NCBI GenBank assembly: GCA_004293485.1
Contig: RDYW01000037.1
Location: forward strand, 1-64,000
Source: Sphingobacteriales bacterium
GTDB taxonomy: Bacteria > Bacteroidota > Bacteroidia > Sphingobacteriales > Sphingobacteriaceae
Direction: 5' to 3'
DNA: 64,000 nucleotides
Shown piece by piece: positions 1 to 64,000 of the stretch. The notes beneath the pieces were generated by a model. The model ran no database searches, was not told where the DNA came from, and saw only the letters and a program-made list of their open reading frames with translations. How positions within the stretch are numbered: the stretch's first letter is position 1; the number at the start of each line of letters is the position of its first letter. Position numbers and translations under genes: made by a program.

Positions 1-1930
1 CTCGGCATTTTTATACCACGCCATAAAAGCAGGCCTAGATATGGGCATTGTAAATGCTGGTATGCTAGAGGTTTACGAAGAAATACCCAAAGAACTGCTC
101 GATAAAGTAGAAGATGTATTGCTAAATCGCCGCCCCGATGCTACCGAAATATTGGTAGATTATGCCGAAACTGTAAAAAACAAAGGTAAGGTAATTGTTA
201 AGGACGAGGAATGGCGCAAAACATCGGTACAGGATAGGCTTTCGCACTCCCTTATTAAAGGTATTATTGATTATTTGGATGTTGATGTGGAGGAAGCCCG
301 CCTACAATATGCCAAACCTATTGAAGTTATTGAAGGCCCGCTAATGGCTGGTATGAACATTGTGGGCGATTTATTTGGCGAAGGAAAAATGTTTTTACCA
401 CAAGTGGTAAAATCGGCAAGGGTAATGAAAAAAGCCGTAGCCCTATTATTGCCTTACATTGAAGCCAGTAAAGAAGTGGGCAGCAACAGTAGCGCAGGAA
501 AAATTTTAATGGCCACCGTAAAAGGCGATGTTCACGATATTGGTAAAAACATAGTAGGCGTAGTATTGGCCTGCAATAATTTTGAAGTGATAGATATTGG
601 CGTAATGGTACCTGCTGCCCGCATTTTAGAAGAAGCCAAAAAACATAAGGTAGATATTATTGGCCTAAGTGGTTTAATAACCCCATCGCTGGATGAAATG
701 GTGCATTTTGCCAAAGAAATGGAACGCTTACAAATGGATATTCCGTTAATTATTGGCGGCGCAACTACCTCACGCATACATACCGCCGTAAAGGTAGACC
801 CGCATTATAAAGGATCGGTAATACACGTTTTAGATGCCTCACGTAGTGTAGGTGTGTGTAGCAATTTGCTAAACACCGAAACAAAAACATCATACATTGA
901 AGGTATAAAAGACGATTATCACCAAACCCGCGAAGCTTACAATGCCAAAAAAGTAGATAAAAAGTTTATGCCCATTGCGGTTGCCCGTAACCATAATTTT
1001 AAAATTTCCCTTAGCGGGGAGATGCCTAAAGCACCTAAATTTACAGGTACAAAGGTTTTAAATAATTTCCCTTTGGAAGATTTGGTGCCTTACATAGATT
1101 GGAGTCCGTTTTTTCATACTTGGGAGCTAAGAGGCACTTACCCCAAAATATTTGAAGATAAATATGTAGGCCTAGAAGCACAAAAACTTTTTGCCGATGC
1201 ACAAATATTACTACAAAAAATTGTAGATGAGAAACTGTTAACCGCAAAAGCCGTTTTTGGTTTTTGGCCAGCCAATAGTGTGGGGGATGATATTGTTTTA
1301 AATTTAGGTAACAACCAACAAGTAACCATACACACCCTCCGCCAACAGGCCGAAAAACCTAAAGACGAACCTTATTTCGCTTTGGCGGATTTTATTGCGC
1401 CTAAAAGTACGGGCTTGCAAGATTATTTTGGTGGCTTTGCGGTAACTACAGGTATAGGTTGCGACGAAATGGTGGCCAAATTTGAAGCCGACCACGACGA
1501 TTATAACAGCATAATGGCCAAAGCCTTAGCCGATAGACTAGCCGAAGCCTTTGCCGAAAAACTACACGAACTAGTACGTAAAGATTATTGGGGCTATGCC
1601 ACCAACGAAATTTTAAATTCCGACGACCTTATTAAAGAAAAATACCAAGGCATTCGCCCAGCACCAGGTTACCCTGCCTGCCCCGACCATACCGAAAAAG
1701 AAACCCTTTTTAACCTACTAAACGCCGAAGCCGAAATAGGCTTAAAACTCACCGAAAGCTTTGCCATGTACCCTACCGCAGCCGTAAGTGGCTTTTATAT
1801 GGCACACCCGCAATCCCGCTACTTTGGCCTAGGCAAAATAGATAAAGACCAAGTGGTAGATTATGCCAACAGAAAAGGTATGGATGTGGAAGTGGCGGAG
1901 AGGTGGCTGGGGCCGAATTTGGGGTATTAG
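1..1930 (+). CDS. metH: Cobalamin-dependent methionine synthase, C-terminal part (5' end outside window)
   Basis: Transfers a methyl group from methyltetrahydrofolate to homocysteine through cobalamin in the cytoplasm. The frame is open from base 2, so the first ATG at 41 is internal and the gene is cut by the window edge. The visible part begins at the end of the pterin-binding domain ([16 protein letters not shown]), then has the four-helix B12 cap, the B12-binding Rossmann domain with GDVHDIGKN (axial His at 533-535) and a GLSGLITPS loop, and finally the reactivation domain with the AdoMet-binding signature [12 protein letters not shown] near 1651-1692. The C-terminus looks complete. It converges on the minus-strand peroxidase gene; I see no clear hairpin terminator in the 76-base gap. 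Family assignment is certain. Confidence 0.97.
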
Positions 1931-2006
1931 GGAGGTATGGATTTTATAAGGGTAATTTTTACAATAAAAAGCTACAAAAACCAAAAGCAATTTTTGAAAT
2001 TTTAAT

Positions 2007-3782
2007 TTATTCGTCAGTTAAGGTTTTTAAAAAACTTATGATATTACTTTTTTCGCTAACCGATAGTTTTAAATTATCAAATGGCAGCGTTTGGTGCTTT
2101 AATTTCATACCAATACCATTTCCGCCACCAAGTTCATAAAATTTAATAACATCAACTAAAGTAGTATAGATACCGTTGTGCATGTAGGGGGCAGTTTTTT
2201 CAATGTTACGTACAGTTGGGGTTTTAAACGAAAATTTTAATTCTTCTATTTGATTTACATTATACCTCCCTTCATCGGTATCTACGACTGCATTTTTCCA
2301 TGCTACACTTTTGGGCACACCTATTACTTCCGACTCTGTATTGTTAAACCAAGGTGGTACGGTACCATTATATAAAGGAATAAAATGGCAACTAGCGCAT
2401 TTTCCTTTACCTGTAAAAATATTGAAGCCATTAATTTCAGCGGCTGTTAGAATTGCTTTGTTTTGAAAATACTTATCAATTTTTGAGCTAAATGGCATTA
2501 AACTTCTTACATAGGAGGCAATGGCATTTCTCACTTCGTATGGTGTAATTTCTTTTTTATTGGGATAGGCATTTTTAAACATTTGCATTATTTCGTTATT
2601 TTTTAATAAACGATTATTAATTTCTTTAGGTGATAAATTAAATTCATCGGGGTTTTTCATCACGCTCTCTATTTGATTTTCTAAGTCTTGAGACCTTAAA
2701 TCGAAAAAATATGATTTTTGAAACGAGGAATATAGTAAAGTAGGCGAATTTCGCATTACTGAATTACTGTGTACATTTATACCCGATGTTACATTTCCAT
2801 CAGTAAATGCATTATCGGCATGGTGGCATGATGCACAGCTAAGTGTATTATTAAGTGATAAGCTTTTGTTGTTAAATAAAACTTTACCCAGTGTTTTTTT
2901 TTGTTTGGTTGATTTAGATTCAGCATAAGGCGAAAAAGCATCAGGGTTAATTTTTTTACCTTGCATCAAATCTGCTAGATGACCATAAAATACTTTGTTT
3001 TCTGTAAAGTGTGGCGTTTTATAAATCACTAATTTAAAATCATTTTCTAAAGCAACACTAAGGGGCATTAAATAATTTTTAATAAAAACTAATCTATTAA
3101 AGCTATCAAATTTTGGGTTTTGAATTAAATATTTTATGGCATTATTAGCAATATAAATAAAATTTTGATTGTGTTTTTTTTGGTTAGTGTTACCATACAT
3201 TGTATAGTAATCTACTATTCCAATTATAGAATACTGTGCTTCGCTAATTGAATTAAACGCTACTGGCGAATCAAAACCTGTAATTCCTAAAGTGGCTATA
3301 CGAATAATTTGATGTTGAATTAGCTCGTAAAAATGATGATTTTGAACAGGTAAATCTTTAAAGGTTTGTTTAATAAAGTTTAAATCTGTTTTTAAAATAT
3401 TAACTTCTTTTGTTAATTTAATATAATCTATGCTGTCGTTACATATAATTTCTTCAATTACTTGGTATCCACTGGCTTCATTTACAATATTATCATCGGT
3501 TTTTATTTCGGGTAATGCAGGCCCATTTATTCTTCGAGCTAAACCTTGAAAATAGTATTCTACAAAGGGTTCAATTTTTTTGTACTTATTTCTACTGTTA
3601 AAAAACGAAATTTTAATTTTTTTAGTGTCTTTTAATTTTACCAGTTCGTTTAAAGCTAAGTTTAGGGTATCTATTTTTTCTTCTATGTCTGTATGAATTA
3701 AAGATTCGAAACTTTTATTCTCATTTTTGGTACACGAAATAACAATTATAAATAAACAAAAAAAAAGTATTTTTTTTAACAT
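2007..3782 (-). CDS. Di-haem cytochrome c peroxidase/MauG-family lipoprotein
   Basis: Probable periplasmic haem enzyme that reduces peroxide or does MauG-like oxidation. The 591-residue protein has a short signal peptide ending in a lipobox (VISC, Cys17), so it is probably anchored to a membrane as a lipoprotein. Two CxxCH haem sites are visible, CASCH at about 316-320 and CASCH at about 462-466, followed by the conserved TPTVRN...APYMHNG segment of the di-haem peroxidase family. Residues about 20-285 form an extra, mostly helical N-terminal region that I cannot assign; typical bacterial peroxidases are about 330-350 residues, so this is a long form. It lies downstream of a PhoX-like gene but a strong hairpin separates them, so it is probably transcribed on its own. 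Confidence 0.85.
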   Translation of the reverse strand: MLKKILFFCLFIIVISCTKNENKSFESLIHTDIEEKIDTLNLALNELVKLKDTKKIKISFFNSRNKYKKIEPFVEYYFQGLARRINGPALPEIKTDDNIVNEASGYQVIEEIICNDSIDYIKLTKEVNILKTDLNFIKQTFKDLPVQNHHFYELIQHQIIRIATLGITGFDSPVAFNSISEAQYSIIGIVDYYTMYGNTNQKKHNQNFIYIANNAIKYLIQNPKFDSFNRLVFIKNYLMPLSVALENDFKLVIYKTPHFTENKVFYGHLADLMQGKKINPDAFSPYAESKSTKQKKTLGKVLFNNKSLSLNNTLSCASCHHADNAFTDGNVTSGINVHSNSVMRNSPTLLYSSFQKSYFFDLRSQDLENQIESVMKNPDEFNLSPKEINNRLLKNNEIMQMFKNAYPNKKEITPYEVRNAIASYVRSLMPFSSKIDKYFQNKAILTAAEINGFNIFTGKGKCASCHFIPLYNGTVPPWFNNTESEVIGVPKSVAWKNAVVDTDEGRYNVNQIEELKFSFKTPTVRNIEKTAPYMHNGIYTTLVDVIKFYELGGGNGIGMKLKHQTLPFDNLKLSVSEKSNIISFLKTLTDE

Positions 3783-3795
3783 GATATTTTAATAT

Positions 3796-3829
3796 AAAAA
3801 ACCTTTCGTTGTCATTACGAAAGGTTTTT
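3796..3829 (-). terminator. Intrinsic terminator after the PhoX-like gene
   Basis: A perfect inverted repeat of 12 bases (AAAAACCTTTCG / CGAAAGGTTTTT) with a 9-base loop lies 19 bases past the stop of the PhoX-like gene and 14 bases before the peroxidase start. The arms end in A and T tracts, so it could act in both directions; by position it serves the minus-strand PhoX-like gene. Confidence 0.8.
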
Positions 3830-3847
3830 AAGAATTTAAAATTTAAT

Positions 3848-5320
3848 TTATCTAGGTACGTTGTTAATAATAAGTGTTTGTCCGCCAGATTTATAAGGTT
3901 GTACCGAAGTAGCTTTACTAGGGTTTAGGTATTTATCACCTTCAACCCAAGTATGTGCGTGTACGTTGATGGTAAATGTACCAGGCACTCCAACAATATC
4001 CGAAATATCAATCATGGCACCATGTTCCCATGCGCCAAATTTTAACTGATTACCACCTTTTGGGTTGTATTTAGTATTTAATATGCTGGCATCGCCGTGT
4101 GTCATATCCATAAATTGTTTTTTTGTACCAGTAGCAATGTTGTATTGCCAAATTAATGAATTATGGGTAGCCTCAGGCCAAAACGAATCGCCATCTTCCT
4201 GTATGTAAACAAAGTTTTCGGTTACACATACGTTGTCGGGGTTTATAATATCTTTTCCTTTTACGTTAGCCCCAGTTGGTGATACATCGCCATCGGCAAC
4301 TATTTTTAATGTTCCTTTAAGTGGGTCATTGGCATCCATTTTTAACTGATACACGCGTCCCATGTAAGTTTTTTCGGTTGAGCCATTTACGCCCGTTGAA
4401 ACAAAGTAAATTTCTCTGCTATTTGCTGCACTACCTTTACGGTAATCTAAATCTTCCACACGACCAAACTGTATAGCTTTGATGGTGTTATTTAGGCTTT
4501 CAATTTCTGGCCCTGTTAGGTTTTTAGCATTTACAACTTCTGCAAACTCAATATCGTAGGTATTGTTCCAAGTCATCGCTGTTTCTATCTGATTTAAATC
4601 TTTTCTACGCAAAGCATACAATTTGCCATTTTCTAAATCACCAACAGTATTAGATACATACAAGTAAACTTGTCCGTTGCTTGCATCTTCACCACAAATA
4701 ATTACAGTTTTACCTGGATAAGCACCTTTATTTAAAGGCACAGCGTTTTCGCCACTATACTTACCTAATGCAGGTTTAACTCTACTATTATCAAATGGTT
4801 TTGCATATCCAAAAGGGTCTATAGCGTGTGTCATAGCATTTACGTTAGATTCGCCAGTCGTTAAAAATAAAGGACCGAAACCATGTTCTTGTGGCGTAAC
4901 TAAAGTGCCAGAACATAATCTAAACATACCACCATCGGTATTAACGATGTATTCACCTTTGGTAAGGTTTAGTTTTTTATCGAGATACAATCTTGATACA
5001 GCCCAGGTATTTTCGTGATTGGTAACCATAATATAACCACTACCATCAGGGTTTGCCAAAAAGCCTTGCCCATCTGGTGCGCCACCGTAAATCATTTTTC
5101 CCGAATTTGGGATTGTATCTTCGCTACTTACCAACGTAAATACGCCAACGTTTGAAAACTCGGGAAACATTTTAATAAACGAAGGCGTAACCGAGCGATT
5201 TTTAAATTCAATAGTTTCTACTGGCTGTGTGATTTCTTCTTCTTTTTTCTTTTTACAAGAAACAATGACAACGCTAATTATAAGTGTTGCAGTAATTAAT
5301 AAAGTTGGTTTTTTTAACAT
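3848..5320 (-). CDS. PhoX-like (DUF839-type) secreted lipoprotein
   Basis: Probable periplasmic or surface beta-propeller protein related to the PhoX phosphatase family; enzymatic activity is inferred, not shown. The open frame extends to 5353, but the ATG at 5320 gives a clean lipoprotein signal (MLKKPTLLI...VIVSC, then a KKKKEEE stretch), so I use it. The body has the TNHEN motif near residue 100, a GRVEDLDY segment with a YFVSTG strand, and an NPDNVCV...IQEDGD segment, which match the order seen in DUF839 proteins. About 490 residues is a normal length. It follows the response regulator gene on the same strand after 156 bases and is bracketed by 11-base direct repeats. A different beta-propeller function is possible. 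Confidence 0.65.
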   Translation of the reverse strand: MLKKPTLLITATLIISVVIVSCKKKKEEEITQPVETIEFKNRSVTPSFIKMFPEFSNVGVFTLVSSEDTIPNSGKMIYGGAPDGQGFLANPDGSGYIMVTNHENTWAVSRLYLDKKLNLTKGEYIVNTDGGMFRLCSGTLVTPQEHGFGPLFLTTGESNVNAMTHAIDPFGYAKPFDNSRVKPALGKYSGENAVPLNKGAYPGKTVIICGEDASNGQVYLYVSNTVGDLENGKLYALRRKDLNQIETAMTWNNTYDIEFAEVVNAKNLTGPEIESLNNTIKAIQFGRVEDLDYRKGSAANSREIYFVSTGVNGSTEKTYMGRVYQLKMDANDPLKGTLKIVADGDVSPTGANVKGKDIINPDNVCVTENFVYIQEDGDSFWPEATHNSLIWQYNIATGTKKQFMDMTHGDASILNTKYNPKGGNQLKFGAWEHGAMIDISDIVGVPGTFTINVHAHTWVEGDKYLNPSKATSVQPYKSGGQTLIINNVPR

Positions 5321-5476
5321 GATAAGTAATATTTGTTTGGTGCAAAAAACCACAAACTATATTAACCTTTCGTTATGCCACCATTATGTATCTATTACAG
5401 TTACTTAAATTTAATGTTAGCTAAAAATCAATTTAAATTACATTATAGAGTTTAAGCAAATCAATTTTATTTATTA

Positions 5477-6178
5477 TTATACATTTACCAATAACTTATA
5501 ACCTCGGCCATGCACATTTATAATTTCTACCTTTTCATCATCTTTTAAAAACTTACGTAATTTGCTTAAAAAAACATCCATACTGCGGCCATTAAAGTAG
5601 TTATCATCATGCCAAATTTTTAACAGTGCTTCTTCGCGGGTAAGCACATCGTTTAATTTAAGGCAAAGCAAACGTAATAATTCGGCTTCTTTGGTACTAA
5701 GTTTTTGTACCTGTTCATTTCGGGTTATTACTTGGTTAATAAAATCAAAATAGTAAGTACCAATACTAAATGCGGTAGCTTGGTTTTCGTTTTTTACGTC
5801 GTTAGTTTTACTTCGTTTTAAAAGCGCATTGATACGTAACAGTAGTTCTTCTATGCGAAAAGGCTTTGTAATATAATCATCGCCACCTAAATTATAAGCG
5901 GTAGTTTTATCATCCATCATGCCTTTTGCGGTAGCAAAAATTAGGGGTATATGGGCATTTATTTTACGTATTTCTTTGGCTAAAGTAAAACCATCTTTTT
6001 TAGGCATCATTACATCTAATATACAAATATCGAAATCGTTGGCAGTAAAAGCCCGCAATCCTGCATCGCCATCTTTGGCAAGTACTACTTTAAATTTTCC
6101 TTTTATTTGTAAATAATCTTCTAAAAGCAAGCCTAAGTTAGGATCGTCTTCTACCAATAGTATTTTATTTTGTTGCAT
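5477..6178 (-). CDS. OmpR-family response regulator
   Basis: Cytoplasmic DNA-binding regulator that would be phosphorylated by the kinase encoded just upstream. The receiver domain (about 1-120) has acidic pocket residues Glu10-Asp11-Asp12, phosphoacceptor Asp55 (CILDVMMP), Thr83 and Lys105 (YITKPF). The winged-helix effector domain (about 135-233) has the usual STKEAELLRLLC and RSMDVFLSKLRKFL segments and ends in NVHGRGYKL. Length 233 is typical. The gene begins 20 bases after the kinase stop, so both are probably on one transcript. Target genes are not apparent; the PhoX-like gene is the next downstream. Confidence 0.95.
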   Translation of the reverse strand: MQQNKILLVEDDPNLGLLLEDYLQIKGKFKVVLAKDGDAGLRAFTANDFDICILDVMMPKKDGFTLAKEIRKINAHIPLIFATAKGMMDDKTTAYNLGGDDYITKPFRIEELLLRINALLKRSKTNDVKNENQATAFSIGTYYFDFINQVITRNEQVQKLSTKEAELLRLLCLKLNDVLTREEALLKIWHDDNYFNGRSMDVFLSKLRKFLKDDEKVEIINVHGRGYKLLVNV

Positions 6179-6198
6179 TGTAATAGGTTTTTTGGCTT

Positions 6199-8028
6199 TT
6201 AGTTATGTTTAAATTTTATAATAAACTCCGAACCAATATCCTTATCGCTGTAAACTAGGATACTACCGTTCATTTTTTTAACCATCGTATGTACATAACT
6301 TAGCCCTAAGCCAAATCCTTTTACATTATGTACATTACCTGTGGGGATACGATAAAATTGGTCGAATATTTTTTTCAGCTGGTCTTTGTTCATACCTATA
6401 CCCTTGTCGGTAATTTTTATAATTAGTTCGTTTGTATTGTTTTGGGTATTGATATTTATTTGAGGGTAATCTTTGCTGTACTTTAGGGCATTATCAATTA
6501 AATTAAAAATAACATTGGATAAATGCAGGTAATCGCCCGTAATGGTATGGTGTATAGCATTAAGTTGCAAGGTTAAAACGGCATTGTGTTTTTGCAATTG
6601 TAGGCGCATACTATCGGCAACAGCCTGAATAATATCGTTTACCTCAATATTTTTTAGTTCGATATTGGCGTTTTCGTCTTCGGTTTTAGCAATGTTAAGT
6701 ACACGTTCTATATGGTCGCCTAGTCGTTTATTTTCATCATAAATTATGTTTGCAAGGCGGCCTACCCGGCTAGTATCGTTGTTAATTTCGGGGTCGCTTA
6801 GGGCTTCGCTGGCTATCATAATGGTGGCCACAGGAGTTTTAAATTCGTGGGTCATGTTGTTGATAAAATCGGTTTTCATATCGGCCAATTTTTTTTGCCT
6901 CAAAATCGAAAAAATAGTGTAAATAAAACTGCCCATTAATATAAGCAATAGGGCGGTTGATGAGGCCAGTATCATACGCATATTGTTTAAAATAACGGTA
7001 TTTTTTTGTGGGAAAGTAATGGTTAAATACCCCGCATCACGCACTACATCGTTGGTAAATAGGGGAGTTTTGTAGGTGTTATCGGGTTTAAAGTTATTTT
7101 TTTGCCTAGCAGTTTTTACATAAATTACCGAATCGTTAAAATGGCTACTAATTTTGTAATTGTAAGCTAAATATATGCCACTATTTAGTAATTCGGCTTT
7201 TAATAACGAATCGGTTAGGTGTGGGTTTATCCTTTTTTTTAGGGGGATATTTACTTGCTGGTATTCGTTGGCTATATCCTGTAAAACATTTTTTTTACCC
7301 TTTTTTTTCTCTACCGAATCTAAAAAAAGCTTTACATTTTTGGCTTCATTTTGTTGTTTTCGGTGGTTGTTTTGTAGTTCTAGGTTTTTGGTTTTAATGC
7401 TTGCTATAAAGTTAGAGCGTGGTAAAACTTTTAATACCGGGCCAGCTTGCGGGTCGAAAATTAGGTATTGCCTTACCGAATCTACCACGGGGGGAAACTT
7501 CCACCTTCCAAATTTATTTTTTTGTGGTTTTTCTTTAGTAACTTTTTGAACAATATTGTGGCTAAAGCCGTATTCGTCTTCTATCTGTTCTATATCAATT
7601 CTAAAATTATAGTTTACGGCTTCTACGTATGCAGCATCGTTAAATACTAGCGCATTAGGGTAGTTGCTTCTAATTAAACTATCTTGTGCTTTAAATAAGC
7701 TATCGGCTTTGGCTTGTTTGTAGCGCATAAGTTTGGCAAATGCTAGCCCTGCATTGGGTGTAATTTTAGGTTTTTTTTGGGCGTATTGTTGTGCAATTTT
7801 GTTTTGCTGTATAAGTTTTTTTTCGATGGCTTTTTGCGATAAAAAAATGGCTGCTTCTTGTTTTTCAAGTTTTAATGATACGTTTTTAAGTGCTTCGTTT
7901 ACAGTACGGTCGAACAATTGGGCTTTAAAAGAAAACGATTCTTTAATAAAGTAATATTGCATGGCAAGCACCCCTAAAAGTGCAAAACTCATTAATATAA
8001 TAATAAAGCGAACGCTGTGTTTACTCAT
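6199..8028 (-). CDS. Membrane sensor histidine kinase
   Basis: Inner-membrane kinase of a two-component system. TM1 is at about 8-28 and TM2 at about 350-373; between them lies a periplasmic region of about 320 residues rich in charged helices, with no sensor domain I recognise. The cytoplasmic part has the H-box (MTHEFKTPVATI, His394), the N-box (NVIFNLIDNALKYS), G1 (DKGIGM) and G2 (GFGLGLSYV), so all catalytic motifs are present. No HAMP domain is evident, as is common in Bacteroidota kinases of this shape. It is the first gene of the kinase-regulator pair. The stimulus cannot be predicted from sequence. Confidence 0.93.
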   Translation of the reverse strand: MSKHSVRFIIILMSFALLGVLAMQYYFIKESFSFKAQLFDRTVNEALKNVSLKLEKQEAAIFLSQKAIEKKLIQQNKIAQQYAQKKPKITPNAGLAFAKLMRYKQAKADSLFKAQDSLIRSNYPNALVFNDAAYVEAVNYNFRIDIEQIEDEYGFSHNIVQKVTKEKPQKNKFGRWKFPPVVDSVRQYLIFDPQAGPVLKVLPRSNFIASIKTKNLELQNNHRKQQNEAKNVKLFLDSVEKKKGKKNVLQDIANEYQQVNIPLKKRINPHLTDSLLKAELLNSGIYLAYNYKISSHFNDSVIYVKTARQKNNFKPDNTYKTPLFTNDVVRDAGYLTITFPQKNTVILNNMRMILASSTALLLILMGSFIYTIFSILRQKKLADMKTDFINNMTHEFKTPVATIMIASEALSDPEINNDTSRVGRLANIIYDENKRLGDHIERVLNIAKTEDENANIELKNIEVNDIIQAVADSMRLQLQKHNAVLTLQLNAIHHTITGDYLHLSNVIFNLIDNALKYSKDYPQININTQNNTNELIIKITDKGIGMNKDQLKKIFDQFYRIPTGNVHNVKGFGLGLSYVHTMVKKMNGSILVYSDKDIGSEFIIKFKHN

Positions 8029-8099
8029 AAAAACAAATATATTTAAGCCTTTAAGTTAAAGTTTGTTTTTTAACACTATTTAACGGTAATAAATGGTTA

Positions 8100-8630
8100 T
8101 CAAAGCTGTTTTAAAAACATATCAATAGCGGCAATGGCATTGCTTAATCGGTTTTGTTTACCGTTTATTAAGGTATAATTTGCCCCTAGTGCTTGCAATT
8201 CGGTATGCCATACTTGCATAAAATATTCGCCAAGGTTTTCAAAATCCCGCAAAGGGTCGGCTTCCCAAGGCAAGTCAGTATCCATTAATAAATAAAAATC
8301 GTAGGGATGAGTTTTTAAGGTATCTAAAACAACTTGCGGGGTTATGCCTAATTGATAATCGCTCCATACTTTTACGGTTAAAAAAGTGGTATCGCATATC
8401 AATACGTTGTTACGGGCAAGGGTTTCTAGGGCTGCTTCTAAAGCCAGCTGGCCATAAAACATATTTTCTTCATCTTGTAAAGTGCAGGGTTTTTGCAATG
8501 TGGCACAGTAATATCGGGCATATTCGGGCACCCACACGGTGTGGTAATGCTGCGCTAATAGGCTGGCAATAGTGCTTTTTCCTGTCGATTCGGGGCCTAC
8601 AACCGCAATTTTTATTAGCTTATTACCCAT
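8100..8630 (-). CDS. NadR-type nicotinamide riboside kinase / AAA ATPase
   Basis: Likely phosphorylates nicotinamide riboside to NMN in NAD salvage. The Walker A motif GPESTGKST lies near the N-terminus, followed by the WVPEYARYY segment and LICDTTFLT typical of the kinase domain of NadR; the adenylyltransferase and repressor domains of enterobacterial NadR are absent. Two starts are possible: ATG at 8651 (overlapping pnuC by 37 bases) or ATG at 8630 (overlap 16 bases); I chose the shorter because the beta-strand and P-loop begin right after it. The overlap with the upstream pnuC gene supports joint function: uptake followed by phosphorylation trapping. Confidence 0.85.
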   Translation of the reverse strand: MGNKLIKIAVVGPESTGKSTIASLLAQHYHTVWVPEYARYYCATLQKPCTLQDEENMFYGQLALEAALETLARNNVLICDTTFLTVKVWSDYQLGITPQVVLDTLKTHPYDFYLLMDTDLPWEADPLRDFENLGEYFMQVWHTELQALGANYTLINGKQNRLSNAIAAIDMFLKQL

Positions 8631-9235
8631 TTTTGCATTTCTTTTTTCCAATCTAAATATCCTTTTAAAGCTATAAAAACAAAAACTAAATATAGCATGG
8701 CTGTTGCCAATAAATTTTTATGAATATAAAGAGGGATGTAAAGTAAATCAACAATAATCCAAATTAGCCAATTTTCTAGCTTTTTGCGGGTCATTAAAAA
8801 TTGGGCAATAAAGCTTGTAATGGTACACAAGCCGTCTAGATAAGGTACATCGGTATCTGTATACTTTGAGAGCAAAAAACCAGCCGATGCGTTTAAAAAA
8901 AACCATGTAATAAATATAAAAAGCCATTGCTTCGAGGTGATTTTAACAATTTTCTTAGGTGATTTTTGAGCTAATATTTTGCCGTTACTCCAATAATACC
9001 AACCATACAAAGCCGTGACAAAAAAGTATAATTGTAAAATGGCATCGCCATATAGCTTAGCATCGTAAAATATATAAAAGTAAGTAAGCACACTTATAAT
9101 AGATATTGGCCAAGTAAGTATATGTTGTTTTACAGCTAAATATACGCAAGCTAAACCAGTAATAGTGCCTAACCATTCGAGCGGGGTTATGGCAATAAAT
9201 TGATGTAGTATTTTTATTAAAATATGGTTAAACAT
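8615..9235 (-). CDS. pnuC: PnuC-family nicotinamide riboside transporter
   Basis: Inner-membrane facilitator of about 206 residues with roughly seven hydrophobic segments. The family pattern is clear: an early GLACVYLAVKQ segment, TWPISIISV, and a tryptophan/tyrosine-rich YGWYYWSNG stretch. Some Bacteroidota PnuC homologues carry thiamine (PnuT) and then lie next to thiamine genes or TPP riboswitches; here the partner is a NadR-type kinase and I see no riboswitch-like leader, so nicotinamide riboside is the likelier substrate. Its 3' end overlaps the kinase gene. Confidence 0.9.
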   Translation of the reverse strand: MFNHILIKILHQFIAITPLEWLGTITGLACVYLAVKQHILTWPISIISVLTYFYIFYDAKLYGDAILQLYFFVTALYGWYYWSNGKILAQKSPKKIVKITSKQWLFIFITWFFLNASAGFLLSKYTDTDVPYLDGLCTITSFIAQFLMTRKKLENWLIWIIVDLLYIPLYIHKNLLATAMLYLVFVFIALKGYLDWKKEMQKWVIS

Positions 9236-9304
9236 TTATTATGTTGCAAATTATATAGCTCTGTTCATTGCTATCTCGTTTGCCCAACTTGCACCAAACT
9301 ATAT

Positions 9305-9315
9305 GTTGTGTGTAA
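9305..9315 (+). repeat. Left copy of 11-base inverted repeat
   Basis: GTTGTGTGTAA, matched in inverted orientation at 10056-10066. The two copies bracket the 9335-9972 gene pair. A TTGCACC heptamer lies close to each copy (9289-9295 and 10046-10052). Confidence 0.6.
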
Positions 9316-9334
9316 GGCATTGTCATTAGGGTCT

Positions 9335-9730
9335 TCAAATGTTAATACTAACTTCTCCTTTTAAAATATCGATACAAAATTTATGTTCCTTTAGAAAGTT
9401 TAGTCCAATCACGCCGTCATAGTCAGAAGTAATTCCGTGTGCTAAAAAATCATAAACCTGTACTTCAAAGTTAGTCTTAGTAATTCCTAAACATTCCAAA
9501 TGTTCGATATCATAAGTTTCAACAACTATAATTCCATTTGATGTTTCTATTTCTTGCTCGCCTTTACTGTTTTTGAGTTCGTAACCCGAAAAATATAATA
9601 CGTTGCTATCTATTGTGGTATGTGTAGCTGCTGTATCAAGCGCAAGGCGAAATTTAAATTTTCTTTCAATCGAAGCGTTTACAATAATTACATCTTCGTC
9701 AGTCGGAAGGTCGAAGGAAAAAATTTTCAT
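9335..9730 (-). CDS. Retropepsin-like aspartic protease-type protein
   Basis: 131-residue protein that resembles one half of a pepsin-like fold. The candidate catalytic motif is ALDTAATHTTID (about residues 30-41; DTAA in place of DTGA), and the second family signature DGVIGLNFL lies at about residues 106-114, so it may dimerise as retropepsins do. No signal peptide is present, so it is probably cytoplasmic. Its ATG overlaps the stop of the upstream 81-residue gene by 4 bases, which implies translational coupling. The pair has the look of a small accessory cassette. Proteolytic activity is inferred; a non-catalytic aspartyl-protease fold is possible. Confidence 0.7.
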   Translation of the reverse strand: MKIFSFDLPTDEDVIIVNASIERKFKFRLALDTAATHTTIDSNVLYFSGYELKNSKGEQEIETSNGIIVVETYDIEHLECLGITKTNFEVQVYDFLAHGITSDYDGVIGLNFLKEHKFCIDILKGEVSINI

Positions 9731-9972
9731 ATTTTTTTCAGTATTCCGATTTTACGATGTTGTTTTAAATCTCCTGCAAAAGCAATGGTTACCGATGAGT
9801 AGTCCGCAGTTTTGTCTCTACCGATATAGCAAACTTCTTTTTTGTCTTTACTATGGTACAAAACGATGCCTCCCAAAACAGATGTGTTTTTCATTTCTGG
9901 GTCACCTAAAAGTACCCACTCGTTTGGGTAAAGCTTTTTGAGTTCATCAAAAGCTATATATGAGTTTTCCAT
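9727..9972 (-). CDS. Small protein of unknown function paired with the retropepsin-like gene
   Basis: 81 residues, soluble, no signal peptide, no motif I recognise. It begins MENSYIAFDELKKLYPNEWV and has predicted beta strands (GGIVLYHSK, EVCYIGR, VTIAFAGD), suggesting a compact alpha/beta fold. It is the first gene of a two-gene unit: its stop overlaps the next start (ATGA, 9727-9730). The tight coupling suggests a complex or substrate-protease relation, but no function can be assigned from sequence. Confidence 0.7.
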   Translation of the reverse strand: MENSYIAFDELKKLYPNEWVLLGDPEMKNTSVLGGIVLYHSKDKKEVCYIGRDKTADYSSVTIAFAGDLKQHRKIGILKKI

Positions 9973-10014
9973 TATTGCTTTATTTATACTACAAATTTAC
10001 AAGAAATTGCCGAT

Positions 10015-10066
10015 GTTGTATAACGCTATTAATTCTTCGAGCTTATTGCACCGCATTACACACAAC
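10015..10066. repeat. Imperfect palindrome containing the right copy of the inverted repeat
   Basis: GTTGTATAACGC at 10015-10026 pairs imperfectly with GCATTACACACAAC at 10053-10066, leaving a central segment of 26 bases. The right arm contains the inverted copy of the 9305 repeat. The overall form (short arms ending in GTTGT/ACAAC with a spacer) recalls folded recombination sites such as attC but does not fit the published core consensus. Confidence 0.45.
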
Positions 10067-10077
10067 CAATAATAAAA

Positions 10078-10164
10078 ATGCTGATTTGTATGAAAGTTTT
10101 AATTGTAATAATACTCGGTTTTTGTTTAATTGTAACTTTAAATGGCAGGGCTTATTTAACGTAA
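10078..10164 (+). pseudogene. Possible remnant ORF with signal-peptide-like N-terminus
   Basis: 28 codons from ATG at 10078. The second Met starts MKVLIVIILGFCLIVTLNG, which is a good signal-peptide or single-TM sequence, then a stop at 10162. A hairpin followed by eight T residues lies about 80 bases downstream. It may be the stump of a deleted exported-protein gene, a very small membrane protein, or chance. Confidence 0.25.
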
Positions 10165-10245
10165 GTTTTTAACCCTAGCATTGCAAGTTTTATAGTTAAA
10201 TTTTTTGTTCGGGTATTTAAAATAGCTTAAATTCAAGTAAAAAAA

Positions 10246-10275
10246 GCTAAGCCAAAGGGCTAGCGATATTTTTTT
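10246..10275 (+). terminator. Terminator-like hairpin
   Basis: GCTAAGCC (10246-10253) pairs with GGCTAGC (10258-10264) with one bulge and an AAAG loop, followed after GATA by a run of eight T. There is no recognised plus-strand gene upstream except the 28-codon ORF. Confidence 0.4.
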
Positions 10276-10343
10276 TATTTGGGATTAAAACGCCCCAACG
10301 AGTAAGCAAAAAAATAAAAAACAATTTTTAACCAGCAAAACAG

Positions 10344-10377
10344 TTTATTAAGGATGTTATTTATTTAATTATATTTG
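10344..10377 (+). promoter_or_regulatory. Bacteroidota-type promoter for the desaturase gene
   Basis: TATATTTG at 10370-10377 is a perfect match to the TAnnTTTG -7 element; TTTA at 10344-10347 lies 22 bases upstream in the -33 position. Transcription would begin near 10384, which places the TTG at 10375 outside the message and fixes the start at ATG 10393. Confidence 0.6.
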
Positions 10378-10392
10378 CTTAAAATTGAGATA

Positions 10393-11376
10393 ATGCAACG
10401 TATATCTATAGGATCAAGAAAAGAAGTAATGACTTATTTAGAGCCGTTTATGCTAAACGAAATGGCCGAATACCTTAAACCAGTGGAGCAAATGTGGCAA
10501 CCTGCCGATTTTTTACCCGATGCCCGCAAAGAAAACTTTTTTGAAGAAATAAAAGATTTGCAGGAAGGAGCCAAAGCCCTTTCATACGATTTATTAGCCG
10601 TTTTAATAGGCGATACCATTACCGAAGAAGCGCTACCTACGTACGAATCGTGGTTGTGCATGGTAGATAATATTTCTAAAAGCGAGCAAGGTGGTTGGAT
10701 GAAGTGGGTGCGGGCTTGGACAGCCGAAGAAAACCGCCATGGTGATATATTAAACAAATATTTATACCTATCGGGTAGGGTTGATATGCGTATGATGGAA
10801 GCCTCAACCCAGTATTTGATACGTGATGGTTTTGATATTGGCACAGGGCATGACCCTTACCGAAACTTTATTTACACATCGTTTCAAGAGATGGCTACCA
10901 ATATATCGCACCGTAGGGTAGCGGCATTGGGCAAGCAGGCTGGCGATAAGCTAATGTCTAAAATGTGCGGCCTTATAGCTGCCGACGAGGCCCGCCACGC
11001 AAAAGCCTATAAATCGTTTATTAGCAAAGCCTTTGAAGTAGATGCCAATGAAGTTATACTAGCTTTTGAGGATATGATGCGTAAAAAAATTGTAATGCCA
11101 GCACATTTTTTACAAGAAATGGGCAGTAAAATAGGGCAAACTTTTGGTCACTTTACCGATGCTGCACAACGCTTAGGTGTTTATACAGCTTTAGATTATG
11201 TAGATATTTTAAGGCAACTGGTAGTAGAGTGGAATATCGAAAGCCTAAAAGACCTAGACGATGCCGGCGAAAAAGCCCGCGATTATTTGATAAACCTACC
11301 CGACAGGCTATTACGCATTGCCGAACGTATGAAAAGCCCTACCATAGCGTATAAGTTTAATTGGATACATATATAG
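10393..11376 (+). CDS. Acyl-ACP desaturase (ferritin-like di-iron, type 2)
   Basis: Soluble di-iron enzyme that introduces a double bond into acyl-ACP. The two iron-binding helices are evident: EENRHG (about residues 112-117 from the chosen ATG) and DEARHA (about 198-203), with further Glu residues upstream (TEEALPTYESW) and in SFQEMA. Length 327 is as expected for stearoyl-ACP-desaturase relatives. I take ATG at 10393 rather than the in-frame TTG at 10375, since the latter overlaps the -7 promoter element. The glycosyltransferase gene starts 8 bases after its stop, so it may lead a surface-glycan/lipid operon running to 14758. Confidence 0.9.
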   Translation: MQRISIGSRKEVMTYLEPFMLNEMAEYLKPVEQMWQPADFLPDARKENFFEEIKDLQEGAKALSYDLLAVLIGDTITEEALPTYESWLCMVDNISKSEQGGWMKWVRAWTAEENRHGDILNKYLYLSGRVDMRMMEASTQYLIRDGFDIGTGHDPYRNFIYTSFQEMATNISHRRVAALGKQAGDKLMSKMCGLIAADEARHAKAYKSFISKAFEVDANEVILAFEDMMRKKIVMPAHFLQEMGSKIGQTFGHFTDAAQRLGVYTALDYVDILRQLVVEWNIESLKDLDDAGEKARDYLINLPDRLLRIAERMKSPTIAYKFNWIHI

Positions 11377-11383
11377 CAAACGG

Positions 11384-12565
11384 TTGTTTAGTTTTAAATA
11401 TACACCACGTTTAAAAAGTGATTATATATTGGTGTTGCCTAGTTGGTACCCAAGCGAAGTAAATCCGTTTAATGGAGATTTTAATCAGCGTTTTGTTGAA
11501 GCGGTTTCGTTAAAAGTACCTCAGATAGTGTTGTATGTGGTAGGTAAGCCAAATATCGAAAAATCTTATTTTACCCTAACAGTAGATGGCACCCTTAAAA
11601 CCTATTTGGTTTATTACCCGCTTAAAAAAATTTTTTTAGGCAAAGTTTATGCAAAATTAAATTACTTTATTACACAAGCTAAGTTTTTAAAATTAATTTT
11701 GAAAGAAAATGGCTTACCTAAAATTACCCAAGTGTATGTGTTTTGGATGGCGGGTATAGCCGCCTTTACCTTAAAAAAAATATACAGCATACCCTACATT
11801 ATTACCGAAAACTGGACTGGCTTTTACAGAAACTCGCCCCCCGACTTGTACAAAAACAATTTTTTAATACGGTATATTTTTAAAATGATACTTAAATCGG
11901 CTAGTCATTTTATAGCCGTTGCGGATAAATTAAAAAATAGGATTTTAGAATGGAGCCCTAAAGCTATGGTTACCGTTATACCCAACGTTGTGGACACATC
12001 TATTTTTTACTTACAAACCCAAAAAACTGAAAAGCATAAATTTACATTCGTACATGCCTCAACCATGAAAATTCAAAAAAACAGTATTGGCCTACTTAAT
12101 GGATTTGAAAACGCTGTAAAAGAAAATAATAATTTAGAATTGTTTCTTGTAGGCGATTTACCTCAAATTGTTGAGGATAAAATAAATGCATCAGCATTGC
12201 TAAAACAAAAAGTTACTTGCTTAGGCGAAGTACCTTATGCCACAGTAAAAGATATAATGCTTACTGGCGATGCTTACCTTATGTTTAGCCGATACGAAAA
12301 CTTACCTTGTGTAATATTAGAAGCATTGTGCTGTGGCTTACCTGTAATAACTACCGATGTTGGTGGCTGTGCCGAGGTTATAAACCCAAGCAATGGTGTG
12401 GTAGTGCAAAACGAAAACGAAGAACAGCTAAGCCAAGCCATACTACAAATGGCCAATAACCGAACGGCTTATAATAGCTACCAAATAGCGCAGGAGGCAA
12501 GCAAGCTATACAATTACCAAACGGTATCGGCACAAATAGTACATGTTTACAATACTATAAACTAA
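11384..12565 (+). CDS. GT4-family glycosyltransferase
   Basis: GT-B fold enzyme that would transfer a sugar from a nucleotide donor to a glycan or lipid carrier. The N-terminal strand DYILVLPSWYPS and the acceptor-domain segment FWMAGIAAFTLKK are followed by the donor domain with VTVIPNVVDTSIF and the EX7E motif ENLPCVILE, then EALCCGLPVITTDVGG. There is no ATG in the first 120 codons that would keep the first Rossmann strand; the start is TTG at 11384 (or another non-ATG codon nearby), 8 bases after the desaturase stop. It precedes a flippase, which suggests exopolysaccharide or O-antigen synthesis. Confidence 0.88.
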   Translation: MFSFKYTPRLKSDYILVLPSWYPSEVNPFNGDFNQRFVEAVSLKVPQIVLYVVGKPNIEKSYFTLTVDGTLKTYLVYYPLKKIFLGKVYAKLNYFITQAKFLKLILKENGLPKITQVYVFWMAGIAAFTLKKIYSIPYIITENWTGFYRNSPPDLYKNNFLIRYIFKMILKSASHFIAVADKLKNRILEWSPKAMVTVIPNVVDTSIFYLQTQKTEKHKFTFVHASTMKIQKNSIGLLNGFENAVKENNNLELFLVGDLPQIVEDKINASALLKQKVTCLGEVPYATVKDIMLTGDAYLMFSRYENLPCVILEALCCGLPVITTDVGGCAEVINPSNGVVVQNENEEQLSQAILQMANNRTAYNSYQIAQEASKLYNYQTVSAQIVHVYNTIN

Positions 12566-12573
12566 GGTAGGCA

Positions 12574-13779
12574 ATGCTTAAAAAAATTATCTCTACTTAC
12601 CAAGCTAGCTTAATTATAGCTGTTTTAAGCTTTACAACAGTTTGGCTAACTGTGCATTATTTAGGTGCTGTGGGCCGAGGCGAAATAAGTTTATTTTTAC
12701 TCAATCTTTCGATTGTTCAAATCCTAAGCTCGGTAGTAGGTAGTGCTTCGTTGGTGTATTTATACAGCAGGCATAGGTTAAGTAATATTTTGGTATTATC
12801 TACAGTTTGGGCGTTTATATGTGCTGTTGTTATACCTTTTATTTTATTGGCTTTGCATATGCTAGCTATACCACAATTATTTAGTACCATTTTACTATCG
12901 TTTTTAACTTCAGTATTGTTAAATAATTATGCTATTTTAATGGCTCGAGACCAATTTTTTACCTATAATGTGGTTAGGGTATTACAAACGGGTTTTAATA
13001 TATTGTTTTTTGTTGTTTTTTTTTATTGCTTTAAAATACCACAAGTGCAACACTATATTTGGGCAATGTACCTATCGTACAGCGTGGTTTTGTTGCTAAG
13101 TACTTGGCTTGTTTTAAAAAAACAAACATTGCCACCTATTAATAATTTACAACAAACCCTTACTGATTTTTTTAAATTTGGAGGCTTAAATCAGTTGAGT
13201 AATATCATACAATTAGGTAATTATAGGGCAACTTTGTATATGCTTAGTAAATATATTGGCTTAGGTGCAACAGGCGTATTTTCGATGGCTTTAACCTTAA
13301 CCGAAGCTATATGGATGTTTAAAGATAGTATAGTAAGCAATCATCATAGCCATGTAGCTAGGCAAAACAATATACACGAAGCATCAAAAAATAATACTAA
13401 ATTTATGTTGATGAGTGGTTTAGGTACTTTTGTTGTTACAGGAGTAGCTTTACTTATCTCAGTAAATATGTATATCAAGGTTTTTGGTGTTGATTTTGCT
13501 TCTGTAAAAACATTGCTACTTTTACTATCGCCAGGCATTGTAGCCTTAGCTATTGGGGCAGTTATATCGCACTACTTCTCCGGAATAGGTAAAATAAAAT
13601 ACAATACTTACACTTCTTTTGCTGGTTTAATCGTGGTATTGGTAACGGGTATTTACTTAATACCTCAATATGGTATTAAGGGGGCTGCAGTAGCAAACTG
13701 TTTGTCTTATTGCACAACAGCGGCTTTATTGTTGCTTATTTATTTTGCTGGTGTAAAAAAACAAATAAGAGCAGTATAA
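12574..13779 (+). CDS. Wzx-like polysaccharide flippase (MOP superfamily)
   Basis: 401-residue integral membrane protein with about 12 hydrophobic segments and the early LGAVGRGEISLFLL segment characteristic of O-antigen/teichoic-acid flippases (loop after TM1). A second family feature is the KYIGLGATGVFSMAL segment in the middle. It would move lipid-linked oligosaccharides across the inner membrane. It begins 9 bases after the glycosyltransferase stop, so both are probably one operon. No polymerase or ligase gene is visible here, so the locus is only part of a pathway. Confidence 0.85.
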   Translation: MLKKIISTYQASLIIAVLSFTTVWLTVHYLGAVGRGEISLFLLNLSIVQILSSVVGSASLVYLYSRHRLSNILVLSTVWAFICAVVIPFILLALHMLAIPQLFSTILLSFLTSVLLNNYAILMARDQFFTYNVVRVLQTGFNILFFVVFFYCFKIPQVQHYIWAMYLSYSVVLLLSTWLVLKKQTLPPINNLQQTLTDFFKFGGLNQLSNIIQLGNYRATLYMLSKYIGLGATGVFSMALTLTEAIWMFKDSIVSNHHSHVARQNNIHEASKNNTKFMLMSGLGTFVVTGVALLISVNMYIKVFGVDFASVKTLLLLLSPGIVALAIGAVISHYFSGIGKIKYNTYTSFAGLIVVLVTGIYLIPQYGIKGAAVANCLSYCTTAALLLLIYFAGVKKQIRAV

Positions 13780-13831
13780 TTAAAATTAAAAGTTAAAATT
13801 AGCTTAATATGTTGCCTAATTTAAAAAATAA

Positions 13832-14758
13832 ATGGCCATAAAATACCTTAAACATAGCAGTGTAGATAAAAAAAAATGGAATAATTGTATAGCATTATCC
13901 GATAATGGGATGATTTATGGTTTTTCGTGGTATTTAGATAGTATATGCGATAATTGGGATGCGCTTGTGCTAGACGATTATACAGCCATTATGCCACTGC
14001 CTTGGAAAAAAAAATGGGGTATTAAAACCATTTACCAACCCTATTTTTGCCAACAATTAGGGGTTTTTTATTTAGGTAATCATGATAATATTGTCCAATT
14101 ATTTATCGAAAAAATTCCTTTTTGGTTTTTTAAAATTGCGATTTCTTTTAATACAAAATGTAACCTTGAGGGTAACTATCAAAAGCGGATCAACCATATT
14201 TTGCCGATAAATATGCCATACCTAACAATTGCCAAATCTTATAAGCCCGATTTGGCAAGGTACCTCAAAAAACCTTTACCGTTTACTTTTACTACTAGTG
14301 TTAGTGTAGAAACCATTATACAGTTTTATATACAATTTTACCAACAAAAGCATCCTAATATTTCGCTATCTATGTATAATAAACTTGCTACATTATGTAA
14401 AGAGTTAGCCTTGCAAAATAAGCTATATATTTTTGGAATACTAAATACCGAAGACCAATTAATAGCCTTCGAGCTAGGAGCTTATCATCATAAAACAGTG
14501 CATCGTATTTTGGCAGGTACTCATCCCGATTATAAAAAACATAAATTAAACCATCATCTACTCGATTATATTATCGGCACCCATGCCCAAAAATATGAGT
14601 ATTTAGATTTTGAAGGATCTGAAATTGAAAACATTGCCTACTTTAATAAAAAATTTAACCCTATCGAAACATATTACAGCAATTTAAGTTACTTTAATAT
14701 TTTGGGATACAAATTTCACAATTTTAGCATCCTACAACAACATAAAAAACGGCTGTAG
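13832..14758 (+). CDS. FemAB/GNAT-like acyltransferase
   Basis: 308 residues of the GNAT-fold group (BioF2-like acetyltransferase) often found next to polysaccharide genes. Visible features are the FSWYLDSICDNWDALVLDD start, an IMPLPWKKKWG segment, and the C-terminal DFEGSEIENIAYFNKKFNP segment typical of this group. It probably transfers an aminoacyl or acyl group to a sugar or peptide, but the substrate cannot be told. Its 3' end is inside the hairpin that terminates the convergent OmpA gene. Confidence 0.7.
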   Translation: MAIKYLKHSSVDKKKWNNCIALSDNGMIYGFSWYLDSICDNWDALVLDDYTAIMPLPWKKKWGIKTIYQPYFCQQLGVFYLGNHDNIVQLFIEKIPFWFFKIAISFNTKCNLEGNYQKRINHILPINMPYLTIAKSYKPDLARYLKKPLPFTFTTSVSVETIIQFYIQFYQQKHPNISLSMYNKLATLCKELALQNKLYIFGILNTEDQLIAFELGAYHHKTVHRILAGTHPDYKKHKLNHHLLDYIIGTHAQKYEYLDFEGSEIENIAYFNKKFNPIETYYSNLSYFNILGYKFHNFSILQQHKKRL

Positions 14759-14774
14759 ATTTCTCTACAACCGT
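14744..14774 (-). terminator. Terminator of the OmpA/PD40 gene
   Basis: ACGGTTGTAGA / TCTACAGCCGT form an 11-base stem with one mismatch and a 4-base loop, followed on the minus strand by a T run (14744-14749). It overlaps the last codons of the convergent acyltransferase gene. Confidence 0.75.
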
Positions 14775-14829
14775 ACCACAAACAATTACTATACTGCTCA
14801 GATATAGTAAATACCTGTTTTATATTTAA

Positions 14830-16338
14830 TTATAGTTCAATAATGGTAAACTCTACCCTACGGTTTAAACTTCTACCTTCATCGGTATCGTTGGTAGCTA
14901 CTGGTAAGGTTTTGCCGTATCCTTTAAAGGTAATTCTGCTTTCGCTTATGCCTTGTTTTACCAAATATAATTGCACTTCTTTTGCCCTATCGGTTGATAG
15001 TTTTAGGTTGGCTACATCGGTACCTATATTATCGGTATGGCCCCCCATTTGTATTTTAACATTTGGCTGTTGCTTTAGGTAAGTGGCTATGCGGTTAAGC
15101 TCGGCAAACGATTCGGTTTTTAGGTTTGATTTTCCGAACTCAAAAAAAACATTGTTTATACGCACTACTTGCCCTACAAGCTCGGGTACTAAATACAAAT
15201 CGCGGGTTATTTCTTTGTAATCGGCAATGGTTGTTAAATTTATATTATCAGATATGGGTAAATAACTTTTAGCCAGTGCATTAAAGCCATAATCGGCACC
15301 GTAGGGCAATGCTATTTGGTAGCTTCCTGTGGCAGGGTCGGATATAGCAGTACCTTCGTTTTTACCTGTTTTTAGGTTTTCGTAGTTTACTTTAGCGCTT
15401 AGGGGTTGCTGGGTTAATTTATCAAATACTTTGCCTTTTACTAATACTACAGGTTGGGGTTTTAATTTATCGTTAAGTAAAATTTTTACAATATCGCCCC
15501 CAACCGACATATAAGCGTATTCGGCTTTAGCATCTAAGGTAAAATAAGCATCCCATTTGCTAGTGTTTATGCTGGGCCCCATATTTACAGGTTCGCTCCA
15601 TTTTAGCCAAGTATCATCTAGCCTTGTTGTTTTCCATATATCTTGGTCGCCAATGGTACCTTTTCTATCGCTCGAAAAATAAAGAGTTCGGTTATCTGCA
15701 GCTACAAAAGGGGTTGAATCATCGTACTGTGTGTTTAGTTCTTTAATATATTGAGGTTCGGCGAAGGTACCATCTTCGTTTTTAGAGGCGTAGTATAAAT
15801 CAGAGCTTTTGCTATCGTCGGTTTCGCTAAAATAAAGTATCATACCTTTACTATTGGGTAAAAAGCAAGCCCCGCTGTATTTTCCTTTATCTAGTTCGTT
15901 TAAATTTTTTATATCAATACCTATAGGGGTTTTAAATCCCTCTAACCCTCTGTTAAGATATGAAAAACCAGGCCCTGTTCTAGCTCCATTCTTAAAATAT
16001 CCTTTAATAACCAAGGTGTTGTTGTCGGGCGATATATAAGTAATGGAGCCTGTATAGTTTTTAATGTTAAAAGGTTCGGGTAGGTATTTTGCCGTTTGCC
16101 ACACGCCATTATCGTTTAATTTCGAGTACCATAAACTTTGCACATTTTTATTTGCGTCTTTTCTAAACAGTTCTCTCCAAAAATAAAGCTCTTTACCATC
16201 GGCCGAAAGCATGGGGTGGCCTTCTTCAAATTTTGTGTTTACACTACTTCCTAAATTAATGGCGTTATTAGAGTCGGCTTGGCCAAAAACTTTTAAACAT
16301 GCAGCAATAAATAAAATTATGAATATATGTTTTTGCAT
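14830..16338 (-). CDS. PD40 beta-propeller / OmpA-domain outer-membrane protein
   Basis: Envelope protein that binds peptidoglycan through its C-terminus. Starting from ATG 16338 the protein is 502 residues with a signal peptide (MQKHIFIILFIAACLKVFGQ); the in-frame ATG at 16362 lies inside a terminator hairpin and is unlikely. Several WD40-like PD40 strands follow (HPMLSADGKELYFW, TPFVAADNRTLYFSSDRKG), then a carboxypeptidase-regulatory-like domain (about 300-380), then OmpA (about 390-502) with GHTDNIGTDVANLKLSTDRA and SLNRRVEF. Such proteins are common and multicopy in Bacteroidota. Its precise role (envelope stability or gliding/secretion accessory) is not evident. Confidence 0.88.
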   Translation of the reverse strand: MQKHIFIILFIAACLKVFGQADSNNAINLGSSVNTKFEEGHPMLSADGKELYFWRELFRKDANKNVQSLWYSKLNDNGVWQTAKYLPEPFNIKNYTGSITYISPDNNTLVIKGYFKNGARTGPGFSYLNRGLEGFKTPIGIDIKNLNELDKGKYSGACFLPNSKGMILYFSETDDSKSSDLYYASKNEDGTFAEPQYIKELNTQYDDSTPFVAADNRTLYFSSDRKGTIGDQDIWKTTRLDDTWLKWSEPVNMGPSINTSKWDAYFTLDAKAEYAYMSVGGDIVKILLNDKLKPQPVVLVKGKVFDKLTQQPLSAKVNYENLKTGKNEGTAISDPATGSYQIALPYGADYGFNALAKSYLPISDNINLTTIADYKEITRDLYLVPELVGQVVRINNVFFEFGKSNLKTESFAELNRIATYLKQQPNVKIQMGGHTDNIGTDVANLKLSTDRAKEVQLYLVKQGISESRITFKGYGKTLPVATNDTDEGRSLNRRVEFTIIEL

Positions 16339-16348
16339 TGTGTGTATT

Positions 16349-16387
16349 AAAAAAATAGCCAAGCCATGTGTTTTATATGGCTTAGCT
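16349..16387 (-). terminator. Terminator between the large exported-protein gene and the OmpA/PD40 gene
   Basis: On the minus strand AGCTAAGCCAT pairs with ATGGCTTGGCT (11 bases, one G-U), followed by AT7 (16349-16355). It begins 9 bases past the stop at 16396. Confidence 0.8.
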
Positions 16388-16395
16388 AGGGTTAT

Positions 16396-18240
16396 TTATT
16401 TTGCTAAATCTAATCTTGATATTAAAATTTTATCTCCTCTTTCGGTTTCGCTAAACATAAAGGTGTAGTTACCCATTTTGGCTGTGTTGGCGTTTTTAAA
16501 CAAATAGAACTTTCTTTTTTCGCTTTCGCCTAAGGTTTTAAAATCTGATAAAGTACCATCGGCTATATTTATAGAACCATACTCCATATTGTAAAGCGGC
16601 TCCCAGGTGGTGGTTGTGGTGGTGGTGGTGGTGGTATTGTAACCATAGGTTGTATGGCTTTCTTCGTGTATTGATTTTGCCATACGCATTAGCCAGTAAA
16701 TATTTTTTTTATCTCCCGATTCTTGTATGTAGCTAGTGGCTGGTACCATATCGGAGGTTAATGGCGATCGGTTAAAAAATCCTGCTGTTTTACTTTGGTC
16801 TAAAAACACGCCATAGTTATGTTTTAAGTTTCCAGCTTGGTCGAATTGGAACATGTACGTTCCTTTATAAATACGCTTACCAGTATTTTTACCCGATTTT
16901 ATTGTTTTAAAATCTTGTCCATTAATAAATATATCACCTGCACTTGAAAACGAAATACCGTTAATAACAAACTTTTTACCGTCAAATTCTACAAACTTTT
17001 TTTGGTCGGTCGGTTTTACTTGTACTTTTTCAAAATCTTCGATGCTTGCCGAGTTTACAAAATCTGATTTTCCACCGCTAATTTTACCTATCTGAAAATT
17101 GGTGTATTTTAATTCATCTAAAACGTTATCAATGGCATCTTGCGTCATACCCATATCGGCAGTACCAGATAATAAAGAAAGGCCAGCGCCTAAGCCACCA
17201 AATCCTGATGATGCAGATTCATTTTTTTCGCTTGCATCGGCCGATGTGGTAGCCACCATATTCATTTTATATATTTGGTTAATGTATTTCGAATCGGGGT
17301 CTTTGGTAGTAGCCGAACCGTAAGTAAATACCGAACCATCTTTTTCATAAGCCCCTAATACTCTCCAGCCGTTTGAGGGCGAATTAAAGTTAAATTTTTC
17401 TACCAGTTGACCTTGCGCTGTTAATCGTACATACGTGTAATTGGTAGGTTTTGGGTCGGCAAATTTATTTAACCCTGGGCCACCTTGTGGTGCAAAAATT
17501 AATACCCAATCTCTTGGAAAATCATCGTTGCTTAGTTCTTTAACATCATCCTCTAATGGCCCCGAGTAGATAGGGGAATTAGGGTAAGCAAAATCTATAC
17601 TACATACAGTTTTAACGTTCACTTGGTTATCGCAACTTAAAATATCGTAATGCATCATCGAGCCAACAAAATCGCCTTTACTTGCTTGTTTGCCCGCTAC
17701 AACCAAAACTGTACTATCGCTTTCTACTTCATATGCTCCACCTCTAAAAAAATATTTTTCAGAGTTACTAGTGGTTGGTTTTACTTTTTCTAATTGCTTA
17801 ACTGATTTGTTATAACTTCCATTTAACCAAAGGTATTTCCAAGTAATTTGTTTTTTTCTAAATACTAACTTACCTGTTAAGTTAGCCGATGCATTTAAAC
17901 TATTTGATACATAGCTATCGCCTTTAAAATTAAACCACTTGTATTTTTTTTTCATTTTCTCAATTTCCTCTTCTTCTTTTACGGTGTTTAATAAATTCAG
18001 GTTTTTATCAAAAGTATATACCTCTTTTTTAACTTTTCGTTTGGTTGATGATTTTAAAACAAATACCATATCTAAGGTTTGTTTATCGTGATTAATATCA
18101 ATACCACCTAAATATCCGTTTTTTGATTTTCGGGATATATCAAAATCTTTTTCGATAATAGGCACTTGTGCTTTTGCAAGTTCGCTACTTGCTAGTAGCA
18201 TACAAGCTACCGTTGAAATTTTTAGGATTGTTTTTTTCAT
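16396..18240 (-). CDS. Exported protein of unknown function with Thr10 tract
   Basis: About 614 residues from ATG 18240, with a signal peptide (MKKTILKISTVACMLLASSELAKAQ). The mature protein begins with a KDFDISRKSKNGYLGG segment and alternates short beta strands with charged turns, which suggests a beta-propeller-like fold, but I recognise no family. Codons for ten consecutive threonines (16606-16635), nine of them ACC, lie near the C-terminal quarter. Upstream start at 18267 would put nine residues before the signal peptide and is rejected. It has its own terminator downstream, so it is monocistronic. No function is offered. Confidence 0.8.
   Translation of the reverse strand: MKKTILKISTVACMLLASSELAKAQVPIIEKDFDISRKSKNGYLGGIDINHDKQTLDMVFVLKSSTKRKVKKEVYTFDKNLNLLNTVKEEEEIEKMKKKYKWFNFKGDSYVSNSLNASANLTGKLVFRKKQITWKYLWLNGSYNKSVKQLEKVKPTTSNSEKYFFRGGAYEVESDSTVLVVAGKQASKGDFVGSMMHYDILSCDNQVNVKTVCSIDFAYPNSPIYSGPLEDDVKELSNDDFPRDWVLIFAPQGGPGLNKFADPKPTNYTYVRLTAQGQLVEKFNFNSPSNGWRVLGAYEKDGSVFTYGSATTKDPDSKYINQIYKMNMVATTSADASEKNESASSGFGGLGAGLSLLSGTADMGMTQDAIDNVLDELKYTNFQIGKISGGKSDFVNSASIEDFEKVQVKPTDQKKFVEFDGKKFVINGISFSSAGDIFINGQDFKTIKSGKNTGKRIYKGTYMFQFDQAGNLKHNYGVFLDQSKTAGFFNRSPLTSDMVPATSYIQESGDKKNIYWLMRMAKSIHEESHTTYGYNTTTTTTTTTTWEPLYNMEYGSINIADGTLSDFKTLGESEKRKFYLFKNANTAKMGNYTFMFSETERGDKILISRLDLAK
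16606..16635 (-). repeat. (ACC)n trinucleotide tract coding for ten threonines
   Basis: On the minus strand six ACC, one ACA and three ACC codons in a row. Changes in copy number would keep the frame and alter only Thr-tract length. Confidence 0.9.
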
Positions 18241-18290
18241 GATTTTATAATTGTTTGTAAGGTGCAATTTGTGAAAAATAATTTTGCTTC

Positions 18291-18315
18291 AAAATACCCT
18301 AAACACGGTATTTTT
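18291..18315 (-). terminator. Possible terminator of the murF/aminotransferase operon
   Basis: AAATACC (18292-18298) and GGTATTT (18307-18313) form a 7-base stem with an 8-base loop and a short T tail on the minus strand, 145 bases past the aminotransferase stop. Confidence 0.4.
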
Positions 18316-18459
18316 AATTAAAAAAAGTTTTTTCTAAAGCACTAGTATTATTGTTTACATCATTAGTTATTTAAGTTTATTAAATATGTAGCCTTTTTTT
18401 AACAATACTTAAATGCCATAAATTAGTTTCTAACTTATAAAATGCTAAAGCGTATTTTT

Positions 18460-19644
18460 TTAAATACTATCAAGTGCTTTCAAAATAATTTTACAGGCTT
18501 TTTTTATTTTACCATTGGTAATGGTAAGCGGTGGAGCAAGGCGTAATGCTGTATCACAATGCAAAAACCAATCAATAATAAGTCCGTTTGCTATGCAATG
18601 TTTACTCGTATTTTCTACCTCCAAAAAACTATCTAATTGTATGGCCAGCATTAGGCCTTTGCCTCTAATCTCTTTAATTTTTGAGTGAACCAATAAAGTT
18701 CTAAATAGGTTTTCTTTATCCTCAATACCATCCATTAAACTTTCATTAATTATAGCATTTAACGAAGCTAATCCAGCGGCACAACTTACAGGATGCCCAC
18801 CAAAAGTAGTAATATGCCCTAATATGGGGTTTTCTTTTAAAGCATCCATACATTTTTTTGAGGCTATAAAAGCCCCTAATGGCATACCGCCGCCCATGGC
18901 TTTGGCTAGCAATATAATATCGGGTATAATACCATAATGTTCAAAGGCAAAAAGTTTTCCAGTACGACCAAATCCGGTTTGTATCTCATCAAAAATTAGT
19001 AGGGTGCCTGTTTCGTTACATTTATTACGCAATTGCTGCATATAGTTAGGGTAGGGTACTTGCACACCAGCTTCACCTTGTATGGTTTCTATAATTACAC
19101 AAGCTGTTTTGGTGGTAATGTTATTTAAATGGCTACTATTGTTAAATTCTATAAACTCAATATCGGGCAACAATGGGCGGTAAGCTTGCTTATAATATTC
19201 GTTACCCATTACCGATAAAGCACCATGTGTACTGCCGTGGTACGATTGTTTAAAGGCAATAATTTGCGAACGATTGGTGTATTTTTTTGCTAATTTTAAT
19301 GCCCCCTCGCAGGCTTCGGTACCTGAGTTAGTAAAGTAAACCGACGAAAGTGATGGCGGTAAAACCGAAATAATTTTTTGCGCTAATTTAACCTGTGGAG
19401 CTTGCACATATTCGCCATAAACGGTAAGGTGTAGGTATTTATATAATTGTTTTTTAATAGCTTTAATAACTTCTGGGTGGCGGTGCCCAATATTGCTAAC
19501 GGCAAATCCCGAAACTAAATCCATATACTTTTTGCCATCAATATCGTATAAATATAGTCCTTTGGCTTTAATTATTTCTAATAGGCGTGGAAAATTTGAC
19601 GTTTGCGCCGTGTTTTGTAAAAAAAATTGTTTGTGGCTTAACAT
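18460..19644 (-). CDS. Class-III (ornithine/acetylornithine-type) PLP aminotransferase
   Basis: 394-residue fold-type I aminotransferase. It has the class-III features: YFTNSGTEACEGALKLA (phosphate-binding loop), the FDEIQTGFGRTG segment with the PLP-ring Asp, and the Schiff-base Lys in LLAKAMGGGMPLG. The substrate is probably acetylornithine, ornithine or another omega-amino acid; no arginine genes are beside it, so I give no symbol. It is the last gene of the run and follows murF by 12 bases. Confidence 0.88.
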   Translation of the reverse strand: MLSHKQFFLQNTAQTSNFPRLLEIIKAKGLYLYDIDGKKYMDLVSGFAVSNIGHRHPEVIKAIKKQLYKYLHLTVYGEYVQAPQVKLAQKIISVLPPSLSSVYFTNSGTEACEGALKLAKKYTNRSQIIAFKQSYHGSTHGALSVMGNEYYKQAYRPLLPDIEFIEFNNSSHLNNITTKTACVIIETIQGEAGVQVPYPNYMQQLRNKCNETGTLLIFDEIQTGFGRTGKLFAFEHYGIIPDIILLAKAMGGGMPLGAFIASKKCMDALKENPILGHITTFGGHPVSCAAGLASLNAIINESLMDGIEDKENLFRTLLVHSKIKEIRGKGLMLAIQLDSFLEVENTSKHCIANGLIIDWFLHCDTALRLAPPLTITNGKIKKACKIILKALDSI

Positions 19645-19656
19645 GGTAATAAAATG

Positions 19657-20955
19657 TTACATATAATTTACCAATGTTTCAAGTTGCATACCACGCGATC
19701 CTTTCAGCAAAATTAAGGCATCATGCAATGGGTTTGTTTGTAAGTAGTTTTGTGCTTGTTTAGTGGTGTTAAAAAATATTGCTTTCGCTGATTTCGAAGC
19801 ATTTACAAATTGGACACCTATAAAAATACACTCATCGAAATTACAAGCCATTGCCGCCTCAATAATATGTTGATGTTCGGCTTCGGTAGCATCGCCTAGC
19901 TCGAACATATCGCCTAGGATGGCTATTTTTTTAGGGGCGGCTAATTCTTTTAAATTTTGTATGGCTGCCAACATACTGCTTGGGTTTGCATTGTAGTAAT
20001 CGCTAATAAGGGTATTTTTATTTGTTTTTAATATTTGCGAGCGGTTGTTTTCGGGCATATAATTTTGTATGCCTGCGTTTATTTCATCGGCTGCTAAGCC
20101 AAAATATACGCCCATAGCAATGGCTACCAATAAATTATCAAAATTATACGAGCCTGTAAGGTGCGATTGTACGGATGATGTAAAGGATGCACTTTGCCAT
20201 TTTACTTTTAAAAAAGGGTTATTGGATAAGAGCTCGCCTTGTAAAAAATTATTGGCTTGTGTGCCATAAGTAATGGTTTGTTTAAAAACTTTATTACCCA
20301 TCATTTCTATTAAATGTGGGTTATCGTTATTAATAAATACGGTAGCACCTGCTTTTTCTAAATAATTGTATAGTTCGCCTTTGCCTTTTTTTACGCCCTC
20401 AAAACCACCAAAACCCTCTAAGTGCGCTTTGCCTACATTGGTAATTAAGCCATGAGTGGGTTGGCAAATATTACTTAACATTTCTATTTCTTTTTGATGA
20501 TTGGCTCCCATTTCAATAATGGCAATTTGAGTATCGCAGGGTATGGATAGTAAGCTTAGGGGTATGCCTATATGGTTATTTAAGTTGCCAAGGGTAGCCG
20601 AAGTTTTAAACTTTTGCGATAAAACTGAGTTAATCAACTCTTTAGTGGTGGTTTTACCATTAGAGCCTGTTAGTCCTATTACTGGGAAATTTAATTGCTG
20701 ACGGTGGTAAGATGCTAGCTGTTGCAGCGTACTAAGTACATTGTTTACCAAAATATAATTATCGTTTTGGGCATATTGGGCTTCATCAATAATAGCAAAA
20801 CTTGCCCCCTCGGATAATGCTTGCGATGCAAAACTGTTGCCGTTAAAGTTATCCCCCTTAAGGGCAAAAAAAATTGCTCCTTTGGTAATTTTACGGGTAT
20901 CAGTTATAACCTTAGGGTGTTTAAGAAATATATTGTATAATTCGGGTATCAACAT
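19657..20955 (-). CDS. murF: UDP-MurNAc-tripeptide--D-alanyl-D-alanine ligase
   Basis: Cytoplasmic Mur ligase that adds D-Ala-D-Ala in peptidoglycan precursor synthesis. The N-terminal domain has TDTRKI-type sequence (KVITDTRKITKGAIFFALKGD), the ATP loop is GLTGSNGKTTTKE, the central domain has IEMGANHQKEI and GLITNVGKAHLEGFGG, and the C-terminal domain has LISDYYNANPSSM and ILGDMFELGD, which are specific to MurF. Length 432 is typical. It stands apart from the main dcw cluster, as is common in Bacteroidota, and lies between an MFS transporter gene and the aminotransferase. Confidence 0.95.
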   Translation of the reverse strand: MLIPELYNIFLKHPKVITDTRKITKGAIFFALKGDNFNGNSFASQALSEGASFAIIDEAQYAQNDNYILVNNVLSTLQQLASYHRQQLNFPVIGLTGSNGKTTTKELINSVLSQKFKTSATLGNLNNHIGIPLSLLSIPCDTQIAIIEMGANHQKEIEMLSNICQPTHGLITNVGKAHLEGFGGFEGVKKGKGELYNYLEKAGATVFINNDNPHLIEMMGNKVFKQTITYGTQANNFLQGELLSNNPFLKVKWQSASFTSSVQSHLTGSYNFDNLLVAIAMGVYFGLAADEINAGIQNYMPENNRSQILKTNKNTLISDYYNANPSSMLAAIQNLKELAAPKKIAILGDMFELGDATEAEHQHIIEAAMACNFDECIFIGVQFVNASKSAKAIFFNTTKQAQNYLQTNPLHDALILLKGSRGMQLETLVNYM

Positions 20956-20992
20956 TTTGTAAAAATATAGCTTTTAAAATATAAATTTATGG

Positions 20993-22240
20993 TTAGTTAT
21001 TACTAAATTCATCAAGATTTTTGTGTACAAATGCCTTGGTTTTAAGCCATGTAATGCCCACCACACCAAGCGTAACGCAGCCACCAAAAAGTATAGCCGG
21101 TATGGTTCCCATTAGGCGAGCGGTTAAGCCTGATTCGAACTGCCCAATTTCGTTTGATGAGCCTATAAACATTGAATTAACAGCGGCAACACGGCCTCGC
21201 ATATCATCGGGGGTTAAAATTTGCAACAAGGTTGATCGTATAATTACGCTTACGCTATCAAAAGCGCCCTCTAAAAATAAAAATAAAAGGCTAAGGTAAT
21301 AATTGCGGGATAGGCCAAAGCAAATGATAGATATCGCAAAGCCTGTAATGGCCAACAGCAGGTTGCGCCAAGGTTTATTCATGGGCGAAAAACGTGTCAT
21401 GGCAAGCATGGTAATTACTGCCCCAAAGGCTGGTGCTGCCCGCATAAAGCCAAATTGTTGTGCCCCTACGCCCAAAATCTCTTGCGCAACTACAGGTATT
21501 AAAGCAACAGCACCACCAAAAAAAACCGAAAATAAATCTAAACTTAAAGCACCTATAATAATTTTGTTTTTAAATACAAATTTTAAGCCCGCCGATAGGC
21601 TTTGTAAAACACCATCTTTAGCTGTATAGGTAGTAGGTTTCTTTTTAATAAAAAATACGCTCGCAAGCGATAAGGCCAAAAAAACAAACACCATAACGAA
21701 AGAGTGGTTGATACCTATAAAGCCGTACATTAAACCGCCCAAAGCTGGCCCAACAATTGAGGCAACTTGCCATACAGAACTGTTCCAGGTAGAAGAGTTG
21801 GCATAGTGTTGGCGCTTTATAATCATTCCCATTATCGAAAATGCCGAGGGTGCATAAAAACCTCGGGCTAGGCCAATAACAAAAATTATTACATATATTA
21901 GTAAAACTAGTTTTGAAGTACCTAACTGGCCTGCAATGCTAGGCAGTGTTATGGCGTATAAAATTGCCGAAGCAATTAGCATTATAAATAGTACGTAGCG
22001 CAGTAGTATTATCTTATCCACTTTATCGGCTATGTAGCCGCTGTACAGGGCAATACCAATGGCGGGCAAGGCTTCGGCAAGCCCTATTAAACCTAGCGAT
22101 AACGGATTTTTGGTCAAAGAGTAAATGTACCATCCAACTATAACGGCTTGTACTTGGTAGCCTAGCGTAAAAAAAAAACGCATGGATAAAAAAAATCTAA
22201 ACTCGGGATATTTTAAGGCTATGTATGGGTAGTTTTTCAT
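20993..22240 (-). CDS. MFS transporter (MFS_3/EntS-like)
   Basis: 415-residue, about 12-TM inner-membrane permease. The loop 2-3 motif appears as SGYIADKVDKI and the N-terminal EFRFFLSMRFFFTLGYQVQAVIVGWYIY segment is typical of the MFS_3 group related to enterobactin exporter EntS. The second half contains RSTLLQILTPDDMRGRVAAVNS, another hallmark. It probably exports a small molecule; the substrate is unknown. It starts 9 bases after the recG stop. Confidence 0.85.
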   Translation of the reverse strand: MKNYPYIALKYPEFRFFLSMRFFFTLGYQVQAVIVGWYIYSLTKNPLSLGLIGLAEALPAIGIALYSGYIADKVDKIILLRYVLFIMLIASAILYAITLPSIAGQLGTSKLVLLIYVIIFVIGLARGFYAPSAFSIMGMIIKRQHYANSSTWNSSVWQVASIVGPALGGLMYGFIGINHSFVMVFVFLALSLASVFFIKKKPTTYTAKDGVLQSLSAGLKFVFKNKIIIGALSLDLFSVFFGGAVALIPVVAQEILGVGAQQFGFMRAAPAFGAVITMLAMTRFSPMNKPWRNLLLAITGFAISIICFGLSRNYYLSLLFLFLEGAFDSVSVIIRSTLLQILTPDDMRGRVAAVNSMFIGSSNEIGQFESGLTARLMGTIPAILFGGCVTLGVVGITWLKTKAFVHKNLDEFSNN

Positions 22241-22249
22241 ACTGTAAAA

Positions 22250-24355
22250 TTAGGATATCTTATCTAAAGTAATGCCTACTTTTGGGGTAACAAAAAAGTT
22301 TTTAAGAGTTTCGTTCTCAGGTTTTGTTAGTTCGGGGTCGTTGTCAAAAAGTTGTATCACTGTTTTTCGGGCTTCTAATAAAATTTGCTGGTCGAGGGCT
22401 AAGTCGGCAATTTTTAGGTCTAATACGCCACTTTGCTCTTTGCCTTTAATATTACCTGGGCCACGTAGCTGTAAATCTATTTCCGAAATCTTGAAACCGT
22501 CTTGTGTGCTTACCATAGTTTGCAAGCGGGTGCGCCCATCTATGCTTAATTTATTGCCCGACATAAGTATGCAGTACGATTTTTCCGCTCCACGACCTAC
22601 CCTGCCCCGCAGCTGGTGTAATTGTGCTAAGCCAAAACGTTCGGCGTTTTCTATCACCATTACGGTTGCATTTGGTATGTTTACGCCCACTTCAATTACA
22701 GTAGTGGCTACCATTATTTGAGTTTCGCCTTTTACAAATCGTTGCATTTCGAACTCTTTTTCAAAGGTTTTCATCTGCCCATGCACTATGCTTATTTTAT
22801 ACTGTGGCAAAGGAAACTCGGCGGCAATTACTTCAGTACCATCTAATAAATTTTTAAGATCTAGGGTTGCACTTTCTTTTATTAAAGGATAAACCACATA
22901 TACTTGTCTTCCTTTTGCAATTTCTTGGCGCATTAGACCAAACATACGCAGCCGACTACTTTCGTACAAGTGCATGGTGTGTATGGGTTTGCGTCCAGCG
23001 GGCAATTCATCAATAACCGAAACATCCAGGTCTCCATACAGCGTCATGGCTAGTGTGCGTGGTATGGGTGTTGCCGTCATTACCAATACGTGGGGCGGTA
23101 TGGCGTTTTTTTTCCATAATTTGGCTCTTTGCTCAACCCCAAATCGGTGTTGTTCGTCAATAACGGCCAAACCAAGGTTTTTAAATAATACATTATCCTC
23201 AATAAGGGCATGGGTGCCTATTAAAATGTTTAGTGTGCCTGCTGCTAAATGCTCGTGAATAATTTTTCTGTTTTTTTGTTTTACCGAACCTGTAAGTAAA
23301 GCAATATTTAAAAAATTATCTTTTAGCAATGCTTTTAAAGAAAGGTAATGTTGGTTTGCAAGTATTTCGGTAGGAGCCATTAGGCAGGCTTGATAACCGT
23401 TATCGACAGCCAAAAGCATTATCAATAAAGCTACTACAGTTTTTCCCGAGCCTACATCGCCCTGTACCAAGCGGTTCATTTGTATACCTTGTTTGGTATC
23501 TGTTCGTATTTCTTTGATTACTCTTTTTTGAGCTTCGGTAAGTTTAAAAGGGAGTAAATTTTTATAAAAAAAGTTAAACTTATCACCCACGTTATCAAAC
23601 ACATTACCTTTAAATTTTTGTGTGCGCAATAGCTTAGTACGCAATAGTTTTAGTTGTATAAAAAACAATTCTTCGAATTTTAATGCTTTAATGGCATGTT
23701 TCAAAATAGCTGCATTGTTTGGAAAGTGTATGTTTTTTAAAGCTGTGGCCGAGTTTAAAAGCTGGTATTTGTTTAATATATACGCTGGTATATTATCCTC
23801 AATATGGGGCAAACAATGCACTACAAGGCTAGCTATTATTTTTTGAATACCTTTGCTATCAAGCCCAAATAATTTTAGCTTTTCGGTAGATGAATACACT
23901 GGTTGTAAGCTAAGATTTCCAAAATTAGAGTTTGGGCTTTGGTACAGTTCTAACTCGGGGTGTGTCATCTGTTTCTTCCCATTAAAAAAAGAAACTTTAC
24001 CAAATATAACGTAAAGGCTATTGGGTTGTAATTGTTTTTCGATCCATTTTAAACTTTTAAACCATACCAGTTCAATGTTTCCAGTATCATCAACGGCTTT
24101 TGCTACTAATCGTTTGGTAGCTTTTTCGCCTAGCAACTCAATTGTTTTTAAGCGCACTATTATTTGTATAAGTGGTAGTTCAGTATCTACTTCATTAAGT
24201 TTATAATATTTTGTACGGTCTATGTATCTAAAGGGATAATGTCTTAATAAATCGATGTAAGTGGCTATCCCTAATTCCTTTTTTAGTACATTAGCCCGCT
24301 GTGTACCTACACCTTTTAAAAATTCGATAGGAGTTTTTAGAAAAAGCTTGTCCAC
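22250..24355 (-). CDS. recG: ATP-dependent DNA helicase RecG
   Basis: Cytoplasmic branch-migrating helicase that remodels stalled forks. An N-terminal wedge/OB domain (about 1-250) is followed by helicase motifs: Q/I GDVGSGKT, Ib APTEILANQH, II DEQHRFGVEQR, III MTATPIPRTLAM, and the VATTVIEVGVNIPNA and QLRGRVGRG segments. Length 701 is normal. The start is GTG at 24355, two bases after the EamA stop codon; this matches the wedge-domain start (DKLFLKTPIEFLKGVG). Confidence 0.97.
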   Translation of the reverse strand: MDKLFLKTPIEFLKGVGTQRANVLKKELGIATYIDLLRHYPFRYIDRTKYYKLNEVDTELPLIQIIVRLKTIELLGEKATKRLVAKAVDDTGNIELVWFKSLKWIEKQLQPNSLYVIFGKVSFFNGKKQMTHPELELYQSPNSNFGNLSLQPVYSSTEKLKLFGLDSKGIQKIIASLVVHCLPHIEDNIPAYILNKYQLLNSATALKNIHFPNNAAILKHAIKALKFEELFFIQLKLLRTKLLRTQKFKGNVFDNVGDKFNFFYKNLLPFKLTEAQKRVIKEIRTDTKQGIQMNRLVQGDVGSGKTVVALLIMLLAVDNGYQACLMAPTEILANQHYLSLKALLKDNFLNIALLTGSVKQKNRKIIHEHLAAGTLNILIGTHALIEDNVLFKNLGLAVIDEQHRFGVEQRAKLWKKNAIPPHVLVMTATPIPRTLAMTLYGDLDVSVIDELPAGRKPIHTMHLYESSRLRMFGLMRQEIAKGRQVYVVYPLIKESATLDLKNLLDGTEVIAAEFPLPQYKISIVHGQMKTFEKEFEMQRFVKGETQIMVATTVIEVGVNIPNATVMVIENAERFGLAQLHQLRGRVGRGAEKSYCILMSGNKLSIDGRTRLQTMVSTQDGFKISEIDLQLRGPGNIKGKEQSGVLDLKIADLALDQQILLEARKTVIQLFDNDPELTKPENETLKNFFVTPKVGITLDKIS

Positions 24356-24357
24356 AA

Positions 24358-25281
24358 TTAAGCAAGTTTAGGGGTATTATTATTTTTTTTTTTTGCTATA
24401 AAAATACCTAATATTATATCGCGGTTAAACAATAGCACTGCAAAAAAAAGCAAACAATAAAATACCACTTGTTCGCTTTTTATTTCTTCATGATAATACA
24501 AAGTAGCTATCAAAATTGAAATAAATGGATTTATATAAATACTTACACCTATGGTTGATGATGGCAAACCTTCTAAAGCATATAAACTTAAAAGCAGAGG
24601 TACAATGGTAAAAAAAAACGCTATAATGGATACATTAGCCCAAAATGCTACTTCGAATGGTACAACCTCTTGTTGTAAAATGTAAAATGGAAGCAAAAGT
24701 AACAAGGAAATAAACAACTGTAAACCCAGCATCACCAACTTGTCTATTTGTTTAATCACGCTTTGTATAATTAAAAAAAGAGCATACGTTAAAGCAATAA
24801 AAAACGACCACATGATTTCGTATATAGAAGCCGTAGCTAAACCTAATACACCCAATAATGCAAGCGTTAGAGCAATATACTTAATTTTACTCAAGGACTC
24901 GCCGAGTAAAACACGACCCCCAAAAGCAGTAATAAGTGGACATAAAATATAAGCAAACGCACCCGATTTTAAATTAACATGATTAATAACATAGATAAAA
25001 ACGAGCCAGTTAATGGTAATTAATACTCCAGAAAGCACAATAAGAAACAGTATTTTGTTTCTGTGGGTATTTTTTAGCGAAGCTAGGTCTAAAAAATTTT
25101 TTTTTACCTTTTGCCTTTTAAACAATAATATAATTAGCCATACCATCAAAAAGGCAACCATAATACGGGCATTTAATATTTGGTACGCACTGTATAATTT
25201 TAAGGCCCGCAAAGGGAAAACCATAAAGGCCCATAAAGTTCCAGCCGATAATATGGCCAACAAATGTGTATGTTTTTTCAT
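24358..25281 (-). CDS. EamA-family (DMT superfamily) transporter
   Basis: 307 residues with about ten hydrophobic helices in two repeats, each beginning with an SAGTLWAFM- or ALTYALFLI-type helix, and the usual C-terminal GLPSSTIGVSIYINPFISILIATLYYHEEI segment with the conserved Pro and Glu. These proteins export or import metabolites such as amino acids or sugars. It starts one base after the ridA-like stop and leads directly into recG, so expression is surely linked to both. Confidence 0.85.
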   Translation of the reverse strand: MKKHTHLLAILSAGTLWAFMVFPLRALKLYSAYQILNARIMVAFLMVWLIILLFKRQKVKKNFLDLASLKNTHRNKILFLIVLSGVLITINWLVFIYVINHVNLKSGAFAYILCPLITAFGGRVLLGESLSKIKYIALTLALLGVLGLATASIYEIMWSFFIALTYALFLIIQSVIKQIDKLVMLGLQLFISLLLLLPFYILQQEVVPFEVAFWANVSIIAFFFTIVPLLLSLYALEGLPSSTIGVSIYINPFISILIATLYYHEEIKSEQVVFYCLLFFAVLLFNRDIILGIFIAKKKNNNTPKLA

Positions 25282-25282
25282 T

Positions 25283-25660
25283 TTACTTTACCGCTATGGC
25301 AGATATTTCTACATGTACATTTTTGGGTAAAGTTTTTACCGCTACTGTTTCACGGGCTGGATAATTTCCTGTAAAATAAGTACCATAAATTTCGTTTACG
25401 GTGGCAAAGTCGTCCATATTGCTTAAAAAAATAGTGGTTTTTACCATATTACTAAAACTCATTTCGGCATGTATCAATATTGCTTTTAAGTTTTCCATCA
25501 CTTGTTTAGTTTCATTTGCAATATTATCGATAATCAAATTCCCACTTAGGGGTTCTAGGGCTATTTGCCCCGAAATATATAAAGTATTACCAGCAATAAC
25601 AGCTTGGCTATATGGCCCTATAGGCTTTGGTGCTTGGTTGGTTTTAATAATGATGTTCAT
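25283..25660 (-). CDS. ridA: RidA/YjgF-family enamine deaminase
   Basis: 125-residue cytoplasmic protein that hydrolyses reactive enamine/imine products of PLP enzymes. Family motifs are APKPIGPYSQAV at the N-terminus, YISGQIAL, and the C-terminal NYPARETVAVKTLPKNVHVEISAIA with the substrate-binding Arg. The open frame reaches 25711, but translation from ATG 25660 gives the normal length and leaves room for the small gene ending at 25665. It sits in the same run as a PLP aminotransferase, a plausible source of its substrate. Confidence 0.92.
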   Translation of the reverse strand: MNIIIKTNQAPKPIGPYSQAVIAGNTLYISGQIALEPLSGNLIIDNIANETKQVMENLKAILIHAEMSFSNMVKTTIFLSNMDDFATVNEIYGTYFTGNYPARETVAVKTLPKNVHVEISAIAVK

Positions 25661-25664
25661 TTTA

Positions 25665-25808
25665 TTATCTTTTAAGTAAAAACCAATCAATAAGTTTCCA
25701 AATAATTCCACCCAAAAATAGCAATATAGCTGTACGGTTTATCCAGTGCATCACTTTTAAATTAAAATTTGTAGGTCGTAACGGTTTTTTTTTTCTGAAG
25801 AAATACAT
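25665..25808 (-). CDS. Small single-span membrane protein (47 residues), unannotated-size gene
   Basis: ATG at 25808, stop at 25665-25667, 47 residues. It starts with a basic stretch (MYFFRKKKPLRPTNFNLKV), then MHWINRTAILLFLGGIIW and a second hydrophobic part ending WFLLKR. The form (basic head, then M-H-x-I-N-R and one TM helix) resembles a family of very small Bacteroidota proteins that I recall as DUF6728; that match is from memory. The stop is 4 bases before the ridA ATG, which argues that it is the first gene of the ridA-EamA-recG run. A run of ten A lies within codons 5-8, so slippage could affect it. Confidence 0.6.
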   Translation of the reverse strand: MYFFRKKKPLRPTNFNLKVMHWINRTAILLFLGGIIWKLIDWFLLKR

Positions 25809-25827
25809 ATTTTTTTTTCTTATAAAT

Positions 25828-25862
25828 AAAAAAAGAGCCTCGATTGTTCGAGGCTCTTTTTT
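25828..25862 (-). terminator. Strong intrinsic terminator of the OmpA/TSP3 gene
   Basis: AAAAAGAGCCTCGA and TCGAGGCTCTTTTT form a perfect stem with a TTGT loop, with A and T runs on both sides. It lies 20 bases past the OmpA stop and 20 bases upstream of the 47-codon gene. Confidence 0.9.
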
Positions 25863-25882
25863 ATAAATTTTTACATTAAATC

Positions 25883-27331
25883 TTATTTAAACTCAACGCG
25901 ACGGTTTTTCATTCTACCTTCTTCGGTATCGTTTGAAGCAATTGGACGAGTTTCACCATAGCCAATAGTAATAATTTTTTTAGCTTCAACACCTGAATTT
26001 ACTAAATATGTTTTAACTGCGTTTGCTCTATCAAGTGATAATTGCTTATTATACTCAGTTGTTCCTTCTTGTGAGGCATGTCCGCCTAAAGTAAGTTTAG
26101 CAGAAGATGATTTTAAAGATGCAGAAAGTTTGTCTAAAGCAGCGTAAGATTCGGTTTTTAGTATAGATGAATTAAATTCAAATTGAATTTTATCATCTGA
26201 TGCAGCCGTTTTGCCATCTATTGAAGATGCACTTGGGCAACCATTTAATTCGCTTGTTCCTTTTTCGGTAGGGCAAGTATCTTTGTAGTCAGGTATTCCA
26301 TCGGCATCTGTATCCAATACTCGACCCGAAGCATCAACCGCAGCACCAGCTGGTGTGTTGTTATCTTTGTCAAACTGATCAGCTACGCCGTCTCCATCTG
26401 TATCTTTTTTCAAATCAACTATTGATTGTTCAACATTAGTAACTCTACCTTTTAATGCTTCAACCTCTTGGCGTAAAGTAGGATCTTTTAATTCATCATA
26501 CATCATAGCTACAGGGTTAGCATAGTTTATATCAGGTTTTGATTTCGAACCTAAAACAAACTCTAAACCACCACGGTAAACAGATACTTTATCTAAATTA
26601 TTTTTTGCATAATAACCATCAAAGTTATCTGCATCAATAAATTTCATATCGTAACCTAAATCTAAAGTTAAAACATCTGATAATCTAAATTTAAATCCTA
26701 AGCCTACAGGTATGTACGATGATTTGATGTATTCATTATTTTTATCTTTACCATATTTACCTTTAAAATCAGCAACTGGCGTACCATTTCCTTTATCATA
26801 AGTAGAGTACAGTTTAACATCGTAAGCCATCAAACCAAAACCGGCCGATACATAAAACTTTGCAGCATTGGTACGTTTTAAGTAATCAAAAGTAAATACG
26901 TTTAATACCCCACTTAAATTAACATCATAGGCTACTTCGGTAACTGCAGTGCTTAATTGTTTTCCAGGAGCCCAAGATGACTGGAAAGCTTGCTTTTTAT
27001 TATATGCTTGAAATTTTCCTCGAGCAAAGTTTGCTTGAATACCAAAAGTATTAGATAATTGCTTTCTTAAATTAATGCCATAATACAACATTGGAGAAGC
27101 ATCACCAAATTCTTGATTGGCTCCTAAATCATTTCGGCCACCTAATACAACTCCTGAGTAAGTAGCTCCACCGAATACACCTACGGTCATAGTTCTAAAT
27201 TGTTTTCTTCCACCGAATGTTTTGGCAGAAGTATTTGCTGCAGTACTGGTAGTATCCTGCGCATTTGCTGTAATCGCAAAAGCAGTAGCCAGTGATAAGG
27301 CAACTGTTTTCTTTAATGTAGAATAATTCAT
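25883..27331 (-). CDS. OmpA-family outer-membrane beta-barrel protein with TSP3 repeats
   Basis: 482-residue outer-membrane protein. A signal peptide (MNYSTLKKTVALSLATAFAITANAQ) leads to an N-terminal eight-strand-like barrel (to about 280), a short coiled-coil segment (LRQEVEALKGRVTNVEQSI), then thrombospondin-type-3 calcium repeats (DTDGDGVADQFD, DTDADGIPDYKD), and an OmpA domain (about 378-482) with GHASQEGTTEYNKQLSLDRA and RMKNRRVEFK. It ties the outer membrane to peptidoglycan. It has a long AT-rich leader and its own terminator and is probably highly expressed. Confidence 0.93.
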   Translation of the reverse strand: MNYSTLKKTVALSLATAFAITANAQDTTSTAANTSAKTFGGRKQFRTMTVGVFGGATYSGVVLGGRNDLGANQEFGDASPMLYYGINLRKQLSNTFGIQANFARGKFQAYNKKQAFQSSWAPGKQLSTAVTEVAYDVNLSGVLNVFTFDYLKRTNAAKFYVSAGFGLMAYDVKLYSTYDKGNGTPVADFKGKYGKDKNNEYIKSSYIPVGLGFKFRLSDVLTLDLGYDMKFIDADNFDGYYAKNNLDKVSVYRGGLEFVLGSKSKPDINYANPVAMMYDELKDPTLRQEVEALKGRVTNVEQSIVDLKKDTDGDGVADQFDKDNNTPAGAAVDASGRVLDTDADGIPDYKDTCPTEKGTSELNGCPSASSIDGKTAASDDKIQFEFNSSILKTESYAALDKLSASLKSSSAKLTLGGHASQEGTTEYNKQLSLDRANAVKTYLVNSGVEAKKIITIGYGETRPIASNDTEEGRMKNRRVEFK

Positions 27332-27485
27332 AATTTTTTTTTTTAGATTAGAGAATTTAATTTTAGTTATTTTTTGTAAAAATAATTTTTAAGTTTGAAT
27401 TGGGCAAATAAAACAAATAATTTCCAAATAATTGAAATTAATTACCATTTATTTGTTTTTTGTTTGCAATTATATAATTTTTAAA

Positions 27486-28778
27486 ATGAAATACAACAAA
27501 ATTAATAAAAATATTTTTATCCAAAATCGTTTAAACTTTACTAAGCTACTTACAAATAACTCGTTATGTATATTAAAATCTAGTAATCAATATTTAAAAA
27601 GTGGCGATCAAGCTTTCGATTTTAAACAAAATGCCGATTTATTTTACCTTTCTGGCATTATACAAGAAGATTCAATTTTACTTCTTTTTCCTTCTTGTAT
27701 TAACCAATTTTATAGCGAGGTTTTATTTATTAAACACTCAAACGCTCACATCGAACAATGGGAGGGTAAAAAATTAACCATTAAGGCTGCGCAAGAGATA
27801 TCGGGTATTCAAAACGTACAATGCGTAGCTGATTTTGACAATATTTTAGCCTCTTTAGTATATTATGCAGACAATATTTATTTAAACACAAATGAAAATG
27901 ATAGGAATTCTGATTTGGTAGTAGATGGCAATAAATTATTTGTTAATGAAATTAAACTAAAATATCCATTACATCATTTTATTAGGGCTGCACCTTTGTT
28001 CCGGCAATTAAGAGCAGTAAAGTCAAACCTTGAGGTTGATTTAATTAAATTAGCTTGTGGTATAACCAGAGATGCTTTTAACAGAGTTATAAAATTTGTG
28101 AAACCCAATGTGTACGAATATGAAATTGAAGCTGAAGTTATACACGAATTTATTAAACAAAGAGCTACAGGACATGCTTACACTCCTATAATTGCATCAG
28201 GTAAAAATGCTTGTATTTTACATTATAATGATAATAACCAAATTTGTGCCGATGGCGATGTTGTATTGTTTGATTTTGGCGCCGAGTACGCTAATTACAA
28301 TGCAGATATGAGCCGAGCAATACCTGTAAACGGTAAATTTACTACAAGACAAAAAGCGGTATATAATGCAGTACTACATGTATTTAATGAAGCCAAGAAA
28401 ATGCTTTTACCCGGAACAATTTGGAGCCATTATCAGGATGAAGTGGGTAAAATAATGACCGACCAACTAATCAAACTAAATTTGTTAACCAAACACGATG
28501 TACAAAAACAAGACCCCAAAATGCCCGCATACAAAAAGTACTTTATGCATGGTACTTCACATCATCTAGGTTTGGATGTGCATGATTTAGCTAGCAGATA
28601 CCAAGCTTTTGCAGTTGGCAACGTTTTAACTTGTGAACCTGGTATATACATAAAAGAAGAGAATTTGGGAATAAGACTCGAAAATAATATATACATAAGC
28701 CCCGATGGCCCAGTTGATTTAATGGCTAATATACCTATCGAAGCAGACGAAATTGAATATTTAATGCAAACCAGCTAA
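27486..28778 (+). CDS. pepP: Aminopeptidase P (Xaa-Pro aminopeptidase)
   Basis: Dimetal M24 peptidase that removes an N-terminal residue before proline. Starting from ATG 27486 the protein is 430 residues. An AMP_N domain (about 1-140) precedes the pita-bread catalytic domain; ligands are visible in DFGAEYANYNADMSR (two Asp), MHGTSHHLGLDVHD (His), LTCEPGIYI (Glu) and GIRLENN (Glu). No signal peptide, so cytoplasmic. The upstream in-frame ATG at 27432 would add a hydrophobic run of 18 residues and is less likely. It precedes pgk by 97 bases but pgk has its own promoter. Confidence 0.92.
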   Translation: MKYNKINKNIFIQNRLNFTKLLTNNSLCILKSSNQYLKSGDQAFDFKQNADLFYLSGIIQEDSILLLFPSCINQFYSEVLFIKHSNAHIEQWEGKKLTIKAAQEISGIQNVQCVADFDNILASLVYYADNIYLNTNENDRNSDLVVDGNKLFVNEIKLKYPLHHFIRAAPLFRQLRAVKSNLEVDLIKLACGITRDAFNRVIKFVKPNVYEYEIEAEVIHEFIKQRATGHAYTPIIASGKNACILHYNDNNQICADGDVVLFDFGAEYANYNADMSRAIPVNGKFTTRQKAVYNAVLHVFNEAKKMLLPGTIWSHYQDEVGKIMTDQLIKLNLLTKHDVQKQDPKMPAYKKYFMHGTSHHLGLDVHDLASRYQAFAVGNVLTCEPGIYIKEENLGIRLENNIYISPDGPVDLMANIPIEADEIEYLMQTS

Positions 28779-28814
28779 AAATATAGTTCCATTCAAAAAC
28801 TATAAATTTCTAAC

Positions 28815-28848
28815 TTTACCCAAAAACATATTACAATTATTAACTTTG
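28815..28848 (+). promoter_or_regulatory. Bacteroidota-type promoter for pgk
   Basis: TAACTTTG at 28841-28848 matches TAnnTTTG exactly; TTTA at 28815-28818 is 22 bases upstream in the -33 place. It would give a leader of about 20 bases before ATG 28876. Confidence 0.6.
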
Positions 28849-28875
28849 CTACCACAAATATAAAATAATAACATA

Positions 28876-30066
28876 ATGAAAACCATTGACGATATAAATT
28901 TTGAAGGCAAAAAAGCTTTAATCCGTGTTGATTTTAATGTCCCTTTAGATAAAAATTTTAATATTACCGACGATAAACGTATAACTGCAGCTTTACCCAC
29001 CCTAAAAAAAATACTTAACGACGGTGGAGCTATAATATTAATGTCGCATTTAGGGCGGCCCAAAAATGGCCCTACCAACGAATTTTCTTTGGTTCATATT
29101 GTTGCACACTTATCTACACTTTTAGGCACTCAGGTTCATTTTGCCGATGACTGTATTGGCCAACAAGCCATTCAAAAATCGCTAACCTTAAAACCAAACG
29201 AAGTATTGCTTTTAGAAAACCTTCGCTTTTATAAAGAAGAAGAAAAAGGAGAACTAGCTTTTGCCGAAAAATTATCGAAACTGGGCAACGTTTATGTAAA
29301 CGATGCTTTTGGTACCGCACACCGAGCACACGCATCTACAGCTGTAATAGCACAATTTTTTACTGGTGCCAAGTACTTTGGATATTTGATGGCTTCCGAA
29401 ATCTATAATGCAGAAAAAGTTTTAAACCACCCAGAACGTCCATTTACAGCAATTATGGGCGGCGCAAAAGTATCAGATAAAATCCTACTTATAGAAAAAT
29501 TACTAGATAAAGTAGATAACTTAATTATTGGTGGAGGCATGGCCTATACCTTTGCCAAAGCACAAGGCGGAACTATCGGAAACAGTTTATTAGAAAATGA
29601 TAAACAGGAGCTTGCTCTGCAATTAGTACAAACCGCTAAAGCAAAAGGTGTAAACTTGATATTGCCTACCGATACCGTTATTGCCGATGATTTTAACAAT
29701 AACGCAAATACTAATATTGTTTTAACCAAAAAAATACCCAACGGATGGATGGGGCTTGATATTGGCACACAAACCATTGCTAACTTTAGTGAAGTTTTAG
29801 CAAATTCAAAAACAATTTTATGGAACGGTCCGATGGGCGTTTTCGAAATGGAAAATTTCGAACATGGTACCAAAGCCATGGCTAAAGCTGTAGTTGAGGC
29901 TACAAAACAAGGCGCATTTTCCCTTATCGGCGGCGGCGATTCAGCTGCAGCAGTTGCCAAATTTGGCATGGAAGACCAGGTTACTTATGTATCTACAGGT
30001 GGTGGTGCTTTATTAGAATATATGGAGGGTAAAGAATTACCAGGTGTTAAAGCTTTGAATAGTTAA
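28876..30066 (+). CDS. pgk: Phosphoglycerate kinase
   Basis: Glycolytic enzyme that makes ATP from 1,3-bisphosphoglycerate. The N-terminal VDFNVPLDK and [10 protein letters not shown] substrate segments, the central GGAKVSDK, and the C-terminal nucleotide segment ending GGGDSAAAV and [13 protein letters not shown] are all present. Length 396 is usual. Cytoplasmic and almost certainly functional; no glyceraldehyde-3-phosphate dehydrogenase gene is adjacent. Confidence 0.98.
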
Positions 30067-30389
30067 TTCTTACAAGCATCTTTTAAAACGCATTTTTTTT
30101 AACTTTTTTCAGTTGTTAAAATTGTGGGAAGAATATTTAGCAAAAATTGAGTTTTAATTTTTTTTATGCCAATGTATCTGTTTTGTTTTAAAAATAATTT
30201 TAAACAATTAAATAAGTAATCTAACATTTTTACTTATTTAGAATTATTATAAATTATTAATAACCGTCATCAATTTGTAAGCCACAATCAAATAAATGAT
30301 ACTTTTGTTCAACAAAATAAGAAATACATATATTCATTCTTGTTCTAAATAATCGTAAACGTTAAAGTATTTTGTATAACAAACTCAAT
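30067..30389. other. Intergenic region upstream of the alternative complex III operon
   Basis: About 320 AT-rich bases with no gene. It holds the act operon promoter (30274-30307) and, over its -7 element, a perfect 7-base inverted repeat (TTTTGTT c AACAAAA, 30303-30317) that could be an operator. I see no clear terminator hairpin after pgk. Confidence 0.5.
30274..30307 (+). promoter_or_regulatory. Bacteroidota-type promoter for the actA-coxA operon
   Basis: TTTG at 30274-30277, 22-base spacer, TACTTTTG at 30300-30307: full matches to the -33 and -7 elements. The predicted start near 30314 leaves a 75-base leader before actA. The -7 overlaps a 15-base palindrome (30303-30317). Confidence 0.6.
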
Positions 30390-31745
30390 ATGAGAAACTT
30401 CTCATCTGAACTTAAAAAATTGCACAAGTTAATAGCAGTTTATGCTGTTTTTATCCTTTCAATTTCAACCTTAGCTTACGCACAAGATAAGCCCGCTGAT
30501 ACTTCAAATGCTGCAATAGCAACAGCCTTACCTGCAGCAAGTGCCAGTACACCAAGTGGCGATGCTAAAGCTGGCGAAGCATTATTTAAAGCAAACTGCA
30601 CATCATGCCACGCACTAAACAAACGTGTACTAGGGCCAGCTTTGGCAGGAGTTAATAACAGGCACAGCGAAGCTTGGTTACTTAAATGGATTAAAAACGC
30701 ACCAGCTATGGTAGCTTCGGGCGACAAAGAAGCACTTAAAATTTATAACGAGTATAACCAGGCTGCAATGACACCGTTTCCGCAGTTTAGCGATGATGAT
30801 GTAAAAAATATTTTAGCCTATATTAAAGTAGAAGGCGATAAAGTAAATACTGCACCTGTTGCAGTAACTGGTGTAACTGCAGCATCCGATACAAGTTATA
30901 GCAATTACATGATTTTTGGTTTAATTGCTGTAATAATTATAGCACTTTTAGTAATCCTATTACTCAACAAGGTGATTAGCACTTTAGAAAACCTATTAAC
31001 CAAAAAAGACTCTGTTGGAATTACTTTATATGAAGAAGAAACCGAGGTACAAAAAGATAAACTAGCTGTAGTAAAGAAACTTATAAAAAATAAAAAGTTA
31101 GTATTTTTTGTTGTATTATGTTCTGTAATAACTTTAGGCTCTTTTGGGTGGATGGATTTGTGGAATACCGGCGTACAAACTGGTTACCAGCCTGTGCAAC
31201 CCATAAAATTTTCACATCAGCTACATGCAGGAACCAACCAAATCAAATGTCAGTATTGCCATTCTAGTGCTTGGAAATCTAAACATGCCAGCATACCATC
31301 AGCCAATGTGTGTATGAACTGCCATAAATATGTACAAGCAACCGAAAAATATAACGGCGAAATTTCACCAGAAATCAAAAAGATTTATGCCGCTTTAGAT
31401 TACAACCCCGAAACCCAAAAATATGGCGAAAATACTCGTCCTATTGAGTGGATAAGGATACACAACCTACCCGATTTAGCTTACTTTAATCACTCTCAAC
31501 ACGTAAAAGTAGCAGGTATCGAGTGCCAAAAATGCCATGGTCCTATACAAGAAATGGCCGAAGTTTACCAATACTCGCCTTTAACTATGAAATGGTGTAT
31601 TAACTGCCACCGTGTAACTGAAGTTAATAGCAAGGGTAATGCATATTATGATAAAATACTGGCAGCACACGAAGATATTAAAAAAGGAGTAAAAGTAACG
31701 GCAGCTGTGTTAGGTGGTTTAGAATGTGGTAAATGCCATTATTAA
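30390..31745 (+). CDS. actA: Alternative complex III subunit ActA with fused monohaem cytochrome c domain
   Basis: Multihaem c-type cytochrome of the quinol-oxidising alternative complex III, facing the periplasm. From ATG 30390 the protein is 451 residues: signal/TM at the N-terminus, a class-I cytochrome c domain with CTSCH (about 70-74), TM at about 172-194, a second TM at about 237-254, then five CxxCH sites (CQYCH 287, CMNCH 308, CQKCH 379, CINCH 403, CGKCH 446), the pentahaem ActA part. The TTG at 30372 is rejected since it only adds six residues. It is the first gene of the act-cox cluster, 38 bases before actB. Confidence 0.92.
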   Translation: MRNFSSELKKLHKLIAVYAVFILSISTLAYAQDKPADTSNAAIATALPAASASTPSGDAKAGEALFKANCTSCHALNKRVLGPALAGVNNRHSEAWLLKWIKNAPAMVASGDKEALKIYNEYNQAAMTPFPQFSDDDVKNILAYIKVEGDKVNTAPVAVTGVTAASDTSYSNYMIFGLIAVIIIALLVILLLNKVISTLENLLTKKDSVGITLYEEETEVQKDKLAVVKKLIKNKKLVFFVVLCSVITLGSFGWMDLWNTGVQTGYQPVQPIKFSHQLHAGTNQIKCQYCHSSAWKSKHASIPSANVCMNCHKYVQATEKYNGEISPEIKKIYAALDYNPETQKYGENTRPIEWIRIHNLPDLAYFNHSQHVKVAGIECQKCHGPIQEMAEVYQYSPLTMKWCINCHRVTEVNSKGNAYYDKILAAHEDIKKGVKVTAAVLGGLECGKCHY

Positions 31746-31783
31746 TAAATTTAAAATAGCACTATTAATAATATATAGTTTAA

Positions 31784-34780
31784 ATGGATAGCACAAAACA
31801 ATACTGGAAAGGTTTAGATGAGCGCAACAACTCTACCGAATTTGTAGAAAAAAACAAACACGAATTTGCCGAATCACTTCCTATCGAAGATGTATTACAA
31901 GAAGCAGGTTTAAGTTCACCTACACCACGACGCGATTTTTTAAAAACTATGGGTTTTGGTTTAGGTGCGGTGTCACTTGCAGCTTGTACTGTATCGCCTA
32001 CCAAAAAATCAGTACCTTACCTAATTAAACCCGAAGAAGTAACCGCTGGCATACCCAATTATTACACATCAAGTTTTAAGGGCGCAAGTATTTTGGTAAA
32101 AACTCGTGAAGGAAGACCAATTAAAGTAGAAGGCAATCCAGCTTGTACTATAAACAGCGGAAGTTTAGATGCACAAGCTCAAGCCTCGGTATTAGATTTA
32201 TACGATACCGCAAAACTTAAAACGCCATTATTAAACGGTGTTGAACACCCCTGGGAAGATATTGATGCTTACGCAAAAGCAGGTTTAGCCAAAGCTCAAG
32301 CAGCAGGTAAAACAATTGCTATTGTAACCTCAACGGTTAATAGCCCATCAGCCAAAGCCGTAATTTCATCATTTACAGCAAAATACCCAGCTACCAAACA
32401 CGTTGCTTACGATGCCATATCGTATTCGGGCATCATCAACGCCAATAAAAATAGCTTTGGTAAAGCCGTTTTGCCACAATATAAATTCAACAAAGCCAAT
32501 GTAATTGTAAGCTTTGGTGCCGATTTTTTAGGCTCTTGGATTTCGCCCTTACAATACACTAAACAATACGTTTCAAACAGAAATGCGACATCGCTTAAAA
32601 GCAAAAAAATGTCTCGCCACATACAGTTCGAAACAGGTTTGAGCTTAACAGGTACAAAAGCCGATTCTCGCATCGCTTTAAAACCATCCGAAGAAGGTAT
32701 AGCATTAGTAAACCTTTACGCCGAATTATCAGGCCAAGCAACTAGTGCAAAACTAAACAATGCCATTGCCGAAAAAGCTATTAAATTAGTAGCCAAAGAA
32801 TTAAGTGCAGCAAAAGGCACAGCGTTGGTGGTTTCGGGCTCAAACGATGAACATACGCAAATACTAGTTAATGCCATCAACAGCCTTTTGGGTAGTTACG
32901 GCACCACTATCGATTTAGATAACCCATCGTACCAATACACAGGTAACGAAGCCGATTTTATGGCTTTGGTAGCCCAAATGAAAACGGGCAGTGTAGGCGC
33001 AGTATTGTTTTTAGATAGCAACCCAGCCTATAACTATTGCGATGCCAAAGGCTTTATAGATGCCCTAGCCAAAGTAGCTACCAAAATATCATTCTCCGAT
33101 AAAAACGATGAAACAGCCAGCCTTTGCGATGCTGTTGCCATTAATCACAATTACCTAGAAGCTTGGGGCGATAGCAACCCAGTTGAAGGTTATTACTCAA
33201 TTATACAGCCTACTATAAACCCAGTTTATAATAGCCGCCAAGCCGAAGAAAGTTTATTGTTATGGAGCGATAGCACCGTAAAAGATTATTACACTTTTGT
33301 AAAAGCAAACTGGGAAGCTACCGTTTTACCATTTGCAGGTAAAACCTGGAACGATGTTTTACAACTAGGTTTTGTAAGCCTTCCTGCTAAAGCAACATCA
33401 CCTATTACCTTTAGTGGGGATGTAAACGCAACCATTGCCATCGTAATCAGCGAAAGCAAAAAAAACACTGCTGGTATTGAACTGCATTTATACAATTCGG
33501 TAGCTTTAGGCGATGGTAAACAAGGTAACAATCCGTTTTTACAGGAACTGCCCGATGGCGTTTCGAAAGTAACTTGGGATAATTATGCAGCCCTAAATCC
33601 TAAATATGCCCAAAAACTAGGCATATCCGAGTTTGATTTGGTTACCTTAAAAAGCGATACATACGCAATAGACTTACCTGTATTATTTCAACCAGGCCAA
33701 GCCCACGAAACTGTTTCTGTAGCTTTAGGTTATGGCCGTCAAAAAGTAGGTAAAGTAGGCGATGGTGTGGGTAAAAATGCTTATCCGTTTTTAGCTACAA
33801 ACGCTGCCGTTACCATTACCAAAATAGAAGGCTACTACGAGCTTGCACAAACGCAAACCCATCATTCGTTTGAAGGCCGAGATATTATTAGAGAAGCTAC
33901 TTTTGCAGAGTATTTAGAAAATCCATCACACGGAAGTGGCAACCACGGCGAAAAACATAAAACCTACGATTTATGGAAAAAGTTTGAGCAACCTGGGCAC
34001 AACTGGGTAATGGCCATCGACTTAAATGCTTGTACCGGGTGCGGTGCTTGTATTGTAGCCTGTAATGCCGAAAACAATGTACCCGTGGTAGGTAAAGATG
34101 AAGTAGTACGCCGCCGCGAAATGCACTGGATACGTATTGATAGATATTACTCGTACAACGAAGAAAATAAATCTATTACTGAAGAGAAAGAGATTGGGGA
34201 GATAGAAGGGAAGATGGAAAACGTATCGGTAGTACACCAGCCCATGATGTGCCAACATTGCGAACACGCACCTTGCGAAACCGTATGCCCAGTGTTAGCA
34301 ACCGTACACTCATCCGAAGGCATAAACCACATGGCTTACAACCGTTGCGTAGGTACCCGTTATTGCGCCAATAACTGCCCGTACAAAGTACGTAGGTTTA
34401 ACTGGTTTAACTACTGGAACGACTCTAGGTTTGATAATTACCTAAATAACGAGTTTACACAATTAGCCCTAAACCCCGATGTTACTACCCGTTTTAGAGG
34501 GGTAATGGAAAAATGCTCTATGTGTATACAACGTATACAAGCAGGTAAGCTAAAGGCTAAAATTGATAAAACTACGCTTAAAGATGGCGATGTTAAAATG
34601 GCATGCCAACAAACTTGCCCAGCCAATGCCATTATATTTGGCGATGCCAACGACCCAGAATCGGAAGTTTCAATAGCTTTAAAAGACGAGCGTGTGTATT
34701 ATGTTTTAGAAGAGTTAAACGTACAGCCAGGCGTGGGATATATGACAAAAATTACAAACACAGGCTTACACGAAGCTTAA
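31784..34780 (+). CDS. actB: Alternative complex III subunit ActB (MopB-like plus ferredoxin domain)
   Basis: Large periplasmic iron-sulfur subunit that passes electrons between the quinol site and the haems. After about 48 soluble residues it has a Tat signal (PRRDFLKTMGFG) and a lipobox-like LAAC (Cys68), an arrangement usual for this family. Residues about 75-720 resemble a molybdopterin oxidoreductase; in characterised complexes this domain has no cofactor. The C-terminal part carries four 4Fe/3Fe cluster motifs: CTGCGACIVAC, CQHCEHAPCETVC, CVGTRYCANNC and CSMCIQR...CQQTC. Length 998 fits a fused B1-B2 protein. Confidence 0.95.
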   Translation: MDSTKQYWKGLDERNNSTEFVEKNKHEFAESLPIEDVLQEAGLSSPTPRRDFLKTMGFGLGAVSLAACTVSPTKKSVPYLIKPEEVTAGIPNYYTSSFKGASILVKTREGRPIKVEGNPACTINSGSLDAQAQASVLDLYDTAKLKTPLLNGVEHPWEDIDAYAKAGLAKAQAAGKTIAIVTSTVNSPSAKAVISSFTAKYPATKHVAYDAISYSGIINANKNSFGKAVLPQYKFNKANVIVSFGADFLGSWISPLQYTKQYVSNRNATSLKSKKMSRHIQFETGLSLTGTKADSRIALKPSEEGIALVNLYAELSGQATSAKLNNAIAEKAIKLVAKELSAAKGTALVVSGSNDEHTQILVNAINSLLGSYGTTIDLDNPSYQYTGNEADFMALVAQMKTGSVGAVLFLDSNPAYNYCDAKGFIDALAKVATKISFSDKNDETASLCDAVAINHNYLEAWGDSNPVEGYYSIIQPTINPVYNSRQAEESLLLWSDSTVKDYYTFVKANWEATVLPFAGKTWNDVLQLGFVSLPAKATSPITFSGDVNATIAIVISESKKNTAGIELHLYNSVALGDGKQGNNPFLQELPDGVSKVTWDNYAALNPKYAQKLGISEFDLVTLKSDTYAIDLPVLFQPGQAHETVSVALGYGRQKVGKVGDGVGKNAYPFLATNAAVTITKIEGYYELAQTQTHHSFEGRDIIREATFAEYLENPSHGSGNHGEKHKTYDLWKKFEQPGHNWVMAIDLNACTGCGACIVACNAENNVPVVGKDEVVRRREMHWIRIDRYYSYNEENKSITEEKEIGEIEGKMENVSVVHQPMMCQHCEHAPCETVCPVLATVHSSEGINHMAYNRCVGTRYCANNCPYKVRRFNWFNYWNDSRFDNYLNNEFTQLALNPDVTTRFRGVMEKCSMCIQRIQAGKLKAKIDKTTLKDGDVKMACQQTCPANAIIFGDANDPESEVSIALKDERVYYVLEELNVQPGVGYMTKITNTGLHEA

Positions 34781-34802
34781 AAATTATAAATCTGATTAAG
34801 AT

Positions 34803-36275
34803 ATGTCATCACATAACGAATCAATACTAAGAGAACCGCTAATAACGGGTAAAAACATTACTTACGCTAGAATTACCGAAGAGGTTTTATGGCCAGTAGA
34901 AAACAAGCCTAATAAGGCTTGGTGGATAGGTTTTATTGTTGCCGCAATGGGCGCAAGTTTATGGTTGGTAGCCGTAGGTTACACCTTTTGGAATGGCATA
35001 GGCAGCTGGGGATTAAATAAAACTGTGGGCTGGGCTTGGGATATTACAGGCTTTGTTTGGTGGGTAGGTATTGGCCACGCAGGTACACTAATTTCGGCGG
35101 TGTTATTACTATTCCGTCAAAATTGGCGAAATTCCATTAACCGCTCGGCCGAAGCAATGACGATTTTTGCCGTAATATGTGCGGCAACGTATGTGGTATC
35201 GCACATGGGTAGGCCTTGGTTGGCTTATTGGCCGTTACCATTACCAAACCAATTTGGTTCACTTTGGGTAAATTTTAACTCGCCATTGGTGTGGGATGTA
35301 TTTGCAATTTCGACTTATTTTTCAGTATCGTTAGTATTTTGGTATGTGGGTTTACTGCCCGATATTGCAACCATCAGAGATAGAGCTACAGGGTTACGTC
35401 GTAGAATATATTCTATAATGTCTTTCGGCTGGACAGGGTCGGTAAAAACATGGCAACGTTTCGAGATAGTATCCTTAGTGCTTGCTGGTGTATCTACACC
35501 ATTGGTATTATCTGTACACACCATCGTATCAATGGATTTTGCAACTTCGGTAATTCCTGGTTGGCACACCACTATTTTTCCACCTTATTTTGTTGCTGGT
35601 GCAATTTTTTCGGGCTTTGCCATGGTACAAACGCTATTGTTAATTACCCGTAAGGTATTAGGTTTAGAAAACTATATCACCATGTTCCACATCGAATCAA
35701 TGAACAAAATTATTGTTTTAACAGGTTCTATAGTGGGGGTTGCATACTTAACCGAGTTATTTATAGCTTGGTACTCGGGTGCCGAGTACGAGCAATACGC
35801 TTTCTTAAACAGAATATCGGGGCCGTATTGGTGGGCTTACGCCATTATGATGACGTGTAATGTAATTACCCCACAATTATTTTGGTTCGAAAAAATACGT
35901 ACACATATTGGCATATCGTGGATACTATCAATTATTGTGAATATAGGTATGTGGTTCGAACGATTTGTAATTATTGTAACCTCATTACACAGAGATTACT
36001 TACCATCAAGCTGGGTAATGTTTTATCCTACATGGGTTGATATATCCATATTTATAGGTTCAATAGGAGTATTTTTTACCTTATTTTTATTATTTATTAG
36101 GGTATTGCCTTCAGTAGCAATGGCCGAAGTGAGGTTATTGGTAAAAACATCATCTGAACAAGCTAAACTAAAACTGTTACAAGAAGGTAAGTTAAAAGCA
36201 GAAGAAGCAGAATTTTATAAAGAATCGTTAGGCAAATACGATAGTGTTGAACAAGGTGCTTACGCAAACGTTTAA
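34803..36275 (+). CDS. actC: Alternative complex III subunit ActC (NrfD/PsrC-like quinol-binding membrane subunit)
   Basis: 490-residue integral membrane protein with about ten helices, of the NrfD/PsrC family. Visible features include WWIGFIVAAMGASLW, the VSHMGRPWLAYW loop, HTIVSMDFATSVIPGWH (a putative quinol-site His/Asp segment) and a long soluble tail. It starts 22 bases after actB and stops 2 bases before actD. It would anchor ActB and form the quinol-oxidation and proton path. Confidence 0.94.
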   Translation: MSSHNESILREPLITGKNITYARITEEVLWPVENKPNKAWWIGFIVAAMGASLWLVAVGYTFWNGIGSWGLNKTVGWAWDITGFVWWVGIGHAGTLISAVLLLFRQNWRNSINRSAEAMTIFAVICAATYVVSHMGRPWLAYWPLPLPNQFGSLWVNFNSPLVWDVFAISTYFSVSLVFWYVGLLPDIATIRDRATGLRRRIYSIMSFGWTGSVKTWQRFEIVSLVLAGVSTPLVLSVHTIVSMDFATSVIPGWHTTIFPPYFVAGAIFSGFAMVQTLLLITRKVLGLENYITMFHIESMNKIIVLTGSIVGVAYLTELFIAWYSGAEYEQYAFLNRISGPYWWAYAIMMTCNVITPQLFWFEKIRTHIGISWILSIIVNIGMWFERFVIIVTSLHRDYLPSSWVMFYPTWVDISIFIGSIGVFFTLFLLFIRVLPSVAMAEVRLLVKTSSEQAKLKLLQEGKLKAEEAEFYKESLGKYDSVEQGAYANV

Positions 36276-36277
36276 AT

Positions 36278-36814
36278 ATGAGCAAAATTAAATATATATT
36301 GGGTTTATTTGACGACCCCGATGAAATGATGAACGGTATCGATAAGTTAAAACAAAATAACTTTAGTGTTTATGATGTTTATACCCCTATGCCTATACAC
36401 GGTATCGAAGCCAAATTAGGTGTTAAGCGTAGCCGATTACCAATTGTGGCTTTTTGCTGTGGCATTACGGGTACATGTACTGCTTTAACTTTAATGTGGT
36501 ACACTTTGTCTTACGATTGGCCTATGAATATTGGAGGAAAACCTAATTTTGCTTTGCCCGATTTTGTACCAATTTCGTTTGAGTTAACTGTACTATTTTG
36601 TGCTTTTGGTATGGTAAGTGCTTTTTTTATTAAAAATCATTTGTTTCCTGGTCGAGCTCCTAGGGTTATGGAGTTAAGGGCAACTACTGATAAATTTGTA
36701 ATTGCCATTGATGCTAATGCAAATACCAACCATACCCATATAGATGAATTGTTAAAAGAAGCTGGTGCAACAGAAATTAAGCACAATGATAGAAAGTATG
36801 TTAGTTATGAATAA
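36278..36814 (+). CDS. actD: Alternative complex III subunit ActD (DUF3341)
   Basis: 178 residues with two TM helices (about 52-73 and 98-117) and soluble ends. The sequence KYILGLFDDPDEMMNGIDKLKQNNF and the YTPMPIHGIE segment are characteristic of DUF3341/ActD. It is a small membrane subunit of the complex. Its stop overlaps the actE start by 8 bases, so translation is coupled. Confidence 0.93.
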   Translation: MSKIKYILGLFDDPDEMMNGIDKLKQNNFSVYDVYTPMPIHGIEAKLGVKRSRLPIVAFCCGITGTCTALTLMWYTLSYDWPMNIGGKPNFALPDFVPISFELTVLFCAFGMVSAFFIKNHLFPGRAPRVMELRATTDKFVIAIDANANTNHTHIDELLKEAGATEIKHNDRKYVSYE

Positions 36815-37385
36815 GAAAGTAGCCATTCTCTTTTTTGTAATGTTTGCTGTATCGGCAATAATTACATCTTGCAAGGATAAAAGAACCAGAGGCTTAGAGT
36901 ACGCCCCTAACATGTACGAGCCCATTGCCTATAACCCCGATCAAAAAAACCCAAATTTTGCAGATGGTAAAACCGCACAAAATCCCCCAAAGGGAACTAA
37001 CCCAGTAGGCTTTTCTAGGTTTAATTTTGATGAAACTCGCCAAGGATACGATGCTGCAAGCGCATTTGCTATTAATCCTTTACAAAAAAGTCAAAAAAAC
37101 TTGGTAGAAGGACAACAACTATATTTGGCAATGTGCAGTCCATGTCATGGCGATAAAGGTGCTGGAAATGGTCATATTGTTACACTAGGAAAGTATCCTG
37201 CTCCACCATCTTACGCAAATGGCGTTTCCTCAAGAGGAGGTGCAATGAAAGATTTAACCGATGGTAAAATTTATCACACCATACAGTACGGTATTAACCT
37301 TATGGGTTCGTATGCTTCGCAACTATCGCCCGAAGAGCGCTGGAAAGTGGTGATGTACGTACACGAATTACAAACATTAAAATAA
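36807..37385 (+). CDS. actE: Alternative complex III subunit ActE, monohaem cytochrome c lipoprotein
   Basis: From ATG 36807 the protein is 192 residues with a lipoprotein signal (MNKKVAILFFVMFAVSAIITSC) and one haem site (CSPCHGD), with the axial Met expected in the NLMGSYASQL segment. It accepts electrons from ActA and hands them to the oxidase. The start overlaps actD by 8 bases; the in-frame ATG at 36765 would read through actD for 14 codons and bury the signal peptide, so I reject it. Confidence 0.92.
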   Translation: MNKKVAILFFVMFAVSAIITSCKDKRTRGLEYAPNMYEPIAYNPDQKNPNFADGKTAQNPPKGTNPVGFSRFNFDETRQGYDAASAFAINPLQKSQKNLVEGQQLYLAMCSPCHGDKGAGNGHIVTLGKYPAPPSYANGVSSRGGAMKDLTDGKIYHTIQYGINLMGSYASQLSPEERWKVVMYVHELQTLK

Positions 37386-37402
37386 CAAACTAATACGATA
37401 TA

Positions 37403-38629
37403 ATGGGAGCCCATAATCACAGTCACACGTATAATTTCTCCGAGCAATTTGTTTTTGGTGGCAAACTTAAAACATTTAGTTTACTAGCTATATTCATAGG
37501 TATTGGTGCTATTGCATACGGTTTTTTTACTGGCCATGCCGAACGTACTTTTCTTAACTTATTGTTAATGAGTTACTATTTTACCTGTGTTTGCGCAGCA
37601 GGTTTGTTTTTTATGTCGATACAGTTTGTAGCGCAGGCTGGATGGTCGGCAGGTTTATTGCGCATACCACAGGCTCTTGCCCGTATATTGCCTTATGCAA
37701 GTTTAATTTTAATAGTTGTGATAGCAGCAGGTTTGTACTCTCACAATTTATATCATCATTGGGCTGGTCACGGTTTAACCGATCCTAACAGTCAAAATTT
37801 CGATCCTGTAATCGCAGGAAAATCGGTTTATTTAAATATTCCTTTCTTTTTATCAAGGATGGTAATATTCTTAGGTTCATATAGCATTTTTGCTGTATTA
37901 ATGACTAAACTTTCGGTAAATGAAGATTTGGTAGGGGGCTTACAATCACACTCCAAAAGTATTAAATACGCAGCTATATTTCTTGTAATATTTGGTTTTA
38001 CAGCACCTATTTGGTCGTTCGATACCATTATGTCTTTAGAAGCACATTGGTTTTCAACCATGTTTGGTTGGTACAACTTTGCAGCCATGTGGATTGTTGG
38101 TTTAGCTACCATTACCTTAACTGTAATTAGTTTGAAAAAAGCAGGCTATCTAGCTTGGATTAACGAAAACCACCTTCACGACTTGGGTAAATTTGTTTTT
38201 GCCTTCTCTATTTTTTGGACATACATTTGGTTCTCACAATTTTTGTTAATTTATTACGCAAACATTCCCGAAGAAACAGTATATTTTTACAAGCGTTGGG
38301 AGGGTAATTACTGGTATTTGTTTCTATTAAATTTGGTCATCAATTTTTTATCACCTGTTTTAATTTTAATGACAAGAGATAATAAACGAAAACTAAATGT
38401 AATGATGTTTGTTTGTATATTAATACTATGCGGACACTGGCTAGATTATTATATGATGATAATGCCAGGCACTTTAGCAGCCGAAGCGGGTTTTAACTTT
38501 ATTGAGGTGGGAGTTGCCTTAGGTTTTGTGGGTTTATTTATTTTCTTAATGTTAAATGGTTTAAGTAAATATTCGTTAGCACCAAAAAACCATCCGTTTT
38601 TAGATGAAAGTGTACACCACCAGATTTAG
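37403..38629 (+). CDS. actF: Alternative complex III subunit ActF (second NrfD-like membrane subunit)
   Basis: 408-residue, roughly ten-helix membrane protein, a divergent paralogue of ActC. It has a histidine-rich start (MGAHNHSHTYNF), SYYFTCVCAAGLFFMSIQFVAQAGWS, and SFDTIMSLEAHWFSTMFGWYNFA. In known complexes ActF completes the membrane part and contacts the oxidase. It lies 17 bases after actE and 20 bases before the oxidase subunit II gene. Confidence 0.93.
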   Translation: MGAHNHSHTYNFSEQFVFGGKLKTFSLLAIFIGIGAIAYGFFTGHAERTFLNLLLMSYYFTCVCAAGLFFMSIQFVAQAGWSAGLLRIPQALARILPYASLILIVVIAAGLYSHNLYHHWAGHGLTDPNSQNFDPVIAGKSVYLNIPFFLSRMVIFLGSYSIFAVLMTKLSVNEDLVGGLQSHSKSIKYAAIFLVIFGFTAPIWSFDTIMSLEAHWFSTMFGWYNFAAMWIVGLATITLTVISLKKAGYLAWINENHLHDLGKFVFAFSIFWTYIWFSQFLLIYYANIPEETVYFYKRWEGNYWYLFLLNLVINFLSPVLILMTRDNKRKLNVMMFVCILILCGHWLDYYMMIMPGTLAAEAGFNFIEVGVALGFVGLFIFLMLNGLSKYSLAPKNHPFLDESVHHQI

Positions 38630-38649
38630 TACTATTTAATAATTAGGAT

Positions 38650-39855
38650 ATGAAAATTTCGAAATATATAAACATAAAATCAATTTTTGCTTTTGTAGCA
38701 GTTATTGGCTTATTCGTAAATAATTTATTTGCCCAAGCTACAACAGTTGCTGCTACTGCGGTTGTTGACCCAGAAAAAAATGCTTACATACCTAAAATGG
38801 TAACGTATTATTTGCTATTATTTTTACTGGTTTGTATTGTTATTGCTTTAATAGGTAAAATTTTATCAGTTTACGATTTAACCAAAAAAGTACAAGGTGC
38901 TAAACAAGGCTTTTCGTGGGATAAATTTAACGGCATATTATTTTTACTTTTTTTAGTAGTAGGGTTATATGGTACTTATTGGTCATACACAATTCAAGGT
39001 GCACAAATTTTACCCGAATCAGCTTCAGAACATGGTGTTAAAATTGATGAGATGTTTAATGTTACTTTAATTATTACTACCATAGTTTTTGTAATTACAC
39101 ACATATTACTTTTTGTATTTACCTATAAGTACAGTTATAGTAGTAAAAAGAAGGCATATTTTTTACCCCACAATAATACTTTGGAAAAGTATTGGACAGT
39201 TATTCCTGCCATTGTTTTAACTATCTTAGTTTTGATGGGTTTTTTTACTTGGCGTGATATTACCAATATATCGCAAGATGGGATTAAAAATGCGATACAT
39301 ATTGAAGTTACGGCTCATCAGTTTGCTTGGGAAGCCCGATACGGTGGTAAAGATAATGTGAATGGTCGTAAAAATTACAAGCTAATAGGCGGGTTAGGAG
39401 GTCTTAATAGCCTAGGGGTAGATTTAGCCGACAAAAACAATTACGATGATTTAACCGTTTCGGAAATAGTGTTGCCAGTAAACAAACCTGTTAGATTTAC
39501 TTTAGGTTCAAAAGATGTACTACACAGTTTTTACATGCCACATTTTAGGGTACAAATGAACTGCGTACCTGGTATGGCAACATACTTTCAGTTTACACCA
39601 AGGCTAACCACTGCCGATATGCGTGATAAAGTAAACGACCCTAATTTTAACTACTTTTTATTATGCGCTAAAATATGTGGTGGTTCGCATTTTAATATGA
39701 AATTTGCAGTAAGGGTAGTAAGCCAAAAAGAATATGATAAATGGTTACTCGTACAAAAACCCTTGGTAAATACAGCTATGATCAAAGCATACCAAGAAAA
39801 CTTAGCAAATAACGAAACAAACTCAGCTACTAACAAAATTGCTTTAAATAATTAA
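38650..39855 (+). CDS. coxB: Cytochrome c oxidase subunit II
   Basis: Copper-bearing subunit of an aa3-type terminal oxidase. A signal peptide ending LFAQ is followed by three hydrophobic helices (about 45-66, 92-113, 131-160), one more than the usual pair, then the cupredoxin domain. CuA ligands are visible: His in VLHSFYMPH and CAKICGGSHFNMKF (Cys, Cys, His, Met). No fused cytochrome c domain is present, in keeping with direct electron delivery from ActE. 401 residues. Confidence 0.95.
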   Translation: MKISKYINIKSIFAFVAVIGLFVNNLFAQATTVAATAVVDPEKNAYIPKMVTYYLLLFLLVCIVIALIGKILSVYDLTKKVQGAKQGFSWDKFNGILFLLFLVVGLYGTYWSYTIQGAQILPESASEHGVKIDEMFNVTLIITTIVFVITHILLFVFTYKYSYSSKKKAYFLPHNNTLEKYWTVIPAIVLTILVLMGFFTWRDITNISQDGIKNAIHIEVTAHQFAWEARYGGKDNVNGRKNYKLIGGLGGLNSLGVDLADKNNYDDLTVSEIVLPVNKPVRFTLGSKDVLHSFYMPHFRVQMNCVPGMATYFQFTPRLTTADMRDKVNDPNFNYFLLCAKICGGSHFNMKFAVRVVSQKEYDKWLLVQKPLVNTAMIKAYQENLANNETNSATNKIALNN

Positions 39856-39875
39856 GATTTAAGAACAAGGATATT

Positions 39876-41762
39876 ATGGCAACATTAACTTTAAACGATA
39901 CACACATCACTGCTCAAACCGACCATGCTGATCATGGGCATCATAAAGAAACTTTCTTAACTAAATATATATTTAGTCAAGATCATAAAATGATTGCTAA
40001 GCAGTTTTTAATTACAGGTATTTTTATGGGTGTTGTAGCTATGACGCTTTCGATATTATTTCGTATTCAACTGGCTTACCCCGATGAAAGTTTCCCATTA
40101 TTAGAAATGCTATTGGGTAAATTTGCTCCAGAGGGTAGGTTAGATCCTAACTTTTATCTTTCTTTAGTTACAATACATGGTACCATAATGGTGTTTTTTG
40201 TACTTACTGCTGGCTTAAGTGGTACATTTTCTAATCTATTAATACCATTGCAATTAGGTGCTAGAGACATGGCATCTCCTTTTATGAACATGCTATCCTA
40301 CTGGTTTTTTGCTGTTGCAAGTGCAATAATGTTAGCCACATTCTTTATCGAAACAGGCCCTGCAAGTTCAGGTTGGACAATTTATCCACCGTTATCTGCC
40401 CTGCCAAAAGCTATGCCAGGCTCGGGTTTAGGTATGACAATGTGGTTAATATCTATGGTATTGTTTGTGGCTTCATCATTAATGGGTGGTATAAATTATG
40501 TTTCCACCGTATTAAATATGCGCACTAAAGGTATGGATTTATGGAAAATGCCTCTAACTATATGGGCTTTCTTTTTAACTGCTATTGTAGGCATATTATC
40601 GTTTCCAGTGTTGGTTGCAGCGGTTGTTTTATTAATATTTGATAGAAGTTTTGGTACATCATTTTACTTATCAGATATTTATATTGCTGGCCAGGCTTTA
40701 CCAAATGAAGGTGGAAGTCCAGTTTTATGGCAGCATTTATTTTGGTTTTTAGGTCATCCAGAAGTGTATATTGTATTGATGCCCGCATTAGGTATAACTT
40801 CCGAAGTTATAACAACCAACTCTCGTAAACCTATTTTTGGTTACCATGCTATGGTTTATTCGCTTATTGGTATTACTGTATTATCGTTTATAGTTTGGGG
40901 TCACCACATGTTTGTTACGGGTATGAACCCTTTTTTGGGGGGGGTATTTATGATAACTACTTTAATCATTGCGGTACCATCGGCGGTAAAAACCTTTAAT
41001 TATTTGGCCACATTATGGCGAGGCAATATAAAGTTTACACCTGCTATGTTGTTTGCTATTGGTTTGGTTTCTTTCTTTATATCTGGTGGTTTAACAGGAA
41101 TATTTTTAGGCAATGCTGCTTTAGATATTAACTTACACGATACTTATTTTGTAGTAGCCCACTTTCATTTGGTAATGGGGTCTGCGGCAATATTTGGTAT
41201 GCTATCGGGTATTTATCATTGGTTTCCAAAAATGTTTGGTAAAATGATGGATGCTAAACTAGGCTATTTACACTTTTGGTTAACATTTATATCGGCCTAC
41301 TTGGTGTTTTTTCCCATGCATTTTATGGGTTTAGATGGTGTACCACGTAGGTATTATGCTTTTACTGAGTTTGAATCAATGAACGAGTGGTTATCGGTGA
41401 ATAAGTTTATTACCTGGTCGGCAATATTAGGTGCGGTGGCACAAGTTGCCTTTTTATACAATTTTGTTTATTCTATATTTTTCGGTAAAAAATCTGTTCA
41501 AAACCCTTGGGATTCTACCACTTTAGAGTGGACAACCCCTGTTGAACATTTACATGGTAATTGGCCAGGTGAAATACCTACCGTTTACCGTTGGCCTTAC
41601 GATTACAGCAAGCCAGGTTCTGAGGTTGATTTTATATCACAAATTACTCCCTTGTCCGAAACAATGAACTCTAATTTACCTCACGATTTTGAGGGTAACG
41701 AAGAATCGGAAAGAATACAAATGGATTGGGAAAAGCAAAATAATAAAGAAACTGTAAAATAA
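39876..41762 (+). CDS. coxA: Cytochrome c oxidase subunit I
   Basis: Haem a/a3-CuB catalytic subunit, 628 residues, 12 or more TM helices. Conserved residues are visible: TIHGTIMVFF (haem a His), LGHPEVYIVLMPALG (CuB His cross-linked to Tyr; the D-channel Glu), WGHHMFVTGM (CuB His pair), and HDTYFVVAHFHLVMG (haem a3 and a ligands). The YxHP-type EVY motif indicates an A-type oxidase. The extended, charged C-terminus is longer than usual. It ends the first transcription unit at a strong hairpin. Confidence 0.97.
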   Translation: MATLTLNDTHITAQTDHADHGHHKETFLTKYIFSQDHKMIAKQFLITGIFMGVVAMTLSILFRIQLAYPDESFPLLEMLLGKFAPEGRLDPNFYLSLVTIHGTIMVFFVLTAGLSGTFSNLLIPLQLGARDMASPFMNMLSYWFFAVASAIMLATFFIETGPASSGWTIYPPLSALPKAMPGSGLGMTMWLISMVLFVASSLMGGINYVSTVLNMRTKGMDLWKMPLTIWAFFLTAIVGILSFPVLVAAVVLLIFDRSFGTSFYLSDIYIAGQALPNEGGSPVLWQHLFWFLGHPEVYIVLMPALGITSEVITTNSRKPIFGYHAMVYSLIGITVLSFIVWGHHMFVTGMNPFLGGVFMITTLIIAVPSAVKTFNYLATLWRGNIKFTPAMLFAIGLVSFFISGGLTGIFLGNAALDINLHDTYFVVAHFHLVMGSAAIFGMLSGIYHWFPKMFGKMMDAKLGYLHFWLTFISAYLVFFPMHFMGLDGVPRRYYAFTEFESMNEWLSVNKFITWSAILGAVAQVAFLYNFVYSIFFGKKSVQNPWDSTTLEWTTPVEHLHGNWPGEIPTVYRWPYDYSKPGSEVDFISQITPLSETMNSNLPHDFEGNEESERIQMDWEKQNNKETVK

Positions 41763-41778
41763 TTTTTAAATAAATTTT

Positions 41779-41826
41779 AAAAGGGTGTAGCCGTAAGACA
41801 TATCTCTTACCTATACCCTTTTTTTA
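41779..41826 (+). terminator. Strong hairpin with T run between coxA and ctaA
   Basis: AAAAGGGTGTAG pairs with CTATACCCTTTT and GTAAGA with TCTTAC, separated by a CC bulge, with a 6-base loop and a T8 tail. The ctaA ATG is only 11 bases beyond it, leaving no room for a separate promoter downstream. Confidence 0.85.
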
Positions 41827-41836
41827 TGTACAAATT

Positions 41837-42904
41837 ATGTATTGCAAAGAAGAAGATCGTTTTATAGCCACTAACTTAATTACCATAATTGCCTTATTTA
41901 TACTCATATTGGCAGGCGGTGTAGTGCGTAGTTCGGGTTCGGGTATGGGTTGCCCCGATTGGCCTAAATGTTTCGACCAGTACATCCCACCAACCGATGT
42001 TTCGCAATTGCCCATCGGTTATCAAACCAAATACGTAGCCCAAAGGGTTAAAAAAAACGAAAAGTTTGCTTCTCTTTTAAGTAAAATTGGTTACACCGAT
42101 TTAGCCACCAAAATCCGAAACGACGAAAGCATAAAAATACCCGAAGAATTTAACGCAACCAAAACTTATACCGAATACATAAACCGATTGATAGGTGCCA
42201 TTACTGGGATATTTTTATTGTTAACCTGTTATTTATCAAAAACATATATTAAAAAACAACCCAAAATATTTTGGTATAGTTTGTTTAATTTGGTTTTGGT
42301 GGTTTTTCAGGCTTGGTTGGGTTCTATTGTGGTATCCACCAATTTGCTGGCTTGGGTAATTACGCTACATATTTTAGTAGCCTTGTTAATTTTAGCGGTT
42401 TCTATATACACGTATTATAGTGCAAAGTTTAAAAGTTTAGATAATGTAGCAGGCATCCCACTAAAAATGGGGTTAAAATTATTGGCTGTATTTTCACTTT
42501 TAATAACCATTTTTCAAATAACCTTAGGTACACATGTTCGCGAAACGGTTGATTATGTAGTTACCACTATCCCCGCTTTAACCCGTAACCATTGGGTAGC
42601 CCAAATCGGCGAAAGCCTAAACTACCATAGGGATTTAGCAGTACTAATTTTAATACTTAATGCTGGCTTGTATTTGTTAGTTTTGCAAAACGTTAAACGC
42701 AACAGCAAAATAATAAAATACTTAAACATAACCTTAATTTTAATTGTTTTACAGATGTTGGTAGGAGGGGTTTTAAGTTATTTAAGTTTACCACCTATGG
42801 CGCAAGCATTACATATTTTATTGGCCAGTTTATTGTTTGGTGCACAGTTTTACCTTGTTATGCTGCTAATGCAAAAACCATTTATTAATTATACCCTAGC
42901 GTAG
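41837..42904 (+). CDS. ctaA: Haem A synthase
   Basis: Membrane enzyme that oxidises haem O to haem A for the oxidase. 355 residues with eight predicted helices in two four-helix halves. Family segments: GGVVRSSGSGMGCPDWPKCFDQYIPP, EYINRLIGAITG, LGTHVRETVDYV and RNHWVAQIGESLNYHRDLAV, which include the conserved haem-ligand His residues. The Cys in GCPDWPKC is present as in CtaA. The gene is followed by ctaB, whose GTG begins 2 bases past the stop. Confidence 0.95.
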   Translation: MYCKEEDRFIATNLITIIALFILILAGGVVRSSGSGMGCPDWPKCFDQYIPPTDVSQLPIGYQTKYVAQRVKKNEKFASLLSKIGYTDLATKIRNDESIKIPEEFNATKTYTEYINRLIGAITGIFLLLTCYLSKTYIKKQPKIFWYSLFNLVLVVFQAWLGSIVVSTNLLAWVITLHILVALLILAVSIYTYYSAKFKSLDNVAGIPLKMGLKLLAVFSLLITIFQITLGTHVRETVDYVVTTIPALTRNHWVAQIGESLNYHRDLAVLILILNAGLYLLVLQNVKRNSKIIKYLNITLILIVLQMLVGGVLSYLSLPPMAQALHILLASLLFGAQFYLVMLLMQKPFINYTLA

Positions 42905-42905
42905 T

Positions 42906-43769
42906 GTGAAAGAGTTTTTATCAGATTTTAAAAAATTAATTAAGCTACGACTTACATTTTTAGTAGTTTTTTCGGCATCAATATGTTTTTTAATTGCCAA
43001 AGAAAACTGGGAAACTATAAACTGGCAAAACTGGATAAAATTAATTATTGGGGGCTTTTTAGTTACAGGCGCAGCCAATGGATTTAACGAAATTATAGAA
43101 AAAGATTTAGATAAATTAATGAGCCGCACAGCCGATAGGCCGTTACCATCGGGCAGTATGACAACCGGGCAAGCCTTAGTGTTAAGTTTATTTATGGGTA
43201 TTTTTGGCACCTACCTTTTGGGGAGTTTAAATTTAACAACAGGTATATTATCGGTATTTTCGATATTATTTTACGCATTTATTTACACGCCGCTAAAAAG
43301 AGTTGGCTCCATTGCTGTATTTATGGGAGCCATACCAGGTGCTTTGCCGCCACTAATTGGCTACGTAGCGGCACACGGCAAAATAGATAGCTTTGCATTA
43401 GTGCTTTTTGCTATACAATTTGTGTGGCAGTTTCCGCACTTTTGGGCCATAGCTTGGGTGTTAGATGATGATTATAAAAAAGCAGGTTTTAGGTTATTAC
43501 CTACCCAAAAACGAGATATAACCAGTGCCATCGTTACCCTTTTATTTGCTATTTTACTGCTACCAGTAAGTTTATTGCCTACTTATTTTGGTTTTGGTGG
43601 GATTGTAATTACAGGCGTATCGGTAATATGTAGTTTGGTATTTATTTATCAAGCACTAATGCTTACCATAAAAATGGATATAAAATCGGCCAAAAGCCTC
43701 ATGTATGGTAGCTTTTTTTATTTACCCATAGTACAAATTGTTTTATTGTTTGATTTAATAAAGAAATAA
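42906..43769 (+). CDS. ctaB: Protohaem IX farnesyltransferase (haem O synthase)
   Basis: UbiA-family prenyltransferase that makes haem O. The first Asp-rich motif is GAANGFNEIIEKDLDKLMSRTADRPLP and the second LDDDYKKAGFRLLP. 287 residues with about eight helices, the normal size. It starts with GTG at 42906, immediately after ctaA, and ends one base before the next ATG, so it is tightly co-translated. Confidence 0.95.
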   Translation: MKEFLSDFKKLIKLRLTFLVVFSASICFLIAKENWETINWQNWIKLIIGGFLVTGAANGFNEIIEKDLDKLMSRTADRPLPSGSMTTGQALVLSLFMGIFGTYLLGSLNLTTGILSVFSILFYAFIYTPLKRVGSIAVFMGAIPGALPPLIGYVAAHGKIDSFALVLFAIQFVWQFPHFWAIAWVLDDDYKKAGFRLLPTQKRDITSAIVTLLFAILLLPVSLLPTYFGFGGIVITGVSVICSLVFIYQALMLTIKMDIKSAKSLMYGSFFYLPIVQIVLLFDLIKK

Positions 43770-43770
43770 A

Positions 43771-44349
43771 ATGCCAACATACCCACAAGAAACCGACCGT
43801 TACAGCCTACAACCCAAAAAATTTATTGTATGGTTGTTTATGATATCGTCGTTTATATTTTTTGCAGGCCTCACCAGCGGTTTTATCGTTTACTCGGGCG
43901 ATAGTTTAGCTAAGCAGCTTAACGTAAAAATGCCCAATGCTTTTATTTATAGTACCATTTTAGTAGTAGCCAGCAGCATTAGCTTACAATGGGCTTATAT
44001 ACAAACCAAGCGTTCAAATTTTGCCAAGCAGCGTTTAGGGTTATGGTTAACCATTGCTTTAGGCGTTGCTTTTACTTGTTCACAATTATACGGCTGGGTG
44101 GTTTTAACAGGTTTAGGTGCATTTTTTACTAGTTCAAACGCATCAATTAGCTTTGTTTACGTATTTACTTTGTTCCATATATTGCACATTGTTGCGGGCT
44201 TAATATTAATAATTGGCGCAGTAATAAGTAGTTACAAAGCTGTGCCTAACGTATTAAATATTTTTAGAATGGAAATATCAATTGTGTTTTGGCATTTTGT
44301 AGATATTCTATGGATATATTTATATGTTTTCTTACTTTTGAATCAATAA
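43771..44349 (+). CDS. Cytochrome c oxidase subunit III-family protein (first copy)
   Basis: 192 residues with five hydrophobic helices; WLFMISSFIFFAGLTSGFIVY and the His-rich YVFTLFHILHIVAGL and EISIVFWHFVDILWIYLYVFL segments are subunit III signatures. It is shorter than the canonical seven-helix subunit III and lies directly before a second subunit III gene, an arrangement regularly seen in Bacteroidota. One copy may be structural while the other replaces lost helices. Confidence 0.9.
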   Translation: MPTYPQETDRYSLQPKKFIVWLFMISSFIFFAGLTSGFIVYSGDSLAKQLNVKMPNAFIYSTILVVASSISLQWAYIQTKRSNFAKQRLGLWLTIALGVAFTCSQLYGWVVLTGLGAFFTSSNASISFVYVFTLFHILHIVAGLILIIGAVISSYKAVPNVLNIFRMEISIVFWHFVDILWIYLYVFLLLNQ

Positions 44350-44381
44350 AAAATTACATAACGCTTACACACATTTTTTAA

Positions 44382-45080
44382 ATGGATACATTACTAAAAT
44401 TAGATCAAGTTAAAACCGACCCTTGGAGTGGTGGAAAATCTCCGTTTGCTATCGAGTACGGCAAATTAATGATGTGGTTTTTCTTGCTTTCCGATGCTTT
44501 TACGTTTTCGGCATTTTTAATTTATTATGGCGCACAGCGCTTTAGTAAAATGACCTGGCCCGACCCTGATATTGTTTTCCAATCAATCCCAGGTTTTGCC
44601 GAACATGGCTTCCCGCTTGTTTTTGTGGGTATTATGACTTTTATTTTAATTATGAGTTCGGTAACCATGGTATTAGCCGTTGAAGCTGGCCACCGTAATT
44701 CAAAAAAAGAAGTAGTTTGGTGGATGATAGCTACCATAATTGGTGGTTTTATGTTTTTAGGATGCCAAGCCTTAGAATGGACACACTTACACCACGAAGG
44801 CTTTTGGTGGGGCAGCACACCCGCTTTAGAAGAACTAAAAGCCATGGGTGCCGATAGCATAAGTGGGCAACAATTTGCCAACCTGTTTTTTACTATTACG
44901 GGCTTTCATGGTTTCCACGTTTTTACAGGCGTAATCATCAATATTATTATTTTGGTAATGACGATGTTAGGCGTTTTCGAACGCCGAGGCCATTACCTAA
45001 TGGTAGAAAAAGTAGGCCTTTATTGGCACTTTGTTGATTTGGTTTGGGTATTTGTTTTCACATTTTTTTACTTAGTATAA
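44382..45080 (+). CDS. coxC: Cytochrome c oxidase subunit III (second copy)
   Basis: 232-residue membrane protein of the subunit III family: GKLMMWFFLLSDAFTFSAFLIYYG, SVTMVLAVEAGHRN, FFTITGFHGFHVFTGVIINI, and YWHFVDLVWVFVFTFFYLV, the last being the strongest family signature. It is closer to the canonical protein than the preceding copy. It supports proton uptake and stability of subunit I. 13 bases separate it from the subunit IV gene. Confidence 0.92.
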   Translation: MDTLLKLDQVKTDPWSGGKSPFAIEYGKLMMWFFLLSDAFTFSAFLIYYGAQRFSKMTWPDPDIVFQSIPGFAEHGFPLVFVGIMTFILIMSSVTMVLAVEAGHRNSKKEVVWWMIATIIGGFMFLGCQALEWTHLHHEGFWWGSTPALEELKAMGADSISGQQFANLFFTITGFHGFHVFTGVIINIIILVMTMLGVFERRGHYLMVEKVGLYWHFVDLVWVFVFTFFYLV

Positions 45081-45093
45081 TTAGCTTACATAT

Positions 45094-45435
45094 ATGCAAA
45101 CCGAACACGCAGAAATTCACCACGCAGGTGACCACGAAGGAATGACCAAAGGCCGGATTTGGAAAGTTTTTTTTATCCTTTTAGCCATAACCGTTGTAGA
45201 GTTTATTGTTGCACTAGCCATACCACACGCCGTAATGGGCAATGCAGTGCGCAATACCATTTACATTGTTTTAACACTGGTAAAAGCATTTTATATTATT
45301 GCATTTTTTATGCACCTAAAGTTCGAGAAATACACGCTAAAACTATTTCTCATACTATCTATAATTTTTATCATTTATTTTATTGTTTTAATGCTTGTAG
45401 AAGGTAATTATTTGAATACACACATGAACGCATGA
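45094..45435 (+). CDS. Cytochrome c oxidase subunit IV (CyoD-type)
   Basis: 113-residue protein with three TM helices after a short His-rich tail (HAEIHHAGDHEG). The LVKAFYIIAFFMHLKFE segment is typical of bacterial subunit IV. Its stop overlaps the next ATG (ATGA, 45432-45435). Role: small structural subunit of the oxidase. Confidence 0.9.
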   Translation: MQTEHAEIHHAGDHEGMTKGRIWKVFFILLAITVVEFIVALAIPHAVMGNAVRNTIYIVLTLVKAFYIIAFFMHLKFEKYTLKLFLILSIIFIIYFIVLMLVEGNYLNTHMNA

Positions 45436-46130
45436 TAAAAAAATTTCCGTTAAAGAAACTAATAATCCTGGTAGCTATTTTAGCCCTACCAGGATTTTTG
45501 TATTATTTACTACAAGCAAAAGGCAAAAACCGGTACAAACCTTTGCCCATATATGGCCCCAAAACGGTTTTAAAAACCTTTACAAAAAAGCGTAGGGTTA
45601 TTATTCCAGATACGCTTTACCATACCATAAAACCGTTTACAATGTTAAACCAAAATAATGTTAAGGTGGCTTTCGCCGATTTTAAACCTAAAATAACGGT
45701 TGTACAATTTTTTTACACACGCAATCAAAACCTAAATACCATGGTTAATAAACGTTTAAAAAGTTTGTACGATGAATATAAAAACAATAAAATAATTCGC
45801 TTTGTTTCTATATCTATTGATGAAAAATACGATAAGCCAGCCCAGCTAAAAACCTACGCCAACGCTTTAAATGTAAATGCCAATAAATGGGATTTTTATA
45901 CCGTTGATAGCAACCAAGTATATGAAATTGCCAAAAACCAATTTTACATAAACGCCAAAAAGCTAAACGATAACGATTTTATAATATCCGAAAAATTAAT
46001 ATTACTAGATGCTAACCAGCGCATACGTGGCTATTACGATGGTACATCAGTAAGTGCAATTTTGCAACTTAGCGACGAAATTAAAGTACAAATAACCGAA
46101 GAACTAAGAAAAATTAAAGCTGAAAACTAA
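45432..46130 (+). CDS. Sco1/SenC-like thioredoxin-fold protein lacking the copper ligands
   Basis: 232 residues with an N-terminal TM anchor (about 9-27) and a periplasmic thioredoxin-like domain. The context (oxidase operon, between subunit IV and DUF420) and the sequence (VVQFFYTR...TM, RFVSISIDEKYD, SEKLILLDANQRIRGYYDGT) identify a Sco homologue, the copper chaperone for CuA. The CxxxC motif is replaced by N98-QNL-N102 and the copper-binding His before SEKLILLD is Ile185. All three ligands are therefore gone, so this copy cannot load copper by the known mechanism. It may be a structural or assembly pseudo-Sco, with a true Sco elsewhere. Confidence 0.8.
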   Translation: MIKKFPLKKLIILVAILALPGFLYYLLQAKGKNRYKPLPIYGPKTVLKTFTKKRRVIIPDTLYHTIKPFTMLNQNNVKVAFADFKPKITVVQFFYTRNQNLNTMVNKRLKSLYDEYKNNKIIRFVSISIDEKYDKPAQLKTYANALNVNANKWDFYTVDSNQVYEIAKNQFYINAKKLNDNDFIISEKLILLDANQRIRGYYDGTSVSAILQLSDEIKVQITEELRKIKAEN

Positions 46131-46136
46131 AAACCT

Positions 46137-46709
46137 ATGAACGATAAATTAATTTTTAGATTAATAATGGGCATATCTGTATTTGTGTTTATAGTAGTAA
46201 TTATACTTAACCGCAAAATAATACCCGTAACCATTCCTACACCCAGTTTTGTATATTTGTTTCCAAAATTTAACGCAATTATAAATGGTACGTGTAGCAT
46301 TTTATTGTTAACATCGCTATACTTTATCAAACAAAAAAATATTATAGCGCACAAACGGATTAATATTTTAACCTTTTTACTATCGTCGCTATTTTTAGTA
46401 TTATACATTGTTTACCATTATTTTGCCCCGGATGTTATGTTTGGCGATAGTAACCACAACGGCATTTTATCTGAAGAAGAAAAAATGATGGCAGGCAAAC
46501 TTAGGTACGTTTATTACGTTATATTGGTAACTCATATAGTATTGGCTGCAGTAGTTTTACCGCTTATATTATTAAGTTTTCAAAAAGGCTTACAAATGCA
46601 AGTACAAAAACACCGCAAACTAGTACGATGGAGTTTCCCTGTTTGGCTATATGTTACCATAACAGGCGTAGTGGTTTACTTAATGATTTCGCCCTATTAC
46701 CCATTTTAA
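46137..46709 (+). CDS. DUF420 membrane protein (CtaM-like oxidase assembly factor)
   Basis: 190 residues with about five TM helices. The FPKFNAIINGTCSILLLTSLYFIKQKNIIAHKRINI segment (conserved Asn and His) and YIVYHYFAPD identify DUF420, whose Bacillus and Staphylococcus members are needed for haem-A oxidase function. An insertion with an EF-hand-like sequence (DSNHNGILSEEEK) between helices is unusual. It begins 6 bases after the Sco-like gene and is followed after 10 bases by the CxxC protein. Confidence 0.88.
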   Translation: MNDKLIFRLIMGISVFVFIVVIILNRKIIPVTIPTPSFVYLFPKFNAIINGTCSILLLTSLYFIKQKNIIAHKRINILTFLLSSLFLVLYIVYHYFAPDVMFGDSNHNGILSEEEKMMAGKLRYVYYVILVTHIVLAAVVLPLILLSFQKGLQMQVQKHRKLVRWSFPVWLYVTITGVVVYLMISPYYPF

Positions 46710-46719
46710 TTAATATGAT

Positions 46720-46992
46720 ATGAAATTTTTTAAAACATTATCAATCACAATTTTTGCACTTATACTTATATCGGCAACAGCCAGCCAAGCCCAATGCCCC
46801 ATGTGCAAAGCTAGCGTAGAGAGCAACTTAAAAGAGGGTGGCAGTACTGGTAAAGGCTTAAATAGTGGTATCATGTACCTATTGGCTGCACCGTATTTAG
46901 CCATGTTGGGTATCGGTTTTTTGTGGTACAAAAAATTTAAAAAGAAAGATACAGGTGTAAGTGTAAAACAAGAACGTTTACATTTGAATTAA
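46720..46992 (+). CDS. Small exported CxxC membrane protein of the oxidase operon
   Basis: 90 residues: signal peptide (MKFFKTLSITIFALILISATASQAQ), then CPMCKASVESNLKEGG near the mature N-terminus, then one TM helix and a basic tail (YKKFKKKD). The CPMC motif could bind metal or form a disulphide; in this operon a copper or haem assembly role is a reasonable inference. The same small gene closes oxidase operons in other Bacteroidota as far as I recall. Last gene of the unit. Confidence 0.75.
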   Translation: MKFFKTLSITIFALILISATASQAQCPMCKASVESNLKEGGSTGKGLNSGIMYLLAAPYLAMLGIGFLWYKKFKKKDTGVSVKQERLHLN

Positions 46993-47354
46993 CAATCGTT
47001 TACGCCTCAACAGTTAGCTTATTTTTAAAATTAAATTACATCTTATTAAAAAAATTTCTTTAACTTATCCATTAGAGCATCATTACTAAAAAATACCATT
47101 AATTTTATACATTACACCTAAATTTCGTTTTTAAACGAATACATCTTTTTACATTTCGCCACAATTGTGCTTAAACCTATTAATTGCTGTAAAATTACTT
47201 TTTTACGTATATATGAGTTTAACAGCTACTATTTTAAATTCAAAGTAACAAAAATCCAAAAAAAAGCCTAGTTTTGAAACCCGTATAACAACAACAAAAA
47301 ACCCTGCTAAAAGCATTTACAAAAGGGTTTTAATTTTCGTTTTTTTTTATTTTT
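46993..47354. other. Intergenic region between the oxidase operon and pyrG
   Basis: About 360 AT-rich bases without a gene. It contains a perfect short palindrome (TTCGTTTTTAAACGAA, 47124-47139) that may end the oxidase transcript, a TAGTTTTG -7-like element (47269-47276), and a hairpin (47297-47331) in the presumed pyrG leader. Confidence 0.5.
47297..47331 (+). promoter_or_regulatory. Hairpin in the pyrG leader
   Basis: AAAACCCT and AGGGTTTT flank a nested TGCT/AGCA hairpin, followed by T-rich sequence up to the pyrG ATG. It lies between a -7-like element and the start codon, so it may be an attenuator, but it could equally be the oxidase-operon terminator. Confidence 0.35.
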
Positions 47355-48968
47355 ATGACTAAGTATATTTTTGTTACAGGAGGCGTTACTTCGTCTTTAG
47401 GAAAAGGTATTATATCGGCCTCGCTGGCAAAATTACTACAAGCCAGAGGCTACAGGGTAACTATCCAAAAATTTGACCCATATATAAACATAGACCCTGG
47501 CACCCTAAACCCTTACGAACATGGCGAGTGTTATGTTACCGAAGATGGTGCCGAAACCGATTTAGATTTAGGCCATTACGAACGTTTTTTAAATGTACCC
47601 ACATCGCAAGCCAACAACGTAACCACAGGCCGCATTTATCAAAAAGTTATTAATAAAGAACGTGAAGGAGCTTATTTAGGTAAAACGGTACAAGTTATAC
47701 CGCACATTACCGATGAAATTAAAAACAACATACGCTACCTAGGCGAAAGCGGCGATTACGATATTGTAATAACCGAACTAGGCGGTACTGTTGGTGATAT
47801 CGAATCGTTACCCTACATTGAAGCCGTAAGGCAGTTTAAGTGGGAAGTAGGCTCTAACAATGCCATAGTTATACACTTAACGTTGATTCCTTTTTTGGCC
47901 GCTGCTGGCGAGTTAAAAACTAAACCCACCCAGCACTCTGTAAAAATGTTGTTAGAGTATGGCATACAGCCCGATATTTTGGTATGCCGTACAGAGCATC
48001 ACATAAGCCAAGATATAAGAAAAAAAATAGCCCTGTTTTGTAATGTAAACATAAATGCGGTAATCGAATCTATCGATGCATCAACTATTTACGATGTACC
48101 TTTATTAATGCTTAAAGAACAGCTCGACCGTACCGTATTAGCCAAATTAAAGCTATCGCTTAAAAACGAACCCGATTTAGAGCATTGGAAAGATTTTTTG
48201 GGCAGGCTAAAAAATCCCACTTCCGAAATTAAAATTGGCTTGGTAGGTAAATATGTTGAACTGCCCGATGCCTACAAATCTATCAATGAAGCATTTATAC
48301 ACGCTGGTGCATTTAACGAGTGTAAGGTAATAGTACAATGCATACACTCCGAAGGAATAACCGAAGAAAACGTAGCGGCTAAATTGGGTAAACTAGATGG
48401 GGTATTGGTAGCCCCAGGTTTTGGTAACCGAGGCATCGAAGGTAAAATTATTGCCATACAATATGTACGAGAGCATAACATTCCGTTTTTTGGGATATGC
48501 CTAGGAATGCAATGTGCGGTAATTGAGTTTGGCCGAAACTTATTAGGCATGGCCCATGCACACAGTACCGAAATGGATGAAAACACCGATTTTGCTGTAA
48601 TATCAATGATGGAAGAACAAAAGAAAATTACCCTAAAAGGTGGCACAATGCGCTTAGGCGCTTACCCTTGCGAACTTAAAAAAGGAACTAAAGCATACAA
48701 TTTATACGGAAAATCACGCATTACCGAACGCCACCGCCACCGTTACGAGTTTAATAACGATTATTTAAAACAATACGAAGCGGCAGGTATGATAGCATCG
48801 GGCATAAACCCCGAAAGCAATTTGGTAGAAATTATTGAACTAAAAAACCACCCTTATTTTGTGGCGGCACAGTTTCACCCCGAGTTAAAATCTACGGTGG
48901 CTACACCACACCCACTTTTTATTAAATTTGTTGCCGCCTCACTAGAAAATTCGAAAAAGAAAAACTAG
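47355..48968 (+). CDS. pyrG: CTP synthase
   Basis: Amidoligase that makes CTP from UTP and glutamine. The synthetase domain starts [19 protein letters not shown] with [22 protein letters not shown] and GHYERF; the class-I glutamine amidotransferase domain (about 295-537) has APGFGNRG, nucleophile GICLGMQ and the catalytic FHPEL. Length 537 is typical. It ends 26 bases before yidC and the two may share a transcript. Confidence 0.98.
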
Positions 48969-48994
48969 TTTAAAAAAGAATTAAAAAAATTAAA

Positions 48995-50776
48995 ATGGAT
49001 AGAAATACGTTTACAGGCCTGTTCCTGATATTGATAATTTTAGTAGGTTCAACCTTTTTACTAAAACCATCGCCCGAAGAAATCAAGCAAAAAGCAAACC
49101 AAGATTCTATTGCGGTATTAAAAAGCAAAGGAATTAATACCAACAAGGTTAAACAAAATATTGTACATCATCTTGCTAAAGATTCGGTAATTAACATCCC
49201 CCAAACAGAAACATTTACCTTTTTAGAAAACAATAAATTAAAAGTTACCTTATCAAGTTTAGGAGGAAAAATCGCCAGCGTAGAAATTAAAAACCAAACA
49301 TCGTACCTAGGCAAACCTGTAATACTTTTTAATAACCAAGATACCAAATTGGGATTTAGCTTTACCGCCGATGGTAAAAATATAAACACCGAAACCTTGG
49401 TATTTAATAAAATTGATAACGCTAAAGATAAAGCCACCTTGCGAAGCCAAAACGCCGATGGTACTTTTATTGATTACGTTTACACCCTACCTGCCGATAG
49501 TTTTAAAGTTAATTTTAGTGTTAAATTAAATGGTTATGATGCTAAAATACAGCCTAATACCAACTTAAATTTAAACTGGGAAACCCGCTTATTACAACAA
49601 GAAAAAAATATTACTAACGAACGCCAGTATTCGGGCATTTTTTATAAAATATTGGATGGCGAAGTAAATAACCTTAGCGAAACTAAAGACGATGAGAAAG
49701 CAATTGACGATGAAAAATTAAACTGGGTGGCGTATAAGCAACATTATTTTTCGGCCACACTGGTCTCAAAAAAAGGGTTTAACAAAGGTAATTTTGAAAT
49801 TAAAAGCATTGCCGCTGGCGATACTTCGGCACTAAAAATATATAAAGCAAGTTTACAAATCCCGTTTACAGCTCAAACAAATTATGCCATGCAATTTGTA
49901 TTTGCACCCAATAAATATGATGTATTAAATGCCCAAAACATAGGCCTCGAATACATCATTGATATGGGCTGGCCACCTTTAAAATGGGTAAACAAATACG
50001 GCGTTATGCAATTGTTTAAATTGCTTAACACCACAGGTTTAAGTATTGGTATTATTATTTTAATATTAACTGTATTATTAAAACTGGTTATATTTCCGTT
50101 TACCTATAAATCGTACGTATCGATGGCTAAAATGAGGGTTTTAAAACCCGAAATGGACGAAATTAAAAAACGTGTAGGCGAAGATAACCAAGCATTAGTT
50201 CAACAAGAATATTTAAAACTGTATAAAAAAGTAGGGGTTAACCCTTTGGGGGGATGTTTGCCTTTGCTTTTTCAAATGCCCTTTATTATTGCTTTTTTCT
50301 ACTTTTTTCCAGGCTTATTTGAGTTACGCCACGAAAGTTTTTTATGGATGAAAGATTTATCAACCTACGATGCTGTAATTACTTTTCCTACCATACCGCT
50401 TTTAGGATGGAACCACATTAGTTTAATGTGTTTGTTAATGACTATTTCGACCTTAATTTACACCTATTTTAATAACCAAGTTTCGGGTGCCACAGGTCAA
50501 ATGAAATACATTGGTTACATTACTCCTATCATCTTTTTTGGGGTGTTAAATAGTTATGCCGCTGGCTTAAATTTATACTACTTTTTTGCTAACGTAATTA
50601 CCTTTACACAGCAATACTTTATACGTCAGTTTGTAAACGACGATAAAATACACGCTCAATTACAAGAAAACAAAAAGAAACCTGACGACCCTAATAAAAA
50701 GAAAAGTGGTTTTCAAAAGAAACTAGAAGATATGATGCGCCAACAAGAGCAATTAAAACAACAAAAAAATAAGTAG
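48995..50776 (+). CDS. yidC: Membrane protein insertase YidC
   Basis: Inserts and folds inner-membrane proteins. 593 residues: N-terminal TM (about 6-24), a large periplasmic beta-sandwich domain (about 50-320), and the core of five helices with FPFTYKSYVSMAKMRVLKPEM, the NPLGGCLPLLFQMPFIIAFFYFF loop/helix and a basic, lysine-rich C-terminus. The positively charged groove residue is expected in KSYVSMAKMR. Convergent with clpX, separated by a bidirectional terminator. Confidence 0.97.
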   Translation: MDRNTFTGLFLILIILVGSTFLLKPSPEEIKQKANQDSIAVLKSKGINTNKVKQNIVHHLAKDSVINIPQTETFTFLENNKLKVTLSSLGGKIASVEIKNQTSYLGKPVILFNNQDTKLGFSFTADGKNINTETLVFNKIDNAKDKATLRSQNADGTFIDYVYTLPADSFKVNFSVKLNGYDAKIQPNTNLNLNWETRLLQQEKNITNERQYSGIFYKILDGEVNNLSETKDDEKAIDDEKLNWVAYKQHYFSATLVSKKGFNKGNFEIKSIAAGDTSALKIYKASLQIPFTAQTNYAMQFVFAPNKYDVLNAQNIGLEYIIDMGWPPLKWVNKYGVMQLFKLLNTTGLSIGIIILILTVLLKLVIFPFTYKSYVSMAKMRVLKPEMDEIKKRVGEDNQALVQQEYLKLYKKVGVNPLGGCLPLLFQMPFIIAFFYFFPGLFELRHESFLWMKDLSTYDAVITFPTIPLLGWNHISLMCLLMTISTLIYTYFNNQVSGATGQMKYIGYITPIIFFGVLNSYAAGLNLYYFFANVITFTQQYFIRQFVNDDKIHAQLQENKKKPDDPNKKKSGFQKKLEDMMRQQEQLKQQKNK

Positions 50777-50782
50777 CATTAA

Positions 50783-50823
50783 AAATACTACAACCTATTT
50801 TAATTGATAAGGTTATAGTATTT
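50783..50823. terminator. Bidirectional terminator between yidC and clpX
   Basis: AAATACTA-C-AACCT pairs with AGGTT-A-TAGTATTT (13 pairs, one internal mismatch), loop 13 bases. A and T tracts on both sides suit both convergent genes. Confidence 0.75.
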
Positions 50824-50913
50824 AAAAATTTTTCAACTTATTGTGTTTAATGTGTAATAATGCTTTTAATAGCGTTGTAATAAAAGTGTTTTTCAAAAAA
50901 AGCAATCCAATGT

Positions 50914-52152
50914 TTAGGCTACTTTTAGTTTTCTAATATCCGATTTTTCAAATTTTTCTTTGGCATAAGCCATATCAATAAGTAAGTTTTTAGTATCTTT
51001 TTGCGAAGGCACTTCAAACATAGCATCAATCATTATCGATTCGCAAATAGAACGTAAGCCTCTAGCACCTAGTTTATATTCCATAGCTTTATCTACAATA
51101 AAGGCAAACACATCGATATCAAATTCTAATTTAATGCCCTCGTATTCAAATAATTTTTGGTATTGCTTTACTAGCGAGTTGCGGGGTACAGTTAAGATAT
51201 TTAACAACGTATCTCTATCTAAAGGATTTAAATGCGTAATCACAGGTACACGCCCAATGAGTTCGGGTATCATACCAAAAGCCTTTAAATCTTGCGGGGT
51301 AATGTATTTGTATAGGTTATTTAGGTCTATATCGGTTTCTTCGGCCCTAAATTTATAGCCTACAGTTTGGGTGCGTAAGCGGTTAGCTATTTTTTTCTCA
51401 ATCCCATCAAAAGCGCCACCGCATATAAACAAAATATTATTGGTGTTTACGGGTATCATTTTTTGGTCGGGGTGTTTACGGCCACCCTGCGGCGGTACGT
51501 TTACAATAGTTCCTTCCAGTATTTTAAGTAAAGCTTGTTGTACACCCTCGCCCGATACATCGCGGGTTATAGATGGGTTATCGCTTTTGCGGGCCACTTT
51601 GTCCACCTCATCAATATATACAATACCACGTTCGGCAGCGGTAACATCGTAATCGGCAGCTTGTAGCAGGCGGGTTAAAATGCTTTCTACATCTTCGCCC
51701 ACATAGCCGGCTTCGGTTAAAACGGTGGCATCGCATATACAAAACGGTACGTTTAATATTTTAGCAATGGTTTTGGCCAGTAAAGTTTTGCCTGTACCTG
51801 TTTCGCCTACCATCATAATATTCGATTTTTCTATCTCCACCTCATCTTTACCTACTTTATGGTTTAGCCTTTTGTAATGGTTATATACGGCTACGGCCAA
51901 TACTTTTTTTGCATTATCTTGGCCAATCACGTACTGGTCGATATGGTTTTTTATTTCTATAGGTTTTAACAATGTAAAACCTCCGGCTAGCGATTTTCCT
52001 TTTTTCTGGGTTAACTCTTCGGCCAAAATATCGTTTGCTTGGGCTACGCATTTATCGCAAATATGCGCATCTAAACCCGCAATAAGCATTAGCGAATCTA
52101 CCTTACCTGCGCCACAAAACGAACATTTTATATCTTTTGTACTCTTACTCAT
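50914..52152 (-). CDS. clpX: ATP-dependent Clp protease ATP-binding subunit ClpX
   Basis: AAA+ unfoldase that feeds substrates to ClpP. The N-terminal zinc domain has CSFCGAG...CDKC, the Walker A motif is GETGTGKT, Walker [10 protein letters not shown], and the pore loop lies in the [17 protein letters not shown] region; the IGF-type ClpP-contact loop follows near GQDNAKK-distal sequence. Length 412 is normal. It overlaps clpP by 8 bases, showing one operon. Confidence 0.97.
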
Positions 52153-52846
52153 TTTCTTTTTTATCTTTTGTGCCTAGCAAAATTTCGTCAACCATACCGT
52201 ATTGTTTGGCTTCATCGGCTTTCATCCAATAATCACGGTCTGATGCTTTTTCTACCCATTCGTAACTTTGGCCGCTATGTTTTGAAATTATATCGTACAA
52301 TTCTTTTTTTAGTTTTAGCATTTCACGCAGGTTAATTTCCATATCCGATGCTACGCCTTGTGCGCCACCCGATGGCTGGTGAATCATAATACGGGCATGT
52401 GGCAAGGCGGCTCGTTTACCTTTTGTGCCAGCACACATTAATACGGCACCCATCGATGCTGCCATTCCTGTACATATTGTAGCTACATCGGGCGAAATAA
52501 ATTGCATCGTATCATAAATACCTAAACCTGCATATACCGAACCGCCTGGCGAGTTAATATAAATTTGAATGTCTCTTTTGGCATCGGCCGATTGTAAAAA
52601 TAACAATTGCGCCTGTATAATATTTGCATTTTGATCGTAAATAGCATCGCCCAAAAAAATAATCCTATCCATCATTAACCTCGAAAAAACATCCATTTGG
52701 GCTACATTAAGCTGGCGTTCTTCGATAATATAGGGGGTCATGTTTTTGGGTACAGTTACACCACCTATAAATTTATCAACATGGTGGCCGCCAATGCGGT
52801 GGTGTTTTACGGCGTATTTTCTAAATTCGTTTTTATCAATATTCAT
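52145..52846 (-). CDS. clpP: ATP-dependent Clp protease proteolytic subunit
   Basis: Serine protease of the ClpXP machine. Catalytic Ser is in GMAASMGAV, His in HARIMIHQPSGG, and Asp in the SDRDYWM region. At 233 residues it is longer than the usual 195-207; the extra N-terminal 35 residues (KYAVKHHRIGGHHVDKFIGG) precede the canonical TPYIIEE start and may be a propeptide removed on maturation, as is known for several ClpP proteins. Confidence 0.96.
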   Translation of the reverse strand: MNIDKNEFRKYAVKHHRIGGHHVDKFIGGVTVPKNMTPYIIEERQLNVAQMDVFSRLMMDRIIFLGDAIYDQNANIIQAQLLFLQSADAKRDIQIYINSPGGSVYAGLGIYDTMQFISPDVATICTGMAASMGAVLMCAGTKGKRAALPHARIMIHQPSGGAQGVASDMEINLREMLKLKKELYDIISKHSGQSYEWVEKASDRDYWMKADEAKQYGMVDEILLGTKDKKENE

Positions 52847-53042
52847 TTGTTTGTTTTTTTAAAATTTTATAGCTATTAATGGCAATTAGTTAATTGTAGC
52901 AAAGGTGCAAATTATTTATTTGTTTTTATATAATGCTTTTATTGCATCAATAAAATGTAATATTTAATATGGAATAATTTTTTTACTGATTTAGCAGTTT
53001 AACTATTTATGTGTTTTTTATTTATTTAGGCTTAAAATTATG

Positions 53043-53073
53043 TTTCGCGTTTAGCATTATAAAATTAACTTTG
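53043..53073 (+). promoter_or_regulatory. Candidate promoter for the beta-helix gene
   Basis: TAACTTTG at 53066-53073 fits TAnnTTTG; TTTC at 53043-53046 lies 19 bases upstream. Leader of about 40 bases before ATG 53120. Confidence 0.45.
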
Positions 53074-53119
53074 ATTATTACACCAATTGTAATTACAATT
53101 ATCATACCATTTATAAAAG

Positions 53120-55126
53120 ATGAAATTTATAGCGTTTTTAATTTTTACCTGTTGTGGTGCTTTACAGCTATATGCCACCACATTTTACCTAGCAGCAAAC
53201 GGAAACGATGGCAATAAAGGTACTGCCAAAAGCCAACCTTGGAAAACCATTAAACGATTGAACCAACAAATACTGAAACCAGGCGATAAGGTTTTATTTA
53301 AAAAAGGAGATGTTTTTTTTGGTGAGATAACTGTTAAACAATCGGGTAGTAGTAAACAGCCCATCTTATTTTCTGCTTACGGGAAAGGGATAAATCCAGT
53401 TATTACTGGGGCTATTTCTTTAAAAAACTTTAAGCCTTATAGTAGTACTATTTGGAAAACTAATTTAGGCGATACTGTAACCAATTTATTTGATAATGGC
53501 AACTTAAAAACTCTAGCCCGATACCCTAATACAGGCTTTGCTGTAATGCAAGGTGGCGTGGGTGATAGCGTTACTTTTATCGATTCATCGCTAAAGCAAA
53601 AAAATAATTATTGGAAAAATGCCAACTTACGCTATCGTACTTGGGATTGGGAGGTACGCACCAGCATTGTTAAAAACTTTGAAAGCTATAAAGTTACCCT
53701 AACCGATAGTTCTACCAATACACTAGGCAAGGGTTGGGGTTATTATTTTGATAATAAATTTGAAGAGTTAGATACTTTAGGCGAATGGTATTATCATCCC
53801 ACCCAAAAAATAGTTTACTACTACGGAGGTGAAAATTTTAATGGTAAAAATATAGATGCCGTAACCTTAAAATGTGGTATAAGTATAAGTAAGTATGTAA
53901 GTTATATAAATATTTATCAGCTTAATATTCAAAAATTTGATACCTATGGCATAAGCTTAATGGGAAACAATAGGTATATTAATTTTGCCAATAACATAGT
54001 ACAATATATTAACCATACCGCGATTTTTATAAACGAAATTGCAAAAAACTGCAACATCTATGCAAATGAAATTAAAGCTATAAACGGACGAGGTATATAT
54101 GCCTTAGAACCCGAAAAATTGGCTATACAAAATAATTATGTGCACCACATAGGCTTAAAAATGGGCTATGGCATAAGTGGTGTTAATGGTATGGTAGGCA
54201 TAACCATAGCTAATAATGAAGTGATAAAACTTGCCGATAGCCACACTGCGCTACATAATAGTATAAAAAACAATATTGTAGAAAATACCGGCTATGTTGG
54301 CATACGAATGGATGGGGCTTACAGCACAATGCAAAACAATATTGTACGCAAGGCACTATTGGTACTAAGCGATGGTGCTGCATTATACTGTTGGGCAAAA
54401 AGTAAATTTTATACACACAATAACATTATTAAAAACAATATTGTATCGGATGTAAAGGGCTCAAACTATGGCACTACCAACAGCCATAAATTGCCTGATG
54501 CCAATGGTATTTATTTAGATAACTTGGTGTATAACATATTGGTAGAAGGCAATACAGTATCAAATATTTCGGCAATTGGTATTCATATAAACTCCGATGC
54601 GTATAATAACACAGTAAAAAACAATATTTTATATAACTGTAAAAATAGCCTCTCGGTAGCCGAATGGGCAAAACCTAACAGCACCAAAAATAATTTATTT
54701 AGCTATAATACTGTTTTTTTAAATAAAAAAAACTACCGTGGTGTATTATTGATTAATTGGCTTTTACCTAGTACGCAAAATATGGCTAATTTTGATAACA
54801 ATAAATATTACAGTTTACAATCAGACTCCTTAGCCCGCGATTTATACAATACCACCGATACTGCGGGCAAAAAAATTACTATCGACAAAAGCTACTCTTT
54901 GCTTGATTGGACAAAAATGTACGGATACGAAAAAAACGGCAGTTTTTTTAATTTAAAAACATTAAACCTTAATAAATATGTATACCCACATTTAATTATT
55001 AATAACACTAAGTTTAATAAAAACATAAGATATAAAAACAAAACAGCCTATAATCTAAATAGTAAAATAATTAATAAAATAAAGCTTTTACCATTTACGT
55101 CGGCTATTATTATGCTCGAAAAGTAA
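53120..55126 (+). CDS. Secreted right-handed parallel beta-helix protein
   Basis: 668 residues with a signal peptide (MKFIAFLIFTCCGALQLYA). The mature N-terminus FYLAANGNDGNKGTAKSQPWKTIKRLNQ...LKPGDKVLFKKGD is the usual start of Bacteroidota pectate-lyase-like beta-helix proteins, and the centre has repeated coils with N-I-V/NNxI patterns (NNIVQYINH, NNYVHHIGL, NNIVENTGY, NNIVSDVKG, NNILYNC), which form the helix rungs. It probably binds or cleaves a polysaccharide outside the cell; the substrate and catalytic residues are not identifiable. Together with the GH92 gene it suggests glycan use. Confidence 0.8.
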   Translation: MKFIAFLIFTCCGALQLYATTFYLAANGNDGNKGTAKSQPWKTIKRLNQQILKPGDKVLFKKGDVFFGEITVKQSGSSKQPILFSAYGKGINPVITGAISLKNFKPYSSTIWKTNLGDTVTNLFDNGNLKTLARYPNTGFAVMQGGVGDSVTFIDSSLKQKNNYWKNANLRYRTWDWEVRTSIVKNFESYKVTLTDSSTNTLGKGWGYYFDNKFEELDTLGEWYYHPTQKIVYYYGGENFNGKNIDAVTLKCGISISKYVSYINIYQLNIQKFDTYGISLMGNNRYINFANNIVQYINHTAIFINEIAKNCNIYANEIKAINGRGIYALEPEKLAIQNNYVHHIGLKMGYGISGVNGMVGITIANNEVIKLADSHTALHNSIKNNIVENTGYVGIRMDGAYSTMQNNIVRKALLVLSDGAALYCWAKSKFYTHNNIIKNNIVSDVKGSNYGTTNSHKLPDANGIYLDNLVYNILVEGNTVSNISAIGIHINSDAYNNTVKNNILYNCKNSLSVAEWAKPNSTKNNLFSYNTVFLNKKNYRGVLLINWLLPSTQNMANFDNNKYYSLQSDSLARDLYNTTDTAGKKITIDKSYSLLDWTKMYGYEKNGSFFNLKTLNLNKYVYPHLIINNTKFNKNIRYKNKTAYNLNSKIINKIKLLPFTSAIIMLEK

Positions 55127-55379
55127 AACTTTGTATTTACTCACACATTGCTTTTTAGTACATTTTGGAGATTATATACCTAATTAAATATTGTTTATCA
55201 AATTAAAGCCATATTATTTGCTACCCAAGTACAGTAACTATATATTTGCTTTACCAATATAAATTATAATAGCTTTTATCGGTTTAGAAACTATTGAATA
55301 TTTTACCCATTTTCAAAAATTATCTTTATTGTTTTAGCATCATTCAATTTAAAAAAAACAATTTTTACATATTAAAACG
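55127..55379. other. AT-rich intergenic region
   Basis: About 250 bases without a gene. A weak -7-like TATCTTTA lies at 55321-55328, near enough to serve the GH92 gene. I see no hairpin terminator or repeat. Confidence 0.4.
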
Positions 55380-57626
55380 ATGAAAAAATCAACCTTATTA
55401 ATTTTAGTTTATATTTTTTCTTTTAAAATAGTTTTGGGTCAAAATTATACCCAATTAGTAAACCCTATGATTGGTACTGGGGCTAATGGCCACGTATTTC
55501 CTGGCGCTACATCGCCTTTTGGTATGATACAATTAAGTCCCGACCAAGGTATAAAAGGTTGGGGAGGCTGTTCGGGCTATCAATATAATCAAAATACCAT
55601 TGTAGGTTTTAGCCACACGCACCTTAGCGGTACTGGCGTTGGCGATTTAGGCGACATTTTAATGATGCCACATGTTGGGATAAAAAGCGATACCGTTTTT
55701 TTTCCTGGTAAAACAAATTTTACCCACCAGCAAGAAAAAGCCTCACCATCGGTGTATGAGGTTTACTTACCTAGCCCTAAAATAAAAGTTAGGCTTACTA
55801 CTACCCCACGTGTAGGCATACACGAATATACATTTCCAAAATCGGCGCAAGCCATGGTAAACATCAATTTAATTTATAAAATTTTTGATGATTGGGGCAA
55901 AATAAGCGAAGCCCAATTTGTGGTCGAAAACGATACTACTTTTTCGGGATATAGAAATGTAAACGAAGGCTGGGCACCTACCCGAAGGGTGTATTTTGTA
56001 ATAAAAACTAATAAAGCCGTAAAACGGATAACATCAAACATTGGTAATTACGAATTTAATAAATACCTAAGTAGCAAAGTTTTTCAACGTGGGCGTAGTA
56101 AAGATAGTAATATGAATTTGCTTTTTGAAACTAGCGAAAACGAAAAGGTAATTCTTAAAGTAGCTATATCGGCTGTAAGTGTTAGCCATGCCCGAATAAA
56201 TATTGCCGAAGCTAAAGGATGGGATTTTGATACATTTGTTGATAACAACAACCGTTTATGGAACAGTTATTTATCACGCATAAAAGTAGAGGCCGACCCC
56301 GTTGTAAGCCAACTTTTTTATACAGGGCTTTACCACGCAATGATACAGCCAAACCAAATGGCCGAAGCCGATAGCTCATTTTTTGGCCCCGATTATAAAG
56401 TGCACAAAAGTAAAACTGGTAAATATTATTCAACCCTATCTCTTTGGGATACTTACCGAGCGGCACATCCATTATATACTGTAGTAGTACCCGAATTAGT
56501 ACCCGATATGATGAATAGCATGTTGCAACACAACGAGCATAATGGTTACTTACCTATTTGGGCCCTTTGGGGCACCGAAAACCATTGTATGATAGCCAAC
56601 CACTCAGTACCAGTATTGGTAGATGCTGTTTTTAAGGGTTTTAAAAACATAGATGTCGAAAAAACTTACGATGCCATTAAAAAAACATTAACCCTTGATC
56701 ATCATGGATCGCACTGGAACAGTTGGCAATACACAAAATATGGATATATGACAGCCGATAGTACAGGCGGCTCATCGGTATCAAAAACATTAGAATGTGC
56801 TTTTAACGATTGGTGCGCCGCACAGCTAGCCAAAAAGTTAGGGAAAACCGATGATTACAATTACTTTATTAAACGATCAAAATATTTTAAAAACTTATTT
56901 AATCCTACATATAATATGATGTGGCCCAAAAATACCGATGGCAAATGGGTAACTTGGGATGCTTATAAAACAGATTATGCCGGCCCTTATACCGAAGGCA
57001 ATGCTTGGCAATATATATGGTCGGTGCAACATAACCCTTACGATTTAATTAAATTATTTCCCTCGCATAAAACATGTGTAAGTAAGCTCGACCAAACGTT
57101 TTCAGATACTACAAAAATTACAGGTGGCGTAAACGATGTTACCGGCTTAATTGGGCAATACGCACATGGTAACGAACCAAGCCACCATATTGCTTATTTT
57201 TACAATTTTTTAGGACAGCCTTGGAAAACCCAAAAACTAGTACGCCAAATACTGCAAACACAATACACCACCCAGCCCGAAGGCCTTTCGGGTAACGAAG
57301 ATTGCGGGCAAATGAGTGCTTGGTATGTACTATCGGCCTTAGGTTTTTATCCTTACAACCCAGCTAATGGCGTTTATATACTGGGAAGCCCAGCTGTAAA
57401 TAAGGCTGTTTTACAAGTTGGTAATGGTAAAACATTTAGCATTATTGCACATAATAATAGCCCCAAAAATATCTATGTTGCCGCAACCAAGCTAAATGGG
57501 AAACCTTATTTAAATACTTACATAAGGCATACCGATATACAAAATGGCGGTGAGCTAACATTTATAATGACCGATAAGCCCGTAAAAAAACAAACTTTAA
57601 TTGCTAATTTGCCTCCTTTAAATTAA
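55380..57626 (+). CDS. GH92-family alpha-mannosidase (secreted)
   Basis: Calcium-dependent exo-alpha-mannosidase family that trims mannose from N-glycans or mannans. Signal peptide (MKKSTLLILVYIFSFKIVLGQ); family signatures VNPMIGTGANGHVFPGATSPFGM, GFSHTHLSGTGVGDLGD, TGLYHAMIQPNQM, and the C-terminal GNEDCGQMSAWYVLSALGFYPYNP with the catalytic-domain Glu/Asp. Length 748 is typical. The cut site follows a standard signal peptide rather than a lipobox, so it is periplasmic or secreted. No SusC/SusD pair is nearby, so it is outside a classical utilisation locus. Confidence 0.95.
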   Translation: MKKSTLLILVYIFSFKIVLGQNYTQLVNPMIGTGANGHVFPGATSPFGMIQLSPDQGIKGWGGCSGYQYNQNTIVGFSHTHLSGTGVGDLGDILMMPHVGIKSDTVFFPGKTNFTHQQEKASPSVYEVYLPSPKIKVRLTTTPRVGIHEYTFPKSAQAMVNINLIYKIFDDWGKISEAQFVVENDTTFSGYRNVNEGWAPTRRVYFVIKTNKAVKRITSNIGNYEFNKYLSSKVFQRGRSKDSNMNLLFETSENEKVILKVAISAVSVSHARINIAEAKGWDFDTFVDNNNRLWNSYLSRIKVEADPVVSQLFYTGLYHAMIQPNQMAEADSSFFGPDYKVHKSKTGKYYSTLSLWDTYRAAHPLYTVVVPELVPDMMNSMLQHNEHNGYLPIWALWGTENHCMIANHSVPVLVDAVFKGFKNIDVEKTYDAIKKTLTLDHHGSHWNSWQYTKYGYMTADSTGGSSVSKTLECAFNDWCAAQLAKKLGKTDDYNYFIKRSKYFKNLFNPTYNMMWPKNTDGKWVTWDAYKTDYAGPYTEGNAWQYIWSVQHNPYDLIKLFPSHKTCVSKLDQTFSDTTKITGGVNDVTGLIGQYAHGNEPSHHIAYFYNFLGQPWKTQKLVRQILQTQYTTQPEGLSGNEDCGQMSAWYVLSALGFYPYNPANGVYILGSPAVNKAVLQVGNGKTFSIIAHNNSPKNIYVAATKLNGKPYLNTYIRHTDIQNGGELTFIMTDKPVKKQTLIANLPPLN

Positions 57627-57693
57627 AATATTTGCTTAGCTGTAAAGTTTAACTACGTTGTTATTGGTTTTTAGGAGAAAATGTTTTTTAGAT

Positions 57694-58122
57694 ATGCCAA
57701 TAATTACTGTTAAAAAAATTACCAACCAGCAAGATTTAGAAATCGCTTTTTCAATTAGGAAACAAGTATTTGTAATTGAGCAAAATTGCCCATCTCATTT
57801 AGAATTTGAAAACGAAGAGGTTTCGCACCATTTTTTGGCTTACGCCGATGACGTACCAGCGGGAGTATGCCGTTGGCGCAAAACCCCATACGGCTATAAA
57901 TGCGAACGTTTTGCCGTTTTAAAACAGTTTAGAAGCTTGGGCATAGGTTCCCATTTACTAAAAACGCTTTTGGATAGCTTACCCGCAAATGCAAACTATA
58001 TTTATTTACACGCTCAACTAACAGCCATGGGTTTATACACCAAATTCGGGTTTACGGCTCATGGAGAAATGTTTGAGGAAGCTGGCATACAGCATTATAA
58101 AATGGTGCGAAATGTTTTTTAA
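57694..58122 (+). CDS. GNAT-family acetyltransferase (ElaA-like)
   Basis: 142 residues from ATG 57694. N-terminal IAFSIRKQVFVIEQNCP and the acetyl-CoA loop FRSLGIGSHLLKTLLD are clear GNAT features, and LYTKFGFTAHGEMFEEAGI is typical of the ElaA-like group. The acceptor is unknown. The upstream TTG at 57658 is rejected because it would add an unconserved dozen residues; a consensus-like AGGAG (57673-57677) instead sits before another ATG at 57681 in a different frame. Confidence 0.85.
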   Translation: MPIITVKKITNQQDLEIAFSIRKQVFVIEQNCPSHLEFENEEVSHHFLAYADDVPAGVCRWRKTPYGYKCERFAVLKQFRSLGIGSHLLKTLLDSLPANANYIYLHAQLTAMGLYTKFGFTAHGEMFEEAGIQHYKMVRNVF

Positions 58123-58145
58123 AAGTTTCGATTAATTTATAAATA

Positions 58146-58180
58146 TTTATCTGCCAAAGTGTCATTTTTGTTTATCTTTG
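58146..58180 (+). promoter_or_regulatory. Bacteroidota-type promoter for miaB
   Basis: TATCTTTG at 58173-58180 fits TAnnTTTG; TTTA at 58146-58149 is 23 bases upstream. The in-frame TTG at 58178 lies in this element, so the start is ATG 58202. Confidence 0.55.
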
Positions 58181-58201
58181 CAATTCAAAAACACGCTTAT
58201 A

Positions 58202-59638
58202 ATGTTAGAAAGTGTAATTTTAGATAAACCACACGATGAAGCTAGACAAGGCGAGGCGTTGCTGTTAAAAAAACAATCGGCGCAAAGCCAAAAAAAACTA
58301 TATATAGAAAGTTATGGCTGCGCCATGAATTTTTCGGATAGCGAAATTGTAGCGTCTATTTTGCTGGATAACGGCTTTGAAACCACGGCCGATTTTACTA
58401 TTGCCGATGCCATTTTTATAAACACCTGCTCTATCCGCGAAAATGCCGAACAAAAAGTGCGCAACCGTTTAAAACAATTTTCGGCGGCTAAAAAAAAGAA
58501 ACCAGGCCTTTTAATTGGCGTTTTGGGCTGTATGGCCGAACGCCTAAAAGCTAAATTTTTAGAAGAAGAAAAACTGGTTGATGTAGTAGTAGGCCCCGAT
58601 GCTTACCGCGATTTGCCTAACCTTATTAACCAAGTGTGGGAAGGCAACAAAGCCGTTAATGTGTTACTATCCCGCGAGGAAACCTACGCCGATATTAGCC
58701 CAGTACGTTTAAATAGCAATGGTATTTCGGCGTTTATTTCTATTATGCGTGGTTGCGATAATATGTGTTCGTTTTGCGTGGTGCCTTTTACCCGTGGCCG
58801 AGAGCGTAGCCGCGATGCTGCATCTGTTGTGAAAGAAGCACAAGATTTGTTTGATGCAGGCTATAAAGAGGTTACACTTTTAGGGCAAAATGTGGATTCG
58901 TACAAGTTTACGCCGCCAGCGGCCACAGCCGAAGAAAATAGCCAAACTATAAATTTCTCGCAACTTTTAGAAATGGTAGCGCAGGTAAACCCACAATTAA
59001 GGGTTAGGTTTTCTACCTCGCACCCTAAAGATATTACCGACGAAGTGCTGCATACCATGGGTAAATACGATAACATTTGTAAGCACATACACCTGCCCGT
59101 ACAATCGGGAAATAGCCGAATTTTAAGTTTGATGAACCGTACTTATACCCGCCAATGGTATTTAGAGCGGCTAGATGCCATACACCGCATTTTGCCCGAT
59201 TGTGCCGTTTCGGGCGATATTATTACCGGTTTTTGTACCGAAACTGATGACGACCACAACGATACTTTAAGCCTGATGGAATATGCCAAATATCATTTTG
59301 CTTACATGTACTCCTACTCCGAAAGGCCAGGCACACCTGCCGCCAAAAAATTTGCCGACGATGTACCCGAAACCGTAAAAAGTAGCCGCTTAACGCAGAT
59401 TGTTGATTTACAGCAGCAACACAGCCTTTTTAGAGCCCAAAAACGTATTGGTAAAGTAGAACGAGTTTTAATCGAAGGATTATCCAAAAAATCGAAACTA
59501 GATTATTGTGGCCGCAGCGAACATAATTCGATGGTGATTTTCCCCGTAAGGGAACAAGATAAACCCGGCGATTATGTGAATGTATTGATTGAAAGAACAA
59601 CCACGGCAACGCTTATTGGGCAAGTGGTTAGTAAATAG
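58202..59638 (+). CDS. miaB: tRNA-2-methylthio-N6-dimethylallyladenosine synthase
   Basis: Radical-SAM methylthiotransferase that modifies A37 of tRNAs. From ATG 58202 the protein is 478 residues. The UPF0004 domain has three Cys in YGCAMN, NTCSIRE and LGCMAER; the radical SAM cluster is [22 protein letters not shown] (CxxxCxxC); a C-terminal TRAM domain ends the protein. A 30-residue N-terminal extension before [10 protein letters not shown] is normal for Bacteroidota. In relatives it is followed by the sigma-54 activator and lptE; here a restriction-modification gene intervenes. Confidence 0.96.
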
Positions 59639-59986
59639 TTTTTAATTAAAAAATGATATTATTGGTTTCAATAATAAAAATTAGGGCGTTTTAACACGCC
59701 GTTCGCTGTATCTTTTTTTATCTTTTTATCCCCCCAACCCCCAAAGGGGGAGAATTAGCATAAAAAAAGGATGCCGCTGCCGTCGTTAACGCTCTTAAAT
59801 CGTTAAAAAAATAGATTAATAACAATTCAAACTAAGTTTTATTAATCCAATTTAGGTAAACAGGATTGTTTTGTGTAGGTATGCGATTTTGGTTTTGGAT
59901 AAAAATCAAAAAGAAATAAAGGAAGCTAATATTGTTCTGAAAATTTTTACAAAAAACAATACAGATATACTAGCAATTATAAAAAA
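59639..59986. other. Repeat-rich intergenic region between miaB and the restriction-modification gene
   Basis: About 350 bases with no gene. It contains the composite repeat element at 59681-59803 and then plain AT-rich DNA up to the restriction-modification ATG. Confidence 0.6.
59681..59803. repeat. Composite palindromic intergenic element with C5/G5 hairpin
   Basis: Order: GGCGT/ACGCC hairpin (59685-59700), CGCTGTATC, a T7 tract, a CCCCC...AAAGGGGG hairpin (59731-59750), an A7 tract, GGATGCCGC and TTAACGCTC. ATCTTTTTTTAT (near 59710) and ATAAAAAAAGGAT (near 59761) are complementary except for one base, so the whole folds into nested hairpins. The CGCTRTATC-T-tract and C5/G5 modules resemble dispersed intergenic repeats I recall from other Bacteroidota genomes. 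Confidence 0.6.
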
Positions 59987-62437
59987 ATGGCATTAACAGA
60001 ACTTTTAAAATACAATATGAAGTATAAAAACATAAGAGAAGAAGAGCTAAAAAATAAGGTTGGTGCCGATTGGTTTCCTGATTTTGATACTACAGAAATC
60101 ATCGGAAACATTGATTTTACTGTTCTACCAAAACAAGATAACCTGTTTGGGCGCATACCGCTGCTTTGGGCCGAAGCCAAAACCGGAGATTTTGATATTG
60201 CCGCAATGTTTGTACAACTTATTTTAACAATTGGTAAAGCCCGCACATTCGATAAAACCCTGCCACCTGCTTTTTTAGCCGCTTTCGATTTTAAAAAAAT
60301 TGCTTTTGTACCTTATATAAATATTCAAGATATTTTTTATTTGAACGATTTTAATTGGAATGTAACACCAAGTAACCACGATACTAAAGAGTTTAAACTC
60401 ATTCAAGAAAGAATTCAAACCATACTAAAGCAAAATACTTATGTTTATGATTATATAAATGACGAAAAAGACCTCATCACTTTTATTAAAAACAATATTG
60501 CCAATGCAACCAACACGAGCAAAATAAAAATCGACAAAAATAATTTTACACCCATTTATTTACGTTGGCTCGAAATTATAAAACCTATAATTGATGTAAA
60601 CTGGGATGAACTAAAAAAAGCAAATATATTTGATAACGATTTTTACCTAGCCGACCTTTTTGTTGACGACCGAGACACCCAAACCATTGATGATGATATT
60701 ACCATACGCGATAGTTTATTTGTAGTATATCAAAACCAAGGTTACACCATAGCAAAAGAAAACATTAAGCAAATGTTTGATGCTACCATAAAGTTAAAAA
60801 ATAAAGAAACCTATATCCAGTTTTGGAAACGCTACAAAAGGCCACCTTTAAAAGAATTTCAAGATTATATTATCGAACGTAGAGATTTACTAGTTCCGCA
60901 AGATATTAGAGAACGAAAAGGTGCTTTTTTTACCCCACGCCAATGGGTTGAACTTTCGCAAAAATACCTAACCGACTATTTAGGCCAAAACTGGCAAGAG
61001 GAATATTACATTTGGGATTGTGCCGCTGGTACAGGAAATTTACTTGCAGGCCTTACCAACAAGTACAACATTTACGCAAGCACATTAGACCAAGCCGATG
61101 TAAACGTAATGCATGAACGGATAGACCACGGAGCAAATCTTTTAAAAAACCACGTATTTCAGTTCGATTTTTTGAATGATGATTTTTCTATTCTTCCACA
61201 AAGTTTGCAAAACATCATTAACAACGAAGAAAAACGAAAAAAATTAGTGATTTATATTAATCCACCGTATGCGGAGACAAGTGGTTCACTTAAAACTACT
61301 GCTAAAAAAGGAGTTAATTTAAATAATGTTCACAAAAAGTATAGTGATTTTTTAAAAAGAGCAAACCACGAATTGTTTACACAATTCTTAGCAAGAGTTT
61401 ACATAGAAATTCCAGGTTGTATAATTGGTGAGTTTTCAAAAATTAAAACTTTACAAGGATCTCATTTTTTGGATTTTAGAAATAATTTTCTAGCAAAAAT
61501 TGAAAATATATTTCTTTGCCAAGCAGATACATTTGATAATGTTAAAGGTAAGTTTCCTATTGGTTTTAAAATTTGGAATACACATATCAAAGAAAAGTTT
61601 AAAAAATTTAATGCTGATATTTACAACGAAAAGGCAATATTTATTGGCAATAAAAATCTTTATTCATACGATAATGAAAAAGGCTTAATAAATCAATGGA
61701 TAAAAAATTATGATCATAACTCAAGAAATTTAAAAGTTGGAGAACTAAGTGTAGCTAGGAATGACATGCAAAATAAAGCACTTTGTTGGATTTCTCATAA
61801 AGCAGATAGACCATTAAATATAACGCTAAATACTTTAATTATAGATTGTATATTTTTAACTGTACAAAGTAGTATAAAAGCCACTTGGTTAAACGACCGT
61901 GACCAGTTTTTATATCCAAATGATGGTTGGCAAGAAGATTATGAATTTAAAAACGACTGTTTAACTTATGCATTATTTAGCGGTCAAAATCAAATTAAAA
62001 GTACCGAAGGTACCAACCACTGGATACCATTTACCGAATACGAAGTAAACGCCAAAGAAAAATTTGAAAGCCACTTTATGGCCGATTTTATAAAAGGGAA
62101 AATAACGCCCCAACAGTCAGAAAGCGATTTGTTTGTTTTTAGAGAACCTAAACCAAATTACCAAGTACCTATACTTTTTTCGGACGATGCAAAAGAAGTA
62201 TTTAATGCCGGGCTAGAACTATGGAAATATTACCACGCACAAAATGAGGTAAATGTAAACGCTAGTTTGTACGATATTAGAGAATATTTCCAAGGCAGAA
62301 ACGATAAAGGCAGAATGAATACCAAAAGCAAAAACCCAAAATATACCGAACTAATAAGTGAATTAAGAAACAAACTAAACCTATTGGCCGACAAATTAAA
62401 ACCCAAAATATACAAGTATGAGTTTCTGAAAGAATAA
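59987..62437 (+). CDS. Single-chain restriction-modification protein (type IIG-like N6-adenine methyltransferase with PD-(D/E)xK domain)
   Basis: 816 residues. A candidate nuclease motif lies at the N-terminus: Asp43 in NIDFTV and E63-A-K65 (LLWAEAKTG), a D-x19-ExK spacing. The helical middle leads to RERKGAFFTPRQWVELS (about 309-324), typical of type I/IIG methylases. Methylase motif I is WDCAAGTGNL (about 343-352) and the catalytic motif IV is NPPY (425-428), of the gamma N6-adenine class. The C-terminal 540-816 region is probably target recognition. No separate specificity or endonuclease gene is nearby. It interrupts the miaB to sigma-54-activator order and looks acquired. Confidence 0.82.
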   Translation: MALTELLKYNMKYKNIREEELKNKVGADWFPDFDTTEIIGNIDFTVLPKQDNLFGRIPLLWAEAKTGDFDIAAMFVQLILTIGKARTFDKTLPPAFLAAFDFKKIAFVPYINIQDIFYLNDFNWNVTPSNHDTKEFKLIQERIQTILKQNTYVYDYINDEKDLITFIKNNIANATNTSKIKIDKNNFTPIYLRWLEIIKPIIDVNWDELKKANIFDNDFYLADLFVDDRDTQTIDDDITIRDSLFVVYQNQGYTIAKENIKQMFDATIKLKNKETYIQFWKRYKRPPLKEFQDYIIERRDLLVPQDIRERKGAFFTPRQWVELSQKYLTDYLGQNWQEEYYIWDCAAGTGNLLAGLTNKYNIYASTLDQADVNVMHERIDHGANLLKNHVFQFDFLNDDFSILPQSLQNIINNEEKRKKLVIYINPPYAETSGSLKTTAKKGVNLNNVHKKYSDFLKRANHELFTQFLARVYIEIPGCIIGEFSKIKTLQGSHFLDFRNNFLAKIENIFLCQADTFDNVKGKFPIGFKIWNTHIKEKFKKFNADIYNEKAIFIGNKNLYSYDNEKGLINQWIKNYDHNSRNLKVGELSVARNDMQNKALCWISHKADRPLNITLNTLIIDCIFLTVQSSIKATWLNDRDQFLYPNDGWQEDYEFKNDCLTYALFSGQNQIKSTEGTNHWIPFTEYEVNAKEKFESHFMADFIKGKITPQQSESDLFVFREPKPNYQVPILFSDDAKEVFNAGLELWKYYHAQNEVNVNASLYDIREYFQGRNDKGRMNTKSKNPKYTELISELRNKLNLLADKLKPKIYKYEFLKE

Positions 62438-62477
62438 AGCTGGTAGCATATAAGCTTAAACCCATGCTGGTTTTTCA

Positions 62478-62533
62478 AACCACTAAAACTAACCACTAAC
62501 AATTCCCTACTAACCACTAACCACTACCAACTA
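62478..62533 (+). repeat. Low-complexity ACTAACCACTA repeats upstream of the sigma-54 activator
   Basis: Imperfect iterations of ACTAACCACTA / CCACTAAC across about 55 bases end 10 bases before ATG 62543. Similar CTTACTACTAACCACTTACC sequence recurs at 63851-63875, beyond the 3' end of the same gene. Confidence 0.7.
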
Positions 62534-62542
62534 AAAAAAAAA

Positions 62543-63790
62543 ATGACCGCACAAGAAATAAAACAACGCTTTGGTATCATTGGCAGTTCGCCTTTATTAA
62601 ACCGAGCCATTGATATTGCTAGGCAAGTTGCCCCCACCGATATTACGGTTTTAATTACAGGCGAAAGTGGCTCTGGCAAAGAAGTTTTTTCGCACATTAT
62701 ACACCAAATGAGTGCCCGCAAACACGGCCCATTTATAGCCGTAAACTGTGGTGCCATACCCGAAGGAACTATTGACTCGGAACTTTTTGGCCACGAAAAA
62801 GGCTCGTTTACAGGCGCACACGAAGCCCGAAAAGGATATTTTGAAGTTGTAAATGGCGGCACTATTTTTTTAGATGAAGTAGGCGAACTGCCTTTGGGTA
62901 CACAAGCTCGCTTGCTGCGGGTGCTAGAAATGGGCGAATACATACGTGTAGGCTCATCCAAAGTACAAAAAACCGATTGTAGGGTTGTTGCTGCCACCAA
63001 TGTAGAAATGTTTGAAGCCGTAAGGGCAGGTAAATTTAGGGAAGATTTGTATTACCGCTTAAACACGGTGCCGCTAAAAATTCCGCCCCTGCGAGATAGA
63101 AAAGAAGATATACACCTGTTGTTCAGGAAATTTGTAGCCGATTTTTCGGATAAATACCGCTCGCCCAATATTACCCTTGCCGAAGATGCGGTACGGGTTT
63201 TAACCAATTACGGCTGGCCTGGAAACGTAAGGCAACTAAAAAATATTGCCGAGCAAATTGCCGTTTTAGAAAAAGATAGGAACATAACTGGCCAAACTTT
63301 AACCAACTATATCCCACACGATAACCCTGGCAATTTGCCCATGCGCCTTAACCCCAACCAAGCAAAAGACGATTTTAGCGAACGAGATATATTGTACAAA
63401 GTGCTGTTTGATATGAAAAAAGATATGAGCGACCTAAAACGATTGGTGGCCGATATCATCAAATCGGGCGATGATATTACAAATTATGCCGACCAAAATC
63501 CGCAAATTATAAATTCGCTTTACCGCGATATTGACCTAGGTAACGAACACGCAATCACCATACAACAGCCTCAAAATCAAATAAACAACCCAACACACAA
63601 TGATTACAGCCTAACACATGATAGCGAAGCGGAAGAGGTAGAAGAATCTTTATCGTTAATCGAAAAAGAAGCTGATATGATTAAAAAAGCACTTAAAAAA
63701 CACAAAGGAAAACGTAAAGCGGCATCCGAAGAGTTAGGCATATCCGAACGTACCCTGTACCGTAAAATTAAAGAACTTGATTTAGATTAA
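62543..63790 (+). CDS. Sigma-54-interacting transcriptional activator (AAA+/Fis-HTH)
   Basis: 415-residue enhancer-binding activator without a receiver or other sensory N-terminal domain: the AAA+ domain starts at residue 10. Walker A GESGSGKE (40-47), the sigma-54-contact loop in the GSFTGA form (87-92), Walker B IFLDE (108-112), and the C-terminal Fis-type helix-turn-helix (KHKGKRKAASEELGISERTLYRKIKEL). A charged linker (about 280-370) separates them. With no sensor domain its activity may depend on level or on a partner. In Bacteroidota it is commonly found beside lptE. Confidence 0.92.
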   Translation: MTAQEIKQRFGIIGSSPLLNRAIDIARQVAPTDITVLITGESGSGKEVFSHIIHQMSARKHGPFIAVNCGAIPEGTIDSELFGHEKGSFTGAHEARKGYFEVVNGGTIFLDEVGELPLGTQARLLRVLEMGEYIRVGSSKVQKTDCRVVAATNVEMFEAVRAGKFREDLYYRLNTVPLKIPPLRDRKEDIHLLFRKFVADFSDKYRSPNITLAEDAVRVLTNYGWPGNVRQLKNIAEQIAVLEKDRNITGQTLTNYIPHDNPGNLPMRLNPNQAKDDFSERDILYKVLFDMKKDMSDLKRLVADIIKSGDDITNYADQNPQIINSLYRDIDLGNEHAITIQQPQNQINNPTHNDYSLTHDSEAEEVEESLSLIEKEADMIKKALKKHKGKRKAASEELGISERTLYRKIKELDLD

Positions 63791-63791
63791 T

Positions 63792-64000
63792 ATGAAAATT
63801 CAAAATTCAAAATTCAAAATTCAAAACCCGAGTTTCGGTACTCGCTATTTACCACTTACTACTAACCACTTACCACTTTTTAATATTCACTTACTAACAA
63901 CTACTTACTTATTAATCAACCTACTAAGCGGTTGTTACTCGTTTACAGGCGGCTCTATTACACCAGGTATGAAAACCGTTTCGGTACCTCTTTTCGAAAA
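63792..64000 (+). CDS. lptE: LptE-family lipoprotein, N-terminal part (3' end outside window)
   Basis: Outer-membrane lipoprotein that works with LptD in LPS export. The lipobox LLSGC and the following YSFTGGSITPGMKTVSVPLFE are characteristic of Bacteroidota LptE. ATG 63792 is one base past the activator stop and is the only ATG before the lipobox; the frame is open throughout. The first codons are a perfect (AAAATTC)4 heptamer array and the next 20 derive from ACTACTAACCACTTACC-like low-complexity DNA, giving an odd polar n-region before LLTTTYLLINLLSGC. Family assignment is good; the start is uncertain. Confidence 0.75.
   Translation, partial: MKIQNSKFKIQNPSFGTRYLPLTTNHLPLFNIHLLTTTYLLINLLSGCYSFTGGSITPGMKTVSVPLFE
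63795..63822 (+). repeat. Perfect heptanucleotide repeat (AAAATTC)x4 at the lptE start codon
   Basis: Four exact copies of AAAATTC follow the ATG directly (63795-63822), then AAAAC. Seven bases are not a multiple of three, so loss or gain of one unit would shift the lptE frame. Confidence 0.9.

Follow-up and report, generated by a model that had tools for sequence, protein, structure and literature searches.

Does a heptanucleotide array that directly follows the start codon of an envelope gene make that gene a phase-variable switch, or has the array become an ordinary part of the coding sequence? The question arises at lptE in a 2.2-Mb Sphingobacteriales genome (G000), near the 3' end of the 64,000-nucleotide stretch of contig that was analysed (the window). 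For this locus the initial annotation had offered slippage-based switching, recruitment of invading repeats as a signal-peptide n-region, or a non-ATG start further on.

Anatomy of the lptE 5' end

The arrangement originally described, an ATG immediately before (AAAATTC)4 and then further heptamer repeats, all in frame with a lipoprotein, is confirmed: the array comprises 4.6 units, a TTACCAC-type tract follows it, and both lead into an intact LptE (Table 1). The upstream gene ends in a TAA at 63788-63790, leaving a one-base gap before the lptE ATG, and from this ATG the frame is open through both heptamer tracts to position 64376; as the end of the window interrupts lptE, the remainder of the gene was taken from the contig. 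The 194-residue product carries a PF04390 domain at residues 60-189 (68.7 bits against a cut-off of 23, E=9e-19) and a lipobox cysteine behind a signal peptide, and so belongs to LptE. No other in-frame ATG, GTG or TTG was found between ATG 63792 and the lipobox cysteine.

Table 1 Features of the lptE 5' end and its upstream neighbourhood in G000
Feature	Position	Strand	Remarks
AACCACT-type heptamer tract just 5' of activator gene start	62478..62534	+	Period-7 tract; indel differences between G000 and G011
Sigma-54-dependent activator gene, directly 5' of lptE	62543..63790	+	PF00158, PF25601, PF02954
lptE start codon ATG	63792..63794	+	One base 3' of upstream stop; same position is the start in array-free genus members
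(AAAATTC)4.6 array, codes KIQNSKFKIQN, signal-peptide n-region	63795..63826	+	Tandem Repeats Finder score 64, 100% matches
Degenerate TTACCAC-type heptamer tract, codes about LPLTTNHLPLFN, runs into h-region	63849..63878/63894	+	Tandem Repeats Finder, periods 7 and 21; perfect (TTACCAC)4 at same site in G013
Predicted lipoprotein signal peptide, 47 codons, ends LLSG before Cys	63792..63932	+	Open reading frame and lipobox; putatively cleaved in vivo
Mature LptE start, from lipobox Cys 63933-63935 (LSG|C)	63933..64000	+	Gene runs on to contig position 64376; PF04390 E=9e-19

The AAAATTC array behind the lptE ATG is far beyond chance. It is the top-scoring period-7 array that Tandem Repeats Finder reports in the window, and the lptE array is the single place in the G000 genome where three consecutive AAAATTC units occur. 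Within the family, 12 of 301 genomes contain such a run of three, and none contains the reversed control.

The unit is unusually accommodating as coding sequence. Seven is 1 modulo 3, so that AAAATTC translates to one peptide, the lysine-containing KIQNSKF, in all three frames of its strand, none of which contains a stop; on the opposite strand all frames contain TGA. The translations of TTACCAC and TTACTTC are likewise open and fairly apolar. The resulting h-region of the G000 signal peptide has a maximum 11-residue KD of 1.60 (2.17 in G013 and 1.93 in G012), weaker than the 2.75-2.94 of array-free relatives.

Ancestry of the start codon and comparison within the genus

lptE is present in all 18 genomes of the genus. 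Among array-free members, the N-terminus was readable in G001, G003, G004, G005, G008, G009 and G016; in these the gene starts right behind the stop of the same sigma-54-activator gene and encodes an ordinary signal peptide of 18-19 residues, for example MRKRGYILLFAMLMLLNA|C. Because array-free members begin lptE at the very junction used by array-bearing ones, comparison within the genus places ATG 63792 at the ancestral lptE start, with the repeats added in frame just behind it.

Array-bearing relatives present this addition in several forms. The 47-residue signal peptide of G011 (RDXP01000077) is identical to that of G000, that of G013 (JAAFJW010000081) has 40 residues encoded by (AAAAATC)n and a perfect (TTACCAC)4, and that of G012 (REAS01000071) has 28 residues encoded by AAAATTC AAAATTT AAAATTC AAAATTA AAAACCTGAGTTT. 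The G012 and G000 arrays align without gaps, differing by substitutions only, and the activator gene DNA of these two genomes is ~12% divergent. The lptE frame is intact in all four genomes, and no ATG, GTG or TTG was found behind the array in G000, G013 or G012. Across a phylum-wide sample of 395 Bacteroidota, an ATG followed by the array occurs in G000 alone.

The lptE array belongs to a general kind of dispersed heptameric repeat. Several heptamer arrays lie in the sampled contigs of G011 and G013 and few in those of G000, genome-wide density being judged on sampled contigs, of which the G011 set is enriched for array contigs. Array density is thus uneven across the lineage, since the ACCACTWACCACTWACCA pattern has nine matches in G011 and 0 in G000. 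Elsewhere in G011 (L132, L134, L135, L136, L139) there are ACTAACC/AACTAAC-type arrays, with ACTAACC on the coding strand before starts (folA-like, obgE-like) and GGTTAGT after gene ends on the same contigs, an orientation rule drawn from a handful of arrays.

The neighbourhood of lptE has features of its own. Over roughly 62.0-64.7 kb, G000 and G011 are 97-100% identical, compared with ~88% in the downstream flank, suggesting that the activator-lptE block (~62000-64000, on contig C4 to ~64700) was recently recombined or transferred. Within this block the AACCACT tract at 62478-62534 differs between the two genomes by 6- and 15-base indels, and the lptE array is unchanged. At the edge of the block lies the gene after lptE (contig C4 64370-65431, L006 4370-5431; no Pfam match), whose heptamer-rich part, made of AGCCCGC-type coding heptamers, differs between G000 and G011 by frame-keeping indels of 36 and 54 bases and contains other heptamers in G012 and G013. 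Further upstream, between miaB and the activator gene, a large gene without a Pfam match (window 59987-62437) has a methylase-like NPPY motif and the appearance of a type IIG restriction-modification enzyme; at ~61.25-62.0 kb its identity to the G011 counterpart (L137, G011:C10) falls to ~60-65%, with 95-100% on either side, as if the target-recognition part had been swapped.

Heptamer arrays in Nitrospirota and within genes

A protein search matched a Nitrospirota contig (JACRLN010000020, L111) on which leuS-like, lptE and holA-like genes stand in a row, and where lptE reads ATG(AAAATTC)4 and then TTACTTC-type repeats, its product being LptE by PF04390 (E=4e-11); this first match was biased, as the query contained the signal peptide. 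In the family of this genome lptE is present in 35 of 37 genomes, and N-termini were read for 30. In 15 of these 30 the signal-peptide DNA contains a run of period 7 that covers 16 bases or more, compared with 0 of 60 in two control windows of mature lptE and 2 of 30 in a window taken upstream of lptE. Period 7 stands out, each of the remaining periods between 4 and 11 giving 0-2 of 30. The units include AAAATTC, ACTTCTT, ACTTCTC, GCTTACT, CACTGTT and ACTTGTT, among others. The 15 array-bearing genomes are related and do not represent 15 independent events, but because the units differ in sequence, their variety shows, at the level of comparative sequence, several independent origins.

Three consecutive AAAATTC units occur in 20 of 295 Nitrospirota genomes (reversed control, 0). 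Among 59 distinct arrays, 41 lie within long open reading frames, 11 behind a start codon and 5 in intergenic DNA or short frames, 2 being unclear; 52 of the 59 are in frame inside genes. Each of the 11 start-codon arrays, some of which are related pairs, precedes a hydrophobic segment, in lptE, cbiM, Poly_export/Wza-like proteins, pilin-like leaders and others, the cbiN and pilin-like calls having been made by inspection. Against a background of 110 proteins, of which 53% pass at a hydrophobicity threshold of 1.6, 44% at 1.8 and 23-24% at 2.5, 9 of the 11 pass at 2.5.

Insertion also occurs deep within enzymes. Aligned with E. coli CarA, the CarA of one Nitrospirota locus (L189) has a clean 12-residue in-frame insertion exactly at ENSKFKIQDSKL, the array. 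In-frame KIQNSKF insertions were also seen in RibD-, MurE-, LeuS- and GuaA-like enzymes as well as CarA (L172, L183, L187, L189, L194, L205, L218, L234), and several Nitrospirota genomes share the LeuS-like and RibD-like sites. Of 14 arrays in Sphingobacteriaceae, 6 lie within genes, such as PrmC-like and ArgC-like ones; in an alignment of the ArgC insertion with a PDB homolog, the homolog has the longer loop.

These distributions suggest that heptamers free of stops in all three frames are a recurrent and convergent raw material for export signals, with signal peptides as the preferred landing zone within genes, a generalization we hold to be somewhat better than an even bet. Its reach, put forward with the same measured confidence, would take in lptE, both in Sphingobacteriales and in roughly half the members of one Nitrospirota family, as well as cbiM, Wza-like proteins and pilin-like leaders. 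The repeated origin of signal peptides from heptamers is here read from comparative sequence.

Competing readings of the lptE array

As a contingency locus, lptE would be toggled or tuned in a subpopulation by slippage of AAAATTC. Its geometry is suitable: seven is not divisible by three, the array stands right behind the sole ATG, lptE genes of two phyla have heptamer arrays at their starts, and gain or loss of a heptamer breaks the frame, as had been predicted. With 1 to 8 AAAATTC units, the frame is kept by 1, 4 and 7 only, 2, 3, 5, 6 or 8 units leading to truncation, and a change of one or two units either way leaves a product of 19-39 residues. A hypermutable array should, however, generate off alleles, and in each of the 18 array-bearing lptE genes found, from two phyla, the array is preceded by a start codon in frame with the gene. 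The unit count, which the initial annotation had proposed comparing across strains, is four in G000, G011 and G012, an absence of variation seen in few genomes and to which the G000-G011 pair alone lends little power, given the near-identity of the block. In addition, the array is short at 4.6 units beside a known heptamer contingency locus such as hmw1A, and AAAATTC arrays are also found within CarA and other housekeeping enzymes. A cell without LptE should grow poorly, given what is established for E. coli, and this likewise speaks against switching. The proposed slippage-based switching at the lptE array is accordingly not borne out, and we regard it as highly unlikely.

Two further readings would leave the array without a coding role. 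Translation might begin at a non-ATG codon past the array, for example at the ATT before HLLTTTYLLINLLSGC, the array being an untranslated leader, and the downstream part alone does resemble a normal short lipoprotein signal peptide. The position of the ATG is, however, conserved as the genus start; G013 and G012, which lack an ATG, GTG or TTG after the array, are both open from the ATG; and an untranslated leader needs no open, in-frame array, yet the array is open and in frame in four genomes, so that this late start, also raised by the initial annotation, appears quite unlikely. Alternatively, the array could be a DNA- or RNA-level regulatory element, such as the binding site of a translational regulator, with its coding incidental. 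Arrays do hug gene starts in G011 (L135, L136) and in Beggiatoaceae, where a translational role has been proposed (PMC4679880), but the unit differs at one site among close relatives (AAAATTC, AAAAATC), and such a change argues against a binding site, which should keep its sequence. Nitrospirota lptE genes moreover use several different units and many arrays lie deep within genes, and we give this possibility scarcely any credence.

We conclude that the lptE signal peptide is very probably a stable, in-frame recruitment of heptamer repeats and no on/off switch. The presence of other heptamers in relatives and the recurrence in Nitrospirota bear out the suggestion that repeats invaded the 5' end and were recruited as an n-region, and the recruited repeats extend past the n-region toward the h-region. 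lptE would then be a normal, constitutively in-frame gene whose signal peptide was rebuilt from heptanucleotide tandem repeats. Heptamer arrays, probably built by slippage, are dispersed in the lineage and often crowded against gene starts. In the proposed course of events, one that landed at the activator-lptE junction, with its one-base spacer, could be accommodated only within the frame of lptE. Since KIQNSKF is stop-free and the TTACCAC reading fairly apolar, a tolerable n-region and the stretch leading into the h-region of a cleaved lipoprotein signal peptide could both have come from AAAATTC and TTACCAC, the frame presumably being maintained since by selection on LptE. In vivo this long signal peptide is presumably both used and cleaved. 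The intergenic heptamer arrays that abut gene starts in G011 favor recruitment; against it count an h-region weaker than in array-free relatives, a length of 47 residues, long for a lipoprotein signal peptide, and the restriction of the ATG-plus-array form to a single genome in the phylum-wide sample.

Signal peptides are very divergent and the origin of new ones is seldom visible, whereas here the raw material, 7-base repeats, can be read in the DNA. Related genomes carry array-free, degenerate and fresh forms next to one another, so that signal-peptide origin and turnover become directly testable. The locus also counsels caution, as an envelope gene with a non-triplet 5' coding repeat is not necessarily phase-variable.

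Relation to known repeat systems

In the open-access literature, without subscription journals, we found no description of a signal peptide built from tandem repeats; nor did we find, in open-access literature, any on the peptide NSKFKIQ and similar ones or an earlier report of the wider lptE/Nitrospirota result. Rickettsia palindromic elements are small dispersed repeats inserted in frame at permissive positions of housekeeping genes. The arrays described here resemble them in their in-frame insertion into housekeeping genes, as in CarA, and differ in being tandem heptamers of varying unit rather than one longer palindromic element.

Several bacteria have an excess of heptameric repeats (PMC4692102). 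The TAACTGA arrays of Beggiatoaceae, Cyanobacteria and Bacteroidetes lie mostly just 5' of start codons and at times in open reading frames close to protein termini, and strains differ by 7-base indels (PMC4679880). Like these TAACTGA repeats and the cyanobacterial STRR, the present arrays have 7-base units in few copies, are dispersed, often stand beside start codons and in some cases lie in open reading frames near protein ends. They differ from them in unit sequence and in that the array here is coding sequence for the signal peptide of a conserved gene; most Nitrospirota AAAATTC arrays are, moreover, within genes rather than intergenic, unlike the TAACTGA repeats. The hmw1A contingency locus of Haemophilus influenzae, with (ATCTTTC)n of 13-24 units in the constructs studied (PMC8262952), shares with lptE a heptanucleotide array on the 5' side of an envelope gene, but the hmw1A arrays lie in the promoter and vary, whereas the lptE array is coding, has 4.6 units and is unvarying in the genomes compared.
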